This document shows, piece after piece, positions 1 to 64,000 of a DNA stretch of 64,000 nucleotides. Under the pieces are notes generated by a model. The model saw only the letters and a program-made list of their open reading frames with translations, made no database searches and had not been told where the DNA came from. The position numbers and the translations under genes are program-made. The stretch is from Rickettsiales bacterium (GTDB lineage Bacteria; Pseudomonadota; Alphaproteobacteria; Rs-D84): positions 1 through 64,000 of the forward strand of contig JAISAB010000020.1 of the NCBI GenBank assembly GCA_031266915.1, read 5' to 3'. Position 1 is the stretch's first letter; the number at the start of each line of letters is the position of its first letter.

Positions 1-936
1 GATACTCAACGTGATAAGGTGAATGAGTGGTATGGTTCGACCCTGTATTCGCGTCTGAACGATAAAACTAATGGGAAAATCTTGTTGATCATGCAGCGTC
101 TGCACCAAGATGATTTGACGGGACATCTGTTGGAATCTGATGCAAAATTTGGGCTTGTGAAATTGCCTGTAATAGCGATTGAAAACGAAACATGGCCAGT
201 CAAAAATCGCATATATGGTACGATACGAACTCTGATCCGTAACAAGGATGAGTTATTGCATCCAGACCGAGAAAATTTAGATACTATATTGGACTTAAAA
301 GGTTCGCTCGGTGAGTACGCATTCGCGGGACAATATCAGCAGGAGCCGTGTCCTGCCGAGGGTGGCATAATCAAGGAAGACTGGTTGCAGTATTATGACG
401 CAAGTATTTTTACCCCACAAATGCGAGTGCGACACTTGTTTATCAGTTGGGATACTGCTAATAAATCTGGTGAAAATAATGCTTACTCGGTTGGTTGCGT
501 GATTATCATGACATGGGATTACAAATTCTATTTGGTAGATGTAATCAGAGGCAAATGGGATACGCCAGAGCTGTTTGATAAAATCACAGCGGTTTATAAC
601 GATTATAAGTATGAACAAAAAGCAGGCAATTATGTGAAGTTGTTAATCGAAGATAAAGCCAGTGGTGAATTCTTGATACCGATGCTTAATAAGGCGTATG
701 ACAGTAGAAACCGATTGATTGAAACAATACCAATCAAACCGAGTGGTGATAAAATTTCACGTGCAAAAGCCGCAAGCATCATGATTGAAAAAGGCAATAT
801 GCTGTTCCCACAACATAACGAGCCGTGGTGGTTAGATTTCAAGAGAGAATTGCTCGGGTTTCCAGGCGGTAAATACAAAGACCAAGTGGACGCAATGTCG
901 CAATGCATAAATTACGCGATGGAGCAAGTTGGATAA
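1..936 (+). CDS. Phage terminase large subunit, C-terminal part (5' end outside window)
   Basis: The frame is open from base 1, so the gene starts before the window; a GTG at 19 is internal. The product resembles the C-terminal half of phage large terminases: the end of the ATPase module ('IMQRLHQDDLTGHLLES') followed by the RNase H-like nuclease that cuts concatemeric DNA during packaging. Candidate metal-binding acidic residues lie in 'SWDTA', 'IEDKASG' and 'DQVDA', in the order expected for that nuclease. A terminator follows directly. No portal or capsid gene lies downstream; the next genes are on the other strand, so this is either the edge of a prophage or a remnant. Family assignment is firm; activity is not known. 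Confidence 0.88.
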   Translation, partial: DTQRDKVNEWYGSTLYSRLNDKTNGKILLIMQRLHQDDLTGHLLESDAKFGLVKLPVIAIENETWPVKNRIYGTIRTLIRNKDELLHPDRENLDTILDLKGSLGEYAFAGQYQQEPCPAEGGIIKEDWLQYYDASIFTPQMRVRHLFISWDTANKSGENNAYSVGCVIIMTWDYKFYLVDVIRGKWDTPELFDKITAVYNDYKYEQKAGNYVKLLIEDKASGEFLIPMLNKAYDSRNRLIETIPIKPSGDKISRAKAASIMIEKGNMLFPQHNEPWWLDFKRELLGFPGGKYKDQVDAMSQCINYAMEQVG

Positions 937-942
937 ATAATT

Positions 943-973
943 TACCCCAGGTCATACTGGGGTATTTTTTATT
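943..973 (+). terminator. Rho-independent terminator after terminase gene
   Basis: A TACCCCAG / CTGGGGTA stem with a short loop is followed by TTTTTTATT. It can also serve the convergent minus-strand lipoprotein gene. Confidence 0.75.
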
Positions 974-1526
974 GTCTGTCCTTATATGGAATCGCCTTTT
1001 CTTTTTCAGTCATGCAGTCGAAAGTAAAATAACACTTACTATCAAACATACATATTGGACTTGATATTAATGCAAAAGGAGTGAATATAGGGGAATATAT
1101 AGATAAGCAAGAGAATGGCAGTAGTGGAAGGTGTTTCTTTCTCTGCTCATCGGGAAAATCCTCGTCATATTCTTTTAACAATTTCGCATTTTTCTCATCA
1201 ATCTTCATATCGTTATCTACGGTATAATCTGGAATTGTTTTTACAGAACCGAGTGCAGAATTATATCTGTATACGCCAACTTGTTTAACGCCTTTAACAT
1301 TGTATATGGCACCGTCAACAATATCAGACTTCATGTTCTTTATTTTGAAATGTCCCAGATTGTCACGATTTTTGTAATATGCTAAAATTTCGTCATTATC
1401 AATGACCTGTAAAACCTCAATATTACCTTCGGTTTCGTCAGTAACCATAGCGGGTTTATCGGGATAGTCTGGCGCCATACAACCAGCAATAAACAATATA
1501 GATATTATAAGAAGACTATTTTTCAT
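969..1526 (-). CDS. Small lipoprotein, function unknown
   Basis: A 185-residue product with a lipoprotein signal peptide: short basic start (MKNS), hydrophobic stretch, and lipobox 'FIAGC' with Cys16. The mature part is polar with many Lys, Asp and Glu, and its C-terminal third carries a hydrophobic, Cys-containing patch ('FSCLSIYSPIFTPFAL'). I recognise no family. It lies in the AT-rich island, convergent to the terminase gene and 11 bases downstream of the next small gene on the same strand, so the two may be co-transcribed. It could be a prophage-encoded surface or exclusion lipoprotein, but that is only suggested by location. Confidence 0.6.
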   Translation of the reverse strand: MKNSLLIISILFIAGCMAPDYPDKPAMVTDETEGNIEVLQVIDNDEILAYYKNRDNLGHFKIKNMKSDIVDGAIYNVKGVKQVGVYRYNSALGSVKTIPDYTVDNDMKIDEKNAKLLKEYDEDFPDEQRKKHLPLLPFSCLSIYSPIFTPFALISSPICMFDSKCYFTFDCMTEKEKAIPYKDRQ

Positions 1527-1537
1527 TGCTCGTCCTT

Positions 1538-1789
1538 TTATTTCTTAGGCACTCTGGCCAATTTGTCTGCTTTGACAAAGATTTCACGAACGATCCACAA
1601 TCCGCCATTCGCGGTTTTCTTGTAGTCATGAGATGTGCCAACCCAAGTCCATCCCTTTTTCGGTGTTCCCGATTTTTCTTGTTTTCGCTCCGCGTCAAAA
1701 TCATCAACATACAAATAAATACTCTCTTGGATTAAGATATTGTCTTCAATTTCTGTTCTTGTGTGTAACACACCTGCTGACTTGGCCAT
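1538..1789 (-). CDS. Small hypothetical protein behind a structured leader
   Basis: An 83-residue protein. The frame opens at 1825, but the ATG at 1789 is preceded by AAAGGGAA at good spacing, and the upstream part of the frame lies inside the leader terminator hairpin, so 1789 is the better start. The sequence is soluble-looking, with a Tyr/Asp-rich acidic stretch ('YLYVDDFDAE') and 'GWTWVGTSHDYKK' near the middle. No family recognised. It is the only gene controlled by this leader RNA class that does not encode an exported Cys-rich protein, and the only one in the phage-like island. Confidence 0.6.
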   Translation of the reverse strand: MAKSAGVLHTRTEIEDNILIQESIYLYVDDFDAERKQEKSGTPKKGWTWVGTSHDYKKTANGGLWIVREIFVKADKLARVPKK

Positions 1790-1810
1790 GTTTATTCCCT
1801 TTGTTTTTAT

Positions 1811-2030
1811 TAAAAAGACCGCCAAAGGGAATTAGCGGTCGGGGAGTTTGTAAATCAGTTTGTGATTGATTCCGAGGTCTTTGGGCAAGCCCTATTATAT
1901 AACCAACGGCTCCCCGACCATAAGGACGGGGACATAACGGCGCAGAAAGCACCATTACATCAGATAACGATGCAATGCTGCACCGCACAAACTGGGCTTA
2001 CAACAGCCCCGACTCCACATCCCTGTGGAA
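1811..2030 (-). ncRNA. Structured leader RNA, family copy 1
   Basis: Read on the minus strand. A 5' hairpin (TCCACA/TGTGGA, 2014-2029) is followed by a long-range stem (TTGTAA near 1998 with TTACAA near 1850). A hairpin CCCCGtC/GgtCGGGG precedes the core GTTATATAA. A small AATCA/TGATT hairpin follows, and a GACCGC/GCGGTC hairpin with a T run (1811-1840) ends the element about 20 bases before the Shine-Dalgarno sequence of the 1538-1789 gene. The arms differ in sequence from the other five copies but keep pairing. Copy 1 is the most diverged member. Confidence 0.7.
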
Positions 2031-2039
2031 TCATTGGAA

Positions 2040-2068
2040 ATCGTACATTAGAAAGTTGATGAAATCAA
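2040..2068 (-). promoter_or_regulatory. Sigma70-like promoter of leader RNA copy 1
   Basis: On the minus strand, TTGATT (2063-2068), 17 bases, then TACGAT (2040-2045). The predicted start is just before the 5' hairpin of the RNA, as in the other copies. The -10 box is the weakest of the six. Confidence 0.55.
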
Positions 2069-2150
2069 GTTGTTTCTGTAGATAAAAGACTGGCAATAAC
2101 AGATAAAAATCTATATGCTGTTATTAAGTTAAATAAAGATTTGGTATGAA

Positions 2151-2927
2151 TTGAATAAAAAGCAGATAAAGCCGCTAGATATGCCATTTTTAGTTACAAA
2201 ATATATAAATGACAATATCCAAATCAATGTATTTGATTTGGAGGTGATTACCGATGGATTAAGGCAATTTATTGATGATAACATTTGTCAAATATGTGTT
2301 GGCGAGCACGATAATTTACAAAATATAAAGTCGGATTTGAAACGTAGACTTGATAGATGGAATAACGACAACAACAAGATAATGGGTGCAATTGCGGAAT
2401 TTTTTGCACATTTATATCTAAAACATTATGGATATAGGCAAGAGTGTTTATTCTTAAATCTTGAAGAAAACTCACTAAAAAAGGGATTTGATGGAGTATA
2501 TTCTATTGAAGAAGATTTGTGGTTTATGGAAAGTAAATCGGGCTCTGTAACTACTAATGATATAACTCATGCTTCAAAGGTACGAGACGCATTCTCTGAT
2601 GTAAAAAATAAAATAACCACTAATGTTAGTAATAATCCCTGGTTAAATGCTTATAATCATGCGAGGGTTGTAGGAACCAAGAAAAAATTACGTGATGACT
2701 TAAAACGATTATCCGATGATTTTATTAACCATAGCTATCAAACTATTGATGATAAAAACATCATACCGTGCGCTACTATATTTCTGAATGGTACTTGGCA
2801 GCAACAAAACCATAATGAAATCATACAATCTGTTAAAAATATATCAACATTGCAGGGTAAAAATATCCATATTGTTTGTATCACTCAAAACAGTTATGAA
2901 ATGTTTATGCGGTATTTGGAGTCTTAA
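2151..2927 (+). CDS. hamA: Hachiman anti-phage protein HamA (DUF1837-like nuclease)
   Basis: A 258-residue protein that fits the DUF1837/HamA family, the nuclease effector of Hachiman systems (also represented by AbpA of E. coli). Visible features are a 'GAIAE' helix motif (residues 79-83) and a PD-(D/E)xK-type core: Asp114 in 'GFDG' and Glu127-x-Lys129 in 'ESK'. In characterised systems the helicase partner holds HamA inactive until abnormal DNA is met. One base separates it from the helicase gene, indicating one transcript. The TTG at 2151 is the longest start; an in-frame ATG at 2181 is an alternative, and neither has a strong ribosome binding site. AT-rich codon use matches the partner and not the housekeeping genes. 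Confidence 0.85.
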   Translation: MNKKQIKPLDMPFLVTKYINDNIQINVFDLEVITDGLRQFIDDNICQICVGEHDNLQNIKSDLKRRLDRWNNDNNKIMGAIAEFFAHLYLKHYGYRQECLFLNLEENSLKKGFDGVYSIEEDLWFMESKSGSVTTNDITHASKVRDAFSDVKNKITTNVSNNPWLNAYNHARVVGTKKKLRDDLKRLSDDFINHSYQTIDDKNIIPCATIFLNGTWQQQNHNEIIQSVKNISTLQGKNIHIVCITQNSYEMFMRYLES

Positions 2928-2928
2928 A

Positions 2929-5364
2929 ATGAGTGATTCTATAAAAATTTCCAACCTTAAAAGTATTGAACCTATACATAATAGTATAAACAAATTGTTT
3001 CTATCTGATGTTTCTATTAGTAATGATGAAAAACAGTTTTTGTTAAGTCTCGCCATTGTTTTAGTAAATCAATATCAGAAAGATAAAAGCTATAAAACAG
3101 CTTTTGAATTTGCTTATTTTATAATTCTTAAATATTCAATTTTATTCCAAGATTGGCAACCATTATATGATTTAGCACTGAATTTTGGGTTATATCCAAT
3201 ATCAAATGCTATTATAAATAATAGCGGCATTTCACCTGATATAACAACTGAGACATTAACAGTAGCAACTGAATCTTTATTTAATAATAATGGTATTATA
3301 GAAACAAAGGAACAAAATATTTCAAGAAAAGGACTATTGTCTACAAATGAGTCTTTTATAAGTTATATAGCCCCAACATCTTTTGGAAAAAGCCAGGTTA
3401 TTATTGAGCATATTGGACAACATGTTGATTTTTATAATAAATTTTCTATTATTGTCCCAACGAAATCTTTATTAATGCAAACATATAAAAATATAAAACG
3501 AGCATTTCCGAGCCTCAGAGTTTTGATACATGATGAAATGTATAACGAAGGTGATGAAAAATTCATAGTTGTATTTACTCAAGAACGAGCATTACGACTA
3601 TTAGAAAAGCATCCAAATATATATTTTGATTGTTTATATATAGATGAGGCGCATAAACTGCTGGAAAATACAGACAGAAGTATTTTATTAACACGACTTG
3701 TAAGATTATCAAAATATAGGAACATTAATATCAAAATATTATATTTGTCGCCATTAATCAGAGATAGTAGTAACATTTCAATATCTAATCAGAATATACA
3801 GGAGTATAAAATAACTTTTAATATAAAAGTTCCTACTCTATACGAATACGCAAACAATGGCGATATTTTCATTTATAATCGTTTTTTTAATGAGTTTTAT
3901 AATGCTGAACATTTTAATAATAATTATCTACAATATATAAAAACTAAATCCACAGATAAGAATTTTATATATTTATATACTCCTATAAAAATTGAACGTT
4001 TTGCAAAAAAATTATTTGACTCTATAGAACATACGCTTATTAGCGATGAGATCACGCAGATAGTAAATAATCTTAATAAGTATGTGCATGAAGATTTTTA
4101 CGTTTCCAGATATCTAAGCAAAGGGATTATTTATATTCATGGAAAGATGCCTGACGACATAAAAGATTATCTAGAATATAAATTTAATGCTATTAGAGAA
4201 ATAAAATATTTAATTGCAAATAACGTCATATTAGAAGGTATAAACTTGCCATTTGATTCGTTATTTATAGTAGATTCTTACGGGTTAAATAAAAACTCTT
4301 TGATAAATCTGATTGGTCGTGTAAATAGGTTAAATATGGTATTTACAGATTCAATAACTGATCTATCAAAATTATTGCCATCAGTACATTTTGTTGAAAA
4401 TAATGGAGATTTTTGCACGTGCAGTATGGCAAATAAAATTAAATTATTGCAAACACCAGATTTTAATGATGATATCGATAATCCATTATTAGATAATTTT
4501 GATATAGAAAATGAAGGAGATTCAGAAAAGAGGGAAAAATGTGAAAAAATCATTAGCAATGAAGATTTAATATTTTCAGAAACGAATGACGACATACAGC
4601 TCTTAAAGCAGAATATGTTGAAACTTAGCATGAATCTTGTATACAATATATCAGATGAACTATGTAATGAAATTTTATCAAGAATTACATCATATAAAGA
4701 AAATGACGGAATATTATCTGATAAAGAAGGTATATTTGATTTATTGAGTCAAGTTTTTATAGACGATTTAGGTGCCGCGATAAGCGATAACGAATTTAGG
4801 CGTCTTGTTAATATTGAAAGTCGAAATTATTATTACAAATTAATAGTAAAACACAGAAAGAAATCACTGAAAGAGCAAATTTCGTTAACGGCCAGATATT
4901 TATATACGATAAAAAGAAATACTAATAAGCCATACTTGTATATAGGCTCTTCTTATGGCGAGTGTGATCGCAATGGTGGCCTTTTTAGTAATAATAATTG
5001 CTTTATAGACACTCGTAGAAAGAGTTACTCAGAGACCATTAACTTATCAATAATAAAGATAAAGCTTGAGGAAAATTTTATCAGTTTTACACTGAATAAA
5101 TTTTTCCAACTAATGTTAGACTATGAACTTATATCAACAGAAGTTTATAATAATTTAGTATATGGCACTAATGACCCCTTGATACTATCCTTAAGTAAAT
5201 TAGGACTAAGTTTAAATATAATAAATAAACTTATTAAAGACAATGAATTAAATAATCTATCAATTGATAGATTTGGAAATCTAGCATATAATGATCAATT
5301 TGTAACATATAAAGAAAATTCTGATGACTTTTTTAGATTTGAATTAGATAAGTTTTTGCCATAA
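2929..5364 (+). CDS. hamB: Hachiman anti-phage protein HamB (SF2 helicase)
   Basis: An 811-residue superfamily 2 helicase. Motifs seen: Walker A 'APTSFGKS' (148-155), a Ia-like 'IVPTKSLL' (175-182), DEAH box 'IDEAH' (238-242), and motif VI-like 'LIGRVNR' in the second RecA domain. About 130 residues before Walker A and about 300 after the helicase core are not recognisable, as expected for HamB. In known Hachiman systems HamB scans DNA and releases HamA. The ATG at 2929 has GGAG upstream and follows the hamA stop by one base; an ATG at 2788 in the same frame lies deep inside hamA and is unlikely. The gene is strongly AT-rich, suggesting acquisition by transfer. Confidence 0.85.
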   Translation: MSDSIKISNLKSIEPIHNSINKLFLSDVSISNDEKQFLLSLAIVLVNQYQKDKSYKTAFEFAYFIILKYSILFQDWQPLYDLALNFGLYPISNAIINNSGISPDITTETLTVATESLFNNNGIIETKEQNISRKGLLSTNESFISYIAPTSFGKSQVIIEHIGQHVDFYNKFSIIVPTKSLLMQTYKNIKRAFPSLRVLIHDEMYNEGDEKFIVVFTQERALRLLEKHPNIYFDCLYIDEAHKLLENTDRSILLTRLVRLSKYRNINIKILYLSPLIRDSSNISISNQNIQEYKITFNIKVPTLYEYANNGDIFIYNRFFNEFYNAEHFNNNYLQYIKTKSTDKNFIYLYTPIKIERFAKKLFDSIEHTLISDEITQIVNNLNKYVHEDFYVSRYLSKGIIYIHGKMPDDIKDYLEYKFNAIREIKYLIANNVILEGINLPFDSLFIVDSYGLNKNSLINLIGRVNRLNMVFTDSITDLSKLLPSVHFVENNGDFCTCSMANKIKLLQTPDFNDDIDNPLLDNFDIENEGDSEKREKCEKIISNEDLIFSETNDDIQLLKQNMLKLSMNLVYNISDELCNEILSRITSYKENDGILSDKEGIFDLLSQVFIDDLGAAISDNEFRRLVNIESRNYYYKLIVKHRKKSLKEQISLTARYLYTIKRNTNKPYLYIGSSYGECDRNGGLFSNNNCFIDTRRKSYSETINLSIIKIKLEENFISFTLNKFFQLMLDYELISTEVYNNLVYGTNDPLILSLSKLGLSLNIINKLIKDNELNNLSIDRFGNLAYNDQFVTYKENSDDFFRFELDKFLP

Positions 5365-5563
5365 TAAAACATGAATCATCCCTGATATTTAAAATAATTT
5401 CCCTGTTATCAGTTTTAGGGAATTTTTGGTGGGAATGGCGATAGTATTGGGGTGTGGTGAGGTGTTTTTGGCATTCGTGGCAAATACTTGAAAAATTCCC
5501 TGTATTTTCCCTGATATGGGTGTTATGATGGTGGAAACGAATGCGGGATTTGTGAAGAGTTGT

Positions 5564-5586
5564 TCGTGTTTTGTATGCGGCGCACC
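5564..5586 (+). repeat. 23-bp direct repeat, left copy
   Basis: A 23-base unit containing TTGTATGCGG and GCACC recurs at 6045-6067 with three mismatches. The two copies bracket the lipoprotein gene 5616-6044, the right copy starting at the base after its stop. It could be an attachment-site core or a duplication scar. The rest of 5365-5615 has no convincing gene; it contains repeated CCCTG/AGGGAA words near 5400-5420 and 5500-5515. Confidence 0.55.
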
Positions 5587-5615
5587 GTATTTTGTAAGAA
5601 CATAAAGGAAATATT

Positions 5616-6044
5616 ATGAAAAAATTTATACTATTTGGAATGATGGTTGTACTGACTGCGTGTGGCGAGCCTGATAATTCACCTGCATATGTACAAAGTG
5701 CCAAGACCGATGTTCGTAATGCCATTGTCGCAAATATTATCCAAGATACTCATTTCAAATGCTTTTCTATTCAAGATGTAGTCACTACAATTTGGACGAT
5801 GGCTTGCTTTATGGACAACGAACCAAATCCAACGCCGATTCTATTGTATGCAGTGCATGAGCTGCCGTCTGATATCAATCCGCCGTTTACATATCAACTG
5901 GTCGCGTTGAATGGCAAGGCAATCCAATACAAAGACAAGCCGGCATTTAAAATGTTTAAAATAACACGCGGCGAGGATGTTACGATGAATGTTCGCGTTT
6001 CGGAAATTATACAGTTGTATCAAGAAGCATATTTTAACAAATAG
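5616..6044 (+). CDS. Small lipoprotein, function unknown
   Basis: A 142-residue protein with a clear lipoprotein signal: MKKF start, hydrophobic core and lipobox 'LTAC' with Cys at residue 16. The mature domain is mixed alpha/beta-looking with two further Cys residues ('FKCFS' and 'MACFM') that could form a disulfide. AAAGGAAAT precedes the ATG. The gene is bracketed by an imperfect 23-bp direct repeat and followed by a terminator, so it appears to be a self-contained cassette next to hamAB. No family recognised. Confidence 0.65.
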   Translation: MKKFILFGMMVVLTACGEPDNSPAYVQSAKTDVRNAIVANIIQDTHFKCFSIQDVVTTIWTMACFMDNEPNPTPILLYAVHELPSDINPPFTYQLVALNGKAIQYKDKPAFKMFKITRGEDVTMNVRVSEIIQLYQEAYFNK

Positions 6045-6067
6045 TCGTATCTTGTATGCGGTGCACC
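6045..6067 (+). repeat. 23-bp direct repeat, right copy
   Basis: Partner of 5564-5586, beginning immediately after the lipoprotein stop codon. Confidence 0.55.
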
Positions 6068-6131
6068 AATGTTCTTTACAGCCCCGCCATCCGCTTGCGC
6101 GCTTTGCGCTGCAGCATGATTGAATCAATTT

Positions 6132-6158
6132 ATCCCGTAGCCGTGCGGGATTTTTTTA
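6132..6158 (+). terminator. Rho-independent terminator
   Basis: ATCCCG / CGGGAT stem followed by seven Ts, about 90 bases after the lipoprotein gene. Confidence 0.75.
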
Positions 6159-6243
6159 TCTCTCAACTGGGGTTAGGTTTTTTATTGACTTTTTTATTTT
6201 TTGTCCTAATATACAACAAGAGAAGCACAACAGGAAAATAAAA

Positions 6244-6636
6244 ATGGATAAAATTAATAAACTTCATGAACTTGCCGCAAAGCGACCAACTGATTTCATT
6301 TTCAAATTTCACATGAATCTTCTTACCGAAGACTTGTTGGGCAAGCAAAAGAATGATTTTTATGAAGAATTTATCGAAACGATAGTATATATTGGCGAAT
6401 ATCATAGCATAGCGTCTTTCTTTGAGAATGATAGTATCATGATTATGAAAATAATCGAAGCATTCGCGAATAAATTCGGACGGGAAGAATTCAAGGCTCA
6501 TTTGGTTGGCGCCGAAGGTTTCTCGGAAAAACAAGCCTCAGATATGATAAAGAAATCCGTCTATGTATCCAATGTCGTCAATGGCAGCGGTTTAATTTCC
6601 AAACTTGCTAGAAAAATTTTGTGCTGGAACAGGTAA
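6244..6636 (+). CDS. Hypothetical protein
   Basis: A 130-residue, mostly alpha-helical, highly charged protein without signal peptide or membrane segment. It starts MDKINKLHELAAK and contains Phe/Ile-rich helices in the middle. A weak Shine-Dalgarno-like AGGAAA precedes the ATG. I recognise no family. It is the last gene of the AT-rich island: base composition changes sharply to GC-rich at the next gene, and a terminator lies between them. Confidence 0.55.
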   Translation: MDKINKLHELAAKRPTDFIFKFHMNLLTEDLLGKQKNDFYEEFIETIVYIGEYHSIASFFENDSIMIMKIIEAFANKFGREEFKAHLVGAEGFSEKQASDMIKKSVYVSNVVNGSGLISKLARKILCWNR

Positions 6637-6661
6637 AAAAGTCAACCGAGGGTAAAAAAAT

Positions 6662-6691
6662 GCCCCGTGGGTTGATCGGGGCGTTTTTTTA
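6662..6691. terminator. Bidirectional terminator at island boundary
   Basis: GCCCCG / CGGGGC stem followed by seven Ts on the plus strand; it lies between convergent genes and overlaps the end of the peroxiredoxin gene. Confidence 0.75.
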
Positions 6692-7483
6692 TTTCTTCTT
6701 TTTCGCCGCCGGTTTTTTGGCGGGCTTTTTCGGCGCGGCCAGAGCCTTGGGCTTTACAAAGATTTTATCGAATACTTCCTGGGCGGACAATTTCTTGAAT
6801 GTCATAAACCAATCCTTGACGGTCAGCGATTTGTCTTTGCTCGCCAGGCGCTCTTTGGCCCCGGCCGCGGTTCTGGGCGCGCCTATGATAACGTCTTCGC
6901 CAGGCAGCCAATCCGCCGGCGTGCTGACGCCGAACACGTCCGAAGTCTGCAACGCCGCGACCAGGCGCTTGATTTCGGTAAAGTTGCGTCCCGCGCTCTG
7001 CGGATAATACAAGATTGTGCGGACGATTCCGGACGGGTCTATGATAAACACCGCGCGCACGGTCTTGGTGTCGGACGCGTTCGGATGCAGCATGCCGTAT
7101 TTTTTTGCCACGGTCATTTTTGTGTCGTCGATAACTGGGAACTGTATTTCCAAATTCGACCAGCTGCGGAACTCGATTTTATTCTGAATTTCGCGCATCC
7201 ATGCGATATGGCTGGTCAAGGAACCAATCGACAGTCCGATGATTTCCGTGTTCATGGCGCGGAATTCTTCCAGCATGGATTGAAAGGTCATGAATTCGGA
7301 CGTGCACACCGGGGTGAAATCCGACGGATGCGAAAACAGAATAACCCATTTGCCCTTGTAATCGTCTGGAAAGTTCACGGGGCCGTTGGTGGTCTCGGCC
7401 GTGAATTCCGGCGCCAGGTCGCCAATCAGCGGCATGGAAACCGCCGTTTCTTCGCGACATTGATAATCAAAAAAATCATGCAT
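6689..7483 (-). CDS. 1-Cys peroxiredoxin (Prx6-like) with basic tail
   Basis: A 264-residue thiol peroxidase that reduces hydrogen peroxide and organic hydroperoxides. The AhpC/TSA domain has the peroxidatic Cys60 in 'HPSDFTPVCTSEF', typical of the Prx6 branch, which lacks the usual C-terminal resolving Cys; Cys9 ('DYQC') is an extra Cys near the start. The end is a Lys/Ala/Pro-rich tail of about 25 residues ('APKKPAKKPAAKKKK'), not usual for the family. The ATG at 7483 is chosen because AAAGGAG lies at ideal spacing; the frame itself opens at 7513. The gene stands alone between a terminator and the region upstream of the IHF/HU gene. Confidence 0.92.
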   Translation of the reverse strand: MHDFFDYQCREETAVSMPLIGDLAPEFTAETTNGPVNFPDDYKGKWVILFSHPSDFTPVCTSEFMTFQSMLEEFRAMNTEIIGLSIGSLTSHIAWMREIQNKIEFRSWSNLEIQFPVIDDTKMTVAKKYGMLHPNASDTKTVRAVFIIDPSGIVRTILYYPQSAGRNFTEIKRLVAALQTSDVFGVSTPADWLPGEDVIIGAPRTAAGAKERLASKDKSLTVKDWFMTFKKLSAQEVFDKIFVKPKALAAPKKPAKKPAAKKKK

Positions 7484-7671
7484 ATTTTTCTCCTTTGCTC
7501 TGCCTATGTGCATGATACCCGCCCCAAAATATTATTACAAGGATATTTGAACGAAATCCGGCTGTTTGCGGCCTGTTTCTTTTCCTATAGAATCACAGAA
7601 AATATTTTTTACTTTACTCTTGCTAAAATGTGCTAAGATATAAATAATAAGTGATATTTGCAAAAGCGAGG

Positions 7672-7862
7672 GATGAAACCGCGCGTCGCGGGGTGCATCG
7701 ATTCCAACAAAACCAACCACTACAAAAAAGGAAAAAGAGATGAAACCGAGTGAACAAGCATTAGATTTTTTGCGTTATTAGCAAAAAATCGTACATGCGC
7801 GTCACAAGGTTGCATCGGTTCCAACAAAACCAACCACTACAAAAAAGGAAAAAGAGATGAAA
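7672..7862 (+). repeat. Duplicated leader region upstream of the IHF/HU gene
   Basis: A ~54-base segment (7692-7745), containing GCATCG, CCAACAAAACCAACCAC and the ribosome binding site AAAAAAGGAAAAAGAG followed by ATGAAAC, is repeated at 7809-7862, exactly 117 bases later, with few changes. A shorter upstream match (GCGCGTC) extends both copies. The first copy drives a 13-codon frame, the second the real gene. The rest of the gap 7484-7671 shows no gene. Confidence 0.8.
7740..7781 (+). CDS. Possible 13-residue leader peptide
   Basis: ATG after the first copy of the duplicated ribosome binding site opens MKPSEQALDFLRY and then a stop. Its last codons form the left arm of a 10-bp hairpin GATTTTTTGC / GCAAAAAATC (7764-7791). 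The arrangement could attenuate or tune the downstream IHF/HU gene, or be an inert duplication scar. Translation is not proven. Confidence 0.35.
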   Translation: MKPSEQALDFLRY

Positions 7863-8138
7863 CGTTCTGATATTATACGGTCCATACAGGTCCAATTCAA
7901 ACATATGCGCCCCGCCGACGCGGCCGCTATCCTGGATACGGTTGCGGAAACCGTGATAAATTCCGTCGTCGCCGGCGACAGAATCGAAACCCGCGGATTC
8001 GGCACGTTCCAGCCGCGCGTGCGCGCCACGAAAATCGGATACAATCCATGTACGGGCAAGCCCATGCACCTGGACGCGGGACGCACGATTCTGTTTAAAC
8101 CCTCGCGAGAGCTGACAAAGAAAATGAACGATTTCTAA
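7857..8138 (+). CDS. IHF/HU family DNA-bending protein
   Basis: A 93-residue member of the HU/IHF family, of usual length. It starts MKRSDIIRSI and has the typical beta-arm region with 'GRTILFKPSRELTKK' at the end, the IHF-beta-like C-terminal signature. The segment 'RIETRGFGTFQPRVRA' matches the conserved 'GFG.F' strand. These dimeric proteins bend DNA in nucleoid organisation, replication and recombination. The DNA-contact tip normally reads 'GRNP'; here it is 'GYNPCTGKP', with a Cys. It is preceded by a duplicated leader and followed 57 bases later by the accDA fusion. IHF-beta versus HU cannot be decided from sequence alone. Confidence 0.88.
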   Translation: MKRSDIIRSIQVQFKHMRPADAAAILDTVAETVINSVVAGDRIETRGFGTFQPRVRATKIGYNPCTGKPMHLDAGRTILFKPSRELTKKMNDF

Positions 8139-8195
8139 TCGTCGTCATCCCGGCGCGGCCGGGACGCGAATCAACAAGAACGAATGGATTAAGGA

Positions 8196-9935
8196 ATGTC
8201 GTTATTTGGCAATAAAAATGGTATAAAAAACCGCAATCGCGACCGGTATGACCGCGTCCGCCGCCTGATGTGGATTAAGTGCGAGGCTTGCGGCCGCCTG
8301 GTTTATTACAAGGATTACAAGGATAATCACTATATCTGCCCGCGCTGCAATCGTTCGTTTATCATGACGCCGAAACAGCGTTTCGATTTGCTGTTCGACG
8401 ACAATGGGTGGAGCAGGGTTGTGCTGCCTGTGGTTTCCGACGACCCGCTGGATTTCACGGACCGCATTCCGTACACGGATAGGCTGGCCGAGGCGCGCGA
8501 GGACACCGGTTCCAGCGACGCCGTATCCGCCGCCGACGGAGTCATCGGTGGAATCCCGGTAACAATCGTCGTGCTGAACGGCGACTTTATGATGGGCAGC
8601 ATGGGGCGCGCGGTGGGCGACGGCATTATCGCCAGCATTGAACACGCGCTGGAATTGAAACAGCCGCTGATAATGGTTACGACCAGCGGCGGCGCCCGAA
8701 TGCAAGAAAACATCCTGGCGCTGATGCAGATGGCGCGCACGACCGTCGCGGTGAACAAGCTGCACGCGAACGGCATTCCTTATATTGTATTGCTGACCGA
8801 CCCGACGTACGGCGGCGTGACGGCGTCGTTCGCGATGCTGGGCGACATCCATATCGCCGAATCAGGCGCGCGAATTGGCTTTGCCGGCCGCCGAGTAATC
8901 GAGCAGAATATACGCGAGAAATTGCCGTCGAATTTCCAGACGGCAGATTATTTGTACGAACACGGAATGGTCGACATGGTTGTCCCGCGCATCGAATTAA
9001 AAGCCCGGCTGGAAAACATCCTGGCGGTGCTGACCAAGCAGGAAAAAGAGTCAAAGCCTATCTCTATTATCACGCCTCGGGCTGATTCGTCCAAAAAGAC
9101 GCGCGGCATGGGCGAAACGCCGGCGTATGATAAAGTGCTGCTGGCGCGCAATGAAAACCGTCCGCATTTTCTGGATTATGTCCAGGGGATTGTCGGCGAT
9201 TGGACGTATCTGGCGGGCGACCGATTGTTCGCCGAAGATCCGGCCATGTGCAGCGGAATCGGTTTCTGGCGCGGAATTCCGGCCGTGATTATCGGCCAGG
9301 AACAGGGCCGCACAATCGAAAGCCGCCAAAAGCACCGCTTTGGCATGGCGAATCCCGACGGCTATCGCAAAGCCCAGCGTATGATGCGTCTGGCGGAAAA
9401 GTTCCAATTGCCGCTGATTTCATTATTCGACACCGCCGGCGCGTTCGCCGGCCGCGATGGCGAAGAACGCGGCCAGTCTCAGGCAGTGGCCGCGTCTATA
9501 TCGACCGGTTTGGCCATCAAGACGCCGTACGTCGCGGTCAACGTGGGACAGGGCGGTTCCGGCGGCGCGATTGCGATTGGCACAGGCGACCGGATATTGA
9601 TGCTGGAAAACGCGATTTATTCCGTGATTGCGCCTGAATCCTGCGCGTCGATATTATGGAAAGACAACAAGTTCAAGGCCCAGGCCGCCGCCGCCATGAA
9701 ACTGACTGCGCGCGACATGGCCGACCTGAATGTAATAGACAGGATTATCGAAGAACCGGCGGGCGGCGCGCACATGGATTGGCAGACGACGATGGAAATG
9801 CTGTCGGTCGCGGTCGCCGACGCCATCGGGGAATTGTCGGATATTCCGGCGGCCGAATTGCCGGCGCGCCGCGCGGAAAAATTCATCTCCATGACCCGCG
9901 ACGTCGAGATATACCAGCCCGAACACAAAGAATAA
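8196..9935 (+). CDS. accD-accA: Acetyl-CoA carboxylase carboxyltransferase, fused beta and alpha subunits
   Basis: A single 579-residue frame carrying both halves of the carboxyltransferase that moves the carboxyl group from biotin to acetyl-CoA, the first committed step of fatty acid synthesis. Residues 1-285 are AccD: a zinc finger with Cys29, Cys32, Cys48 and Cys51, then 'TTSGGARMQE'. Residues from about 290 are AccA: 'FDTAGAFAGRDGEERGQS' and 'GQGGSGGAIAIG'. Most bacteria encode the two separately, giving an alpha2-beta2 complex; here the order is beta then alpha with a short linker and no frame break. The ATG sits directly after AAGGA, an unusually tight spacing for a ribosome binding site. 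Confidence 0.93.
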   Translation: MSLFGNKNGIKNRNRDRYDRVRRLMWIKCEACGRLVYYKDYKDNHYICPRCNRSFIMTPKQRFDLLFDDNGWSRVVLPVVSDDPLDFTDRIPYTDRLAEAREDTGSSDAVSAADGVIGGIPVTIVVLNGDFMMGSMGRAVGDGIIASIEHALELKQPLIMVTTSGGARMQENILALMQMARTTVAVNKLHANGIPYIVLLTDPTYGGVTASFAMLGDIHIAESGARIGFAGRRVIEQNIREKLPSNFQTADYLYEHGMVDMVVPRIELKARLENILAVLTKQEKESKPISIITPRADSSKKTRGMGETPAYDKVLLARNENRPHFLDYVQGIVGDWTYLAGDRLFAEDPAMCSGIGFWRGIPAVIIGQEQGRTIESRQKHRFGMANPDGYRKAQRMMRLAEKFQLPLISLFDTAGAFAGRDGEERGQSQAVAASISTGLAIKTPYVAVNVGQGGSGGAIAIGTGDRILMLENAIYSVIAPESCASILWKDNKFKAQAAAAMKLTARDMADLNVIDRIIEEPAGGAHMDWQTTMEMLSVAVADAIGELSDIPAAELPARRAEKFISMTRDVEIYQPEHKE

Positions 9936-9993
9936 ATAATATGTACATATTGAAAAATAAAATATATCTTATTACCGGCGGCAGGATGTAAAA

Positions 9994-10036
9994 ATTAGTC
10001 AATAGTCTGTAGTCGTTAGTCAATAGTCAGTAGTAG
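9994..10036. repeat. TAGTC-type intergenic repeat
   Basis: Short tandem words (TAGTCAATAGTC, TAGTCGTTAGTC) related to the TAGTG/CACTA family found at 42.0, 49.1, 49.4, 51.3 and 63.3 kb; only one arm is present here. It is followed by GGGCGCAAATATGCGCCC, a perfect palindrome (10037-10054). Confidence 0.6.
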
Positions 10037-10104
10037 GGGCGCAAATATGCGCCCATATTTTCTTTATTCATTATGTTCCTATATCATCCCTTATCCATCA
10101 TCCA

Positions 10105-10770
10105 TTAATTGTTAACTGAATAATAGCAATTTCCTATGTATTCAATGGTGCCTGTATCATCCTCGTTAGTCGCGCCGGCTGGCATATAACAGTTCCCAAT
10201 AACAATACTTCCCGATGCGGACGTCGCGTTGTCGTTTCCGGTCGCGGTCTTGCAGCTTTCGCACCCGCTCAGGCCGTTCGTGCTTCTGCCATAATATCCG
10301 GCTGCGCATCTATAGTCTGAAAAACTCGGGCATCCGCTGCCGCAGGTCACGATTCGCCGTTCATATCCGACTGTATCGGCGACCGTCCAGCCAATGGTAT
10401 CAGCGTTTTCACAAGCCATGCAAGAACTGACATCAGGCGGATTGCTGCATGCTAAACCCAAATTATTCATAATCTCCAGAAAATCCAGGCCGGCGTCAAA
10501 CCAGTTTGATACTTCAGCGAACTGAGAGCCAATGATAAGGTTTTGAACTGAACACATCTGAGAAAACTGAGCTTGCAAACCATAGCAAATAACATTATCT
10601 GCAAAATATTGGACATGTTCGCCATCGCTTTCCCCAACAAGATAATAAATTCTGTAATAAGAGAGCAACTCTGTTGTGAAATCGCAGACAATGTCGGCGT
10701 CCGCGGGCACTGGGTGTGACAGGCCGATTAATGCGGCGGCGCAAATAATAAACGCCTTTGATTTTTTCAT
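10105..10770 (-). CDS. Exported Cys-rich protein (GYYG family)
   Basis: A 221-residue protein with a Sec signal peptide (MKKSKAF..., hydrophobic core, 'VPADADI' cleavage region). The mature protein has many Cys residues and, in its second half, the motif 'YRCAAGYYGRS' followed by paired Cys ('CESC'). The same 'YRC.xGYYG' motif occurs in the exported proteins at 17.1 and 48.3 kb. The end is 'IGNCYYSVNN'. Cys pairs suggest disulfides outside the cytoplasm. AAAGGAGG lies at good spacing before the ATG. Transcription most likely begins at the promoter at 11012-11040 and passes through structured leader copy 2. Function unknown. Confidence 0.75.
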   Translation of the reverse strand: MKKSKAFIICAAALIGLSHPVPADADIVCDFTTELLSYYRIYYLVGESDGEHVQYFADNVICYGLQAQFSQMCSVQNLIIGSQFAEVSNWFDAGLDFLEIMNNLGLACSNPPDVSSCMACENADTIGWTVADTVGYERRIVTCGSGCPSFSDYRCAAGYYGRSTNGLSGCESCKTATGNDNATSASGSIVIGNCYMPAGATNEDDTGTIEYIGNCYYSVNN

Positions 10771-10797
10771 TCCAACCTCCTTTTTGTTTGGGAACGA

Positions 10798-11004
10798 AAC
10801 AACCGCCCAAAAAGGCGGTCAGGAGGTTGCTAACAATTCGTATGAAATTGTGCCGCGCCTTCGATATATAACGCCAGCCCTCCTGACCAACAGCCAGGAG
10901 CTTTATTTCCATCGCAACAAAAAAACACGCAAAACACGCGCTATTCAAAATTGCGACACATACGAAAGGAGTTAGCACACTCCATCGCGGGAACACCCCG
11001 ACGA
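10798..11004 (-). ncRNA. Structured leader RNA, family copy 2
   Basis: Minus strand. The 5' hairpin is around CGGGGTGTTCCCG (10985-11003), and the long-range stem pairs TGCTAAC with GTTAGCA (10970-10978 with 10827-10833). A CTCCTGgC/GtCAGGAG hairpin precedes a core with TTATATATCGAA; CAATT/AATTG and CCGCC/GGCGG hairpins follow. The element ends about 15 bases before the AAAGGAGG of the 10105-10770 gene, and its CAACCTCC can pair with GGAGGTTG of that ribosome binding site. Confidence 0.8.
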
Positions 11005-11011
11005 CAACGGC

Positions 11012-11040
11012 AGTATAATTGAAAGCGCCCTGCGTTTCAA
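11012..11040 (-). promoter_or_regulatory. Sigma70-like promoter of leader RNA copy 2
   Basis: Minus strand: TTGAAA (11035-11040), 17 bases, TATACT (11012-11017). The start is predicted at the 5' hairpin. It is divergent from the tRNA-Ser promoter. Confidence 0.75.
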
Positions 11041-11057
11041 CAATTTTCTTTTCATGC

Positions 11058-11086
11058 TTGCGTTTCGGAAACGATTTATATATAAT
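11058..11086 (+). promoter_or_regulatory. Promoter of tRNA-Ser
   Basis: TTGCGT (11058-11063), 17 bases, TATAAT (11081-11086), ten bases before the mature tRNA 5' end. Confidence 0.75.
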
Positions 11087-11095
11087 CCGCCGTAC

Positions 11096-11184
11096 GGAGC
11101 GTTGGCAGAGCGGTAATGCAGCAGATTGCTAATCTGTGACCGCAGTAATGCGGTCCATAGGTTCGAGTCCTATACGCTCCGCCA
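11096..11184 (+). tRNA. tRNA-Ser (anticodon GCU)
   Basis: The acceptor stem GGAGCGT pairs with ACGCTCC, followed by discriminator G and an encoded CCA (11182-11184). The anticodon loop is ATTGCTAAT with anticodon GCT, reading AGC/AGU codons. A long variable arm (ACCGCAGTAATGCGGT) identifies a class II tRNA, and the T arm is ATAGGTTCGAGTCCTAT. The length of 89 bases is normal for tRNA-Ser. Confidence 0.95.
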
Positions 11185-11190
11185 TAAATA

Positions 11191-11213
11191 AAACCACGCT
11201 AGTGGTTTTGGTT
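11191..11213 (+). terminator. Hairpin after tRNA-Ser, probable terminator
   Basis: AAACCAC / GTGGTTTT hairpin with loop GCTA, seven bases after the CCA end. The T run is short and broken by G. The remaining gap to cysS (11214-11390) contains GGTTCGATACGG, faintly like a tRNA T arm, but no tRNA. Confidence 0.5.
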
Positions 11214-11390
11214 ATGGCGGAAAATAAGCGCGAGAACCGCACAGGTTCGATACGGAGTAGGCCAATTATGATTGTTGGATTTATTAATTTTTATTGCTGT
11301 TGTCGCTGACATCTTTTGCAGGCAATCTTTGGCTTGCCTGTTTTCTCCAAATTATGATAGATTATTAATAAAACACAAAAAGGTCAAATT

Positions 11391-12854
11391 ATGGCAACAA
11401 TCAGATTATTCAACACTATGTCCAGAAAACTGGAAGAATTCAAACCGCTTGTCCCCGGACATATGTCTTTTTATTCCTGCGGTCCGACCGTTTATTGGAA
11501 TCAGCACTTGGGCAACATGCGCACTTTTATCAACAACGATATGATTAAAAGAATGTTCGCCGAAAACGGATATGACGTCAAGCATGTCATGAATTACACC
11601 GACGTGGGCCATTTGACCAGCGACGAGGACGAGGGCGAAGACAAGATGGAAAAGGGCGCTAAACGCGAAAACAAAACCGTCTGGGAAGTCGCGCAGATGT
11701 ACATCGATTCCGTTGAATCGGACTTGCGGGACTTGAATATCATCAAGCCGATTACGCCGCGCGCAACCGATTATATCGACGAACAGATTGATTTGGTCCG
11801 GCGCTTGGAAGACTTGGGCTATACATACGTTATCCCGGGCAAGGGCGTTTATTACGATACTGGCAAATTCGCCGCATATGGCGCGCTGGGCGGGCAGAAT
11901 CTTAGCGAGCTGCGCGGCGGCATCCGCATCGACGACAGCGGCAAAAAGAGCCCGACGGACTTTATGTTGTGGGCGTTCTCGACGCCCGATATGAAACGCG
12001 AAATGGAATGGGACAGTCCGTGGGGCCGGGGCTGGCCAGGCTGGCATATCGAGTGCAGCGCAATGAGCATGAAATTGCTGGGCAGTCATTTCGACATCCA
12101 CACCGGCGGCCAGGAACATATCAAAATTCACCACACGAATGAGATTGCACAAAGCGAACCGCTTGTTGGAAAACCATGGGTGAATTATTGGGTACACTGG
12201 GCATGGCTGATGGCCAAAGACGGCAAGATGTCCAAATCCGCCGGCGATTCCCTGACCATTCCGTATATAAAATCCAAGGGCTATGACCCGATGGAATTCA
12301 GGTATCTGATTCTGCTGGGCCAATATAAACAGCCGGTCGAGTTTTCTTGGGCGGCGCTGGACGCGGCGGCGACCGGATACAAAAACATCGTGCGCAAAGT
12401 CGCTGACTTGGAGGTCGAAGGTCGAAAAACAAAGGTAGCAGGTTTTGATGATAATGAACCACCTTCGCTCTGCGCTCTTCGCTCTGCGACCTATAACGCG
12501 TGGCATGACCGAATTCTGGCCGCGGTTTCCGACAACCTGAAGACGGCAGAAGGGCTGGCGATTGTTCAAGAATTGCTGAAAGATTCCGGCATCAACGCCG
12601 CTACAAAAATCGAATTATTCGAATTCATCGACCGTCTATTCGGTTTGCAGTTTATCGACCGCGCCCGTAAATTGCTGGATTTGGCGGCAATTGCCGCACC
12701 GGCCGACGTTCAAAAATTGGCCGATGAACGCACTGTGGCCAAGGCAGCCAAAGATTGGGCGCACGCGGATGAACTGCGCGCGCAAATCGACGCGGCGGGC
12801 TGGACCGTAGTCGATGCCAAAGACGGCGCTAAACTGGTCAAAAAGCAGGCTTGA
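11391..12854 (+). CDS. cysS: Cysteinyl-tRNA synthetase
   Basis: A 487-residue class Ia synthetase charging tRNA-Cys. The nucleotide-binding signature reads 'HLGN' ('YWNQHLGNMR') instead of the usual HIGH, and 'KMSKS' is intact ('DGKMSKSAGD'). Zinc ligands are visible: Cys in 'YSCGPTVY', Cys in 'GWHIECSAMS', and His/Glu in 'HIKIHHTNEIAQSE'. Residues about 345-370 hold a low-complexity insertion ('EPPSLCALRSATY') made of the GCTCTGC repeat also found in addA at 24.2 kb, placed before the anticodon-binding helical domain. The C-terminal helices end 'KDGAKLVKKQA'. It is a single gene with a terminator behind it. Confidence 0.95.
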   Translation: MATIRLFNTMSRKLEEFKPLVPGHMSFYSCGPTVYWNQHLGNMRTFINNDMIKRMFAENGYDVKHVMNYTDVGHLTSDEDEGEDKMEKGAKRENKTVWEVAQMYIDSVESDLRDLNIIKPITPRATDYIDEQIDLVRRLEDLGYTYVIPGKGVYYDTGKFAAYGALGGQNLSELRGGIRIDDSGKKSPTDFMLWAFSTPDMKREMEWDSPWGRGWPGWHIECSAMSMKLLGSHFDIHTGGQEHIKIHHTNEIAQSEPLVGKPWVNYWVHWAWLMAKDGKMSKSAGDSLTIPYIKSKGYDPMEFRYLILLGQYKQPVEFSWAALDAAATGYKNIVRKVADLEVEGRKTKVAGFDDNEPPSLCALRSATYNAWHDRILAAVSDNLKTAEGLAIVQELLKDSGINAATKIELFEFIDRLFGLQFIDRARKLLDLAAIAAPADVQKLADERTVAKAAKDWAHADELRAQIDAAGWTVVDAKDGAKLVKKQA

Positions 12855-12911
12855 GCCGTTTTGCGGGGCCGCGCAGCCGGCCACGCAAGCACAATAAAAA
12901 TAAATTAAATA

Positions 12912-12937
12912 TTCCCCTTGAATTTCGGGGGCTTTTA
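12912..12937 (+). terminator. Terminator after cysS
   Basis: CCCC / GGGG hairpin with loop TTGAATTTC followed by GCTTTT, between cysS and trcR. Confidence 0.5.
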
Positions 12938-12971
12938 GGCTATATTGCACCACGCAATAAAAGGAACATTC

Positions 12972-13490
12972 ATGAATTATCCCTATATGCCAAAATCCAC
13001 TGCTCTTTGGCTGATTGAAAACACCGCGCTTAGTTTCGAACAAATCGCCATATTCTGCGGCCTGCATGAATTGGAGGTCAAGAATATCGCGGATTCCGAG
13101 ACCTATAAGATTCAGGGTCTGAATCCGATTTTGAACGGCCAGCTGACGCGCGAGGACATCGAATCCTGCGAGGCGGACCCGGCCGCGCGCCTGACGCTGC
13201 GCGATTCCATCATCGTCGCGCAAAAAGCCCAGAACAAAAAGGGCGTCGGATATACGCCGAAACTGCACCGTCAGAACCGCCTGGGCGGCGTTCTGTGGAT
13301 TGTCAAGAATTATCCCGAGCTGTCCGACGGCCAGGTCGCGCGCCTGATGCGCAGCACGAATCCGACGGTGGCGTCCGTGCGCAACAAAACCCATAAATCT
13401 TATTCCGCGATACAAATCCAAAGCCCGATTGTCTTGGGCTTGGTTTCCGAATCCGCCCTGCAGGATGCTGTCGCAAAAGCGAAGAAATAA
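12972..13490 (+). CDS. trcR: Cell-cycle transcriptional regulator TrcR (DUF1013)
   Basis: A 172-residue protein of the alphaproteobacterial DUF1013 family. Conserved features include 'PKSTALWLIENTALSFEQIA' near the start, a helix-turn-helix-like segment, 'HRQNRLGGVLWIVKNYPEL' and 'LMRSTNPTVASVRNKTH'. In Caulobacter-type bacteria the homologue binds RNA polymerase with the housekeeping sigma factor and affects cell-cycle transcription. The ATG at 12972 is chosen over 12945 because AAAGGAAC precedes it. Its position two genes before rpoD fits a transcription role. The family is largely confined to Alphaproteobacteria, which supports the taxonomic reading of the window. Confidence 0.88.
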   Translation: MNYPYMPKSTALWLIENTALSFEQIAIFCGLHELEVKNIADSETYKIQGLNPILNGQLTREDIESCEADPAARLTLRDSIIVAQKAQNKKGVGYTPKLHRQNRLGGVLWIVKNYPELSDGQVARLMRSTNPTVASVRNKTHKSYSAIQIQSPIVLGLVSESALQDAVAKAKK

Positions 13491-13511
13491 TTAGGTACTG
13501 GGTGAGCATAT

Positions 13512-13916
13512 ATGACCGTAAAAGATTTGGACGTATTCAAAAAGTCTTATAAGTTTACATTAAGGATATATGAGATTACTAGAAAATTTCCCAAGGAAGA
13601 GCTTTTTGGTTTAGTGTCTCAAATGAGACGCGCGGCGTATTCGATAAACTCTAACCTTATGGAAGGCAGCGCAAGGGGTTCGGTCAAAGAATACGCCAAG
13701 TTTATACTGATTTCTCGGGGCTCTTCCGTAGAACTGGAATACCAACTGGAATTATCCAAAGATTTGGGTTATATAGATGAATTCGAATTTAATGATATTA
13801 TAAAAGAACTGAATACCATAGGAAAGATGTTGTCATCTTTGCACAAAAGTATAAAACAAGTACCGGATACCAAGTACCCAATACCTAGTACCCAGTACCA
13901 ACAAGAGGGTTTGTGA
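13512..13916 (+). CDS. Four-helix-bundle protein (23S rRNA intervening-sequence family)
   Basis: A 134-residue four-helix-bundle protein of the family first seen in intervening sequences of 23S rRNA genes. Typical segments are 'DLDVFKKSYKFTLRIYEIT', 'LVSQMRRAAYSINSNLMEG' and 'SSVELEYQLELSKDLGYI'. The function of the family is unknown; a nucleic-acid role has been proposed. Here it sits between trcR and rpoD. Its last ~18 codons ('QVPDTKYPIPSTQYQQ') are written in a GTACC/AGTACCC repeat, and a matching inverted piece (AGGTACTGGGT) lies at 13493-13503 just before the gene, as if gene and flanking repeats had arrived together. The stop abuts the rpoD start. Confidence 0.85.
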   Translation: MTVKDLDVFKKSYKFTLRIYEITRKFPKEELFGLVSQMRRAAYSINSNLMEGSARGSVKEYAKFILISRGSSVELEYQLELSKDLGYIDEFEFNDIIKELNTIGKMLSSLHKSIKQVPDTKYPIPSTQYQQEGL

Positions 13917-15986
<2,070 letters not shown>

Positions 15987-15987
15987 A

Positions 15988-16013
15988 AAAACGCCCGAGG
16001 GGCGTTTTTTTTT
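15988..16013 (+). terminator. Rho-independent terminator after rpoD
   Basis: ACGCCC / GGGCGT stem followed by a run of nine Ts. Confidence 0.9.
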
Positions 16014-16128
16014 AATCTTGAATAAAACTATCATTCGCACTAGACTCCGAGCCGGAGTAGGGAACCAATTCATTATTTCTATGTTATGGCAGGCGAAATG
16101 GGCCTGTGACTCCCTGGTATTCTAAAAT

Positions 16129-16824
16129 ATGGAGTTTGTAACCTTGAACAGTGACGGGGAAGTTTTTAAACTTGAGCACAAGCGGCGGTTGCTGGAGAAA
16201 TTCTTGGAATCTAAACTGCTGGATTACGAGATATTGGAACTGATGCTGACATATGCGACACGGGACGACGATACGGAATTTCTGGCAGACAAGCTGATAA
16301 AGACTTTCGGCGGCGTTCACGGCCTGCTGACAGCGCCGCTGGAAGAGCTGGAATCGACAGGTGCGCTTGCCCGCGAAACTGCAATATTTATAAAGGCGAT
16401 TTATGAAATAATACTCTTGGATTACAAGAATTACCTGGAGCAGGCGCCTATTTTCAACGACACGAAGGTTCTGAAAAATTATTGCCAGCTGAGCTTAAGC
16501 GGCAAAACCGAAGAAGAATTTCATGTCATGTATATTGACGCCGACAACAGGCTGATGTCGAAAGAGCTGCATTCCAAGGGGACTGTGGACCACACGACGG
16601 TGTACCCGCGCGAGATTCTGAAACGCGCCATAAACATAAACGCCGCCGCGGTGGTTCTGGTGCATAATCACACAAATGTCAGCGCCAGTTTTTCAACTGA
16701 AGATATAAACGCCACCATCAGAATCATGGACATGCTGCGGGTCGTGAACATTTTGGTTTGCGACCATCTGCTGGTCGCCGGCGGCATGGTGTATTCCGCC
16801 CGCGAGATGCACCTGTTGGATTGA
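16129..16824 (+). CDS. radC: RadC-family JAB/MPN protein
   Basis: A 231-residue RadC-like protein. The N-terminal part has the helix-hairpin-helix-like UPF0758 domain; the C-terminal part is the JAB1/MPN metalloprotease-like fold with the metal motif 'HNHTNVSASFSTED' (family consensus HNHPSG...SxxD) and Glu in 'EFHVMYID'. The usual Pro-Ser-Gly is replaced by Thr-Asn-Val. RadC's role is unresolved; the old DNA-repair assignment is weak, and many copies travel with mobile DNA. The first ATG overlaps no clear ribosome binding site. The gene is solitary. Confidence 0.88.
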   Translation: MEFVTLNSDGEVFKLEHKRRLLEKFLESKLLDYEILELMLTYATRDDDTEFLADKLIKTFGGVHGLLTAPLEELESTGALARETAIFIKAIYEIILLDYKNYLEQAPIFNDTKVLKNYCQLSLSGKTEEEFHVMYIDADNRLMSKELHSKGTVDHTTVYPREILKRAININAAAVVLVHNHTNVSASFSTEDINATIRIMDMLRVVNILVCDHLLVAGGMVYSAREMHLLD

Positions 16825-16968
16825 TGCGCGATTTTCGGTTGTTCTCTGGCAAGAGGCGTTGTTCGCTTTATCTTGATATATTAAATATGGATATAATTGT
16901 TGGAAATTCAAAGTGTGGGGTGCAGAAGGTGAAACTAACGCGTCATGCAACGCGCGACGCTTATGGAT

Positions 16969-17056
16969 TGCTTTACCCTGACTGGCTCGCAATAACACAA
17001 TCAAGCTAAAGATTGTCATTACAAGGAGCGAAGTGGCGCGGCAATCCGGCAAATCC
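16969..17056. repeat. Imperfect palindromic intergenic repeat
   Basis: Left arm GGATTGCTTTACCC...CTCGCAATAAC and right arm GTCATTACAAGGAGCGAAG...GGCAATCC are inverted partners. Related single arms occur at 44950-44980 and 53965-53992 ('ATTGCTTCG...GCTCGCAATGAC'). It lies directly beyond the stop of the Cys-rich gene. Confidence 0.65.
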
Positions 17057-17920
17057 TTATGTTCCCGACGTGTACGCGCATCCGGTCGCCTCGACCGTGA
17101 AAGTGCCTGATGCGTCGTAATAGGTCCCGGCGGGCAGTTTGCATGTGCCGATGGCAGCATTGAATCCCGCGACATTCGTTCCGCGCGCCTTTATTGTCTG
17201 CGTGCTGTTCGTGTAAATAGTGTCGGATTCCGGGCACTGGGCGCAGCTGGCCACAGCCGCGCCGATAGGTCCGTAATACCCGCTCTTGCATCTGTATCTT
17301 GTGCTGCGGTTGGAACAAGTGCCGGTGCTGACGCAAGTTTCGCCGGTGCAGGTTCCGTCGTATTTCTCTGACTGATAATTCATTCCGGCAACATCTGTAT
17401 AGCCGCTGGAGCCGGCGCACGCTGTGCATAACGCCAGGCACTCTTCGCACACTGGCCAGCCAGCACTGTCGCGCCGCCCCGTATCGGAATATCCGTGCCA
17501 GCAATCGGTGCCGCAGCATTCATATTGTCCGTATTGGCCGCAGCTCGTCGGCGACGAATAGTATGTCAATGTTCCGTATCCTCCGCCGGTTGGTATATCC
17601 GCAAGACCGCAATATCCATTAAAGTGTCCGCTTGCCATGCATTTGGGCTCATAAGTCTCGCTTGGCGGGTTATAGCGGAATGACTCTTCAAAATTTACTA
17701 TGTCCGACGATTTGAAGCAAAGGCAGCTTGCATAAGACTGCGTGCACTCGGCCACCGGATAACATTCGGTGTAGCCGGCGGCGCGCGCGCCGTCATTACC
17801 GCTGACATCGCCTTCGCAATTCCAAGGCTCCACCTTGGGCGCGACCCAGACCGTCCAAGAGTTTGCAAACGCGTTTCCAACAAACATGTACACTGCAATA
17901 ATCAAAATTGATTTCTTCAC
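17057..17920 (-). CDS. Exported Cys-rich protein (GYYG family)
   Basis: A 287-residue exported protein. The frame opens at 17956, but the GTG at 17920 is preceded by AAGGAGG and gives a normal signal peptide (VKKSILIIAVYMFVGNAFA, cut after 'AFA'). The mature protein has more than 20 Cys residues, arranged in pairs ('CEECLALCTAC'), and the motif 'YRCKSGYYGPI' followed by 'CAQCPES'. The EGF-like/TNFR-like spacing suggests a disulfide-rich surface protein, but no specific domain can be named. It follows structured leader copy 3, whose GCCTCC segment can pair with the ribosome binding site. It is paralogous to the products at 10.1 and 48.3 kb. Confidence 0.75.
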   Translation of the reverse strand: MKKSILIIAVYMFVGNAFANSWTVWVAPKVEPWNCEGDVSGNDGARAAGYTECYPVAECTQSYASCLCFKSSDIVNFEESFRYNPPSETYEPKCMASGHFNGYCGLADIPTGGGYGTLTYYSSPTSCGQYGQYECCGTDCWHGYSDTGRRDSAGWPVCEECLALCTACAGSSGYTDVAGMNYQSEKYDGTCTGETCVSTGTCSNRSTRYRCKSGYYGPIGAAVASCAQCPESDTIYTNSTQTIKARGTNVAGFNAAIGTCKLPAGTYYDASGTFTVEATGCAYTSGT

Positions 17921-17944
17921 CTGAACCTCCTTTTTTTCAGCGAA

Positions 17945-18146
17945 TGAAAAAACCACCTTGAAAAGGTGGCCGGGAGGCTTCTAACAATCTCATGAATTGC
18001 GCCGCGTATTCAGTATATTCCGCGACCCTCCCGACCTTACGGACGGGATTATTTCTCGGCATGGCACAAAAAAAGCGCAAAAGCGCGCCAAGCCATGACG
18101 CATGAGCAGAGGTTAGAAGACCCCATCATGGGAACACCCCATGACA
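17945..18146 (-). ncRNA. Structured leader RNA, family copy 3
   Basis: Minus strand. The 5' hairpin is CATGGG/CCCATG (18124-18145) and the long-range stem pairs CTTCTAAC with GTTAGAAG (18111-18119 with 17978-17985). A CCCGtCC/GGtCGGG hairpin leads into the core GAATATACTGAATA. CAAT/ATTG and CCACC/GGTGG hairpins follow, the last with a TTTTTT run (17945-17970). An extra hairpin with GGCGCGC/GCGC arms lies in the middle. The GTG start of the Cys-rich gene is 25 bases downstream. Confidence 0.8.
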
Positions 18147-18151
18147 TTCGA

Positions 18152-18180
18152 ACTATACCGGAACAAAAATTATAAAGCAA
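18152..18180 (-). promoter_or_regulatory. Sigma70-like promoter of leader RNA copy 3
   Basis: Minus strand: TTGCTT (18175-18180), 17 bases, TATAGT (18152-18157); the predicted start is at the 5' hairpin. Confidence 0.75.
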
Positions 18181-18244
18181 GAGCTTTCTGGGCAATTATA
18201 TGGATAGAGCACCTGACCTGCGCCCGCAAATTGCGCAGCTTTTT

Positions 18245-18425
18245 TAAGTTATAAAGGATAAGTTATAAATTGCACAAATGACAAGAATGTACCTTTTTGA
18301 ACATACTTCTCACTTGCCGTCATAACGGCCTACGCCGGGGCCCAGCAAAAACCTATTGGATTTTTGTGGGTGGGTCGCGGGGTGACGACAATAGAGAAGA
18401 ATGTTGAAAAAATACATTCATGTCG
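18245..18425. repeat. MITE-like composite palindrome, copy A
   Basis: Outer inverted arms: TGACAAGAATGTACCTTTTT on the left, and GAAGAATGTTGAAAAAATACATTC...TGTC on the right. Inside are GTCAT...GGTGACGAC arms and a GCC/GGC-rich centre. It is preceded by 'TTATAAAGGATAAGTTATAAA', also present before copy C at 53.4 kb. No gene was found in 18147-18452 apart from this element. Confidence 0.7.
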
Positions 18426-18452
18426 CTTATGCCAATCCTTTTAAATCACCGC

Positions 18453-18481
18453 TTGCAAAAATCATCTTTGTAATGTAAAAT
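18453..18481 (+). promoter_or_regulatory. Sigma70-like promoter of free-standing RNA copy 4
   Basis: TTGCAA (18453-18458), 17 bases, TAAAAT (18476-18481). The flanking sequence CGCTTGCAAAAATC is shared with the promoter of copy 5 at 43.4 kb. Confidence 0.75.
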
Positions 18482-18488
18482 AACTTAC

Positions 18489-18703
18489 GTCGCGGAGCGT
18501 TTCCGCGACGGGGTGTAGAAACCTCATCGTATAATTCCAGCCACGGCTGGAGGGCGGAGAATATATTGAATAAACCGCACAATTCTACGAGTTGTTTCTA
18601 ACCTCCGGCCGCTTTTTATAAAGGCGGTTTTTTTGCTTCTGTATAGGAGTACAGAAGCGGTATAGTGTGCATGCGGGGGGCCTCATCAACCCCCCGTTTT
18701 TTT
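18489..18703 (+). ncRNA. Free-standing structured RNA, family copy 4
   Basis: The 5' hairpin GTCGCGGA/TTCCGCGAC (18489-18509) leads into a long-range stem, TAGAAAC with GTTTCTA (near 18516 with 18594-18600). A CCAGCC/GGCTGG hairpin and the core GAATATATTGAATA follow, then a CAATTC/GAGTTG hairpin and a CCGCC-type hairpin with a T run. Two further parts are present only here and in copy 5: a CTTCTGTA/TACAGAAG hairpin (18637-18658) and a terminator CGGGGGG/CCCCCCG with TTTTTTT (18673-18703). No gene follows on this strand. Confidence 0.82.
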
Positions 18704-18746
18704 ATTGGCTCTAAAAAACTCAAAACTCGTCATTTTTACAAACAAT

Positions 18747-18769
18747 AAAACCGCCGTTGCGGCGGTTTT
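18747..18769. terminator. Bidirectional terminator
   Basis: AAAACCGCC / GGCGGTTTT perfect hairpin downstream of the glycosyltransferase gene (minus strand). Confidence 0.7.
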
Positions 18770-18794
18770 CTAAATGCAATCGCAGGCAGTTCGT

Positions 18795-19865
18795 TCAGCG
18801 CTTTTTCTGTTTCAACAACAAGATTCGCCGGGCACGTTCTGCCGAGCTCAAAAGTTCGCCGCCGTTCTCGCAACCGCCGCATCTGTTTTTCATACACCCA
18901 ACGCAGCTGTGCGGCAAATAATCGAACAGAACATCATACGATGTTTTATCGGAAACCACGGAATATTCGCGGATTTGTTTAGCCGTTTGCGCCAATCTGT
19001 GCGCGACGATATTATAGATATGGCTGTTTTCGCCCAGTAATCCGCGAACCTGAAACAACAGATTTGAATAATATGACATTCTGTTCTGGGTGCGTTCAAG
19101 GCGGCGCATAAATTTTTCAGAATGGCGGGACAGCTTCGTCATCGCTGAATCGGCGCGCCGGCGGTACATATAAAACGAACCGTTCGGAACAGTCTTTAAC
19201 ATAATTTTATATTTCTTAACGCTGGCAATCGCATAGGTTGTAATGAAATTAGCGTCTTCGAAATAGGTCAATTCAGGCAGAAAACGAATCTCGTTTTCCC
19301 GGATGACATCGGAACGATACAACGCCGCGCAGCTGCTGATGCGGTTATCCAGAAAATCGATTGCCCGGTTATAGTCGACAACTTTGTCGCTTGATTTTTC
19401 GAACAGCTTGTTAAAGCGCTGGTTGTAAACCGGATAATTATTTGTTTGGCTGGTTACCAGCATGTTTCCAACAGCCATGCCGCAATTTGGATTCGTGTTC
19501 AAAACATCCAGAAAAGATTCCAAATAATGCGTGTCCAGACGTCTGTCGGGAACGCCGCCGATGGTGTCGTCGCCGTCCAAAAACATGATGTTTTTGCCCG
19601 TGGCGTTATCGATGCCGTAATTTCGCGCCTTGGATACGCCCAGGTTGTTTTTATCGCCCAGAACTTTCACAATTTTCGGGTATTTCTTGGAATATTTTTC
19701 CAGTTTTTTGCCGGTACAATCAACACTGCCGTCGTTGACGCAGATAATTTCCTGTTTTTTGATATTTTTCTGCGACAGGACAGAGTGCAAGCAGTCATCA
19801 ATATAATTGCTTATATTGTAACATGGAATAATGACAGAAATATCCGGTTGCGCTGTTTTGGCCAT
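18795..19865 (-). CDS. Family 2 glycosyltransferase with C-terminal Cys cluster
   Basis: A 356-residue GT-A fold glycosyltransferase. The start 'DISVIIPCYNISNYIDDCL' and 'INDGS'-type 'CVNDGSVDCT' are the usual nucleotide-sugar site, with the metal motif 'FLDGDD' about residue 95. It probably transfers a sugar to a cell-surface glycan; donor and acceptor cannot be told. After the catalytic domain come an Arg-rich helical region and a Cys cluster 'CVGCMKNRCGGCENGG' near residue 320, which could bind a metal and is not a standard GT2 feature. It stands alone, not in a polysaccharide cluster. Confidence 0.85.
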   Translation of the reverse strand: MAKTAQPDISVIIPCYNISNYIDDCLHSVLSQKNIKKQEIICVNDGSVDCTGKKLEKYSKKYPKIVKVLGDKNNLGVSKARNYGIDNATGKNIMFLDGDDTIGGVPDRRLDTHYLESFLDVLNTNPNCGMAVGNMLVTSQTNNYPVYNQRFNKLFEKSSDKVVDYNRAIDFLDNRISSCAALYRSDVIRENEIRFLPELTYFEDANFITTYAIASVKKYKIMLKTVPNGSFYMYRRRADSAMTKLSRHSEKFMRRLERTQNRMSYYSNLLFQVRGLLGENSHIYNIVAHRLAQTAKQIREYSVVSDKTSYDVLFDYLPHSCVGCMKNRCGGCENGGELLSSAERARRILLLKQKKR

Positions 19866-20009
19866 AATTAAATCTCTTGTTCTTTATTAATGCTTGAACA
19901 TCAGAGTAAATATAGCCCAAATTAATAAATTGTCAAGTATTCTATTCAGAATTCGGAAAATAATACACATAAATATTAGGATATGAGACACCAGAGGCCA
20001 AGTTATAAC

Positions 20010-20037
20010 AAAACCGCTGTTGCGGCGATTTTTTATT
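20010..20037 (-). terminator. Terminator-like hairpin
   Basis: AACCGC / GCGGCGATT imperfect hairpin with T run at the end of the 20033-20629 gene. Confidence 0.5.
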
Positions 20038-20629
20038 CGTTTTCAAAACCACGTGCTGGAAAAGTGTTATCTGGTTTAGTCGATAGTTCGCCATTTTTTA
20101 TATTATTCGCAGCTAGGTTGAACTTAACCTTATCGCCGTCGTTTATCTGGTTAACGGCAGTCTCGAAATCAGGGAATTCATCAACGGCGGCGCGCATATC
20201 TAAAATGAAATTATTAATGTCTTTCAATTGGTTTTGAATATAAGTTAAAGCAATTTTATGGGTGGATTCCGCCAACTTTGCAATCTCGTTCCGCAATTTT
20301 TCAGGCGTGTTTTCGGGATGCAAGGTATAGGCGGCGAAACCGCGCGAAACAGATTCCCGCACGGATTGGGTCAATTCATCCGCGCCAGTCGCCGGGGTTA
20401 AAAATTTTACATCATCGGTATATTTGGTCAGGTGGGCTTTCAAATTCTTTTTGATATAAGAATAAACGAAAACATCGGCGACGACATCTTGGTTCGCAGT
20501 CACAAAATTTCTGTCTTTGTAATTAACGCTGGGGATTGCCAGGATGCCTTTGCCGGCGGAAACAAGATTCTGCGCCCAAGGGCCGAACGCGCCTTCGTTG
20601 GTTAAATTAAGTGTCACTTGCTGGTTCAT
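20033..20629 (-). CDS. Hypothetical protein
   Basis: A 198-residue soluble protein with no signal peptide, membrane segment or Cys. It starts MNQQVTLNLTNEG and contains a central helical region ('LRNEIAKLAESTHKIALTYI') and an acidic helix before the end. No family recognised. It lies 12 bases downstream of the alkD-like gene on the same strand, making it the last gene of a likely three-gene operon (coiled-coil membrane protein, AlkD-like, this protein). Confidence 0.6.
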   Translation of the reverse strand: MNQQVTLNLTNEGAFGPWAQNLVSAGKGILAIPSVNYKDRNFVTANQDVVADVFVYSYIKKNLKAHLTKYTDDVKFLTPATGADELTQSVRESVSRGFAAYTLHPENTPEKLRNEIAKLAESTHKIALTYIQNQLKDINNFILDMRAAVDEFPDFETAVNQINDGDKVKFNLAANNIKNGELSTKPDNTFPARGFENE

Positions 20630-20641
20630 GATATAACTTTT

Positions 20642-21340
20642 TTACAAGGCCATTGCCTTTTTGCGCATATCGGCGGGCAGTTTCTCGATAGCGTATCTGT
20701 ACGCGGTGCGCGGCATTGTCGCAACGCGCGCGGTGACGAAATCATACACGCGTTTCGGGGCGAATTCGCCGGCGGCCTTCAGCGCCCAGCCGTATCCCTT
20801 TTGAACCATATCGTCGGGGTCGGTCAGCAGTTTTTCCGCGATTTCGAATACGTCGTCGACAAACCGTCCGCGCCGTGCAGACAGTATGAATATCACCGCG
20901 GATGCGCGTCTTACCCAGCGGTTTTTAGACTTGCTCCATTTCTTAATATCGGAAACCAATTCGGGAAATTTCTCGACCAGGGCGTTGACGCTGTGGTTGC
21001 AGAACGTATCGCACTTCGCCCAGTTGTTCACGTATGCGGCCACCCATTTTTCAAAGATTTTAAAATCTGATTTTTCGAAATCTCGGTGTCGCCGGTAACA
21101 AAATTCGCACGCGATACTGAATTCTTCCATATAATCGCTTTTCACCAGGTCATCGCATAATTCAAAGACCTCGGACTTTTTCATTTTGTCGATTTGCGGA
21201 AAATATGCGCGGGCGATTTTGGAGACATCGGCGGACTTGAAACCGTATGTTTTGATTTCTTCTTTGAAAAACCGTTTGGAGGATTCAGCGATTGCAGGGT
21301 CTGCGTTTTTGCGCAATTGCGCGCGAATATCTTTCAGCAT
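20642..21340 (-). CDS. AlkD-like DNA alkylation repair protein (HEAT-repeat fold)
   Basis: A 232-residue protein of the AlkD/AlkC-like DNA alkylation repair family, built of HEAT-like helical repeats that grip DNA containing 3-methyladenine or 7-methylguanine. Matching segments are 'RFFKEEIKTYGFKSADVSKIAR', split by the usual helix turn, 'WAKCDTFCNHSV', 'SKNRWVRRASAVI' and 'DPDDMVQKGYGWALKAAGE'. The Trp, Asp and Arg positions of the substrate groove (W..CD; RRA) are present. Length is normal. The start follows the stop of the upstream coiled-coil gene by 12 bases. Confidence 0.88.
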   Translation of the reverse strand: MLKDIRAQLRKNADPAIAESSKRFFKEEIKTYGFKSADVSKIARAYFPQIDKMKKSEVFELCDDLVKSDYMEEFSIACEFCYRRHRDFEKSDFKIFEKWVAAYVNNWAKCDTFCNHSVNALVEKFPELVSDIKKWSKSKNRWVRRASAVIFILSARRGRFVDDVFEIAEKLLTDPDDMVQKGYGWALKAAGEFAPKRVYDFVTARVATMPRTAYRYAIEKLPADMRKKAMAL

Positions 21341-21352
21341 GTCATATCCTTT

Positions 21353-23260
21353 TTATATATGCGATTTCAACGCAACGTATACCTGGCCCAAATCGGTTTT
21401 CAATAATGTCCCGACCAGCATTTCGGAATTGTCGGATTGTTCGGCCGCGTTCAGTATTTTGCCAAAGCTGCGGGTGAACTGCGTCGCCTGGGAACGAAAC
21501 ACCGTATCGGATTTCAGCAGCTCGCGCACGCGTTTCTTGTCTGCGGCGCCAAGCATCCTGGCCAGCCATTTTGTAAAGATGGTCTTGTCGCCGGCGTGAT
21601 ATTTTTGCCAAACGGCGTCCGGAATTTCGGCGCCGGTGCTGCGCGTCAGGTCCAAAGATTGCTCGTGTATTTTTTCCATCAGCTTTTCGCTTTGCCTGAT
21701 AAAATCCGCGCTGCTGATGCGGCCGTACGACGCGCTGGGGGTTGCCTTGATGGCCTCCATCGGGGCGGTCGCGCGCGCGACCATCATCTGTTTGTTCAAT
21801 GTCTGCATGGTGTTCACGGCCTTGGCATAATCGGACATCAGGTCAATCATCTGCTGGCGCGACTGGCCCGACAGACTTTCCAGTTTGACCGAAGATTCCG
21901 ACATGCTCGACATGGATTCGGTCACGGTCTGTTTCAGCAGATGTATTTTTTCATTCATGGCCGCTACAATCTTTTCCATATTTTCAGCCATATCGACCGA
22001 GCCCTTGGACAAATCGGGCAGGGCCGCGTAATACTTTTCAATCAGTTCGGACAAAGGCTGCAGCTGGGCCGTTGTTTTGGCCGACATTTTAATCAGATTC
22101 GCGGACTGACCGGACAGCTGGGTGTGCGCGGTATTCATTTCCATCAGCGTTTCGCGCACGCCGGTGGCCATCGCGCGCACAGATTCCGAGAACGCGCCCG
22201 CCGCCGTCCGCGTGTTTTCCAGCGTGACGTTTGCAACGCCCGAGACTGTTTTCAGCTCGCCTACGACACCGGTTGCGAATTCCTTGATTTCACCGTTGAA
22301 CCGATTGGTCAGCCCGGCCAGTTCGTTCGACACGTTTCGCACAGAGCCCTCGGTCGTCATCGCCGATGACATCAGGGCCTCGACGGCCTCGACCAGTTTT
22401 CTGACCTGCTTTTCGATAGAGCTTTCCGCCAAACGAACCTGGCCGCCGACAACATTCGCCGTATTCGTCAGGGTGTTCATCTGATTGTTCAGCAGCGTTT
22501 TGGATTGCTTGGTAAACGTGTCCATCTTTTGTATCTGGGAACCCAGCAGCTTGTCGTTATGTTCCATCAGTTTTTCATAATCGGTGGCGGCGGTTTTGAC
22601 ATTGTCGAATCCGTCCGCGGTCGATTGGGCCAGGGCACTCAATTGCTGCCGCATGTTGCCGGATTCGTCGGCCATTGATTTTATCTGGGAAACATTGTCT
22701 TCGACATCAGAGCGCAACTGTTCTGACAGCGTTTTTCCGGATTCAATCCAGCTGTCAATCTGGTTCTGAACCTTGGTCGTCTGTTCCAAAGTTTCCTGAG
22801 AAGTCGTGTCAATACGGTTCAACAAGTCGTTGACACGGCTTGTAAATTTATCAGTGGATTCATCGACCTCGCGCCATCCGGTCGACCCGACGATATTCTG
22901 CAGGGTCATCACGGTGTTTTCCAGACGCTGGGACATCGTCGCAATCTTTTTGGTCGCGTCGTCGGCCAGCGTGACCAGATTGATATTCTGAATGGATAGG
23001 TCTTTTTTCATCGCGGCCGCCGTTTCAAGCTGCGCCGCCAGGGTTTCCTGCATGGTCTTGAAACCGTCGTCAATCTTTTGGATTTCGTCCGCCAGAATTG
23101 TCTGCAGCACGCGCGAAGCGTCCATGATTTTCGCGCGTTCGGGCTTGGTCAGCAGCAGCAGCAGCGATTCCATCACTTTCTGCGACCGGCGCGAAATAAA
23201 AAACACCACCGCCAATGCCGCCGCCAGGGCGACGCCAAAAATTATCAAAATCGTCTGCAT
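21353..23260 (-). CDS. Large coiled-coil protein with N-terminal membrane anchor
   Basis: A 635-residue protein with one N-terminal transmembrane helix ('IIFGVALAAALAVVFFI') followed by ~500 residues of mostly coiled coil, rich in Thr, Ser, Gln and Leu, and a compact C-terminal domain from about residue 530 ('IPDAVWQKYHAGDKTIFTKW'). The coil resembles methyl-accepting or apolipoprotein-type helices only in composition; no chemoreceptor hairpin signature is seen. It probably forms a long cytoplasmic rod tethered to the inner membrane. No family that I can name. It is first of the likely operon with the AlkD-like gene. Confidence 0.65.
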   Translation of the reverse strand: MQTILIIFGVALAAALAVVFFISRRSQKVMESLLLLLTKPERAKIMDASRVLQTILADEIQKIDDGFKTMQETLAAQLETAAAMKKDLSIQNINLVTLADDATKKIATMSQRLENTVMTLQNIVGSTGWREVDESTDKFTSRVNDLLNRIDTTSQETLEQTTKVQNQIDSWIESGKTLSEQLRSDVEDNVSQIKSMADESGNMRQQLSALAQSTADGFDNVKTAATDYEKLMEHNDKLLGSQIQKMDTFTKQSKTLLNNQMNTLTNTANVVGGQVRLAESSIEKQVRKLVEAVEALMSSAMTTEGSVRNVSNELAGLTNRFNGEIKEFATGVVGELKTVSGVANVTLENTRTAAGAFSESVRAMATGVRETLMEMNTAHTQLSGQSANLIKMSAKTTAQLQPLSELIEKYYAALPDLSKGSVDMAENMEKIVAAMNEKIHLLKQTVTESMSSMSESSVKLESLSGQSRQQMIDLMSDYAKAVNTMQTLNKQMMVARATAPMEAIKATPSASYGRISSADFIRQSEKLMEKIHEQSLDLTRSTGAEIPDAVWQKYHAGDKTIFTKWLARMLGAADKKRVRELLKSDTVFRSQATQFTRSFGKILNAAEQSDNSEMLVGTLLKTDLGQVYVALKSHI

Positions 23261-23342
23261 AATATAGCTCTCTTTTTTCTTACCTGTCAGGTTAGAGAAA
23301 ATTAACCGCCAAGTCCACTGTTATTTGCTGCCTTCCGAACTT

Positions 23343-23885
23343 TTATTTAATATCGTCTCTTATTTTAGAATACAAATAGTCGTCGAGGAAAGTTCCCTTG
23401 CGCACATAAAAAAATCTTTTGCGCATAACGCCTTCGTGTTTGAATCCGCAGCGCACCGCAACACCGATGCTCTTGAGGTTTTCCACGCAGCATGTCAGCT
23501 GCATACGGTTGCCGCCGCGGGCGAAAAATTCATCCGCAAATAAATTCAATGCCTCCGTCATCAAGCCGTTGCCAGTTGCGGATGTAGCCAAAGCAAAGTA
23601 AAGACTGACCCATTTGTCGCGCTCGTTCCACATTTCAAAACCAAAATATCCGATGAATTGCCCGTCGCGGTAAATTCCATATGTTTTACTGTCATCAGAT
23701 TTATCAATACGTTCAAGAAATTCCAAAATATCTTTTGCGGAATCAAAATATAGGTTATCAAATTCCAATATATTATCTTGGTTTTCCGTAAGAAACTTAT
23801 AGTATATTTCCGCATTGTCCGGCGATGCAGCCAAAGAACGCAACTCGACCCGCGGTCCTATTATAATATCTGAAAATGGTTTCAT
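23343..23885 (-). CDS. GNAT acetyltransferase, RimJ/RimL type
   Basis: A 180-residue GNAT protein using acetyl-CoA to acylate an amine. Order of features: 'IIGPRVELRSLAASPDNAEI' at the start (the RimJ/L-type 'l.LR....D'), 'IYRDGQFIGYFGFEMW' strand pair, 'FALATSATGNGLMTEALN' as the acetyl-CoA loop (family consensus Q/RxxGxG/A), and 'CCVENLKSIGVAVRCGFKHEG', where 'N..S..v..k.GF' is a strong RimJ/L signature. Substrate, whether ribosomal protein N-terminus or small molecule, cannot be told. Confidence 0.85.
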   Translation of the reverse strand: MKPFSDIIIGPRVELRSLAASPDNAEIYYKFLTENQDNILEFDNLYFDSAKDILEFLERIDKSDDSKTYGIYRDGQFIGYFGFEMWNERDKWVSLYFALATSATGNGLMTEALNLFADEFFARGGNRMQLTCCVENLKSIGVAVRCGFKHEGVMRKRFFYVRKGTFLDDYLYSKIRDDIK

Positions 23886-23970
23886 TTTAAATCCTTTTTT
23901 TTACTCGCTGCTGATTGATTTTGCCACAAATAATGATAGAATACCCGCAACGAACAAAGCAACATAAAAA

Positions 23971-25623
23971 ATGTCAAACAAGCAATCACTTTCGCCGGAA
24001 CAGGACCGGGCCGCGAATCCAGCCGAAAACGTCTGGGTCCAGGCCAATGCCGGCACAGGCAAGACCAGTGTCCTGGTCCAGCGCCTGCTGCGGATATTGT
24101 TCCGTAATTCCCCTTCGCTGGCGAAACCGCTCTGGCCGACGGAGGTGGACGGGATAGTGGAAACGCCTGCGCTCTGCGCTCTGCGCTCTGCGACCTCTAA
24201 AACCGGCATTCTGTGTCTTACTTATACTAATGCTGGCGCGAGCGAGATGCGCAACCGCATCCTGGCCGCACTGCGTGATTGGGCGATGGCGGACGATGCG
24301 CGTCTGCGCGATATGCTGGTCGGGATTTCGGAAAACACGTCGCCCAATGACACAGACCTGGGGCGCGCGCGCGCAATCTTTTACACATACATTGACAATC
24401 CTGATATATTGAAGATTAAAACCATCCATGGTTTTTGCGAGGAAATTCTACGCCGTTTTCCGATGGAGGCCGGCGTCTCGCCGGCATGGAATCTGGTGTC
24501 GGATTCTAATCAGAAAATACTGCTGGCCGACGCATTTCATCGGCTGATTAACACACCGGATACGGGGGCGGGGCAATCCGGTCAAATCGCCGACGCTTTT
24601 GCCCATATTGTGGAACGCATATCGGAGCACTCTTTTGACGAACTTTTGGGCAGCCTGACCACCCAATACAGACAGTTTTTCCAAGTTAATAGTGTTTCTA
24701 GTTATAGGAAATACTTCATTGATACGATTAGATATTTTTTAAATCTTGATTTGCCGGTTCAGACGGATATTTCTACAGAAAAGCTGCAAAATATCATCAA
24801 AAGCACCCAAGATGACATAAACTCATCGAAAAAGCCGGCGGCATACCTGTTAAATATTGTGAACTTAACCAAACAATTTATTGATAAAACAATAGATTTT
24901 GAAGAATATAAAAATGCTTATCTGACCGCTTCGGACGCCAAAATTGTGAACATCGGTAAAAAGGATTACCTGGCCGACGAACAAGACCGTGTTCACAGAT
25001 TAAACCAGCGCCGACTGGACGAGCAGATTTTCGCCGACACGGTCGCGCTGTTTGATTTGTCGGCGGCATTCGCAAAAACATACAAAGACATCAAGGCCGA
25101 AAGAAACCTTTTGGACTTCGACGACTTGATTCTATATACGCGGAAACTATTCTCAAAACCCGACAGCATGGGGTGGGTTTTATCGCAGCTTGATTTGTCA
25201 TTATCGCATATACTTGTCGACGAGGCCCAGGACACATCGCCAGAACAATGGGATATTCTTCGCATGCTGTCGGGCGATTTTTTTGTGGCCGGCGACACCA
25301 GGGGCGCGGCGCGGTCGCTGTTTGTCGTGGGCGATACCAAGCAATCAATATACGGATTCCAGGGCGCGGACCCGTCGGCTTTTTCAGACAGCCGCGAACA
25401 AATCGCCGCGCAGATACGCAATAATCTGCGTGTAATCGCGGAAATTCCGCTGACGCAGAGTTTTCGCTCGACCGAGTCGATTCTGCGGGCTGTGGATCAT
25501 TTTTTCGAAAATCCAAACATTCGCGATTTCGCAGGATTCATTAACAACGACCATAAATGCTTTCGCAAGGATGCGCCCGGACTGGTGGAAATTCACAAAT
25601 TGGTATCCAAGGAATCCGACTGA
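23971..25623 (+). pseudogene. addA: addA, N-terminal fragment (UvrD-type helicase)
   Basis: 550 residues of an AddA-type helicase-nuclease, which with AddB processes double-strand breaks. Seen: Q motif and Walker A 'VQANAGTGKTSVL', 'CLTYTNAGASEMRNRI' (motif Ia), 'KTIHGFCEEILRRF', DExQ box 'ILVDEAQDTS', 'VVGDTKQSIYGFQGAD' and 'LTQSFRSTESIL'. The frame stops at a TGA (25621) just after 'VEIHKLVSKESD', where the intact protein should continue into the next fragment. Between motifs I and Ia is a ~30-residue low-complexity insert ('ETPALCALRSATSK') written in the GCTCTGC repeat. No addB lies nearby. Probably inactive unless the halves assemble. Confidence 0.85.
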
Positions 25624-26082
25624 GCACACGCAGCCTTTCCATCAGGCGCAATTTTTTAATTACCTTTGCATAAACACTCAATCGGTAGGAATATATTTCT
25701 CACGCTGCGTTTCGCCGTATATAAAAATATCCATCCGCCCATGGATTTATCCCCTGAATATCCGCCAATGAACGAATATGTGAATCGCGGCAATCCACAG
25801 ACGTATGCAAACATATATAATCTTGTACAACACTTAGAAAGCATGGGTTTATTAGTATTTTTTATATCATGAAAATTGTTATTTTTTGTTCTATTAAATC
25901 ATGATGTTATCCGCCCGCCGTCCATGGTACGGCACAATGTAAATTTCCGCCGTTTCAGCACAAAGAATTTTTTCATAAATGCTTTCATAATGGGCAATCG
26001 TGTGTTAAGATTAATAATAAGAAACAGCAAAAGTCATAATATATGAAAACGAACCGTTTTTATTTTTTTACGCAGTAAAATC
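25624..26082. other. AT-rich insertion splitting addA
   Basis: About 460 bases that separate two parts of one protein. No transposase, integrase, clear terminal inverted repeat or target duplication is visible. Two short protein-like stretches occur: plus strand around 25740-25840 ('YPPMNEYVNRGNPQTYANIY') and minus strand around 25905-26010 ('CAETAEIYIVPYHGRRADNI'), possibly remnants of other genes. Confidence 0.6.
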
Positions 26083-27210
26083 ATGACAACGATGAATGAC
26101 GAAAACATAACCATTTTGCCAAAACAAAAATCCGCGGCGTCGGCACGCAGGGAATATGTCCGCAATATCGCGGACAAGATTCAATCGCTGATTTTGAATG
26201 AAAATTTTTCCTCCGCGGACATCATGGTTCTGGTGCAAAGGCGCAGGCCTTTCGCACCGATTTTGGTCAATGAATTGAAATCGCGCGGCGTCGATGTCGC
26301 AGGCAGCGACCGGATTGTTCTGCCGGATTTTCCGGCCGTCCGAGACTTGCTGAACCTGCTGCGTTTCTGTATGAACCCATCCGATGACTACAGTTTGTGC
26401 TGTACTTTAAAAAGTCCTTTTTATCGTCTGAAAGAACCGGATATTTTTAATTTGTGCATGGCACGCGAAAGTGCGCAAAACGACAATGGGGGGCCCATGT
26501 CCGCGTTCGATATTTTGAAAAATCTGCATTCGGAAATTTATTCCGAATTGTCTGAAATTATCGGCTGGTCAGAAACGTTGGCGCCTTATTCCTTCTTCAT
26601 GCAGGTTCTGGATACGAACGAGCATCGTCAAAAAATGATTGCTGCGCTGGGCACGCAAATCATCGACCCGCTGGAAGAATTTCTGACTATATGTCTGGCG
26701 TACGAAAGAACGCGGCCGGGCACATTGAAACATTTCTTGAAATGGTTCATCACCGGCGGCAGCGAGATTAAGCGCGACATGGATGCCTGTGGCGGCGTCC
26801 GCGTCGCGACCGTTCATGGCAGCAAGGGATTAGAGGCGCCCGTCGTCTTCCTTGTCGATACAATCCGAACGCCGCGGGACAAACCTGAAAAAATATTCCC
26901 CGTGGCACCGACACGTAAAAACCGTGACATCGACGCGGAAAAGCCTGGCGCGTGGCTGTGGTGTCCGCAAAAAAAAGGTAGCGAAAATCTGGCTGCTGCT
27001 GCTGATTTGGCGATGAACGCCAAGATTGCCGAATACTATCGCCTGTTGTATGTGGCGATGACGCGCGCACGCGACCGCCTGTACATATACGGCTTTACAA
27101 CGAATAAAAATCCGCCCGATATTGCGTGGCATACCAAGCTGATGGAAATCATGCCGGATATACCCGGCGGCGTGTTCAACGACGATGTTTTCAAGGTTTT
27201 CAATGGCTGA
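26083..27210 (+). pseudogene. addA: addA, middle fragment (helicase C-terminal domain)
   Basis: 375 residues continuing the AddA helicase: 'ENITILPKQKSAASARREY' aligns with the linker that normally follows fragment 1, then 'DIMVLVQRRRPFAPIL', 'VRVATVHGSKGLEAPVVFLVD' (motif V) and 'YRLLYVAMTRARDRLYIYG' (motif VI). The first ATG has no ribosome binding site, consistent with loss of the normal start by insertion rather than a new gene. It ends 'DVFKVFNG' at a TGA that overlaps the ATG of the nuclease fragment as ATGGCTGA. Confidence 0.82.
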
Positions 27211-27649
27211 TAATTTAACGGATTTTCTATCATCGCGAAAAAAGCGAAAATTTGCGACTGATTCCGGCAGCGGCGCGCATACGAAAATGCAGCACATTAT
27301 CATCGACGGAGATAGGGAAAAGGGCGATGCGGATTTGATACGAAAGATTAAATTGCGTCCTGAAATACTGCCTTATTTTTCACGAAAAAGCCGGTCTGAG
27401 GTACCAATCGCTGGAAAAATAAACGGTCGAATAATCAGTCGCCGCATCGACCGAATGATTGTTAATAACGACGATAAAACTATCGTCTTTATCGATTACA
27501 AGACAGATTTGGATAAAAATGCGTTCCGCGACAAATACGCGAAACAAATGAGCGAATATTCGCAGCTGTTGAAAAATATTTATCCTGATTATTCGGTCCG
27601 GGGACTTATTTTGTGGTTGCATGATTTCACCGTTGAACAAATTTCTTGA
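27203..27649 (+). pseudogene. addA: addA, C-terminal nuclease fragment
   Basis: The PD-(D/E)xK nuclease end of AddA: 'SRSEVPIAGKINGRIISRRIDRMIV', in which the Glu and the IDR-Asp are seen, 'IVFIDYKTDLDKN' (the D-x-K core), 'QMSEYSQLLKNIYPDYSV' and 'LILWLHDF'. It is in a different frame from the helicase part, starting at ATG 27203 (or 27185), overlapping the helicase stop by eight bases. Either a frameshift split one gene or the nuclease has become a translationally coupled separate protein. Each motif is intact, so decay, if that is what it is, looks recent. Confidence 0.75.
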
Positions 27650-27793
27650 AATCGTAAAAATATAAGATAGCATGATATTATCGAAATTTATAAAGAGGCA
27701 TAAACCGATGAACATAATGTAATTGATTTCAAACAGCCGCACTCGCATTTGCGACGGGTGGCGCATTCAATTATTTATGCAAAAGGTTTTGCC

Positions 27794-29176
27794 ATGCAAT
27801 CCGTATCTTTATTAAAAATATCATTTTCATATCCGGGCGCGGACGATTTGTTTTCGCAATTGTCAGCAGTATTTGACGACGCAAGAAAAGTTGCCGTCAT
27901 CGGCGACAATGGGACTGGGAAAACAACCCTGTTGAAAATCATCGCCGGCCGCCTGGGGCCTGCGTCTGGGAAGATTATCCGAAACGCAAACGTGTATCTG
28001 TTGCCGCAGGCGGCGCCGCCCGACACAAAAAGCGGCGGCCAGCGCCAGTGGCGTGAATTGGCGATGGCTTTCGCATCCGGCGCCGACATACTTTTGCTGG
28101 ACGAGCCGACCAACAATCTGGATTCCGACGCGCGCGAAAACTTCTTTGCGATGCTGCGCGATTGGCGCGGCGGCGCCGTCATAATTTCGCATGACCGAGA
28201 ACTGCTGAATCGGATGGACGCGATTATGGAACTGACGCCGAACGGCATTCGGACATTCGGCGGCAACTATGATTTTTATGTCGCGCAAAAAGATGCCGAG
28301 CGCGAGAATTTGGAATCGCAATATATCAATGCTGAAAAACGAATCGCGCGCCTGGGCGAAACTTTGTGCATCGCGCAGAACACGCGCCAACATCACGAGA
28401 CCAAGCAGCGAAAAGACAAAAACAATAGTCACCGGTCGCGAATATTCGCAAATGCTCTCGACGGGCATTCCAAGGAAACAGAAGCAAAAGCGCGGCGAAA
28501 AATCCAAAAAAAATTGGACGAACAATTTGAAGAACGCCAAAAACTTTCCGATTTCCTGCGCGATGATAAAATCAAAATCCCGATGCCTGACAAACCCTTT
28601 CCCAAGAATGACTTGATTCTGATTGAAGGGATGTCTTTCGGATATGACAAAAACATATTCCAAGACTTTAACTTTCGAATGCGCGGCGGTGAACGCGTTC
28701 GCGTCGTCGGCAACAACGGCAGCGGCAAGACGACGCTGCTGCGGCTGATTACGGGCCGGCTGCGACCGGATTCTGGCAGTGTCAAACTGTTCGGTCGCGC
28801 GGCCTATCTGGACCAGGATTTGTCATTGCAGAATCCGTCGAAATCCGTTGTCGACAATATCATCGATTTCGCCGGACTGTCAATAAACGAAGCGCATGCA
28901 ATCGCCGCAAACTTTGGATTTCGCGGCGCGTCATCGCAAAAGACGGTCGGCGTGCTGAGCGGCGGAGAATTATTGAAAGCTACGCTGGCCGCGGTGTTGG
29001 GCGATGTTCGTCAGCCTGATTTGCTAATTCTGGACGAGCCGACCAACAACCTGGACATCAAAAGTATCGAAATTTTGGAAGACGCGTTGAACCAATACCA
29101 AGGCGCGATACTGCTGGTTTCCCACGACGATATGTTTGTAAAAAAACTTGAGATAAATAAAACGGTGTGTTTGTAA
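27794..29176 (+). CDS. ABC-F type ATPase (two nucleotide-binding domains)
   Basis: A 460-residue soluble protein with two ABC ATPase domains and no membrane segment: Walker A '[11 protein letters not shown]' and '[11 protein letters not shown]', signature '[11 protein letters not shown]' and '[13 protein letters not shown]', Walker B plus '[12 protein letters not shown]' and '[12 protein letters not shown]', joined by a charged helical linker of about 80 residues (ABC-F P-site tRNA interaction region). ABC-F proteins act on the ribosome, in translation factor or antibiotic-protection roles. At 460 residues it is shorter than EttA or Uup and nearer the Vga/Lsa-like size, but substrate specificity cannot be read. 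The ATG at 27794 is chosen over 27749, since AAAAGG precedes it. Confidence 0.85.
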
Positions 29177-29200
29177 ATTATGCAATTACATCATTTGAAT

Positions 29201-29224
29201 AAAAGCCCCAAAAGGGGCTTTTAT
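29201..29224. terminator. Bidirectional terminator
   Basis: AAAAGCCCC / GGGGCTTTT perfect hairpin between convergent genes. Confidence 0.85.
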
Positions 29225-29226
29225 TT

Positions 29227-29601
29227 TTAATCCTTGTACACCAGAACCGCCCAATAGCTATCGGGCAGGTTGTTCATGCTCACATCATGGGCCAGCACCC
29301 TGTAACAGGATTCGGATGGAACCATGTTTATCAGAATCATATCCGGATTTATTCTTTCTGCGTCTTCGCCCGTTTGTATACCGGTCATGAATTTCGCGCT
29401 TGCTTTTGATTTTGAAATATTAATCAGTCCGTCGGTTTTCACACACTGGACGATAAAGTCGCCCATTTCCGATGGCGACTGCACGACTTCGCAGTCTTCT
29501 ATAACGTCGGTAATTATTTCATATGGCGTTTTCGGTACATCATCGGCATAGACCGAAAACGGCAGTGCCGCGAACAGTCCAGCTATCAGAGTTCTTTTCA
29601 T
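29227..29601 (-). CDS. Small exported protein, paralogue A
   Basis: A 124-residue protein with a Sec signal peptide ('LIAGLFAALPFSVYA'). The mature protein holds three Cys residues and ends 'YWAVLVYKD'. It is clearly paralogous to the protein encoded at 32259-32633: most positions are identical, including 'ESCYRVLA', 'INISKS' and the end. No family recognised. The upstream gap holds a long inverted repeat (29650-29770). AAAGGAAA precedes the start. Confidence 0.7.
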   Translation of the reverse strand: MKRTLIAGLFAALPFSVYADDVPKTPYEIITDVIEDCEVVQSPSEMGDFIVQCVKTDGLINISKSKASAKFMTGIQTGEDAERINPDMILINMVPSESCYRVLAHDVSMNNLPDSYWAVLVYKD

Positions 29602-29649
29602 TTGTTTTCCTTTTGGTTATTCGCATGCCAAAAGGAAGGCGGCGGGATT

Positions 29650-29770
29650 CTGAAAAAATCGCAACTAGAACGACCGCGCCCGTTTTCTGTATATGGCGAG
29701 CGCAATCCCGCTTGGGGCGGGACACGGTTTTACGTGCCTGTCCCGGCACGCTAGTTACGAGATTTTTCAG
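29650..29770. repeat. Long imperfect inverted repeat upstream of paralogue A
   Basis: Arms CTGAAAAAATCGCAACTAG (29650-29668) and CTAGTTACGAGATTTTTCAG (29751-29770) enclose GTGCC/GGCAC and TCCCGC/GCGGGA hairpins and an ATATA word flanked by GCGC-rich arms, recalling the core of the structured RNA family. Its transcription is unknown. Confidence 0.5.
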
Positions 29771-29818
29771 GTCTCGGTTTCCTTTCGGATACAAAGGTAT
29801 GTATGCTGAATAAAATCA

Positions 29819-29848
29819 TTGAAATCAAGTAGTTTGTTTCGCTATAAT
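29819..29848 (+). promoter_or_regulatory. Promoter of recN
   Basis: TTGAAA (29819-29824), 18 bases, TATAAT (29843-29848). A start seven bases downstream falls on the ATG at 29855, so the mRNA may be leaderless. Confidence 0.6.
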
Positions 29849-29854
29849 CCGACC

Positions 29855-31510
29855 ATGTTGATAAACCTGCATATTTCGAATATCGTGTTGATTGAAAAGC
29901 TGAATCTGGAATTCGGAAATGGCTTGAATGTCCTGACTGGCGAAACAGGCGCGGGCAAGTCCATTCTGTTGGATGCGCTGTCCCTGGCGCTGGGCGCGCG
30001 TTCCGATGCCGGACTGGTTCGTCACGGCCGTGACAGCGCCCAGGTTATCGCAGAATTCGACGCGGCCGGCGGAAATTTAAAATCCATCCTGGACGACAAC
30101 GGCATCGAATTTGACGGCGCGCTGATACTGCGACGGACGCTGGCGTCTGACGGCAAGTCCAAGGCATGGATTAACGATGTTCCCGTGTCCGTCAAAACAT
30201 TGAAACAGGTCAGTGACGAATTAGTCGAAATTCATGGCCAGTTTGAAAATCATTCCCTGCTGGACCAGACGACGCACCGCAAGACTTTGGATGAATTTGC
30301 GGCCGTGGGCAATACAAAGTACGTCGAATTGCTGAACAACGTCAAAAATACATATTCTGAATTTCACGCGGCCCAGAAGAAGCTGCGCGACCTGGAAGAT
30401 ATGTTGGCGCATAGCGCGGCCGAGCGGGAATTCCTGGAACACAACGTTGCCGAACTGCAATCGCTGAATCCGCAGCCAGGCGAGGAAGAGGACTTGGCCG
30501 CGCGGCGCGCCATGCTGATGGGCGCCGAAAAGAACGCCGCGATTTTATCCGAAGCGGTTGAAGCGATTAGTCAAAAGAGCCGTTCGCTGGATTCGCAAAT
30601 CTTCGCGGTTGCGCATATTTTGGAACGCATTAAAACAGACCCGAATCCGTACCGTGAACATATAGATAAACTATATGAAATCGCAGGCGCGATCTCGGAA
30701 ATTTCCGAAAAATTAATGCCCGCGGACACCGATACGGAAAGTTTGGAAAGTATCGAGGAACGGCTGTTCGCAATTCGCGCCGCCGCGCGTAAGCACCGCG
30801 TATCCGCGGATGAACTGCATGCTAAGCTGGCGCAGATGACAGAGCAATTGAACGCCATCGATAATTCCGATGCGCAGCTGAAAAAATTAAAGGGCGACGT
30901 AAAGGATAAAAAAACTGAATTCGATGCACTGGCCACGCAACTGACACAGTTGCGCGTTAACGCTGGCGATGACTTGCGAAAGCAAATCCTGGCTGAGCTG
31001 CCGGACCTGAAACTGGGCCAGGCGGATTTTGTTGTCGAGCGCGCGGACGCGACCGCATCCTCGACCGGCCTGGATGAGATTACGTTCATGATAAAAACCA
31101 ATCCGGGCAGTCCGTTCGCGCCTTTGCACAAGACGGCGTCAGGCGGCGAATTGGCGCGGTTGATGCTGGCGCTGCGCGTTGTATTCGGCAACGGCAAAAA
31201 CGACGCGCGCACGTTCGTGTTCGACGAAGTCGATACGGGCATCAGCGGCGCAACCGCCGCCGCGGTCGGTCAGCGCTTGGCGCGTTTGGCGCGCGCGGGG
31301 CAGGCATTAGTCGTCACGCACAGCGCCCAGGTCGCAGGGCATGCCGACAGGCATTTTAAAATCGAAAAATACGTCAAAGATGGCGCAACTGTGACCACGG
31401 TCCAAGAAATCGCATCCGATATGCGAGTGAATGAAATCGCGCGCATCATCAGCGGCGCCGAGATTACAAAGGAATCAATTGCAACGGCAAAGACATTGAT
31501 AAAGAAGTAA
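29855..31510 (+). CDS. recN: DNA repair protein RecN
   Basis: A 551-residue SMC-like ATPase used in double-strand break repair. The N-terminal Walker A is 'LTGETGAGKSILLDAL' (about residues 29-44), followed by 'LGARSDAGLVRHG' and 'EIHGQFENHSLLD', then a coiled-coil middle with heptads. The C-terminal half brings the signature 'TASGGELARLMLALRVVF' and Walker B 'VFDEVDTGISGATA', then 'VVTHSAQVAGHAD'. Length is normal. The upstream frame part (29819 on) lies in the promoter, so ATG 29855 is preferred; no ribosome binding site is visible before it. Confidence 0.95.
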   Translation: MLINLHISNIVLIEKLNLEFGNGLNVLTGETGAGKSILLDALSLALGARSDAGLVRHGRDSAQVIAEFDAAGGNLKSILDDNGIEFDGALILRRTLASDGKSKAWINDVPVSVKTLKQVSDELVEIHGQFENHSLLDQTTHRKTLDEFAAVGNTKYVELLNNVKNTYSEFHAAQKKLRDLEDMLAHSAAEREFLEHNVAELQSLNPQPGEEEDLAARRAMLMGAEKNAAILSEAVEAISQKSRSLDSQIFAVAHILERIKTDPNPYREHIDKLYEIAGAISEISEKLMPADTDTESLESIEERLFAIRAAARKHRVSADELHAKLAQMTEQLNAIDNSDAQLKKLKGDVKDKKTEFDALATQLTQLRVNAGDDLRKQILAELPDLKLGQADFVVERADATASSTGLDEITFMIKTNPGSPFAPLHKTASGGELARLMLALRVVFGNGKNDARTFVFDEVDTGISGATAAAVGQRLARLARAGQALVVTHSAQVAGHADRHFKIEKYVKDGATVTTVQEIASDMRVNEIARIISGAEITKESIATAKTLIKK

Positions 31511-31538
31511 GGTACATTCCCGTCAGTTGCGCCTTTAT

Positions 31539-32066
31539 TTAAAATTCCATTCTGAATCCTAATTTTATTTTATCCGTGCTAACGCTGACCCTAACATCAT
31601 TATATTCACTTACAAAAAACCAAGTCGTCAAACTGCTAATTGCGGCGCCGGCCGCCACATCCCACCAATGATGTTTATCTGATTCAATTCGCGAATATCC
31701 CGTAAATGTTGCCATTGCATAAGGTATAATCGCTCTTTTAACGCCGTATCTTTTATGAATGAAAGTTGCCCCGCTAAAGGCGCTTGCTGTATGACCGCTT
31801 GGGAAAGACTTATTGTTGCTTCCATCGGGTCTTTCCTCTTTTATAATACTTTTTAATCCATTAACCCCAATTTCCATTGTGGCAAAAGAATAAGTAAATT
31901 GTTTTGTTCCTTCCCAATCTTTTTCATTCACAGCCATTCCGAAAGCATAAGCCGGAACTATGACCTGCATATAACCTCCGATTTCTTCAATTGCTGATTT
32001 GGCGTAAGAGTTTAACGGACACGATGCAATTACAGTTAATGTAGATAATTTTATAAATTTAGACAT
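31539..32066 (-). CDS. Periplasmic PAP2-family phosphatase
   Basis: A 175-residue acid-phosphatase-like protein with an N-terminal signal peptide ('LTVIASCPLNSYA'). The three PAP2 signatures are present: 'KSIIKEERPDGS' (KxxxxxxRP), 'PSGHT' in 'FPSGHTASAF', and 'SRIESDKHHWWDVAAG' (SRxxxxxHxxxD). It likely hydrolyses a phosphate monoester or lipid pyrophosphate on the outer face of the inner membrane. Base use is more AT-rich than the neighbours. It lies between recN and paralogue B on the minus strand. Confidence 0.85.
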   Translation of the reverse strand: MSKFIKLSTLTVIASCPLNSYAKSAIEEIGGYMQVIVPAYAFGMAVNEKDWEGTKQFTYSFATMEIGVNGLKSIIKEERPDGSNNKSFPSGHTASAFSGATFIHKRYGVKRAIIPYAMATFTGYSRIESDKHHWWDVAAGAAISSLTTWFFVSEYNDVRVSVSTDKIKLGFRMEF

Positions 32067-32227
32067 TACTTCCCTTCATTTGATGTATTAGTAGGTATCA
32101 GGAAATTAATCCATCCGATTGAGCCTTTTCTTTACTAACAGTGTCTGCTCCTTATTTCTAAAGAGCAATGAAATAATACAACTAAATATAGGAATTTTCA
32201 ATCAGTATATTAAAAATGTTGGATATT

Positions 32228-32260
32228 AAAAAAGCCTCAATCCCGAGGCTTTTGTTTTTT
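32228..32260. terminator. Rho-independent terminator
   Basis: AAAAGCCTC / GAGGCTTTT hairpin followed by GTTTTTT on the plus strand; also symmetrical enough for the minus-strand paralogue B. Confidence 0.8.
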
Positions 32261-32633
32261 AATCCTTGCAGACCAGAACCGCCCAATAATCATCGGGCAG
32301 ATTGTTCATGTCCACACTTTCCGCAAGAACCCTGTAACAGGATTCTGACGGGACCACGTTCACCAGAATCATATCCGGGTTGACACTTTCCGCTTCATCG
32401 CCGGTCGGCGTTCCGGTCGAAAATTTTGCGTTTGCATCCGACTTTGAAATATTAATCAATTCGTCGGTTTCCGTGCACTGAACGATAAAGTCGCCAGTTT
32501 CCGACGGGGCCCGCACGACTTCGCAGTCTTCGATAACGGCGGCAATTGTTTCATACGGCGTTTTCGGCGCGTCGTCGGCATAAACCGAAAACGGCAATGC
32601 CGCGAACAGACCGGCAAGCAGAGTTTTCTTCAT
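32259..32633 (-). CDS. Small exported protein, paralogue B
   Basis: A 124-residue protein with signal peptide 'LLAGLFAALPFSVYA'. It aligns end to end with paralogue A at 29.2 kb, with 'SPSEMGDFIVQC' corresponding to 'APSETGDFIVQC' and identical 'ESCYRVLA'. This copy has a fourth Cys near the end ('VLVCKD'). Unlike copy A it has no long inverted repeat upstream. It is downstream of the long operon ending at 32706, separated by about 70 bases. Function unknown. Confidence 0.7.
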   Translation of the reverse strand: MKKTLLAGLFAALPFSVYADDAPKTPYETIAAVIEDCEVVRAPSETGDFIVQCTETDELINISKSDANAKFSTGTPTGDEAESVNPDMILVNVVPSESCYRVLAESVDMNNLPDDYWAVLVCKD

Positions 32634-32705
32634 TCTTTCATCCTTTTGGTTTGTTGATTCTACGATGAAATATTAACCAAAAAACGCACGCCCGTACATG
32701 GGTAT

Positions 32706-33473
32706 TTATCCCCTAAGTTTTTCCTGCAGACGGCGGCCAAACATAAAATTTCCGATTTCATTTATATTGATGTTTCCAATCAGAATATTGTAAAGACGCC
32801 GCGCTTGCTTGCCGTTCGGAATATCGTTCGGACTGCCATAGTAATTATTGTCCGGCGTTGCGCGGCGTTCGGCGTCGATTTTTTTCATCGTGTCCGACAA
32901 ATCATGCAAAAAGACGCGCCGCCTGTGTTTGTCGAAATCATTCTGAATTGCGGGATTGGTCAATATAGGATTGGGAGTATACCAAAAATTACCCTTGGTT
33001 TCATATCTGAAATATTCTTGAATAAATGGGCGGTTTTTTATTTCGCTTTCGACGAAAACTTTGTCCCAGCGGCCGAAATCGCCGTAGTTGTATTTGTTTT
33101 TTATTTTATCTATTTCCGCGCCCAATGCCGGTTGCATCCGCATTTCATGAATGGATGCGGCGGCCCGGACTTCCACGGGTTCGGACCAGAACAAAAGCTG
33201 TTTCAACAATGCGTCGTGAATTCCCTTGGGCTGATAGTCAAGAAACAATTCGTCAAAGTTAAGCATGCATGACATAATCGCGCGGGCAAGTATGTTTCTG
33301 GCATCCGGCGAACGCCGCTGGATATTTCTAATCAGCATTATTATATCCGTATCGATGTCATATGGCGTGAATGCTTCGTTCAAACGCATCTCGTGATTCG
33401 ATGCTATCAATTCCTGGTCCAGTATCACCGGGTCGGTTTTTCCGCCCTTGAAAATGCCGGAAAATCTGTTCAT
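32706..33473 (-). CDS. Hypothetical protein, last gene of the xseA operon
   Basis: A 255-residue soluble protein with many charged residues and no Cys-rich or membrane region. The mid-section has 'HEMRMQPALGAEIDKIKNKYN' halves split by a Pro, and a Trp/Tyr-rich stretch ('YETKGNFWYTPNP'). No family recognised. The start lies two bases after the xseA stop, so translation is probably coupled and the gene is part of the operon, but no role can be inferred beyond that. Confidence 0.65.
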   Translation of the reverse strand: MNRFSGIFKGGKTDPVILDQELIASNHEMRLNEAFTPYDIDTDIIMLIRNIQRRSPDARNILARAIMSCMLNFDELFLDYQPKGIHDALLKQLLFWSEPVEVRAAASIHEMRMQPALGAEIDKIKNKYNYGDFGRWDKVFVESEIKNRPFIQEYFRYETKGNFWYTPNPILTNPAIQNDFDKHRRRVFLHDLSDTMKKIDAERRATPDNNYYGSPNDIPNGKQARRLYNILIGNININEIGNFMFGRRLQEKLRG

Positions 33474-33475
33474 AG

Positions 33476-34696
33476 CTATCCGACCTTTACCGTATCGTCG
33501 GCGAACTCGATTGTGGCGGGCGTTGTGAAGTCCGCTGCGCGGCCGATTATCTTGTTCGAATCATTTCGCACAATCGCATAGCCGCGCAACAGAACGTTTT
33601 TATAACTTAAGGAATTCAGCATCTGGCCCAAGTGGCCGACGGATTGATTCAGAACGCCCATGCGGTTCTGCAAAATTTTCGGAAATGTCGACAAAGCTTC
33701 GATTCGCTGCTTGGTCGTCGCCAGTTTGCCGTTGATAATAATGTTCATCGTGCGGGTCAGGTCGTCCAGGCGCTGTGCGTGTTCCATAATCAACTGTTTC
33801 GGATTTTTTATATTAATCGATTCGACGCGCTGCTTTGCGTTAACCAGCCGGACCGCAAAGCTGGCGGACAATCGGTGCGACAGGTTGTCGATTTCCTGAA
33901 TCAGCGACAGCTTGGTCGGAATGACGGCCTCGGCCGCGCCGGTCGGAGTCGGCGCGCGCACGTCCGCCGCGAAGTCAATCAGCATCCAGTCCGGTTCGTG
34001 CCCGACGCCCGAGACCAGTGGTATCTGGCTGGCGGCGGCGGCGCGCACGACGATTTCTTCGGAAAACGGCAGCAGGTCTTCCAGCGAACCGCCGCCGCGC
34101 GCGACGATTATGACATCGACGTTTTCCCGTGCATTGAAGTATTCAATGCCGGCCGTGACCTCGGCCGCGGCGGTGGCGCCCTGGACGGTCGCAGGATACA
34201 GAATCACACGCACCGGAAAGCGTTCGCGCAACCGGTTTTGAATGTCTTGGAACGCGGCGCCGGTCGGACTGGTCACAACGCCGATTGTCTGCGGCAGGTA
34301 TGGCAGAGGCTTTTTGCGCGACGCGTCGAACAGCCCCAGCGCCGCCAGTTTGCGTTTGCGCTCTTCCAGCATTTTCAGAATCGCGCCGGCGCCGGCCATC
34401 TCGATTTCATTAGCGATAATCTGGTAATTGCTGCGCGCGGGATATGTCGTGAATTTGCCGGTTATTATGACCTCTATGCCTTCTTCCAATTTAAAGGCGA
34501 CCGGCGTTCCGCGCCAGACAATCACGGATATTGCGGCGGCGGAATCCTTTATCGTCATATAGACGTGGCCGCTGGCGGCGCGCGTGATTTGCGACAATTC
34601 GCCGCGGATTTTAATCAGGGGAAATGCGGCCTCGACAACATTTTTCAATCGCGCGGCGGCGTCGCTGACGGTAAAAATCGTGTCATGGCTATTCAT
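33476..34696 (-). CDS. xseA: Exodeoxyribonuclease VII large subunit
   Basis: A 406-residue XseA, the catalytic subunit of exonuclease VII, which digests single-stranded DNA. The N-terminal OB fold ('FPLIKIRGELSQI', 'GHVYMTIKD') is followed by the catalytic core 'PQTIGVVTSPTGAAFQDI', 'IIVARGGGSLEDLLPFSEE' and 'SGVGHEPDWMLIDFAADVRA', then 'PTPTGAAE' and the coiled-coil and C-terminal 'LLRGYAIV'. The core motif reads GHEPDW instead of the common GHETDF. No xseB is present in the window. Confidence 0.94.
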   Translation of the reverse strand: MNSHDTIFTVSDAAARLKNVVEAAFPLIKIRGELSQITRAASGHVYMTIKDSAAAISVIVWRGTPVAFKLEEGIEVIITGKFTTYPARSNYQIIANEIEMAGAGAILKMLEERKRKLAALGLFDASRKKPLPYLPQTIGVVTSPTGAAFQDIQNRLRERFPVRVILYPATVQGATAAAEVTAGIEYFNARENVDVIIVARGGGSLEDLLPFSEEIVVRAAAASQIPLVSGVGHEPDWMLIDFAADVRAPTPTGAAEAVIPTKLSLIQEIDNLSHRLSASFAVRLVNAKQRVESINIKNPKQLIMEHAQRLDDLTRTMNIIINGKLATTKQRIEALSTFPKILQNRMGVLNQSVGHLGQMLNSLSYKNVLLRGYAIVRNDSNKIIGRAADFTTPATIEFADDTVKVG

Positions 34697-34698
34697 AT

Positions 34699-35169
34699 TT
34701 ATTCCAACCCTGCGGCTTTGCCAAGAATCATTGCCTTTTCGCGCAACATTTCTGTAAATCCCTCATCTTTTCCTATACGCGCCTCCGCAGACTTTAAATA
34801 ATACGGAAAAGGCGTGGAAAACTGGTCGTGCGTGACATCGAACGGCCCGCTGATATTTTTGTGCTCCAGCCACCAGTGCGCGGGATTCTTTTGCAGCGTC
34901 CATTCCTTGTCGGCGCCGGTTGACTGATATATATAGTAGCTGGCGACCAGGCAAAAGCCTTCGGACGGCATAAATATATTCCCCCCCCCTAGACTTTCGC
35001 GGTTTTCACCAAACACACGCCTGTACGTCAGTTTGTATTTGAACGATTCGCGCAACATATAGACAATTTCCGGAAATGAAAATTTTCCGATTACCGGCAG
35101 TTCGTAATCATATGCCCTCAGAACAAGTTCCTCGGACGCTTTATTGTATGATTTCAGTTTATTTAACAT
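34699..35169 (-). CDS. Hypothetical protein, YunG-like
   Basis: A 156-residue cytoplasmic-looking protein. The segment 'FCLVASYYIYQSTG ... AHWWLEHK ... DVTHDQF' recalls the YunG-type small protein family (Cys, His-Trp and Asp-x-Thr-x-Asp-Gln-Phe in order), which suggests a papain-like or transglutaminase-like arrangement, though that is inference. A run of Gly residues sits at 'RESLGGGN', coded by a C/G homopolymer (34981-34988). It lies between tsaD and xseA in the operon. Confidence 0.55.
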   Translation of the reverse strand: MLNKLKSYNKASEELVLRAYDYELPVIGKFSFPEIVYMLRESFKYKLTYRRVFGENRESLGGGNIFMPSEGFCLVASYYIYQSTGADKEWTLQKNPAHWWLEHKNISGPFDVTHDQFSTPFPYYLKSAEARIGKDEGFTEMLREKAMILGKAAGLE

Positions 35170-35205
35170 GGTGGCATTTTAGCACAAATACGATGGTTTT
35201 CAATA

Positions 35206-36288
35206 TTATAATGCCTGGGTGGTCATTTCAGTCAACGGCCAGCGCGGACGCGGTGCGACTGGTTCGGTCACCACGTTGCCCAATCGGTAATTTTCCAACC
35301 CGGCCCAGGCAATCATCGCGCCGTTGTCCGTGCACAGGTTCATCGGCGGGGCCGCAAACGACATGCCGTTGTCGCTGGCCAGCCGTTCCATCGCCGCGCG
35401 AATCGCCGTGTTCTTGGCCACGCCGCCGGCGACCACCAGCGTCTTAGGCGCTGCCGCCGTCACCCGTTCGTCGCGCAGGGCGTTGCCAAGGCGGTTGATA
35501 ATGCAATCCACCACCGACAATTGGAACGACGCGCAGAAATCGTTTATAAACTCTTCGCTGTGCGGCGCGGGATGCCCGGTCAGCAATGTCCGGGCGGATG
35601 TTTTTATGCCACTGAAACTGAAATCGCACCCGGGCTTGTCGCACAGAGGGCGAGGGAACTTGAACGCGTCGCCGCGGCCCATCGCCGCGCGCGCGTCGAC
35701 GACCGGGCCACCCGGATAGCCCAGCCCCAGCATCTTGGCGACTTTGTCGAATGCCTCGCCAGCGCTGTCGTCCAGGGTTTGGCCGATTAATTCGTACCGG
35801 CCGACGCCACGGACCAGCAGAATCATAGTGTGGCCGCCGCTGGCCAGCACCAGCAGGTATGGGAAATCAACCGCGTCGACACCGGCGCCGTCGTTTGCGG
35901 ACGCCGCGCGCAGACGCGGGACCAGGGCGTGGCCCTCCAGGTGATTAACCGCGACCAGCGGCTTTCCAGTACTTTGCGCAATGCCGACCGCGGCCATCCA
36001 GCCAATCAGCACGCCGCCGATTAATCCCGGGCCGGCGGTCGCCGCGACTACGTCTATGTCGGCGATTGTCTTGCCTGCATCATTCAACGTCTGTCCAATC
36101 ACTTTGTCGATGGCCAGAATATGCGCGCGCGCCGCCAATTCAGGCACTACGCCGCCGTATTTTTGATGCTCGGGAATCTGCGAGTAAATCACGTGCGACA
36201 ATATGTTGCGGTCGGAATCTACGACGGCCGCGCTGGTCTCGTCACATGATGATTCGATGCCCAGGCAAAGTATTTTTTTATCAGTCAT
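35206..36288 (-). CDS. tsaD: tRNA N6-adenosine threonylcarbamoyltransferase TsaD
   Basis: A 360-residue TsaD (ASKHA fold), which with TsaB, TsaE and TsaC makes t6A37 in tRNAs reading ANN codons. Seen: 'LGIESSCDETSAAVV' at the start, 'GGVVPELAARAH' and the metal-binding 'NHLEGHALVP' (His-x3-His), 'LASGGHTMI', 'DDSAGEAFDKVAKMLGLGYPGG', and near the end 'NLCTDNGAMIAWAG'. Length is normal. The start overlaps the stop of the DUF1460 gene by eight bases, so the two are translationally coupled. Confidence 0.96.
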   Translation of the reverse strand: MTDKKILCLGIESSCDETSAAVVDSDRNILSHVIYSQIPEHQKYGGVVPELAARAHILAIDKVIGQTLNDAGKTIADIDVVAATAGPGLIGGVLIGWMAAVGIAQSTGKPLVAVNHLEGHALVPRLRAASANDGAGVDAVDFPYLLVLASGGHTMILLVRGVGRYELIGQTLDDSAGEAFDKVAKMLGLGYPGGPVVDARAAMGRGDAFKFPRPLCDKPGCDFSFSGIKTSARTLLTGHPAPHSEEFINDFCASFQLSVVDCIINRLGNALRDERVTAAAPKTLVVAGGVAKNTAIRAAMERLASDNGMSFAAPPMNLCTDNGAMIAWAGLENYRLGNVVTEPVAPRPRWPLTEMTTQAL

Positions 36289-36982
36289 TTTTTATCCTGT
36301 ACAGGGCGACGCCCAGATTGTTTTTATTCGCCTGGCGCGCGGCGGCGTATTCCGCGAAGTCCGTATCGACTACAAATCCCGATTCGGATGACGCGTGCCG
36401 CAGCTTTCCATTCGGCAGCAGGAATCCCATATGTGACACCGCCAGGTCGGAACCTATTTTATCGCGCATTTTCGGATTATCTATGATAAACAACACCGGC
36501 AGCGGCGCGTCCGCATTAATCGGCCCCAAATCGGAATAGGGAATATAGGCGACATCGACCCATGCGTTATAAAGTCCGACATCCATTCCGTGATTCTTTT
36601 TGAACCAGTTTTTCCGGTCTAAATAAACACGCCGAATCTTGGCTGCGCCATATCGCGCGGTTACATTTTCAACCAGGCCGGCATTGTTCCGAACCCAGTC
36701 GTATTCGATGAAATGATTGCGTTCCAAGAAATCAACTTGGGCGCCGCGGTATCTGATTTTGGCCAGCTTATCCGCGTCTCCGCCCGCCATGGACATTTCG
36801 ACAAATGTCACGCAGTCGAACGCGTCGATTCGTATCAGCGGGTCTGCGTCATACCCGTATTCTTCGCCCAACGGGTCTGTCGCGTACCGGGCGCCTAGGT
36901 ATTCGCACCCGATATATTCGCATCGCCCCGATGTGCCGCATGCAGCCAACACCAACGATAAAAATAAGATATATTTTCTCAT
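36281..36982 (-). CDS. DUF1460 amidase-like lipoprotein
   Basis: A 233-residue lipoprotein of the DUF1460 group (NlpC/P60-like N-acetylmuramoyl-L-alanine amidase-like). The lipobox is 'LVLAACG'. The catalytic Cys lies in 'DAFDCVTFVEM' and the His in 'VSHMGFLL', followed by 'KLRHASS', the usual signature order. It probably works on peptidoglycan or its fragments at the outer membrane. The ATG at 36982 is preferred over 37015 because it begins the signal peptide (MRKYILFLSLV). Confidence 0.85.
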   Translation of the reverse strand: MRKYILFLSLVLAACGTSGRCEYIGCEYLGARYATDPLGEEYGYDADPLIRIDAFDCVTFVEMSMAGGDADKLAKIRYRGAQVDFLERNHFIEYDWVRNNAGLVENVTARYGAAKIRRVYLDRKNWFKKNHGMDVGLYNAWVDVAYIPYSDLGPINADAPLPVLFIIDNPKMRDKIGSDLAVSHMGFLLPNGKLRHASSESGFVVDTDFAEYAAARQANKNNLGVALYRIKND

Positions 36983-37018
36983 GCGGGGAATATCCTGCCG
37001 CCGGGTTATGCGCAAAGC

Positions 37019-37327
37019 TCAAATACTGTCTTTCATCTGGATGCCCGTAAAGCACAGGGACGCCGCGTCTTTCACAGGCATGTCTGCGGAATCGGGCAGG
37101 GACGCGACCTTGTCCAGACAGCGGACCATCAGATCGGTATGTTCGTCCGTGCCGGTCAGAATCTGCGCCGCCGCGCCGCGCCGTGCCAAAGACGCCGATT
37201 TCCAATGCTTCAGGTTGCCGGTTTCCAAATCGGACGACCGGTTCATAATAAAGAAAGCCACCGCGAACAGAATTACGGCCGCAACGCCAATCAGCAATTT
37301 CATATATTTTTTCACAATCGCCACCAT
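37019..37327 (-). CDS. Small membrane-anchored hypothetical protein
   Basis: A 102-residue protein with one N-terminal transmembrane helix ('LIGVAAVILFAVAFFIM') and a ~75-residue soluble domain containing two Cys residues ('VRCLDK', 'SLCFTG'). GGAG lies before the ATG, and the upstream gene stops two bases away, so it belongs to the operon from DUF2155 to the xseA group. No family recognised; small membrane proteins of this shape often accompany envelope enzymes. Confidence 0.6.
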   Translation of the reverse strand: MVAIVKKYMKLLIGVAAVILFAVAFFIMNRSSDLETGNLKHWKSASLARRGAAAQILTGTDEHTDLMVRCLDKVASLPDSADMPVKDAASLCFTGIQMKDSI

Positions 37328-37328
37328 T

Positions 37329-37649
37329 TTATCTTCTCCTGATTTTGTTACAATCGGACCCGGATTCGATTACCATCCGCGCCGCATCGTAAACTTTTTC
37401 AACGACCCTCAGCTTGGAAGATTCCGTCGCCAAGATGATTCCTTCTTCAGCCAGCTCGACCAAAACATTTTCGCCGCTGACGCGGTAAATATAATTCCAA
37501 GCGTCCGATTTTTTAAACATCGCGCACGCCTTGGACCGGGTCAGCAGCACGAACACCTTGGAATCGCCGTCATAGCTGAGATACTCGCCGTTTTCAAACG
37601 ATTGCAAGCCCAGCACGTAACCTTCTATAACTTTTTGCGTCAACAACAT
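37329..37649 (-). CDS. Hypothetical protein
   Basis: A 106-residue protein without signal peptide or membrane segment. The predicted pattern is beta-rich in the middle ('SYDGDSKVFVLLTRSKACAMF') and basic at the end (NKIRRR). It shares the operon with the DUF2155 gene, starting three bases after its stop. No family recognised. Confidence 0.6.
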   Translation of the reverse strand: MLLTQKVIEGYVLGLQSFENGEYLSYDGDSKVFVLLTRSKACAMFKKSDAWNYIYRVSGENVLVELAEEGIILATESSKLRVVEKVYDAARMVIESGSDCNKIRRR

Positions 37650-37652
37650 GCC

Positions 37653-38006
37653 TTATTCACACTTTACCAGCCACAAATCATAATCGGCATTCTGCAGCGG
37701 GTTGTCGCCAGGCTCGTTCCGGGACATCCATCCGCTGAAAATCCGACCGTCCGGATTTTTGGAAACCTCGACGAACATGAAGAAATCTTCAGGCTGGAAA
37801 GGGTCCGTCTGCCGGCACGAGCGTACCGTCATCGCCAGTTTTTCATATTCGGCGCGCGCGCCAACTGTCAGGGATATTGTCTGGGATTTTCCGGCCGCCT
37901 TGTTCATGACGCGCACGACCGCGGTCTTTTTTTCAACATACGCGGACGCGTCCGCAGAATACAGCAGCGCGAATGAGACCAGCAATGCGGACAACAGTTT
38001 TTTCAT
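37653..38006 (-). CDS. DUF2155 domain exported protein
   Basis: A 117-residue exported protein with signal peptide 'LLSALLVSFALLYSADASA'. The mature part matches the alphaproteobacterial DUF2155 family: 'VRSCRQTDPFQPEDFFMFVEV', interrupted here, 'IFSGWMSRNEPGDNPLQ' and 'YDLWLVKCE'. The two conserved Cys residues (RSC, KCE) may form a disulfide. The family has no known function but appears next to envelope or cell-division genes in this class. The ATG at 38006 starts the signal peptide; the longer frame from 38072 reaches into the intergenic repeat. Confidence 0.85.
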   Translation of the reverse strand: MKKLLSALLVSFALLYSADASAYVEKKTAVVRVMNKAAGKSQTISLTVGARAEYEKLAMTVRSCRQTDPFQPEDFFMFVEVSKNPDGRIFSGWMSRNEPGDNPLQNADYDLWLVKCE

Positions 38007-38071
38007 AACCGGTATTCTATAACCGCGGCAGGGCAAAGTCAAAGTTAATTTTGGCATTAAATCAATTGACA

Positions 38072-38180
38072 ATAATGTACCTTATTATTAAAACCTCAAG
38101 ACTCGTCATACCGGCCTGCGCCGGGGTGACGACAAAAGAGAAGAGTGTCGAAAAAGGTACATCCTGTCAGTTGAAGATGA
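38072..38180. repeat. MITE-like composite palindrome, copy B
   Basis: Left arm AATGTACCTTATTATTAAAA and right arm GTGTCGAAAAAGGTACATCC...TGTCAGTTGA enclose CCTCAAGACTCGTCATACCGG and GGGGTGACGAC. It matches copies A (18.3 kb) and C (53.5 kb). Confidence 0.7.
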
Positions 38181-38198
38181 AACTATTCACTATTGATT

Positions 38199-38229
38199 AA
38201 AAAATCCCGCAGACGCGGGATTTTTTTTA
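38199..38229. terminator. Terminator after rplS
   Basis: AAATCCCGC / GCGGGATTT hairpin with T run; it lies at the end of the minus-strand ribosomal gene. Confidence 0.85.
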
Positions 38230-38622
38230 TTGCTTGTTCGTGGTCTTTTCAGCGGACGTTGCAGCCAAGTCTTCGACAATGCGGGCCTTTTTGCCGGACA
38301 AGCCGCGCAGAAAGAACAATTTTGCGCGACGCACCTTGCCGATGCGCAGTTTCTCGATCTTTTCAATCGAGGGGCTGTATAGGGGGAACTTGCGCTCGAC
38401 CCCGACGCCGTATGATTCGCGGCGCACCGTGAACGACGCGTTGCCGCCGGTGTCCCCGTCGCGGGCGATGACTACGCCCTCGAAAATCTGGATGCGGAAT
38501 TTGTCTCCGTCCTTGATTTTAACGTGCACCCGCACCGTGTCGCCGGCCTTGAAAGCCGGAATTTTCTTGTCGCCTTTCAGCTTTTCGATTTGCTTGGCTT
38601 CTATTTTCTTAATGATGTTCAT
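38227..38622 (-). CDS. rplS: Ribosomal protein L19
   Basis: A 131-residue L19 of the large subunit, at the 30S-50S interface. Seen: '[13 protein letters not shown]', '[14 protein letters not shown]', '[21 protein letters not shown]' split by the usual turn, '[25 protein letters not shown]'. Length is slightly above the common 115 because of a short tail. It follows trmD on the minus strand as in most bacteria. Confidence 0.96.
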
Positions 38623-38695
38623 GTTTTACTCACTTTGTTCGTAAAAGGAATCAGCAAACAGGAATCGGGAATCAGCAGATTAATACTTACTCCTT

Positions 38696-39409
38696 TCAAC
38701 TTGTTCCTGATTCCTTTAATAAATCCGGACGGCGTTCTTTGGTTATGTCGTCCGATTGTTTTTTCCGCCATCTTTCTATGTCGCCATGATGACCGGACAG
38801 CAGGACTTCTGGGACGCTTCGTCCACGCCATACTGACGGACGGGTATATAATGGCCATTCCAGCCCGCCGATTTCGAAACTTTCGTTTGCGGTGGCATCC
38901 TTGCCGCCGCGGACCACATTATCCATCAGACGAACGCAGCTGTCAATAAAAACTTGCGCTGCGATTTCGCCGCCCGACAGGATATAGTCGCCTATGGATA
39001 CCTCTTCGATGCCATATTCGTCGATTATCCGCTGGTCGATGCCCTCGTACCGGCCGCAAATAAGGATAAAGGATGATGGATAATGGATGACAGACGACGT
39101 GAATTCGCGCACCATCTTTTGATTCAACAGACGACCACGCGGCGAGAAATAAATTATCCTGCTCTCTGTTACTTGTTCCTTGTTCCTTATACTGTCAATC
39201 GCGGCGCCCAGAACCTGGGGCAGCATGACCATGCCCGCGCCGCCGCCGAATTGCGCGTCATCCACGCTTTTGTGGCTGTCCGTCGCGAAGTTGCGGATAT
39301 TGATTGCCTCGTACGACCAGACGCCGTCGTCCAGCGCCCGGCCGACAACCCCGCCCGCCAAGGTGCCCGGGAACATTTCAGGAAAGATGGTCAGTATCTT
39401 GAAATTCAT
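38696..39409 (-). CDS. trmD: tRNA (guanine37-N1)-methyltransferase
   Basis: A 237-residue SPOUT methyltransferase making m1G37 to prevent +1 frameshifting. Seen: 'ILTIFPEMFPG', 'DDAQFGGGAGMVM', 'ILICGRYEGIDQRIIDEY', 'SIGDYILSGGE' and 'VLLSGHHGDIERWRKKQ'. Three short stretches are written in repeat DNA: 'SSVIHYPSSFI' (GGATGATGGATAATGG), 'IRNKEQVTESR' (GGAACAAGGAACAAG), and the tail 'KESGTS' with its stop (AAAGGAATCAGGAACAAG). These lie in loops or at the end, so activity may be kept. Confidence 0.95.
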   Translation of the reverse strand: MNFKILTIFPEMFPGTLAGGVVGRALDDGVWSYEAINIRNFATDSHKSVDDAQFGGGAGMVMLPQVLGAAIDSIRNKEQVTESRIIYFSPRGRLLNQKMVREFTSSVIHYPSSFILICGRYEGIDQRIIDEYGIEEVSIGDYILSGGEIAAQVFIDSCVRLMDNVVRGGKDATANESFEIGGLEWPLYTRPSVWRGRSVPEVLLSGHHGDIERWRKKQSDDITKERRPDLLKESGTS

Positions 39410-39422
39410 GACGACGCTTGTT

Positions 39423-39710
39423 TTATTTTTCCCTGTCGCAGCAACCCGCGCACAACAGCTGCATATGATTTGCCAAAATGCAGTTAAGCTTTTTCTTGGC
39501 TATATTCGCGTCGCCGACAGACAGAATGTCCAATATTATTGTCTTTACATTTTGTTTTGTTTCATTCTCCAATTTTGAATGGATATTGCGCGTATTTTTC
39601 AAAAATAAAAACATGGATTTATATGCCGGACATTCGCCAAGACGGGCATTGCAGTTCGCGCAAAAACTGCTGCGCTTGGAGTTGTACGATACGACGAATT
39701 TTCTTTTCAC
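39423..39710 (-). CDS. Small Cys-containing hypothetical protein
   Basis: A 95-residue basic protein with two Cys pairs ('FCANCNARLGEC' near residue 17 and 'LCAGCCDREK' at the end), suggesting a zinc-binding or redox role. A GTG start with AGGAAA upstream is used. It sits between trmD and another small gene inside the rpsP-rimM-trmD-rplS cluster, a place normally empty. No family recognised; it may be unique to this lineage. The reality of the gene is likely but not certain. Confidence 0.5.
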   Translation of the reverse strand: MKRKFVVSYNSKRSSFCANCNARLGECPAYKSMFLFLKNTRNIHSKLENETKQNVKTIILDILSVGDANIAKKKLNCILANHMQLLCAGCCDREK

Positions 39711-39758
39711 TTTAATTTTTCCTATGGGTTGGATTTTATCAATCGAAACGGCGTGGTG

Positions 39759-40031
39759 TTATTTGCCATTGACCTTGTTTGCCTGTTCAACCAAATAACC
39801 GAATACCGAGACAATCTGATTAGAGAATTGCATGTCTTTTTTATGCTTAATCGTAAAATTCTTTTCACAAGCCCGTATAAAGCCCAATGAAGCGCCGAAA
39901 TTTGGATTAGACGCCAAGACGCTCAACATTTTCAAAGCGTTGTCAGATGCAGACATCGTGTTTCCAATGACAGGCACGCCATTTTCTCCAACGGCGGTTA
40001 TGCATACTTTCATTTGATTATCATCATTCAT
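39759..40031 (-). CDS. Small hypothetical protein
   Basis: A 90-residue soluble protein starting MNDDNQMKVCITAVGENG, with helical second half ('QIVSVFGYLVEQANKV'). AAAAGGAAA precedes the ATG at good spacing, and rimM ends 11 bases upstream, so it is probably in the ribosomal-modification operon. The pattern 'NTMSASDNALKMLSVLASN' looks like a binding surface, but no family is recognised. Confidence 0.55.
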   Translation of the reverse strand: MNDDNQMKVCITAVGENGVPVIGNTMSASDNALKMLSVLASNPNFGASLGFIRACEKNFTIKHKKDMQFSNQIVSVFGYLVEQANKVNGK

Positions 40032-40042
40032 ATTTTTTCCTT

Positions 40043-40507
40043 TTATTTTATGTAAATGATTTTGTTTTCCATATCCACGTCTGCGCCGCCGAACGACAGC
40101 ATTTCCCCGGAATCCGATTCCAAAATGTCGCCGGCGCCAAAATTGTGCACGGCGGCGACTGCGCCGACCATCTTACCGAACAGATTGACTTGCATTCCTA
40201 TCAAATCTGTTTGGTAATACTCTCCCACGGGCAATCGGGGCAGGGATTCGCGTTCTATGAATAATTCCGTTCCGCGCAGAGCCTCGGCCGCAATTCTGTC
40301 GTCGACGCCGTCGATTTTGGCGACAATTACGTCCGAATTCGGAACATGGCGCACAAAAGCCAAACCGCCGTCCGGGAACCGTGGGCTTTGAACCTGGAAC
40401 TTTTGAAAATCCAGCGGATTTTCGGCGTACGTCTGCACGCGCACCTGGCCGCGCAGGCCGTGGGCCGCGACGATTTTTCCCACCAAGATTTTTGATGCGT
40501 CAGACAT
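40043..40507 (-). CDS. rimM: Ribosome maturation factor RimM
   Basis: A 154-residue RimM assisting 30S assembly through ribosomal protein S19. The N-terminal barrel has 'LVGKIVAAHGLRGQVRVQTYAENP', in pieces typical of the family, and 'GTELFIERESLPRLPVGEYYQTDLIGM' leads into the PRC-barrel end. The C-terminus 'MENKIIYIK' is slightly short. It follows rpsP as usual; two small genes then separate it from trmD. Confidence 0.93.
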   Translation of the reverse strand: MSDASKILVGKIVAAHGLRGQVRVQTYAENPLDFQKFQVQSPRFPDGGLAFVRHVPNSDVIVAKIDGVDDRIAAEALRGTELFIERESLPRLPVGEYYQTDLIGMQVNLFGKMVGAVAAVHNFGAGDILESDSGEMLSFGGADVDMENKIIYIK

Positions 40508-40580
40508 GAATTATTCCACTGGTGATGGATATATGGCGTCCGATTTCCAAAATAAAAACCGGACGCCGCGTTCGGCAAAT

Positions 40581-41036
40581 TTATTCGGCGGACGTTTCCG
40601 CAGGGGCCTCGGCCGGCGCTTCTGAGGCCGCTGGCGCGATTTCTGCTGCCGGTGTTGCGGCGGTTTCGGCCGCTGCCTTTGCCTCGGCTGCTTTCGCCAG
40701 CTTGCCGGCCTTGTCCTTGATTTTCATCAATGTTTTTTCAGACTGCAGATGCTTTTTCGTCTGAACCGGATAGGCTTTCTTTTCCAGCACACCTGCGTTC
40801 GCCAGGAATTTGTAAACGCGGTCGGACGGCATCGCGCCCTTGGCCATCCAGGCCTTGATTTCGTCGATTTTCAAAGTGACGCGGTTGTCGCCGTCTTTCG
40901 GCTGCATTGGGTCGTATTTTCCGACGACACCCAGAATGTTTCCCGAATTGCGCGCGTTGCGCGAATCCGTCACGACGATGTGATAATAAGGGCGTTTTTT
41001 CGCGCCATAACGCGCAAGTCTGATTACGGTTGCCAT
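40581..41036 (-). CDS. rpsP: Ribosomal protein S16 with Ala/Glu-rich tail
   Basis: A 151-residue S16; residues 1-85 are the conserved small-subunit protein ('IRLARYGAKKRPYYHIVVTD', 'GNILGVVGKYDP', 'WMAKGAMPSDRVYKFLANAG'). The rest is a charged then Ala/Pro/Glu-rich tail ('AEAPAETSAE'), longer than the usual ~80-90 residue protein. Such tails occur in several Alphaproteobacteria. It heads the rpsP-rimM-trmD-rplS order on the minus strand. Confidence 0.95.
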   Translation of the reverse strand: MATVIRLARYGAKKRPYYHIVVTDSRNARNSGNILGVVGKYDPMQPKDGDNRVTLKIDEIKAWMAKGAMPSDRVYKFLANAGVLEKKAYPVQTKKHLQSEKTLMKIKDKAGKLAKAAEAKAAAETAATPAAEIAPAASEAPAEAPAETSAE

Positions 41037-41312
41037 TTTTCTTTTTCCTTTTTAAGTTATTGTTCCCAAGACCGCTTTGAACGACACAAAAACGCGCCAT
41101 CAAGAGCGAGACTCGCCGGTTGATGTTCCTCTACGCAGGCTGCGTGCAGGAGTTCAATAATCGCAATCTTTGGGGATTTGCCGACGTATTATCCATCAAT
41201 AATTGGCAAAAGTCAAATAAATTATGGCTTTTTGCAAATACCCGCCACGGTCGGCGCAATTGGTCATCAAATATTTCTGGATTTTTTCGCGGATGTTTAT
41301 ATAATTCGCCGC

Positions 41313-42023
41313 ATGAGATTAGATTGTGAACTTGTCATACGCAAAATTTACCCGACCCGCGCCAAGGCGGCCGCGGCTATTATCGCCGGATTGGTTTCTG
41401 TCAACGGTCTGGCAGCGCCCAAGGCCAGTCTGAACGTGTTACCGCACGATTCCATATCGGGCGCTCCGCTGCCCTATATTTCCGGTCGCGGCAGCTTGAA
41501 ATTGGCCGCGGCGCTGGATGCGTTCAATATCGACCCGACAGACATGCTGTGCCTGGACGTCGGTTCCAGCACGGGCGGCTTTACCGAGGTATTATTGAAC
41601 CGCGGCGCGCGGCGCATAATCGCGGTGGATGTCGGCACGGACCAGATGATTCCGGGGCTGCGAAACGACCCGCGTGTGACGTCTTTGGAAGAAACGGATA
41701 TTCGGATGCTGCGGCCGACGGCCTGCGTCGACTTGGTTGTCGCCGACGTGTCTTTTATATCGCTGGCAGACATCGCGGCCAGTCTGGCGGCATGGAACCC
41801 GCCCAAAATCATCGCGCTTATCAAACCTCAGTTCGAAGTCCCGCGCCGCACCGCCGCCAAGGGCAGGGGTGTTATTAAATCCGACGCGGACCGTGTTCGT
41901 TCTATTGAAGCAGTGACGGACGCATTCAAAGCGGCCGGTTTCCGGCGGACCGGATTAATCGAATCCCCGATAAAGGGCGGCAGCGGAAATATGGAATACC
42001 TGGCAATGTTCACAAACCAGTAG
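41313..42023 (+). CDS. TlyA-family rRNA 2'-O-methyltransferase / hemolysin-like protein
   Basis: A 236-residue protein with an N-terminal S4-like RNA-binding domain ('IRKIYPTRAKAAAAI') and an FtsJ-like methyltransferase domain: 'LCLDVGSSTGGFTEVLL' (SAM site), 'VDVGTDQM', 'DVSFISL' and 'IALIKPQFEV'. This is the TlyA family, which methylates cytidines of 16S and 23S rRNA; the hemolysin name is historical. The ATG at 41313 is preferred because it starts the S4 domain; the frame opens at 41178. Its stop codon is the first triplet of the TAGTG repeat. Confidence 0.9.
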   Translation: MRLDCELVIRKIYPTRAKAAAAIIAGLVSVNGLAAPKASLNVLPHDSISGAPLPYISGRGSLKLAAALDAFNIDPTDMLCLDVGSSTGGFTEVLLNRGARRIIAVDVGTDQMIPGLRNDPRVTSLEETDIRMLRPTACVDLVVADVSFISLADIAASLAAWNPPKIIALIKPQFEVPRRTAAKGRGVIKSDADRVRSIEAVTDAFKAAGFRRTGLIESPIKGGSGNMEYLAMFTNQ

Positions 42024-42106
42024 TGATTAGTGCATAGTGAGTAGTGTTTAGTGAACTAGTTAACTATTCACTATAAACTAAGTACTATTCACTACTCACT
42101 ATTTAC
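42021..42106. repeat. TAGTG/CACTA palindromic repeat, copy 1
   Basis: Left arm TAGTGATTAGTGCATAGTGAGTAGTG, right arm CACTATAAACTAAGTACTATTCACTACTCACTA. It joins the convergent ends of the tlyA-like and LysM genes and gives a TAG stop to both (42021-42023, and 42101-42099 on the minus strand). Confidence 0.8.
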
Positions 42107-43256
42107 TTATTGGAATATTCAATATCTGTTTCGGGAAAATCAAATCCGGGTTTTCAATATTGTTTCTTTCCGCGATGATGCTGAACAAAATTCCCCGACG
42201 CAGAAAGTTTCTGGCGATAATCCACAGGCAATCACCGCGGCGCACGGTATAGAAAGTATCGCTGTCGCCGGTCGGTTCCGGCATCGCGAATTCATGCCGC
42301 ACTGTTGCGACGGTCCGTCCGTCGCCGTCATGCAGGCGGATTTCCAGTTTATATTCCCGACCCGGCTTCAATTCGCCAACATCCGCGCCCAAACCGAAGT
42401 GCTTGTGGTCGGACACGCGCGCAAAGCCCAGATACGTTCCATCCAGCGATAATGACACGCGCAGGCGCGGCAGCGCGTCGCCGGTAACGACGATGCGTCC
42501 CGAATCCAGATAATCAATTTTCGAGACCTGCAAATCGCCCTCGACCAATTTCGGAGACTGCAGCAGTGTGCTGCCGTTTTTCGTCATCAGCAGCGAGATT
42601 GAATTCTCGTATCCGCGCGGGGAAATATAAACGAAGACATCGCTTTCGGATTTGACGCCCGTATCGGCGCCGACCAAGGAAATAGTATAGTTGCCGGGCG
42701 CGAAAGCGCGCGTCGGCGCGTAAACGAATTCGCCGCGTGCATCCGTGCGTTCCGTCGCGACTACTTTTTTATTGATGACGATGGAAACGTTCGCCGACGG
42801 CAGCCACCGGCCCGCGATGACGACATTGCCGTCTTTTTCAATGCGGACGATGTCGAACGACGGTTCTGCGTTTTCCGCGACCACCTGGATTGTCGGTTCG
42901 GGCACGGCCGGAATAACTACGATTTTTTCGGTCGCGTTCACGCGAAAGAATGCGACCCAGACCGCAATAAATACAACCAACAGCGCACACAGAATCGGAA
43001 ACCAATACGCGGCCGGACCGGATTTTTTCTTATCGCGGCGGCTGACTGTTCCTGCGGCGGCGGTTTTGGCGGGCCGGCCCACGATTTTTTTCACAGCCGG
43101 GCGCGCGAACAGGTTAAGGCTTTTCAAGAAACGCTTTGCGAATGCGCGGCGGCGTTCCATCCATGAAGTCTGACGGGCTACGGCTTCTTCGATAATTTTG
43201 TCAGTGCTTCTTTTGATTCCGCCCATATTTGGATTTTTTTTAATTTTCTTGGCCAT
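42099..43256 (-). CDS. LysM-domain membrane protein
   Basis: A 385-residue protein with a basic cytoplasmic N-terminus, one transmembrane helix near residue 85 ('WFPILCALLVVFIAVWVAFF'), two or three Ig/beta-sandwich-like extracellular segments ('GNVVIAGRWLPSANVSIVIN', 'GEFVYAPTRAFAPGNYTI' and 'GRIVVTGDALPRLRVSL' share a pattern), and a C-terminal LysM domain ('YTVRRGDCLWIIARNFL', 'IAERNNIENPDLIFPKQIL'). LysM binds peptidoglycan, so the protein tethers the inner membrane to the wall. The stop is provided by the flanking repeat. Confidence 0.87.
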   Translation of the reverse strand: MAKKIKKNPNMGGIKRSTDKIIEEAVARQTSWMERRRAFAKRFLKSLNLFARPAVKKIVGRPAKTAAAGTVSRRDKKKSGPAAYWFPILCALLVVFIAVWVAFFRVNATEKIVVIPAVPEPTIQVVAENAEPSFDIVRIEKDGNVVIAGRWLPSANVSIVINKKVVATERTDARGEFVYAPTRAFAPGNYTISLVGADTGVKSESDVFVYISPRGYENSISLLMTKNGSTLLQSPKLVEGDLQVSKIDYLDSGRIVVTGDALPRLRVSLSLDGTYLGFARVSDHKHFGLGADVGELKPGREYKLEIRLHDGDGRTVATVRHEFAMPEPTGDSDTFYTVRRGDCLWIIARNFLRRGILFSIIAERNNIENPDLIFPKQILNIPISK

Positions 43257-43367
43257 GGGTTTCTCCGACTAATTCGATACACTTCCTCTCTCGCCCTCTT
43301 TGAACGAGAGATTATCACAAAAATTATTTCTTTGTCAACAAAAACATTGATGATGGATAATCGCCGC

Positions 43368-43396
43368 TTGCAAAAATCGTCTGCGTGTTATATAGT
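43368..43396 (+). promoter_or_regulatory. Sigma70-like promoter of free-standing RNA copy 5
   Basis: TTGCAA (43368-43373), 17 bases, TATAGT (43391-43396). It shares the upstream CGCTTGCAAAAATC with copy 4. Confidence 0.78.
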
Positions 43397-43401
43397 GCCT
43401 T

Positions 43402-43617
43402 TGTCGCGGAGCGTTTCCGCGATGAGGCTTGATAACCTGTACTTACGGATTCCAGCAATGGCTGGAGGGCGGCGAATATATTGAATAAGTCGTGCAATTC
43501 CGTAGGATTGTTATCAACCTCCAGCCGCTTTTATACAAGGCGGTTTTTTGCTTCTGTATTGGGAGTACGGAAGCGGATAGTGCATGAACGGGGGCCTCAT
43601 CAACCCCCGTTTTTTTC
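43402..43617 (+). ncRNA. Free-standing structured RNA, family copy 5
   Basis: The 5' hairpin GTCGCGGA/TTCCGCGA is followed by a long-range stem TTGATAAC with GTTATCAA (43429-43436 with 43510-43517). A CCAGC/GCTGG hairpin, the core GAATATATTGAATA, a CAATTCC/GGATTG hairpin and a CCGC...GCGG hairpin with T run come next. As in copy 4, CTTCTGTA...TACGGAAG and a terminator CGGGGG/CCCCCG with TTTTTTT (43587-43617) end the transcript. The remaining gap to pfkA holds nothing else clear. Confidence 0.82.
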
Positions 43618-43713
43618 GTACTGGTCGAATATGATTCGCCCCTACACCGGTATGACGATTTGTCTGGTTCCCGGTTCTTTTCTCTGATAGAATGAAACGC
43701 AAAGGAAACGCAT

Positions 43714-44832
43714 ATGAAATCTAAAAAAACAACTTTTCACAATCCGCCATCCGCCAAAAGAATCGGAATCATAACGACCGGCGGCGATTGTTCGGGACTG
43801 AACACCGCGATTCACCGCGTCGCGCTGGGCGCGATGCTGCGCGGCTGGACGGTTTTCGGGATAAAGGACGGCACGGACGGGCTGACCTTTGATTCGGACA
43901 AGGTTATAAAATTCAACCGCAACACGTTGCCGATTGAAGTCGCGCGCCTGTCCGGCAGCATGCTGTGCAACGGCCGTTCGGGAATGGAGAACTTCGAAAC
44001 CGCCGCCAAGGCCGGCCAGCATTCCGAATTCAACAAAAGATTAAAGAAATCGCTGGAAAGCCTGGAACTGGACGCCTTGGTCCTGATTGGCGGCAATGGC
44101 AGCCTGTCGCTGGCATACAGGCATGCCGAAATCTATTCCGGCCTGCAGCTGATTTGCATGCCGAAAACCATCGACAGGGATATTCCGATGACCGACACGA
44201 CCATCGGTTTTTCGACCGCCGTGCAACAGCTGGTGAATTTCTGCGACCAATTGCTGCTGACCGGACGCAGCCACCACAGGTGGTTCGTCGTCCAGACGAT
44301 GGGGCGCGATACCGGCGCATTGGCGCTGAACGCGGGCGTCGCCCTGGGTGCGGATGCGATTTTGATTCCTGAAATCAAGTTCAACGTCAACAGCCTGATT
44401 GACCATATAAACAACCAGCCGCGCGATTACGGAATTATTTTGGTGTCCGAGGGGATTTCTCTGCGCGGTCATTCGGGCCGGCCGGCGGAAATGATTTCGC
44501 GTCAGCTGAGCGCCGCGAACATCGCGAACCGCGCGGCGTTTCCCGAACACACGCAAAGGGCGGGCGACACGACCGCGGATGACCGTCTGCTGGCGACGGC
44601 GATGGCGAATTGCGCCCTGGACGCGATTGAGAATAACGAGACCTATGTCATGACCGCGGTCCGCGGCGGTCGGTTCAAAACGATTCCTTTGTCCGATTTC
44701 TTCGACGCGGGCGACATCGTCAGCGACCCCAAGATTCCGAATATGAAGGTATCGAACGAATACGTCCAGCCCGATGACCCATTGTTGGACATCGCCGCCG
44801 CGATGGGGATTTATATCGGGGAAACGAAATAA
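43714..44832 (+). CDS. 6-phosphofructokinase family enzyme
   Basis: A 372-residue PFK of the bacterial A-type fold, phosphorylating fructose-6-phosphate. Motifs: 'GIITTGGDCSGLN' (phosphate donor loop), 'VLIGGNGSLSLAYRHA' (where E. coli has GGDGS), 'PKTIDRDIPMTDTTIGF' (catalytic Asp in TID; E. coli PGTIDND), 'VVQTMGRDTGALAL'. Gly at the donor position suggests ATP, whereas Lys in PKTID is typical of pyrophosphate-using and mixed-type PFKs, so the donor is uncertain. The start is preceded by AAAGGAAAC. Confidence 0.88.
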   Translation: MKSKKTTFHNPPSAKRIGIITTGGDCSGLNTAIHRVALGAMLRGWTVFGIKDGTDGLTFDSDKVIKFNRNTLPIEVARLSGSMLCNGRSGMENFETAAKAGQHSEFNKRLKKSLESLELDALVLIGGNGSLSLAYRHAEIYSGLQLICMPKTIDRDIPMTDTTIGFSTAVQQLVNFCDQLLLTGRSHHRWFVVQTMGRDTGALALNAGVALGADAILIPEIKFNVNSLIDHINNQPRDYGIILVSEGISLRGHSGRPAEMISRQLSAANIANRAAFPEHTQRAGDTTADDRLLATAMANCALDAIENNETYVMTAVRGGRFKTIPLSDFFDAGDIVSDPKIPNMKVSNEYVQPDDPLLDIAAAMGIYIGETK

Positions 44833-45238
44833 CAATTAATAAATAATAGAGAATAAAGAATAAATAATATGTTCGGTCTAAGTTCCCCTCCGCCGGAGGG
44901 GTGTCTCGGCCGCGGCGCACGAAGTGCGACGGGACGGACGGGGTGGTGTTACTGGGTTGCTTCGCTTTGCTCGCAATGACAAAGTAGAGGATAGCTGTTC
45001 GAGCGTAATGCTATAAACTATACACTACCTGCTATTCGCTATCCGCTATTTTTTTCACTGGACACGGGCGCCACAAAGGCGCAGAATGTATTCACAGGAC
45101 CGCTAATCCAAACCATCGTTGGATTGTACATAGTTGCTGTTCTTAAAAACCCCAGTTTTTCGCCATCTTTTGTTTCCTATTTATTGCCTAATCTAAACCA
45201 TGGTTTTTATGCCATTTTGGGCAATGGGGAAAAGAGAG
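44833..45238. other. Intergenic region with dispersed repeats, no gene
   Basis: Holds CCCCTCCGCCGGAGGGG (about 44886-44902), GGATTGCTT-type repeat pieces (44950-44980), a single arm of the CACTA family (45015-45055) and a small hairpin AATCCAA/TTGGATT. No credible reading frame. The end presumably contains the promoter of the next gene. Confidence 0.6.
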
Positions 45239-45802
45239 ATGAATAGAATAATTTTCAAACTATCACGTGTGCTGGCATGTACGGTGCTTATCGCGTTATT
45301 TGCGCCCATGCCGGCGCGGGCCGAAATCGCGGCCAAATCCTATGTGGACAGCATGTTTATCGCCCAGGCGCAGAGCGAGCTGTTGAATCTGGTTTATCCT
45401 GTCGGATCCATATATATTTCGATAGTCAGCACGAATCCCGGAACTTTGTTCGGCGGAACATGGGTTGCGTTCGGCGCGGGCCGGGTCTTGATAGGCGCAG
45501 GCACTGGCACGGATACCAGAAACCAAAGCATCGCATTTTCGGCAAACGGCACGGGCGGAGAATACAATCATGTCCTGACAGTCAACGAATTGGCCGCGCA
45601 TGAGCATGCGACGAACACGTATAACGGTAGTCTTATATACTTGGATTATAACGGCGTCGGGTCTGGAAGCAATCGGATCTTGAACGCTGCATATTCGCCC
45701 GCTGCTAGCAATCCTTTGAGAGCCCAATCCACTGGCGGAAATGCTGCGCATAACAATATTCAGCCCTATATAGTCGTCTATATGTGGCGCAGAACGGCGT
45801 GA
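45239..45802 (+). CDS. Exported protein with phage tail-collar-like domain
   Basis: A 187-residue protein with a Sec signal peptide ('VLACTVLIALFAPMPARA', cut after 'ARA'). The mature part resembles the C-terminal receptor/collar domain of phage tail fibres and T4 gp10/gp12-like proteins: 'YPVGSIYISIVSTNPGTLFG', 'GGTWVAFGAGRVLIGAG', 'HEHATN' and the very typical end 'HNNIQPYIVVYMWRRTA'. A phage domain behind a signal peptide implies a domesticated surface or adhesion module rather than a virion part. ATG 45239 is preceded by AAAGAGAG; the longer frame from 45200 has no signal peptide start. Confidence 0.72.
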   Translation: MNRIIFKLSRVLACTVLIALFAPMPARAEIAAKSYVDSMFIAQAQSELLNLVYPVGSIYISIVSTNPGTLFGGTWVAFGAGRVLIGAGTGTDTRNQSIAFSANGTGGEYNHVLTVNELAAHEHATNTYNGSLIYLDYNGVGSGSNRILNAAYSPAASNPLRAQSTGGNAAHNNIQPYIVVYMWRRTA

Positions 45803-45858
45803 GTGGATTTCTGATTTATTATTGCTGATTTATGATTTTAAAAACAAATACTTTGTAT

Positions 45859-45894
45859 TTTTTGTCATTCCCGCCTACGCGGGAATGACAAAAA
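45859..45894. repeat. Short perfect palindrome
   Basis: TTTTGTCATTCCCGC / GCGGGAATGACAAAA hairpin between convergent genes; it could act as a bidirectional terminator. The same GTCATTCCCGC arm is present in the MITE-like copy C. Confidence 0.7.
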
Positions 45895-46013
45895 CTTAAT
45901 AAGTTCAAATAATTATATCTTTTAAATCAATCAACATAAAATGAACAATTTGCTTTAACAAAGGTGCGCGAACACGCGCCCATATCACCTTCAATTACAC
46001 TTGCGCCTTTGGC

Positions 46014-47900
46014 CTATTTTTCCGAAAAATCAGCGTCTGTCGTTTTGCCGTCGTCGGCCGCAGCGCCATCGGGCGCCGTTTCGGCCTCTTGGGCGGCTTT
46101 GTAAACGGCCTCACCCAATTTCATCGCCTTTTCAGTCAGCGCGTCCGTCTTTTCTTTCAGAGATTCCGCTGTCGCGCCGTCGCGTGCGATTTCATCGGCC
46201 AGTTCCTGTTTCGCAGTTTCTATCGCCTTTTTTTCGTCCTCGCTGATTTTGTCGCCGTGTTCCTTTAATGACTTTTCGATTGAAAAGACCGCGGCCTCGG
46301 CATGATTCTTTGCCTCGGCCAGTTCGCGTTTTTTCTTGTCGGCCTCGGCGTTCGCGGCGGCTTCGTCAACCATCTTTTTGATGTCGGCCTCGGACAATCC
46401 GCCGTCCGATTTTATTGACACGTTCTGTTCCTTGCCGGTGCCTTTGTCCTTGGCGGACACGTGCACGATGCCGTTCGCGTCGATGTCAAAGGATACTTCA
46501 ACCTGCGGCATGCCGCGCGGGGCGGGGGCGATGCCCTCTAGATTGAATTGCGCCAGCAGCTTGTTGTCCGCGGCCATGTCGCGCTCGCCCTGAAAGACGC
46601 GGATGGTGACGGCCGACTGGTTGTCTTCGGCGGTGCTGAAGACCTGGGATTTTTTTGTCGGAATCGTCGTGTTGCGGTCAATCAGGCGCGTGAACACGCC
46701 GCCCAATGTCTCGATGCCCAGCGACAGCGGCGTGACGTCCAGCAACAGCACGTCCTTGACATCGCCCTTCAGCACGCCGCCCTGGATGGCCGCGCCCAGG
46801 CCGACGACTTCGTCCGGGTTCACGCCCTTGTGCGGTTCGCGTCCGAAGAATTCCTTGACGGTTTCAGCGACCTTGGGCATGCGGGTCTGACCGCCGACCA
46901 AGATGACTTCGTTGATTTTGGATTTGTCGACGCCGGCGTCTTTCAGCGCCTGACGGCACGGCGCGATTGTTTTTTCAATCAAATCGCCGACCAGAGATTC
47001 CAGCTTGGCGCGCGTTAGCGTCGTGTTGAAATGCTTTGGCCCGGACGCGTCCGCCGTCAGATACGGCAGGTTGATGTCCGTCGAAGTTTTGGAGGACAAT
47101 TCGATTTTCGCTTTTTCGGCGGCCTCTTTCAAACGCTGCAGCGCCAGCTTGTCCGCGGACAAATCGATGCCGCTTTGGCCTTTGAATTCGGCAATCAGGA
47201 AATCCAGAACCCGCGCGTCGAAATCCGCGCCGCCCAGCATCGTGTCGCCGTTGGTCGATTTGACTTCGAACACGCCGTCGACGATTTCCAAGATGGACAC
47301 GTCGAACGTGCCGCCGCCCAAGTCATAGACAACAATTGTTCCGTTCTTGTTTTTATCCAGGCCGTACGCCAGCGCGGCGGCGGTCGGTTCGTTGACGATA
47401 CGCAATACGTTCAGGCCCGCGATGCGGCCGGCGTCTTTGGTTGCCTGGCGCTGGGAATCATTGAAATAGGCCGGAACGGTAATGACCGCGTCCGAGACCG
47501 ATTCGCCCAGATAGCTTTCGGCGTCTTTTTTCAGCTTGGCCAGAATCATCGCGGATATTTGGGACGGCGCGTATTTCTTGCCGTCGATTTCGACCCAGGC
47601 GTCGCCGTTGTCGCCGGCGACGATTTTATAGGGAACGCGCGCGGCGATTTCCTTGACCGCGGGGCTGTCGAAACGCAGGCCCATCAGGCGCTTGATTTCA
47701 TAAATAGTGTTTGCGGGATTTGTCACGGCCTGGTTCTTGGCGGTGACGCCGACCAGCTGCTCGCCGCCGCCGGTGATGGCGACGACCGACGGAGTGGTGC
47801 GCTGACCCTCGGCGTTTTCGATGATTTTAGGATCGCCGCCGTCCATGAACGCCATTGCGGAATTCGTTGTTCCCAAGTCTATGCCTAATACTTTTGCCAT
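46014..47900 (-). CDS. dnaK: Chaperone DnaK (Hsp70)
   Basis: A 628-residue Hsp70. ATPase domain: '[17 protein letters not shown]', '[20 protein letters not shown]', '[14 protein letters not shown]', '[15 protein letters not shown]'. The substrate-binding part contains '[20 protein letters not shown]' and '[20 protein letters not shown]'. The lid ends in an Ala/Asp-rich tail without EEVD, as normal in bacteria. CAAGGAG precedes the ATG. No dnaJ or grpE is adjacent. Confidence 0.97.
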
Positions 47901-47949
47901 TTTGTTTTACTCCTTGCAATATTTTTGACAATGAATTTGTCTGCCCCCC

Positions 47950-47977
47950 ATATAGTTACACCAAAAACTATTTCAAG
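47950..47977 (-). promoter_or_regulatory. dnaK: Candidate heat-shock (sigma32-type) promoter of dnaK
   Basis: On the minus strand CTTGAAA (47971-47977), 15 bases, then CTATAT (47950-47955), close to the alphaproteobacterial RpoH pattern CTTG-spacer-CYTATNT. It lies about 50 bases upstream of the start. The exact start site is not known. Confidence 0.5.
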
Positions 47978-48024
47978 GTCCATAGGAAAAAATATCATTG
48001 GCGGTCAGAATGTTTTTTTACCTC

Positions 48025-48053
48025 TTGATTTTCCGTCTTCTTTAATCTAGTAT
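48025..48053 (+). promoter_or_regulatory. Sigma70-like promoter of leader RNA copy 6
   Basis: TTGATT (48025-48030), 17 bases, TAGTAT (48048-48053), seven bases before the 5' hairpin. Confidence 0.75.
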
Positions 48054-48059
48054 TAAAGC

Positions 48060-48258
48060 ATCGCGGGGCGTTCCCGCGATGGGGCTTGATAACCTCTTGT
48101 TAGCGTCGTGACGAATTTACACGCTTGTGCGTCTTTTTTCGTATAACGGCGAAAAATCAACTCCTGACTTAGTCAGGAGGGCGGCGATATATCGAAATAA
48201 GCCGCGCAATTCTAACAATTGTTATCAACCTCCTGACCACCCTTTCAAGGTGGTTTTT
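48060..48258 (+). ncRNA. Structured leader RNA, family copy 6
   Basis: The clearest member. The 5' hairpin is TCGCGGG/CCCGCGA (48061-48079), with a long-range stem TTGATAAC (48086-48093) with GTTATCAA (48221-48228). Hairpin CTCCTGAC/GTCAGGAG (about 48162-48180) precedes the core GCGGCGATATATCGAAATAAGC, whose GCGGC pairs with GCCGC; CAATT/AATTG is next, and CCACC/GGTGG with TTTTT ends it (48236-48257). AACCTCC (48227-48233) can pair with GGAGGTT of the gene's ribosome binding site at 48274-48280, and CCTCCTGAC can alternatively pair with the earlier GTCAGGAGG. Confidence 0.85.
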
Positions 48259-48283
48259 GCTTTACCTAAAAAAGGAGGTTTTA

Positions 48284-49042
48284 ATGAAATTTAAATTTTT
48301 CGCAACTTTTATGACAATAATTTTGACATCGACGACACATACCTGGGCGGCATCGTGCTGGATAGCTACAAAACCAACCAGCAGTAACTACATCGCATGC
48401 CTGCAGTCGCACACAGGATATTGGAATTGCAATTCTTCCAGCAGTTGCGGCAGCTCACAAGTAACTGCTGTCACAGGCAAACCCTATGGATTTTCTGATG
48501 CCAATACAATGAGCACGAGCGAAATGACGTCCTGCGGTGTAATCTGTACTCCATATGGTTTTAGAATGTTTGCTAATAACGATGCTGAAGCGATTGATTG
48601 CAACGGTACATGGGATTTAAATTCCAGCACTCGCGAAGCAGTATGTCAATGCAACGTTAGAAGCTGCACTGCTTGCAACAGCGTGTCGGTCGAGCAATGG
48701 ATTGCTATGAGCGGAACGGGCACGATCGTGTTCCAAGTGAAGCAGACCCGCACCGCCACGTGTTCAGGAAACACCTGCACCAGCAACGGCAGCTGCTCTA
48801 CCGGAAGCTGGACCAACACCAACAATTACCGCTGCTCGGCGGGATATTATGGCAGCGTTTCGACCAGCAACTACAGCTGCGCGCTGTGTCCGTGCATGAC
48901 AGACACTGGCGGCGTCAATCGCTGCGGCGCCAGTTCCGCCGGTACTACTCTTGTCAGTGGATGCGTCATGGCGACCGAATACGAATTTAACGACGGGACC
49001 GGCGATTATTCATTTACGACCGCATGTCCGGCATCATTGTAA
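48284..49042 (+). CDS. Exported Cys-rich protein (GYYG family)
   Basis: A 252-residue exported protein with signal peptide 'FFATFMTIILTSTTHTWA'. The mature part carries more than 20 Cys residues, mostly in pairs ('CNVRSCTACNS', 'CALCPCM'), the shared motif 'YRCSAGYYGSV', and Ser/Thr/Asn-rich stretches. It resembles the 17.1 kb paralogue in layout: N-terminal variable part, Cys pairs, GYYG block, short tail. AAAAAGGAGG lies before ATG 48284; the frame upstream from 48257 belongs to the leader. Function unknown; a surface or matrix protein stabilised by disulfides is plausible. Confidence 0.75.
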   Translation: MKFKFFATFMTIILTSTTHTWAASCWIATKPTSSNYIACLQSHTGYWNCNSSSSCGSSQVTAVTGKPYGFSDANTMSTSEMTSCGVICTPYGFRMFANNDAEAIDCNGTWDLNSSTREAVCQCNVRSCTACNSVSVEQWIAMSGTGTIVFQVKQTRTATCSGNTCTSNGSCSTGSWTNTNNYRCSAGYYGSVSTSNYSCALCPCMTDTGGVNRCGASSAGTTLVSGCVMATEYEFNDGTGDYSFTTACPASL

Positions 49043-49078
49043 TAAAAAAGTACGTTCTTATTAGTCGAGTTTATTTGA

Positions 49079-49168
49079 TAAATAGTCAATAGCGAATAGT
49101 GCTTAGTTTATAGTGCATAGTTAGACAGTTCACTAATCACTATAAACTATGCACTATTCACTAGTGTT
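49079..49168. repeat. TAGTG/CACTA palindromic repeat, copy 2
   Basis: Left arm ATAGTGCTTAGTTTATAGTGCATAG, right arm CTATAAACTATGCACTATTCACTAGTG. Between this and copy 3 (49381) lie ~210 bases without a gene, containing a GAAAATTC word, CCCC-rich tracts and a hairpin-forming AACTTG repeat. Confidence 0.75.
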
Positions 49169-49380
49169 TCATGACCAACAATCTCCCCGAATTTTCATCG
49201 GCAACAAGTTGCCGGAAAATTCTCCCCTCTTTAACAAGAAGGGGCAACAGCCCAGAACAGCTCGCCGACACAAGACTTGGCACTTGTCCCCCTTGATTCA
49301 GCTCTTGTCCCCCTTAGTAAAGGGGAAAAGTTTTTGTTAGCGCCAGCGTTACAAAAACTTGGGGGATGCCGGTTTTTTTA

Positions 49381-49468
49381 ATCACTAGTGAATAGTGATT
49401 AGTGCATAGTGTTTAGTTATTAGTAAACTATTTAACTATACACTATAAACTAAGCACTATTCACTAAT
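49381..49468. repeat. TAGTG/CACTA palindromic repeat, copy 3
   Basis: Left arm CACTAGTGAATAGTGATTAGTG, right arm CACTATAAACTAAGCACTATTCACTAATG. It lies just before the rplY terminator. Confidence 0.75.
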
Positions 49469-49486
49469 GTTTTTTTACGAGTCACG

Positions 49487-49517
49487 AAAAAACCGCCCAG
49501 CGGGCGGTTTTTTTTAT
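49487..49517. terminator. Terminator after rplY
   Basis: AACCGCCC / GGGCGGTT hairpin with A and T runs on either side; it overlaps the 3' end of rplY. Confidence 0.85.
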
Positions 49518-50167
49518 TTCTTGGCCGGTTTGCCTTTCGCGGGCGCAGCGGCTGCAGTGGGCGCGGCTGCGGGTGCTTCGGCCTTTTTGACATCGCTGGC
49601 TTCTTCGGCCATCTTGCCGCCGATTGCGGCGAACGCCAAATCAGCCATGCGCAGGCCCAGTTCGACGCCATTGGGCAGTTTCAAATCAGAACCGTGCACG
49701 GAATCGCCGATGCCCAATTCGCTTAAATCTATTACGATTTTTTCCGGGATGGATTCTATCAAACCGACCAACGCCACTTGGCGCACCGCGAAGTTCAGCA
49801 CGCCGCCGACCTTCAGGCCCTTGGATGTTTCGATATTGACGCATTCCACCGGAACGACCACATGCACGGGCTTTTTGACGTCGATGCGCTTGAAGTCCAC
49901 ATGAACCGCGTTGTCCGTAACCGGATGATACTGGATGTCGGCCAGCATGACGTTTTCTTGACCAGCCGGCGTTTTGATTTCGAATAATTTCGTTCGCAGA
50001 CCCGGCGTGCGCAGCAGCATTCCAAAGCCGTAGTCGTCCAGTTCGATGGCCAGGGGTGCTGTTTTTTCGCCGTAAATGACGGCTGGGATTTTTTTGTTAT
50101 TGCGAACGGCGCGCGCGGCCCCCTTGCCGGCGACGCTGCGAATTTCCGCATTTAATTGTATTGCCAT
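49514..50167 (-). CDS. rplY: Ribosomal protein L25 (CTC form)
   Basis: A 217-residue L25/CTC protein binding 5S rRNA. Seen: 'AIQLNAEIRSVAGKGAARAV' with the family's R-G-A pattern, 'KIPAVIYGEK', 'MLADIQYHPVTDNAVHVDF' and the CTC C-terminal domain, ending in an Ala/Pro/Lys-rich tail ('APAKGKPAKK'). Length is normal for the long form. It stands alone in the minus direction, divergent from nothing close; rsmD lies upstream in the same direction. Confidence 0.93.
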   Translation of the reverse strand: MAIQLNAEIRSVAGKGAARAVRNNKKIPAVIYGEKTAPLAIELDDYGFGMLLRTPGLRTKLFEIKTPAGQENVMLADIQYHPVTDNAVHVDFKRIDVKKPVHVVVPVECVNIETSKGLKVGGVLNFAVRQVALVGLIESIPEKIVIDLSELGIGDSVHGSDLKLPNGVELGLRMADLAFAAIGGKMAEEASDVKKAEAPAAAPTAAAAPAKGKPAKK

Positions 50168-50255
50168 TTTGGTTTCCTTTTTTTGACGTTAAGCGACCTC
50201 CAAGGGTGTCGCACGGGACGCATTATTGATTAGAACACGAGAAAAATCAAGTTTT

Positions 50256-50840
50256 TTATTCCCCGCCTGCGGGCAGGTGGGCGACTTTGCGTTCCAATAT
50301 AATAAACCGGGCGCGGCCGTATGTCTTGTCGCGCAGTACGGCCCATAGCTCTTCTGAAAATACAGGCGCGGCGGTATTTTCCATTTCCCACACGATGATT
50401 GTTCCCGGTCGCGCGATCTGGGCTAATTTGCGAACCAGACTGATTCCCAAATCATGACTGGAATAGGGCGGGTCGATAAAAACGATGTCGGCGGCCGCGC
50501 CGTGGCGCTTGACGGCGTTCAGCGCATCCGTCATTTCAATCGTCGCGCCGGGCATATCCGCGACGTTTTTGTTTATGGTCTTGAAAGAATCCGCGGAAAT
50601 ATCCGTAAAGATGACCGACGCATTGCGATACCTGGACAGAAATTCGACGCCGAACGCGCCGCTGCCGGCAAAGGCGTCCCAGACCGTAATTCGTGATTTG
50701 TGATTCGTGACTCGCAAAATATTCTCGAGCATGTTGAACAAGGCTATTCTGGCTTTGTTTTGCGTCGGGCGGGCGCCGCCTGGCAAAAACAGTCGGCGGC
50801 CGCGCTCCCGTCCTGAAATGATTTGCAATTTAGATTCCAT
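50256..50840 (-). CDS. rsmD: 16S rRNA (guanine966-N2)-methyltransferase
   Basis: A 194-residue RsmD methylating G966 of 16S rRNA. Seen: 'LQIISGRERGRRLFLP', 'RPTQNKARIALFNML', SAM site 'VWDAFAGSGAFGVEFLSR' and catalytic 'IVFIDPPYSSHDLGI'. Between 'NMLENI' and 'TVWDAFAG' the residues 'LRVTNHKSRI' are written in a GTGATTCGTGA-type repeat that also occurs between genes (54.06 kb). It is divergent from tadA with 17 bases between starts. Confidence 0.93.
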   Translation of the reverse strand: MESKLQIISGRERGRRLFLPGGARPTQNKARIALFNMLENILRVTNHKSRITVWDAFAGSGAFGVEFLSRYRNASVIFTDISADSFKTINKNVADMPGATIEMTDALNAVKRHGAAADIVFIDPPYSSHDLGISLVRKLAQIARPGTIIVWEMENTAAPVFSEELWAVLRDKTYGRARFIILERKVAHLPAGGE

Positions 50841-50857
50841 GCTTTAAAGTATACATC

Positions 50858-51310
50858 ATGGACCCGATGAGACAAGCGATTATTTTGGCGCGCCGCGCCG
50901 CGGCGCATGACGATGTGCCGATTGGCGCGATTGTCGTGCAGGGCGGCCGCATTATCGCGCGCGGCGAAAACCAGGTTCAATTAAAGCGCAATCCGACGCT
51001 GCACGCGGAAATCGTCGCGCTGAACCGCGCGGTGAAAAAGCTGGGGACCAAGTTTCTGGATGATTGCGAAATCTATGTCACACTGGAACCCTGCGCGATG
51101 TGCGCTGTCGCGCTGTCGCTGGCGCGCGTATCCAAGATTCATTTCGCGGCCGCCGATGAAAAAGGTGGCGGCGTCCGGCACAATGCGCGCGTGTTTGAAA
51201 CGGACAAACATCTGTGGAAACCGGAAATTATCGAGCATCCGGAACACGCGGCCGAATCCGCACAAATGTTAAGAGATTTTTTCAAATCAAAACGCAAGAA
51301 TAACCACTAG
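50858..51310 (+). CDS. tadA: tRNA-specific adenosine deaminase TadA
   Basis: A 150-residue zinc deaminase making inosine at the wobble position of tRNA-Arg(ACG). The metal and catalytic motif 'HAE' is at residues 49-51 and 'PCAMC' at 78-82; 'PIGAIVVQ' and 'EPCAMCAVALSLARVSKIHFAA' are typical. The start ATG follows the RsmD start in divergent orientation. The last codons (KNNH) and the TAG stop touch the TAGTG repeat, which provides the stop. Confidence 0.94.
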   Translation: MDPMRQAIILARRAAAHDDVPIGAIVVQGGRIIARGENQVQLKRNPTLHAEIVALNRAVKKLGTKFLDDCEIYVTLEPCAMCAVALSLARVSKIHFAAADEKGGGVRHNARVFETDKHLWKPEIIEHPEHAAESAQMLRDFFKSKRKNNH

Positions 51311-51392
51311 TGCATAGTGAGTAGTGCTTAGTTTATAGTTAACTAGTTCACTAATCACTATAAACTAAGCACTATTCACTACTGACTATTTT
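51308..51392. repeat. TAGTG/CACTA palindromic repeat, copy 4
   Basis: Left arm TAGTGCATAGTGAGTAGTGC, right arm GCACTATTCACTACTGACTA. It joins the convergent ends of tadA and gpmI, supplying the TAG of tadA (51308-51310) and the TAG and last codons ('IVSSE') of gpmI. Confidence 0.82.
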
Positions 51393-52865
51393 TAGCAGGT
51401 TCTTTCCAGTCATCTCATGTGGCTGCGGCATACCCAGAATCTTCAACATGGTCGGGGCTAAATCCGACAGGCCCCCCGATGCGACAGCACGCACGTCATT
51501 GGACACAATAATCAAATTAACCTGATTTGTCGTATGCGCGGTCCAGGGTGTGTTGCTTTCGTAATCCCACAGCTTTTCGGCATTGCCATGGTCCGCTGTT
51601 ATCAGCATCGTTCCGCCCAGTTCCAACACCGCAGGGACAAGTTTGCTTAATTGTTCATCCAGGCATTCCATCGCCCGGATTGCTGCGGATTCCACAGCCG
51701 TGTGCCCGACCATATCCCCATTGGCATAGTTCAAAATCACAACGTCGAACTTCGACAATCTGTCCAACAAGGCGCGCGTGATTTCCGGCGCGGACATTTC
51801 CGGTTTCATATCGAACGTCGCGACGTCCGGGGACGCAATCAGGACTTTTTCCTCGCCCGGGTAATCGATGTTTCTTTCCGCATCGAAAAAGTATGTCACG
51901 TGATTGTACTTTTCCGTCTCGGCGATGCGCAGCTGGGTCTTGCCGGCGGCCGCCAAAACATCGCCCAACGTGTTTTTGACATTTATGTCGTCCAGCAGCG
52001 CGGGACACAGCTCGTCCAATCCTTCGCCGTATTGCGAGAAACACAGAACGCGCGCATTTGTCGTAACGATGCTGCGCATAATCTGGCGCGCGCGATCGCT
52101 GCGGTAATTGCCGAACAGGAACCCGTCAGCCTCATGAATAATGGATGATGGATGATGGATGATGGTCGGTCTTATAAATTCATCGGTTTCGCCGCGTTCG
52201 TACGCCGCCACGACGGCTTCGTCGATTGATGCGGCGGAAAAAGCGCTTTCGCCATGCGCGATGGCGTTGAACGCCGATTCCGTGCGGTCCAGATTCTGGT
52301 TCCGGTCCATCGCGTAATAGCGTCCGGATACTGTCGCGAACCAAGCCCGGCCCGACGCCAGGGCATCGGCCAATTCGGATTTAATCAATTCGACATAGGC
52401 CGTCGCGGACTTCGGCAAAGTATCGCGGCCATCAGCGATAAAATGTATGGCGATTTTCAGGCCCGACGCCAGAATCCGCTTGGCGATAATTAAAATCTCG
52501 CCGATGTCGGAATGAACGCGGCCGTCGGACATCAGACCGGCCAAGTGAACGATGCCGCCGGATGCCTTGACGGCGTCGATAAATTCGCGCAAGGGTTTGT
52601 TTTTGTCCCAATCTTCCAATTCAAAACGGCGCAGATACTGGTTGACGATGCGGCCCGATCCAATCGTGATATGCCCGACCTCGGAATTGCCCATAGTGTC
52701 CGGGGGCAGCCCGACGGCCGGCCCGCTGGTATCCAGCCTGGAATTCGGATATTTCGCCAGCAATTCGTCAAAAAATGGCATTTTGGCCAGGGAAACCGCG
52801 TTGTGTTCCCGGGCATTACTGATTCCGACGCCGTCAAGAATACATAGAACCAAAGGCTTTGTCAT
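51372..52865 (-). CDS. gpmI: Phosphoglycerate mutase, cofactor-independent
   Basis: A 497-residue manganese-dependent iPGM converting 3- to 2-phosphoglycerate. Seen: 'KPLVLCILDGVGIS', catalytic Ser in 'PPDTMGNSEVGHITIG', 'FIADGRDTLPKSA', 'VSGRYYAMDRNQN', 'ANGDMVGHTAV' and 'ITADHGNAEKLWD'. The segment 'IRPTIIHHPSSIIHE' contains repeat-coded residues (ATGATGGATGATGG), and the very last residues come from the palindromic repeat. ATG 52865 has AGGAG upstream; the longer frame from 52919 includes that site. Confidence 0.94.
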   Translation of the reverse strand: MTKPLVLCILDGVGISNAREHNAVSLAKMPFFDELLAKYPNSRLDTSGPAVGLPPDTMGNSEVGHITIGSGRIVNQYLRRFELEDWDKNKPLREFIDAVKASGGIVHLAGLMSDGRVHSDIGEILIIAKRILASGLKIAIHFIADGRDTLPKSATAYVELIKSELADALASGRAWFATVSGRYYAMDRNQNLDRTESAFNAIAHGESAFSAASIDEAVVAAYERGETDEFIRPTIIHHPSSIIHEADGFLFGNYRSDRARQIMRSIVTTNARVLCFSQYGEGLDELCPALLDDINVKNTLGDVLAAAGKTQLRIAETEKYNHVTYFFDAERNIDYPGEEKVLIASPDVATFDMKPEMSAPEITRALLDRLSKFDVVILNYANGDMVGHTAVESAAIRAMECLDEQLSKLVPAVLELGGTMLITADHGNAEKLWDYESNTPWTAHTTNQVNLIIVSNDVRAVASGGLSDLAPTMLKILGMPQPHEMTGKNLLKIVSSE

Positions 52866-52983
52866 CTTATCTCCTGTTTGCTTTGACGGTATCATAATAG
52901 TTTTTTGATTGCAAAACAAAAAGAAAAGCTGTATAAAGCCTGTATAGGAACCATTTCATATAAAACATCCATGGGAGATTACG

Positions 52984-53397
52984 ATGAGCGTCAAGAACTC
53001 TGCGCCGACATCCATAGACGAACATATCGGACAACGAATGCAGCTGCGCCGCAACATGATGGGCTTGTCCCAGAAAGATTTGGCCGGGCTGTGCGGGGTA
53101 ACTTTCCAGCAGATTCAGAAATATGAAACTGCTGGCAATCGGATTTCTGCGTCCCGTCTGTTCGATGTCAGCACGGCTTTGGAAACCCCGGTTTCGTTTT
53201 TCTTTTCGGGTCTGCCGGGCAATATGCCCGAAGAAACCCGCGCCAACCGGTCGGTCAGAATATCTTCGCCGAAATCCGACGATCCGCTGGGCAAGAACGA
53301 ATCCTTGTTATTGATAAATTTGTATTGGAAGCTGCCGAACGACGACCAACGCAAGATGGTTATGAAGATGTTGAAAAGTTTGAACGGCGCTGATTAA
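52984..53397 (+). CDS. XRE-family transcriptional regulator
   Basis: A 137-residue Cro/CI-type regulator with N-terminal helix-turn-helix ('IGQRMQLRRNMMGLSQKDLA' followed by 'GVTFQQIQKYETAGNRISAS') and a ~65-residue C-terminal part that may mediate dimerisation. This layout is common in alphaproteobacterial stand-alone regulators (for example the SinR-like group near gpmI or metK). GGAG occurs before the ATG. Targets unknown. It is divergent from gpmI; a terminator follows. Confidence 0.85.
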   Translation: MSVKNSAPTSIDEHIGQRMQLRRNMMGLSQKDLAGLCGVTFQQIQKYETAGNRISASRLFDVSTALETPVSFFFSGLPGNMPEETRANRSVRISSPKSDDPLGKNESLLLINLYWKLPNDDQRKMVMKMLKSLNGAD

Positions 53398-53422
53398 AAA
53401 ACCGCCCGCTGGGCGGTTTTTT
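53396..53422 (+). terminator. Terminator after the XRE gene
   Basis: AAACCGCCC / GGGCGGTTT hairpin followed by T run. Confidence 0.85.
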
Positions 53423-53423
53423 A

Positions 53424-53690
53424 GTTATAAGTTATAAAGGATAAGTTATAAATGGCGCAAATGACAGAAATATACCTTTTGGGCCCCAAAACCTCAAGAC
53501 TCGTCATTCCCGCTTGGACCACCCACGAAAATCCAGTAGGTTTTCGCGGGACCCGGTGGCGGGAATCCAATGTATTCAAACTATGAACAATACACGTGTG
53601 ATAAATACATTGGACCCCCGCCTTTGTGGGGGTAACGGCAAGTGAGAAGAATGTCGAAAAAGGTACATTCGATGTCAGTTGAGCTAATCT
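53424..53690. repeat. MITE-like composite palindrome, copy C
   Basis: The largest copy. Left: AGTTATAAGG-like words, then TGACAGAAATATACCTTTTGG; CCTCAAGACTCGTCATTCCCGC; a nested palindrome AATCCAATGTATT...AATACATTGGA; right: GGGGGTAACGGCAAGTGAG, then GAATGTCGAAAAAGGTACATTC and TGTCAGTTGA. Copies A and B have the same outer arms. Confidence 0.72.
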
Positions 53691-54096
53691 CTATGTATTA
53701 AACCACCCCGGCCGCTACGCGCCCACCCCTCCACCGGAGGGGAACTTTGACCGAGCTTTTTATTTATTCTTTACTCTTTATTATTTAATAATTGTTATCT
53801 GTGCTCTGTTAATTGTTAACTGAAAAGGGGCGTCAGCCCCGCGGCAATCCAGTAAAATGAATTCGTGCGTCCGTTGGGTGCACTTTCTTTTGTCCCCCCT
53901 CCTGTGGGGGAGTACTTTTCCTCTCTTGCTGATGGGGGTCACGAAGTGACGGGGTAGTGTTACTGGATTGCTTCGCCGCGCTCGCAATGACACGGTGGCG
54001 ATTTAGTACCCAGTACCTAATACCAAGTACCCATCTGCGCTGCGCAATGACAATTGATTTCCTTTTACGAATCACGAGTCACGAATTACGTATCAC
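53691..54096. other. Repeat-dense intergenic region, no gene
   Basis: Includes CACCCCTCCACCGGAGGGG (matching 44886 in reverse), GGATTGCTTCG...CTCGCAATGAC (53960-53990), AGTACCCAGTACCTAATACC (54007-54030, the same words that code the end of the four-helix-bundle gene), and ACGAATCACGAGTCACG (54066-54085, the same words found in rsmD). No reading frame is convincing. Confidence 0.65.
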
Positions 54097-54097
54097 G

Positions 54098-54127
54098 AAA
54101 AAAACCGCCGGACGGCGGTTTTTTATA
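54098..54127. terminator. Terminator for the Cys-rich gene cluster
   Basis: AACCGCCG / CGGCGGTT hairpin with A and T runs, at the end of the minus-strand gene. Confidence 0.85.
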
Positions 54128-55291
54128 TCAGCTGCACAGTTTTGTGGTGGTATTCCACGTTTTGCCGAATATGCAGCATGCGTATTCTGCAGGCTCTAAC
54201 TTGGCCCAACAGGCGTCGATAAAATTCTGCGGCGCCGAATTCTTGCCTTTGCCGAATTGCATTTCAGGCGTCGCCAAGGTGGTCGCCTGTTTGCATCTCT
54301 TGGTCGTTTTATCAAATACCTGACCGTCGGAACATTTGACGCAAACCCCGTCCCCATCGACCCCGTACCGGCCGTCCGCATTGCATACATCGCACTGATT
54401 GCGCTCGGTCGCGGATTTAAAGCCCTGGCCGGAATCGGAACAGACAAATTTGCTGCATCCGCCGGACGTGCTCATGGTGTGCATAGACGCACTGAATTGG
54501 GATACAGAATAACCCGTGCACATGTTGGCGGCCTTGCACTTTTCGCAGTTGGCGCCCGTATATCCGGGCAGGCAAAGCGTATGCGCGGCCTTGCTGGTGT
54601 AAACGTTTATGTTCATCGTATTGCTGTCCGCGTGATTCGTGCAATGGAACAGCAAAGGCGAGCCGACGACACCCTTTTTGTTTTCCAACCAGCCGGACAC
54701 GCCGACCATAACATCCATTTCCATGCCGCCGGCGTAATGGCTGTGCAGCAAATCGATACTGTTTTCCTGGTTCCAACCGGTATTTCCGCTGGTTCTGACT
54801 GTATTGGATTCAAAGTCCGTGCGTGTTATGCTGGTGGTGCCGCAGGCCGCGTTTCCGGTCGACAGCGTGTATTCGCTTTCGTTGATCGGCAGACATCCGT
54901 CGCCGCTGAACCCGTTGCGACATAGCCAAAAACACTTTTGAGAACCGTTGGGCGCCAAATTCCATGTCCAGCTGCTCCTCTTGCCCTCGCACTGAAATTG
55001 CGTGACGCAGAAGTATCCGCCGTTGGCGGTTACCTTCCAGGCGACCAGACCGACCATTGCCTGGTCGTCGCCATGTATACCCATCTTCGGCGAACAGCCG
55101 CCGGACGCATCCTTGGAATTAGCGACGCAGAATGCCGCATGATTAGAGCCCCAGGGATAATCGTTCCAAGTGCCGCCCGGAGAACCCCAGGCGCCGCGAA
55201 TGCCCTCGTCGGTAATCATCGGCCAGGCGCGCGCATCCGCAAGCGGCATCATGCAGACCAGCAAAAAAGTAAATATCAATTTTCGCATCAT
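54128..55291 (-). CDS. Large exported Cys-rich protein
   Basis: A 387-residue protein with signal peptide (MMRKLIFTFLLVCMMPLADARA). The mature part has about 28 Cys residues and two C-terminal EGF-like blocks ('CKAANMCTGY', 'CDVCNADGRYGVDGDGVC', 'CSDGQVFDKTTKRC'). It ends 'FGKTWNTTTKLCS'. Two adjacent ATGs (55291, 55288) lie one base after the stop of the next gene upstream, so the pair is translationally coupled. Function unknown; a disulfide-rich surface protein is likely. Confidence 0.75.
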   Translation of the reverse strand: MMRKLIFTFLLVCMMPLADARAWPMITDEGIRGAWGSPGGTWNDYPWGSNHAAFCVANSKDASGGCSPKMGIHGDDQAMVGLVAWKVTANGGYFCVTQFQCEGKRSSWTWNLAPNGSQKCFWLCRNGFSGDGCLPINESEYTLSTGNAACGTTSITRTDFESNTVRTSGNTGWNQENSIDLLHSHYAGGMEMDVMVGVSGWLENKKGVVGSPLLFHCTNHADSNTMNINVYTSKAAHTLCLPGYTGANCEKCKAANMCTGYSVSQFSASMHTMSTSGGCSKFVCSDSGQGFKSATERNQCDVCNADGRYGVDGDGVCVKCSDGQVFDKTTKRCKQATTLATPEMQFGKGKNSAPQNFIDACWAKLEPAEYACCIFGKTWNTTTKLCS

Positions 55292-55292
55292 G

Positions 55293-57656
55293 TTATATAT
55301 AGCACGAGCCCCCCTCGTAATATCCGCCAAGACCCTTGCATTTTATCTCGTACCATTCTTCCTTGAAAGTACAGGTATTGTTCGCGGAGTTGAATGTTGC
55401 GTATCCCTTATCACCGGTCGAGCTGTCCTGGGATTTGCACATATACATCACAGTGTTCTGAACGCAATATCCCCATGTGCCGTATCCGTTCGTCGGCGTC
55501 GGCTTTGTACCGCTATATACGGCTTTATAGAACGTTTCTTCATATTTGTCGGTGGCGGCGGTGAAGGTATCCTGCCATATGCCTTCGGCTTTGTCGCATT
55601 CGTCATACAGCGCATAGTCTATTTCTTCCAGAATCTTGCGCACGGCCGTATCCACCATGGGTCCGACGGTCGGATTACCCGCCACAAAAGCCGCGTAATT
55701 CGCCGGTTCGGCCGCCGCCGGGTCTTTACAATTCTTCAAGGCCCAATCCTCCAGCAGATTCTTAATACCTTTGTCGGCGCCGATGGCGGTCTTGCCTTGC
55801 AGGCGGCAACCGTACGGCGACTGATGCGCGGTATCACCGGCCGCCGGCGCGCAGGTCGATTTGATAAAGTTCTGCAACCCGACTTCGCATCCCTCGGCGA
55901 CTTTGACATTATCGACGGCTTGCACGAAATCCTGCAACACTTGCAGGCCGCACGTATGCCCGTTGATTACCTTGCCGGTACTTTGGTCAAACCTGCATTG
56001 CTCGGCGCCGGCCGGCGCGTAAACCGCCGCGCAGGCCGCGACTTTGTCCATGCACATTTGACGCGCCGCATATGCATTCAGCGCGCCGGTCGCCTGGGCC
56101 GTCGTGTTGTCGAAACTGGCCAGGTCGCCAGACTGTTTGTTATAGCATTCAGCCATCGTCGCCACGCAGCTGTCTTTGACCTCTTCGATTTTTTCATCTT
56201 GGGCCTGTGAAATCTCAATCATCGCGCTGCGTTTGAATTCGTTCCAAACGACGTCGGCTTTGTCGCGGCAGGTATCCAAGGCCGTGGTCGCGAACATTCT
56301 CTTGTCGTTCATGTACTTGTTGTATTCCGGCTGGTTCGACGGGTCCGCGCCCAGGTCCAGTTTTATAAGCGTAGGCAGGTCCTGCAGATGCGCGGAATAA
56401 ATCGGCTCGCCGGTGTTCGGGTTTATATACAGCCCGGTCCAGTCCAAACACCTGCGATAATTCGGGCCGCAGGCGGTTTCGGCGGTAATCGCCGTCTTGA
56501 CCTTGGTGATGCATTCGTTTATATCGGCCGAGTTATGCGAGCGGTATTCTTCCAGCCGCGCCGTGCGCAGAATTTTTTCCGCGTCGCGAATGGTCTTGGT
56601 GACGGCCTCTTTCTGAGTATCGACCTTTTTTTCATAAGCGTTGCAGTCTTGGGTAATCAGGATGCTGTACGAGCTTTTCGTCATATTGAAAACGGTCTTG
56701 TCGCTGCAGGAACTCTGAACCATGTCCGTACATTGCTTGTGCGCGGCGTTGTACAGTTGCAGACCCTCTAGCTTTGACATGTCTTGGGCATTGGAATTGG
56801 ATGAAAATATTCCCCCGCCGCCGTTGTCACCCCAAATGTCGCCCAAGTCTGTCGCAAAGTCCAAGGACAATCCGGACAGAGACGCGACGGCTTTGCTGTT
56901 GGGCTTTTTTTTGCCCGACAACAGGTCGGCGATTTCATTTAATGTTTTCTGGGCCCCGCTGGTATCGTTTTTAATCGCCGATTCGCCGACAGTGGCGGAA
57001 TACATGGCTGTAACCTCGGCCGCAGTCTTGTCAATCGCGTTCAGGCTGTTGTCTTCGAAACGCATCAGCAGGGTTTTCGCCTCGTCCAAGGCGGCTTCGG
57101 TATCGGAAAATTCAGTATATCTTTGGCTGCAGTAACAGCGGCGGTACGTATCGTTGGACTTGGCGCAGAATTGATCCATGCATGTGTTATAGGCGTCGCG
57201 GCATGTCGCATAGCCGCCGCCCAGTTTGGAAACATCGTCGAATATCGCGGTCGCGCGTGAAGCCGCCGCGCGCGCGGCGCTGGCCTGGACAACCGCGGAA
57301 CGGGCGGACGACGGGGTTTTGGCTGAACGCGCCGCGGTCGCGGCCGGCGTGGCGCCGCTGCGTGCGGTCACATTCGCGCCCACCCGGGCGGCCGGGGCCG
57401 ACGCCTGGCGCGCGGCGCTGCGGCTGTATACGACGCCCTGGACGGTCGGCGCCGCGGATGTTCTGGGATTTGATGTCGCGCGGCGGCTGGTCGCGGAACG
57501 TGAAACGATGTCCCCGGCGGCGGCCGGCGCGATGTTTCTGACGATGGCCGCGGAACTTCTGGATGTCGCGGCCAAGGCCGAGCCCACATCACCCGCACAA
57601 ACCACGGCAATCAAAAACGAAAAGCCTGTGATAAAATTAAATATTTTTTTATACAA
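55293..57656 (-). CDS. Large exported Cys- and Ala/Ser-rich protein
   Basis: A 787-residue exported protein with signal peptide ('ITGFSFLIAVVCAGDVGSALA'-type, in two parts) followed by a ~110-residue Ala/Ser/Arg/Thr-rich low-complexity region ('ARSAKTPSSARSAVVQ') and a ~600-residue domain with many Cys ('CMDQFCAKSNDTYRRCYCSQ', 'CIVATMAEC'-like pairs) and helical segments. It ends 'GLGGYYEGGSCYI'. The start is a TTG at 57656 with GAGAG upstream; no better ATG is close. Function unknown. It heads the two-gene Cys-rich operon. Confidence 0.7.
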   Translation of the reverse strand: MYKKIFNFITGFSFLIAVVCAGDVGSALAATSRSSAAIVRNIAPAAAGDIVSRSATSRRATSNPRTSAAPTVQGVVYSRSAARQASAPAARVGANVTARSGATPAATAARSAKTPSSARSAVVQASAARAAASRATAIFDDVSKLGGGYATCRDAYNTCMDQFCAKSNDTYRRCYCSQRYTEFSDTEAALDEAKTLLMRFEDNSLNAIDKTAAEVTAMYSATVGESAIKNDTSGAQKTLNEIADLLSGKKKPNSKAVASLSGLSLDFATDLGDIWGDNGGGGIFSSNSNAQDMSKLEGLQLYNAAHKQCTDMVQSSCSDKTVFNMTKSSYSILITQDCNAYEKKVDTQKEAVTKTIRDAEKILRTARLEEYRSHNSADINECITKVKTAITAETACGPNYRRCLDWTGLYINPNTGEPIYSAHLQDLPTLIKLDLGADPSNQPEYNKYMNDKRMFATTALDTCRDKADVVWNEFKRSAMIEISQAQDEKIEEVKDSCVATMAECYNKQSGDLASFDNTTAQATGALNAYAARQMCMDKVAACAAVYAPAGAEQCRFDQSTGKVINGHTCGLQVLQDFVQAVDNVKVAEGCEVGLQNFIKSTCAPAAGDTAHQSPYGCRLQGKTAIGADKGIKNLLEDWALKNCKDPAAAEPANYAAFVAGNPTVGPMVDTAVRKILEEIDYALYDECDKAEGIWQDTFTAATDKYEETFYKAVYSGTKPTPTNGYGTWGYCVQNTVMYMCKSQDSSTGDKGYATFNSANNTCTFKEEWYEIKCKGLGGYYEGGSCYI

Positions 57657-57797
57657 AATTCTATTCTCTCAGCAATACCGGATTCAGGATTTTATCCAAT
57701 CGCCGCAACCGCAGCGGCTTTTACCGCACCATTTGAATAAAATCCCTGGTCCTGCATCTAATTATATCACTTTTGGCCGCTGCCAATCAAGACCAAT

Positions 57798-58397
57798 TTA
57801 TTCTATGCAACAATTGACGGCATTTCTGACCCATTGACCCAAACGCTTGACCGTCGATTGACCGCCCGTACCCTTTGCCGGCGCGGTGACGTCGGTCTTT
57901 ACTTTACCTTCCAAGGCATTTTCCATGGCCGAATTCAGCGTTTCCATCGCGACTTTTTTTGTGCCCGCCAAATCAATCAGGTCCATGTTTATTCCCCAGA
58001 ACAAAGAATACAAATCGTACGCCTTGGCAAATAAATCTGCAGCTTCATCGCGGCGGCCCGCGGCGTTGGCCTTGGTGCCGACCTCCATCAGACGCATGGA
58101 CGCAGCCAGCAGGTGTTTGGATATGCACCAGACTTCACCGTTTTCAGCCGTGGATTTTTTGACGATGCGGCCCATCAGTTCCTTGCGCATGTCGCGCACG
58201 GTGTTAATCAGGTCATAGAATCCGGTCTTGCCGGTTTTCGCGCCGCTGAAAAAGAAATGCTCTTCCAGCGAAATCAGGTTCATCAGCGCGATGGATAAAT
58301 CCTGGTCGGACGACAAATCCAGCGGATTTGCCTTTTTGGCGGCATCCAATTGCTCGATCATTTCTTCAAGGGTTAATTTTTTTGGTGCTTTTGCCAT
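57798..58397 (-). CDS. Hypothetical protein, helical
   Basis: A 199-residue soluble, mostly helical protein: 'LTLEEMIEQLDAAKKA' at the start, 'ISKHLLAASMRLMEVGTKAN' in the middle, and a Thr/Gly-rich tail before 'RLGQWVRNAVNCCIE'. AAAGGAA precedes the ATG. It lies 18 bases downstream of the next membrane protein gene, suggesting an operon with it. No family recognised. Confidence 0.62.
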   Translation of the reverse strand: MAKAPKKLTLEEMIEQLDAAKKANPLDLSSDQDLSIALMNLISLEEHFFFSGAKTGKTGFYDLINTVRDMRKELMGRIVKKSTAENGEVWCISKHLLAASMRLMEVGTKANAAGRRDEAADLFAKAYDLYSLFWGINMDLIDLAGTKKVAMETLNSAMENALEGKVKTDVTAPAKGTGGQSTVKRLGQWVRNAVNCCIE

Positions 58398-58415
58398 GTT
58401 CTGATTCCTTTTCGA

Positions 58416-58916
58416 TTACAGGTAAACGATTGCAATGAATACGCCGCTAAGCGCCAGCAGCGCGCACAGCGGTATGATGACTTTTTGAAACGGGAACAAG
58501 ACTTTTCCGCCGTTTTTTTGCTTGATTTGGGCGTTCCAGCGCTCGCTTAGGAAAAACACGATGCTGCCCGAAACAATGCCCAGCAAGAATTTGTCGATTC
58601 CCCACAGCGCGTTCGCGCCGAAATTGACGCTGGGCATTAAATAAACGCCGGCCAGCAATCCGTAATACAGCACGAACGGCGCGACGATTTGCAGCCAGAT
58701 GTTTTCGACGCCCTTTTTCTTCAGCCAGCCGGCCGTCCAAAAGAACACCGACAACGTCAGCGCGCCGGCCCAGATACCCGTAATGACATCGTCGACGCCC
58801 AGCAAGCGCGCACCTTCCAGTCCGGCGCCGACGGCAATCGTGCAGACGGGGCAGACGGCGTGTGCGGCCCCCGCGCAGAGCACAGACAACAGAGCACAAA
58901 TAACAGATTTTTTCAT
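58416..58916 (-). CDS. Multi-pass membrane protein with CPxCT motif
   Basis: A 166-residue protein with signal-anchor and about four transmembrane segments ('VITGIWAGALTLSVFFWTAG', 'IVAPFVLYYGLLAGVY', 'IVSGSIVFFL' and the C-terminal 'VIIPLCALLALSGVFIAIVY'). Just after the cleavable-looking start is 'VCPVCTIAVGAG', a CxxC motif facing the periplasm, as in thiol-redox or copper-handling membrane proteins; this is inference. Coupled to the 57.8 kb gene. Confidence 0.62.
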   Translation of the reverse strand: MKKSVICALLSVLCAGAAHAVCPVCTIAVGAGLEGARLLGVDDVITGIWAGALTLSVFFWTAGWLKKKGVENIWLQIVAPFVLYYGLLAGVYLMPSVNFGANALWGIDKFLLGIVSGSIVFFLSERWNAQIKQKNGGKVLFPFQKVIIPLCALLALSGVFIAIVYL

Positions 58917-58986
58917 TTTTCTTTCCTTTTTATATTTTGCATATTAATCAAAACAATACATGTCGGTCAATATGATAAATTCCTTT

Positions 58987-59868
58987 TTACTGATTACTTT
59001 TTACTGATTCCTTTATTACGCCGCGTAGATGGGCGCTGCGGGCGCGCGGATTGCCCGCCAGTTCCGCGTCGGACGGCGTGAACGTTTTCAACAGCCTGAA
59101 TCCGGCGGACGCCACCAGGGGCAGGCGCGGGTCGCCCGGCGCCGTCGTCCAGTCGCGGAATGCGGATTTAACCAGCCGGTCTTCCAGCGAATGAAACGTC
59201 ACGCACAGGCACATGCCGCCCGGACTCAGCATTTCACGAACGCCGTCCAGCGCGCGCCGCATTTCGCCCAGTTCGTCGTTCACCGCTATGCGCAGTGCCT
59301 GGAACACCGGCGCAACGTCTTTTGGATTGTGTATCAGAGACTTTAATTCGAACGTGGTTTTCGGCAACGCTTTTTTCATCGCATTAGCCAGAATTTTCGC
59401 CTTTCTAACATCACCGTAATCGCGCAGAATCTGCGACAACTCGTCCGCGGACAAATTTCCAATCAGCTCTCTGGCGCTTTCTGAACTCTGATCCATGCGC
59501 ATGTCCAGCGGGCCATCAAAGCGGAACGAAAATCCGCGTTCGGCCGTGTCTATTTGCATGCTGGAAACGCCGAAGTCGAAAACGACGGCGTGGTAATCGG
59601 TAATCCGTAATCCGTAATCCGCAATGTTTTTCAAATTTGAAAAAGGCGCCTGGATAAAGTTGAATCTGTCGCCGTATTCCCGTTTGATTTTATCGGCGTC
59701 GGCCGCGACATTCGGGTCGCGGTCGAACGCGATGACATTTGCGCCCGCCGCCAGGAATGCGCGCGAGTATCCGCCTGCGCCGAACGTGCCGTCGACGACG
59801 GTTTTGCCGCGAATATCGCCCAGGGTTTCCAAAACCCTGTCCAACAGAACAGGAATATGTTTTGTCAT
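58987..59868 (-). CDS. rsmH: 16S rRNA (cytosine1402-N4)-methyltransferase RsmH
   Basis: A 293-residue RsmH (MraW). Seen: 'IPVLLDRVLETLGD', SAM site 'VVDGTFGAGGYSRAFL', 'FDFGVSSMQIDTAERGFSFR', 'RIAVNDELGEMRRALDG' and 'LVKSAFRDW'. Two repeat-coded stretches: 'ADYGLRITDYH' (TAATCCG x3) and the tail 'IKESVKSNQ' with its stop (AAAGGAATCAGTAAAAAG). The ATG abuts the dnaE stop (TAA then ATG), so translation is coupled. rsmH normally heads the cell-wall cluster; no mraZ or ftsI follows here. Confidence 0.94.
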   Translation of the reverse strand: MTKHIPVLLDRVLETLGDIRGKTVVDGTFGAGGYSRAFLAAGANVIAFDRDPNVAADADKIKREYGDRFNFIQAPFSNLKNIADYGLRITDYHAVVFDFGVSSMQIDTAERGFSFRFDGPLDMRMDQSSESARELIGNLSADELSQILRDYGDVRKAKILANAMKKALPKTTFELKSLIHNPKDVAPVFQALRIAVNDELGEMRRALDGVREMLSPGGMCLCVTFHSLEDRLVKSAFRDWTTAPGDPRLPLVASAGFRLLKTFTPSDAELAGNPRARSAHLRGVIKESVKSNQ

Positions 59869-62800
59869 TTATTCGATTTCCACCTTGACGCCGAAACCGC
59901 CCAAGTCCTGGGCCGTCGTCGGCAGCAGTTCGACCGTCTGCGGCAGCGACAGCGTCACAATCTTTCCATTATGCAGATTCAGCGCCACGCGTGTCTGACC
60001 GCGGGGCAGGGCGTCCAAAATCTTTTTGATGTCGGGCAGAATCAGTTTGTCTTTGATGTCCAGCGTCATTTTTTTCGCAACCCTGGCCACCCAGGTCGCC
60101 AGCGGAGTGATGGCATCCACAAAAACTGAAACGCGGTCGTCGCGGTTGCTGACCCGGCCGGACAACAGGACGACGCTGTCGCCGGACAGAATCTGCGCGA
60201 ATTCGGCCGCGCTGTCGCCGAACGCGACCGCGTCGATGTTGCCGGCGCTGTCGGACGCATTGATGGCAATCATATCCTTGCCGTTCTTGGTGCGTTTGCG
60301 CGCGAACGAATTTACATTGACCGCAATCAGAACCTGGGCGCGGTCCGGCTTTTTCCCCAGCGCCACACTAGTCGTCAGCTTGTGCTTGGAAACCAGGTGC
60401 TTGTACTGGTCCAGCGGATGCGCGGAAATATAAAATCCCAGCGCCGCTAATTCATTGTCCAGCCTTTCGCCGAACGTCCAAGGATTCGTCCTGGGCAGAT
60501 TTTTGTCCAGGCGGTTTTCGGTCACGTCGTCTTCGACCGTATTCGCGAACAGCGACAGCGTATTCGCCGAATCCCTGGACTTGGACGCATAGGACAAAAT
60601 CGCGTCCGCGTTCATGAATACTCTGGCACGATTAGGTTCCAAGGAATCCAAAACGCCGACGCGGGCAAAAGCCTCTAGAATTCTTTTGTTGATGATGCCG
60701 GCGGTGCGCTTGGCGAAATCGGTCAGGTTTTTGAATTTGCCGTTGGCGTTGCGCTCGGCGATAATCAGGTCGGTCGCGGACGGGCCGACGCCTTTCAGCG
60801 CGGCCAGGCCGTAATAGATTTTTCCGTCCTTGACCGTGAACAGGGACTCGCTTTCGTTGATGTCCGGCGCGGCGACCGTTATATTGAAATTGGTTTTCGC
60901 GTCATCGAAGAAAATCGACAGCTGGTCGGTGTCGTTCAGGTTGCTGGACATCGACGCGGCCAGGAATTCCGGAGCATAATTCGCTTTCAAATAAGCGCAC
61001 TGGTTCGCGACAATCGCGTACGCAACCGAATGGGATTTATTGAACGCGTATTTAGAAAATTCCAAAAACTGTTCCCACATTTTCCGGGCCTGGTCGGGGT
61101 TAAGTGTACTTTCGCGGGCGCAACCGGACATCCATTTCGGTTCCATCTCGTCCAGCATTTTTTTAATCTTTTTGCCCATGGCCTTGCGCACATTGTCGGA
61201 TTCACCGCGGGTAAAGCCGGCCAGCACGCGCGTCAGCTGCATGACCTGTTCCTGGTATACGATGATGCCGTACGTTTCTTTCAGGACCTCTTCGGCCTTG
61301 GGGTGCGGGTAGTCGATTTTTTCCTCGCCGTGCATGCGGGCGATGTATTGCGGGATAAAGGCAATCGGCCCCGGGCGGTTCAGCGCGTTCAGCGCGACGA
61401 TGTTCAAAATGCTGTCCGGGCGCATCTTGCGCAGGGTCTGCTGTACGAACGATGCATCGAATTGGAATATGCCTTCGGTCAGTCCCTGCTGCCATAATTT
61501 CATGGTCGCGCCGTCGGCGGTCGGTATCTTGTCCAAATCGATGTTGACGCCGCGGGTCTTGGCAATCAGCTTGGTCGCGTATTTCAAAACCGCCAGAGTT
61601 TCCAAACCCAAAAAGTCGAATTTAATCAGACCGGTCGCCTCCAGATAATGGCCGTCGAATTGGGACGACGGCAGCGGATTCGACGGGTCGCGATAAACGG
61701 GCGCGACATGCGTCGTCGGCCGGTCGCCGATTACGACGCCGCAGGCGTGCTGGCCCAGATTGCGCAATGCACCCTCCAGCTCTTGCGCGACGTCGACGAC
61801 CTTTTTCATATCCTGGTCGTTGTATAAAACTTCTTGGATTTCGGCGGAATCGTCGACCGCGGCCTTCAGCGTTTTGGCGTCGTTGGGAATCATTTTCGAC
61901 AGGCGGTCGGATTTTGAATAAGGCATTCCGTAAACGCGGCCTATATCACGAACCGCGCCGCGCGCCTGCAGGCTGCCGAACGTGATGATTCGGCACACCG
62001 AATCGCGGCCGTACTTTTCGCCGACGTAATCCAAAACGCGCTCGATTCCCGTCGGTTCGAAATCCACGTCGAAATCAGGCATGGAAATACGGTCAGGATT
62101 CAAAAAACGCTCGAACAGTAATCCGTATTCCAGCGGATTCACGTTGGTAATCCCCAGCGACCACGCCACAATCGACCCAGCGCCCGAACCGCGGCCCGGG
62201 CCGACCAGAATGTCGTTGCGGCGGCACCATTCGATATAATCCGCCACAATTAGAAAATAACCCGGAAAGCCCATGCCTATGATAACATCCAGTTCGAATT
62301 TGGCCTGCTCATAATAGGGTTCAGTGTCGGTGATTGCCTCTTGTTTCAGACGTTTTTCCAGGCCGGCCATCGTGCCGGCGCGCAGCAGGTCGCACTCTTC
62401 TTCCAAACTGGCCGCGAATTTTGGCAGCAACGGCTTTTCATTCACATTGACCATAAAGGCGCAGCGCCTGGCGATGACGACCGTGTTTTCCAAGGCCTCG
62501 GGCAAATCCGAGAATAAATCGGCCATTTCTTCATAAGATTTGAAATATTGTTCGGACGACTGGCGGTCGCGATTCGGGTCGATGACCTTGGTCTGGGACA
62601 AGACGCAGGACAGGGCATCCGTTGACTCATAATTTTCGGGCGCTGCGAAACAGACGTCGTTGGTCGCGACAATCGGTATGTTTAAATCGCGGGCAATTTC
62701 CAGGAAAACCGGCTCGGTCCTTATTTCGTTTTCCAGGCCGTGGCGCTGGATTTCGATATAGAATCTGTCGCCGAAAATGTCCCGAAATCTTTCGGCCTGG

Positions 62801-63276
62801 GCCCGCGCCAGGTCGTTCTGGTCGTTCAGCACGGACATGCCCAGCGGCCCCGTGTGCGCGCCCGACAGGCAAATCAGGCCGCCATTGCGGCATTCCAGTT
62901 CATCCAGCGTGACGTACGACCCCAGATGATTATTCTCGCCGCGCATGTACATTATGCGGTTCAGTTCGCACAGATTCAGATAACCGCCGTGATTCTGGGC
63001 CAGCAAAACGATTTTAGACAAGGATTTGTCGCGCAGTATTTTGGGGTCGGCGTTGTGGTGGTTCAATATGATTTCGATTCCGATAATCGGTTGGCGCTTG
63101 TTTTTAGGCATAACGTCGCTGAATTCGGCCGTTCCCGACATCAGATTGGTGTCGGTCAGCGCGCACGCGAACATGTCCGCCGCGGCGCACAAGTCTGGGA
63201 TTTCCTTGACTTTCAGGGTGCCTGCGCCGATGGAGAATCTTGAATGCACACGAAGATGAATGAATTTGCTTTCCAT
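59869..63276 (-). CDS. dnaE: DNA polymerase III alpha subunit DnaE
   Basis: A 1135-residue replicative polymerase of the C family. Seen: N-terminal PHP domain ('IHLRVHSRFSIGAGTL', 'ALTDTNLM'), catalytic 'MPDFDVDFEPTGIERVLDYV', 'RIITFGSLQARGAVRDIGRVYG', 'KFDFLGLETLAVL', fingers 'ALNRPGPIAFIPQYI', 'GIIVYQEQVMQLTRVLAGF', 'FNKSHSVAYA' and a C-terminal OB-fold region ('VNSFARKRTKNGKDMIAINA'). Length is near the usual 1150. ATG 63276 is chosen; the frame from 63312 has no ribosome binding site. Confidence 0.97.
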   Translation of the reverse strand: MESKFIHLRVHSRFSIGAGTLKVKEIPDLCAAADMFACALTDTNLMSGTAEFSDVMPKNKRQPIIGIEIILNHHNADPKILRDKSLSKIVLLAQNHGGYLNLCELNRIMYMRGENNHLGSYVTLDELECRNGGLICLSGAHTGPLGMSVLNDQNDLARAQAERFRDIFGDRFYIEIQRHGLENEIRTEPVFLEIARDLNIPIVATNDVCFAAPENYESTDALSCVLSQTKVIDPNRDRQSSEQYFKSYEEMADLFSDLPEALENTVVIARRCAFMVNVNEKPLLPKFAASLEEECDLLRAGTMAGLEKRLKQEAITDTEPYYEQAKFELDVIIGMGFPGYFLIVADYIEWCRRNDILVGPGRGSGAGSIVAWSLGITNVNPLEYGLLFERFLNPDRISMPDFDVDFEPTGIERVLDYVGEKYGRDSVCRIITFGSLQARGAVRDIGRVYGMPYSKSDRLSKMIPNDAKTLKAAVDDSAEIQEVLYNDQDMKKVVDVAQELEGALRNLGQHACGVVIGDRPTTHVAPVYRDPSNPLPSSQFDGHYLEATGLIKFDFLGLETLAVLKYATKLIAKTRGVNIDLDKIPTADGATMKLWQQGLTEGIFQFDASFVQQTLRKMRPDSILNIVALNALNRPGPIAFIPQYIARMHGEEKIDYPHPKAEEVLKETYGIIVYQEQVMQLTRVLAGFTRGESDNVRKAMGKKIKKMLDEMEPKWMSGCARESTLNPDQARKMWEQFLEFSKYAFNKSHSVAYAIVANQCAYLKANYAPEFLAASMSSNLNDTDQLSIFFDDAKTNFNITVAAPDINESESLFTVKDGKIYYGLAALKGVGPSATDLIIAERNANGKFKNLTDFAKRTAGIINKRILEAFARVGVLDSLEPNRARVFMNADAILSYASKSRDSANTLSLFANTVEDDVTENRLDKNLPRTNPWTFGERLDNELAALGFYISAHPLDQYKHLVSKHKLTTSVALGKKPDRAQVLIAVNVNSFARKRTKNGKDMIAINASDSAGNIDAVAFGDSAAEFAQILSGDSVVLLSGRVSNRDDRVSVFVDAITPLATWVARVAKKMTLDIKDKLILPDIKKILDALPRGQTRVALNLHNGKIVTLSLPQTVELLPTTAQDLGGFGVKVEIE

Positions 63277-63333
63277 GCCCGCAACATAGCAAAAACCGAA
63301 AACAATTTGCAAGGAAGAAAAGCAAAAGAAATC

Positions 63334-63434
63334 ACTAGTGCATAGTGATTAGTTAATAGTGCATAGTTTTATAGTGAAATGTTTAACTATTCACTAATCA
63401 CTAAGCACTACTCACTATGCACTAGTTACTAATT
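63334..63434. repeat. TAGTG/CACTA palindromic repeat, copy 5
   Basis: Left arm CACTAGTGCATAGTGATTAG, right arm CTAAGCACTACTCACTATGCACTAG, ending inside the 3' end of the minus-strand kinase gene and giving it the TAG stop at 63424-63422. Confidence 0.78.
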
Positions 63435-64000
63435 CTATGAACGTACATCTTCCAATACTTCATAAAAATAGTCATGTCGGTTTCAGGATTCCGGGCGACG
63501 GACAGCGTGTCCCAGTCGATAACCGCCACGATGTTCATATTCTTGTCATACAGAAAATTTGATTCGTTCAAATCGAAATGCGCCAAGACCAATTTCTTGT
63601 TATCCGTCGGCTTTTCACGGGTGCGCAGCTGCATGCTGTCCATAAATCTTTCGTTATTTGGAATTTTGCTGACATCGATGCGCTGCAGTTCGGCAATGAT
63701 TTCCCCCAGCTGCCGCAGCAATTTCTTTTCGTTTTTCAGAACCTTGGTTTTGGAAAATTTATAGATGGAATGCCCGCCGACCATTTTGCACAGGTACATG
63801 GGGGATTTTCTGTCGACCACGACCCGCGGGATATTAACGCTGACAAAAGGGCGGATATGGTTGACCAGAAATTCGAATTCTTTCAGCCGTTTGTTCGACA
63901 CGTTTCGAAAGACCTTGACGAAATACTTGCCGTTTACCAAATAGACCGCGCGGTTCAGCGTTATCTGGCGCACCGGTTTAATCGACGCGGCCCTTTCGCC
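63422..64000 (-). CDS. Phosphotransferase/kinase-like protein, N-terminus outside window
   Basis: The frame stays open to the window end, and a GTG at 63973 is inside the reading, so the start probably lies beyond 64000. The visible ~190 residues resemble aminoglycoside/homoserine-kinase-like phosphotransferases: 'VLAHFDLNESNFLYDKNMNI' (family HxDxxxxN catalytic loop) followed by 'VAVIDWDT' (the metal-binding DWDT). Such enzymes phosphorylate small molecules or lipids; the substrate is unknown. The stop codon lies in the palindromic repeat. Confidence 0.75.
   Translation of the reverse strand, partial: GERAASIKPVRQITLNRAVYLVNGKYFVKVFRNVSNKRLKEFEFLVNHIRPFVSVNIPRVVVDRKSPMYLCKMVGGHSIYKFSKTKVLKNEKKLLRQLGEIIAELQRIDVSKIPNNERFMDSMQLRTREKPTDNKKLVLAHFDLNESNFLYDKNMNIVAVIDWDTLSVARNPETDMTIFMKYWKMYVHRISN

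What the first reader, a model, noticed from the sequence alone, without database searches (positions are those of the whole stretch)
2151..5364. Hachiman (HamAB) anti-phage system in an AT-rich island next to a terminase fragment
HamA has D114 and E127-x-K129 of the DUF1837 nuclease; HamB has Walker A, DEAH and motif VI of an SF2 helicase; the genes are one base apart. The base composition differs from the chromosome and phage-like genes are adjacent, pointing to transfer as a defence cassette. Both proteins seem diverged from described ones.
Basis: partly seen in the sequence, partly recalled or inferred. Interest (0 to 1): 0.7.

Follow-up and report, generated by a model that had tools for sequence, protein, structure and literature searches.

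The report
Divergent Hachiman system on mobile island
A small-genome alphaproteobacterium carries an intact, very divergent version of the two-gene anti-phage system Hachiman, riding on a roughly 11.5 kb integrative element that has phage DNA-packaging genes but no recognised phage particle genes and that in related bacteria carries other defence systems instead.

Summary
hamA (2151-2927) and hamB (2929-5364) are intact, one base apart and 27.5% GC in a 51% GC genome. HamB hits PADLOC HamB models (1e-45). HamA hits no HamA/DUF1837 HMM directly, but its AlphaFold model matches solved HamA (Z 10.3; next unrelated fold 4.9), an intermediate homologue passes the PF08878 cut-off, and D114/E127-x-K129 align with all HamAs compared. 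It is a Hachiman of a divergent clade whose HamA standard HMMs miss.

The 'terminase fragment' is not a fragment: the contig begins inside TerL, and its other half starts contig C10 of the same genome. Joined, they give an integrative element of about 11.5 kb: large serine recombinase, DUF2924, ParB-methylase, DUF5681 (TerS-like), TerL, lipoproteins, hamAB. It lies between prx and tRNA-Ser(CGA), a site empty in relatives. At least 15 related loci in this family carry the TerL module (some degenerate), with other cargo such as class II pAgo plus nuclease, type I and type II R-M, a DrmD-like helicase and a KAP ATPase. I found no capsid or portal genes in them; PF04860 and PF05065 hit 0/60 family genomes. 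A terminase-bearing, satellite-like carrier of defence genes is the novel reading; mobility is not shown.

The parts
1..936 (+). C-terminal 311 aa of TerL (terminase large subunit); the N-terminal 171 aa are at G000:C10:1-514(-); in-frame total 482 aa
   Evidence: PHROG_38 1.5e-63, TIGR01630 5e-20, Terminase_6C 2.5e-9; junction
969..1526 (-). small lipoprotein of the element (185 aa), function unknown
   Evidence: signal/lipobox by eye; no structural PHROG family; lipoprotein-like ORFs also follow TerL in L078, L079, L080, L081
1538..1825 (-). small ORF of the element (95 aa), unknown
   Evidence: no family hit
1793..2048 (.). dispersed palindromic repeat (21 matches in the own genome), between the lipoprotein ORFs and hamA; not specific to the element
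   Evidence: no Rfam match
2151..2927 (+). hamA: divergent DUF1837-type PD-(D/E)xK nuclease, 258 aa; catalytic D114, E127, K129
2929..5364 (+). hamB: Ski2-like SF2 helicase, 811 aa; Walker A 148-155, DEAH 239-242, motif VI 463-467
   Evidence: PADLOC HamB1 1.1e-45, Pfam DEAD/ResIII/Helicase_C over cut-off; 9wh1_B 3.3e-17 and AbpB 8zue_B 3.3e-8
5616..6044 (+). lipoprotein (142 aa) at the right end of the element, unknown
   Evidence: phrog_24444, E 1.2e-4; GC 39%
6244..6636 (+). ORF of 130 aa, unknown; last low-GC gene before the chromosome (right boundary near 6640-6690, inferred)
   Evidence: GC 36% against 52% for prx; absent beside prx in relatives
6689..7513 (-). chromosomal flank: peroxiredoxin (prx), followed by HU and accD-accA; the empty site in relatives is prx - 113-aa gene - tRNA-Ser(CGA) - amidase

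Best explanation
hamAB is an intact, divergent Hachiman system. HamB, a Ski2-like helicase, patrols DNA and holds the HamA nuclease in check. On meeting damaged or replication-intermediate DNA during phage infection it uses ATP to unleash HamA, which degrades phage and host DNA, so the infected cell is sacrificed. The pair is cargo of an integrative element of about 11.5 kb (large serine recombinase, DUF2924, ParB-N/N6-N4 DNA methylase, DUF5681 TerS-like, TerL, lipoproteins, hamAB) inserted beside tRNA-Ser(CGA). Shown here: gene content, active-site residues, fold, purifying selection, insertion site, and recurrence of the element with other defence cargo and no recognised capsid or portal genes. 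Inferred: DNA-damage sensing and abortive infection (from E. coli Hachiman), excision by the recombinase, and spread by packaging with the element's own terminase into a helper's particles.
For: HamB: PADLOC HamB1 1.1e-45 and Pfam helicase domains. HamA: AF2 model (pLDDT 73.5) against 8vx9_A, Z 10.3 over 194 residues; next non-Hachiman fold 4.9; Foldseek top hit 8vxy_A, 1.9e-5, the only one below 1e-3. Bridge: G761 HamA scores 26.8 bits against the PF08878 cut-off of 25 and aligns with window HamA at 27%, 5e-16; profile-profile E 1.7e-5, probability 79%. D, E and K invariant in 13 HamAs; E83 and G112 too. dN/dS about 0.11 for both genes against L014. Element: TerL halves abut in frame across C26/C10, with recombinase, DUF2924, ParB-methylase and DUF5681 on C10. 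Relatives have the empty prx - tRNA-Ser(CGA) - amidase site. Sister elements carry class II pAgo plus Aga_Helical-REase, type I and II R-M, KAP (PDC-S20), DrmD-like helicase. The G058 hamAB, the only other one among 59 family genomes screened, lies 183 bp from a TerL remnant of the same element family. Mechanism of E. coli HamAB: PMC12278908.
Against: No HamA HMM detects HamA directly, and the profile comparison without the bridging sequence is weak (probability 19%). The GE-x-K glycine of canonical HamA is Met here. No defence assay exists for any member of this clade, as far as I found. The C26/C10 join rests on frame, TerL length and synteny, not reads (1-base overlap). No att duplication was found (serine recombinases need only about 2 bp). 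Capsid and portal absence was tested with one Pfam family each plus PHROGs on 68 cargo ORFs, so unfamiliar structural proteins could be missed. Some elements are degenerate (TerL of 242 aa in G045, remnants in G058, G036 and G035).
Confidence: 0.85

Rival explanations
1. The island is simply a decaying prophage: a WO-like or other temperate phage that lost its head and tail genes during genome reduction. hamAB was prophage cargo and the rest is debris.
For: Wolbachia WO regions show a recombinase immediately downstream of a DUF2924 gene in a lineage with terminase-portal prophages (PMC10299305). Some family copies are clearly degenerate: TerL of 242 aa in G045 and remnants in G058, G036 and G035. 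The host genome is small (1.09 Mb).
Against: The same five-gene core recurs in at least four genera with intact TerL of 478-516 aa and different cargo. TerL and recombinase show pN/pS 0.21-0.28. The closed genome G035 has four TerL loci and no portal or capsid hit. Independent decay to the same core in many copies is unlikely.
Confidence: 0.35
2. The pair is not Hachiman but another helicase-nuclease system (for example AbpAB-like, PD-T4-4-like or a new type) that works differently.
For: HamA is undetected by all HamA HMMs. A broken S. aureus HamA-like ORF has a weak PD-T4-4_A hit (E 0.002), and G638 HamA has a weak CARF-PDDEXK hit (2e-4).
Against: The fold match is specific to HamA: all three structures over Z 5 are Hachiman HamA, 8zue_A (Z 9.3) being the Hachiman structure whose B chain is named Anti-bacteriophage protein B. 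HamB hits only HamB models strongly. A bridging HamA passes PF08878.
Confidence: 0.1
3. hamAB is inactive or repurposed, for example a replication or repair module of the element rather than an anti-phage defence.
For: No functional data for this clade; the small host genome might be expected to shed costly systems (inference).
Against: All catalytic motifs intact and dN/dS about 0.1. Other elements carry recognised defence systems in the same cargo zone. L014 hamAB sits among Cas9, a C5-methylase and other defence genes.
Confidence: 0.08

Closest known systems
Hachiman (HamAB), E. coli ECOR31 type; PMC12278908, structures 8vx9/8vxy
   Same: Two-gene operon, DUF1837-type nuclease with D...E-x-K, Ski2-like SF2 helicase with an N-terminal helical region; same HamA fold (Z 10.3)
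   Different: HamA below detection by PF08878 and all PADLOC HamA models; Met instead of Gly before the catalytic Glu; HamB in its own clade (7 rows, 100/100 support)
AbpAB (structure 8zue, titled Hachiman in the PDB)
   Same: Nuclease plus helicase; HamA domain of 8zue_A matches at Z 9.3, AbpB hits HamB at 3.3e-8
   Different: The matching part of 8zue_A is residues 260-536 of a longer chain; here HamA is a single 258-aa domain
Phage satellites (PICI, cfPICI, P4-like, PLE, PICMI, VEIME/tycheposons; reviewed in PMC11389934)
   Same: Small integrated element with an integrase and phage packaging genes, defence cargo, no complete set of structural genes
   Different: Uses a large serine recombinase with DUF2924 and a ParB-methylase; has TerS-like and TerL but no recognised capsid gene (cfPICI have capsids); no helper known; no induction shown
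Wolbachia phage WO / WO-like regions (PMC10299305)
   Same: Alphaproteobacterial terminase regions in which a recombinase follows a DUF2924 gene
   Different: WO has portal, capsid and tail genes; these elements show none

Membership tests
Hachiman (HamAB) | hamA and hamB adjacent, same strand | tested here: met
   pair conserved in G058, L014, L015, G638, G761
Hachiman (HamAB) | HamB is an SF2 helicase of the HamB family with intact motifs | tested here: met
   PADLOC HamB1 1.1e-45; Pfam DEAD and Helicase_C over cut-off; Walker A, DEAH, motif VI
Hachiman (HamAB) | HamA has the DUF1837/HamA fold | tested here: met
   AF2 model against 8vx9_A Z 10.3, 8vxy_A 9.5, 8zue_A 9.3; next fold 4.9; bridge through G761 HamA
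Hachiman (HamAB) | direct hit of HamA to curated HamA HMMs (a detection criterion, not a biological definition) | tested here: not met
   no PF08878, PADLOC or NCBIfam hit; hence 'divergent clade'
Hachiman (HamAB) | catalytic D...E-x-K of HamA | tested here: met
   D114, E127, K129 aligned and invariant in 13 HamAs, 7 of them classical
Hachiman (HamAB) | DNA-damage-triggered DNA degradation and phage defence | not testable with these tools
   needs bench assays; known for E. coli HamAB (PMC12278908)
Complete prophage | portal, capsid and tail genes linked to the terminase | tested here: not met
   none among 48 cargo ORFs with all PHROG hits shown, none in the 25 of 64 families shown for 68 ORFs; PF04860 and PF05065 0/60 genomes
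Phage satellite (any family) | integrase plus packaging genes without a complete structural set | tested here: met
   recombinase, DUF5681, TerL; no recognised structural genes
Phage satellite (any family) | induction and packaging by a helper phage | not testable with these tools
   no helper identified; would need induction and particle sequencing
cfPICI | own capsid genes | tested here: not met

The most novel reading that the evidence does not exclude
A new family of satellite-like integrative elements in reduced-genome gut-type Alphaproteobacteria: large serine recombinase, DUF2924, ParB-DNA-methylase, TerS-like and TerL core, no structural genes, typically inserted beside tRNA genes (mostly tRNA-Ser). 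Their variable cargo zone is a reservoir of defence systems (divergent Hachiman, class II pAgo with nuclease, R-M, KAP and DrmD-like genes), and they spread by packaging themselves with their own terminase into particles of an unidentified helper phage or gene-transfer agent.
Probability: 0.4. Interest if true: 0.72.

Novelty: new variant of a known kind. Interest (0 to 1): 0.5.

Why it matters
It exposes a clade of Hachiman whose HamA PADLOC and Pfam HMMs miss, so Hachiman is probably undercounted. It also shows defence genes sitting, in about 1-Mb genomes, on a recurrent element that keeps a terminase but no recognised capsid. If packaging is confirmed, this would be a new satellite type and would explain how streamlined gut Alphaproteobacteria gain and swap immune systems.

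Tried and rejected
(1) Direct HMM proof of HamA: Pfam, PADLOC, NCBIfam, PHROGs and phmmer/hmmsearch against PDB sequences gave nothing; replaced by bridging and fold. (2) IMG/VR scans with HamA, HamB, their alignments and TerL gave no relatives. (3) Phage and plasmid collections: only distant HamBs, plus a broken S. aureus copy and a Subdoligranulum plasmid copy. (4) 'Terminase fragment as prophage debris beside hamAB' rejected: contig edge. (5) att direct repeats between the C10 tRNA end and the window right end: none. (6) Rfam: only tRNA-Ser at 11096 in the window. (7) Literature for DUF2924 found only Wolbachia papers; searches for a terminase/serine-recombinase satellite in Alphaproteobacteria found no description of this element.

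Full report
CHECK. GC is 27.5%, compared with 50.8 +/- 2.7% for 3.2-kb stretches of the rest of the window, whose minimum is 44.8%. HamB scores over the Pfam cut-offs for DEAD, ResIII and Helicase_C and hits PADLOC HamB1 at 1.1e-45. HamA hits nothing convincingly: no Pfam, PADLOC, NCBIfam or PHROG family above chance, no PF08878 match in the genome, and no PDB chain by sequence.

IS HamA A HamA? Relatives settle it. The pair recurs in family member G058 (HamA 56%, HamB 61%), in an uncultured alphaproteobacterial MAG (L014, 71/72%), in a Flavobacteriales MAG (L015, 38/40%), and in proteobacteria G638 and G761. G761 HamA passes the PF08878 cut-off (26.8 against 25 bits) and aligns to window HamA over about 200 residues (27%, E 5e-16). 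With it, the profile of this clade meets a profile of seven classical HamAs at E 1.7e-5 (probability 79%); without it, only 19%. D114, E127 and K129 line up with the catalytic residues of all seven classical HamAs, as do E83 and G112. The AlphaFold model (pLDDT 73.5) finds HamA of E. coli Hachiman first: Foldseek 1.9e-5, the only hit below 1e-3. By VIA-align the scores are Z 10.3 (8vx9_A), 9.5 (8vxy_A) and 9.3 (8zue_A), with nothing else over 4.9. A HamB tree puts the window clade apart from classical HamBs (7 rows, 100/100; composition and long-branch warnings apply). Both genes are under purifying selection against L014 (dN/dS about 0.11).

HOW IT WORKS. Inferred from E. coli Hachiman (PMC12278908): HamB binds intact dsDNA and restrains HamA. 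Damaged or 3'-overhang DNA engages ATP-driven helicase movement, HamA is activated, and all DNA in the cell is degraded. The residues needed for this (HamA E-x-K, HamB DEAH) are present. Not shown here: complex formation, activity, defence.

THE TERMINASE. The window is base 1 onward of contig C26 of a 1.09-Mb, 26-contig genome. TerL 1-936 is the C-terminal 311 aa of a protein whose relatives are 478-492 aa. The first 171 aa lie at the start of contig C10...DPLKPADAMS | DTQRDKVNEW..., against DPLKPSDSLSDAQRDKLNDW in G006. Joined (1-base overlap) they give 482 aa without a gap. C10 continues with DUF5681 (TerS-like, 74.9 bits), a ParB-N/N6-N4 DNA methylase, DUF2924 (71.2 bits) and a large serine recombinase (Resolvase plus Recombinase). 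Then come a DUF2321 gene and tRNA-Ser(CGA) at C10:5136-5225, with an amidase gene further on.

EMPTY SITE. In relatives, accDA-HU-prx is followed by a 113-aa gene, tRNA-Ser(CGA) and an amidase-like ORF (clearest in L102, L103, L105, L106, L108; tRNA-Ser(CGA) in 9 of the 11 loci scanned, with occasional other small genes between). In the own genome the element lies between prx (window 6689) and that tRNA. This confirms the C10/C26 adjacency independently and bounds the element at roughly 11.5 kb. The 113-aa gene is missing here.

A RECURRENT ELEMENT. TerL homologues occur in 19 of 60 family genomes. Around them the same module recurs: ParB-methylase, DUF5681 and TerL (usually intact, 478-516 aa), with DUF2924 and the recombinase at one end, in at least 15 related loci (L016, L078-L082, L084, L091-L095, L097-L099, L120-L122; some are partial, cut by contig ends or degenerate). 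Beyond the recombinase there is a tRNA within about 0.2-1 kb in several: Ser(CGA) here, Ser(TGA) in G024, G006 and one G035 element, Ser(GGA) in another G035 element, Pro in G045, Gly/Tyr in G037. Cargo differs: class II pAgo (708 bits) with Aga_Helical-REase (297 bits) in G035; type I restriction in G017; MTase plus PDC-S20 KAP ATPase in G023; type II restriction in G010; a DrmD-like helicase beside the second G035 element. L078 holds a nuclease-like ORF and a trypsin-like protein. The G058 hamAB, the only other one among 59 family genomes screened, lies 183 bp from a TerL remnant of this element family. As a rough estimate by inference, two of two hamAB loci within 1.3 kb of a TerL in about 1-Mb genomes is about 1e-4 or less by chance.

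NO PARTICLE GENES. Of 48 cargo ORFs scanned with every PHROG hit displayed, none matched a structural family; the same holds for the 25 of 64 families displayed in the larger scan of 68 ORFs. Phage_portal PF04860 and Phage_capsid PF05065 hit 0 of 60 family genomes while controls ring, including the closed genome G035, which has four TerL loci. Unfamiliar structural proteins are not excluded.

WHAT IT IS. Works like, and by homology is, Hachiman: a divergent clade whose HamA standard HMMs miss. The carrier resembles phage satellites in gene logic (integrase plus packaging genes, defence cargo, no particle genes) but fits none of the named families I compared, and neither induction nor packaging was tested. 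The main rival for the carrier is parallel decay of WO-like prophages; intact TerL, purifying selection (pN/pS 0.21-0.28) and cargo turnover argue against it. Host: class Alphaproteobacteria; size and relatives recall order Rs-D84 / Ca. Enterousia (PMC12306168), not verified.

SCORE. hamAB alone would be about 0.3; the carrier raises it to 0.5.

Noticed in passing
window 1793-2048; also G000 C22:19247-19487, C13:9218-9438, C2:7404-7674: Dispersed repeat with 21 matches in the 1.09-Mb genome. Other copies show about 40-bp inverted ends (AAACCGCCAA..GGTCGGGGAGTTGATAAATCA and its reverse complement), like a palindromic or MITE-like repeat; no Rfam match.
   Followed up: partly
L080 6469-9761 (G035 C1): Class II prokaryotic Argonaute next to an Aga_Helical-REase inside a sister TerL element.
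   Followed up: partly
L014 3755-17850: Defence island around the closest hamAB relative (72%): C5-methylase, DUF262-like ORF, compact type II-C-like Cas9 (998 aa) with Cas1/Cas2-like ORFs and a repeat array (read by eye).
   Followed up: no
L010 3226-6425 (S. aureus plasmid NZ_CP077937.1): Hachiman of this clade broken into several ORFs (hamA in two, hamB in three) beside a transposase-like ORF.
   Followed up: no
L016 11216-12466, L082 4829-6079, L093 5052-6302, L121 8784-9998: A conserved protein of about 416 aa with no Pfam hit (nuclease-like VETKLYRN motif) directly follows TerL in many elements; possible core gene of a subgroup.
   Followed up: partly
window 8196-9935: accD and accA appear fused in one 579-aa ORF; the ORF is also long in family relatives (cut by locus ends).
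   Followed up: no
PDB 9wh1/9whk/9whu: Closest solved chain to HamB is recorded as 'DNA polymerase theta (helicase domain only)' but aligns as a HamB-like helicase; possibly mislabelled.
   Followed up: no
window 7691-7746 and 7808-7863: Two 56-nt direct repeats, 96% identical, just before the HU gene.
   Followed up: no
window 48733-48822 (-): ARAGORN reports a tRNA with an unresolved two-base anticodon.
   Followed up: no
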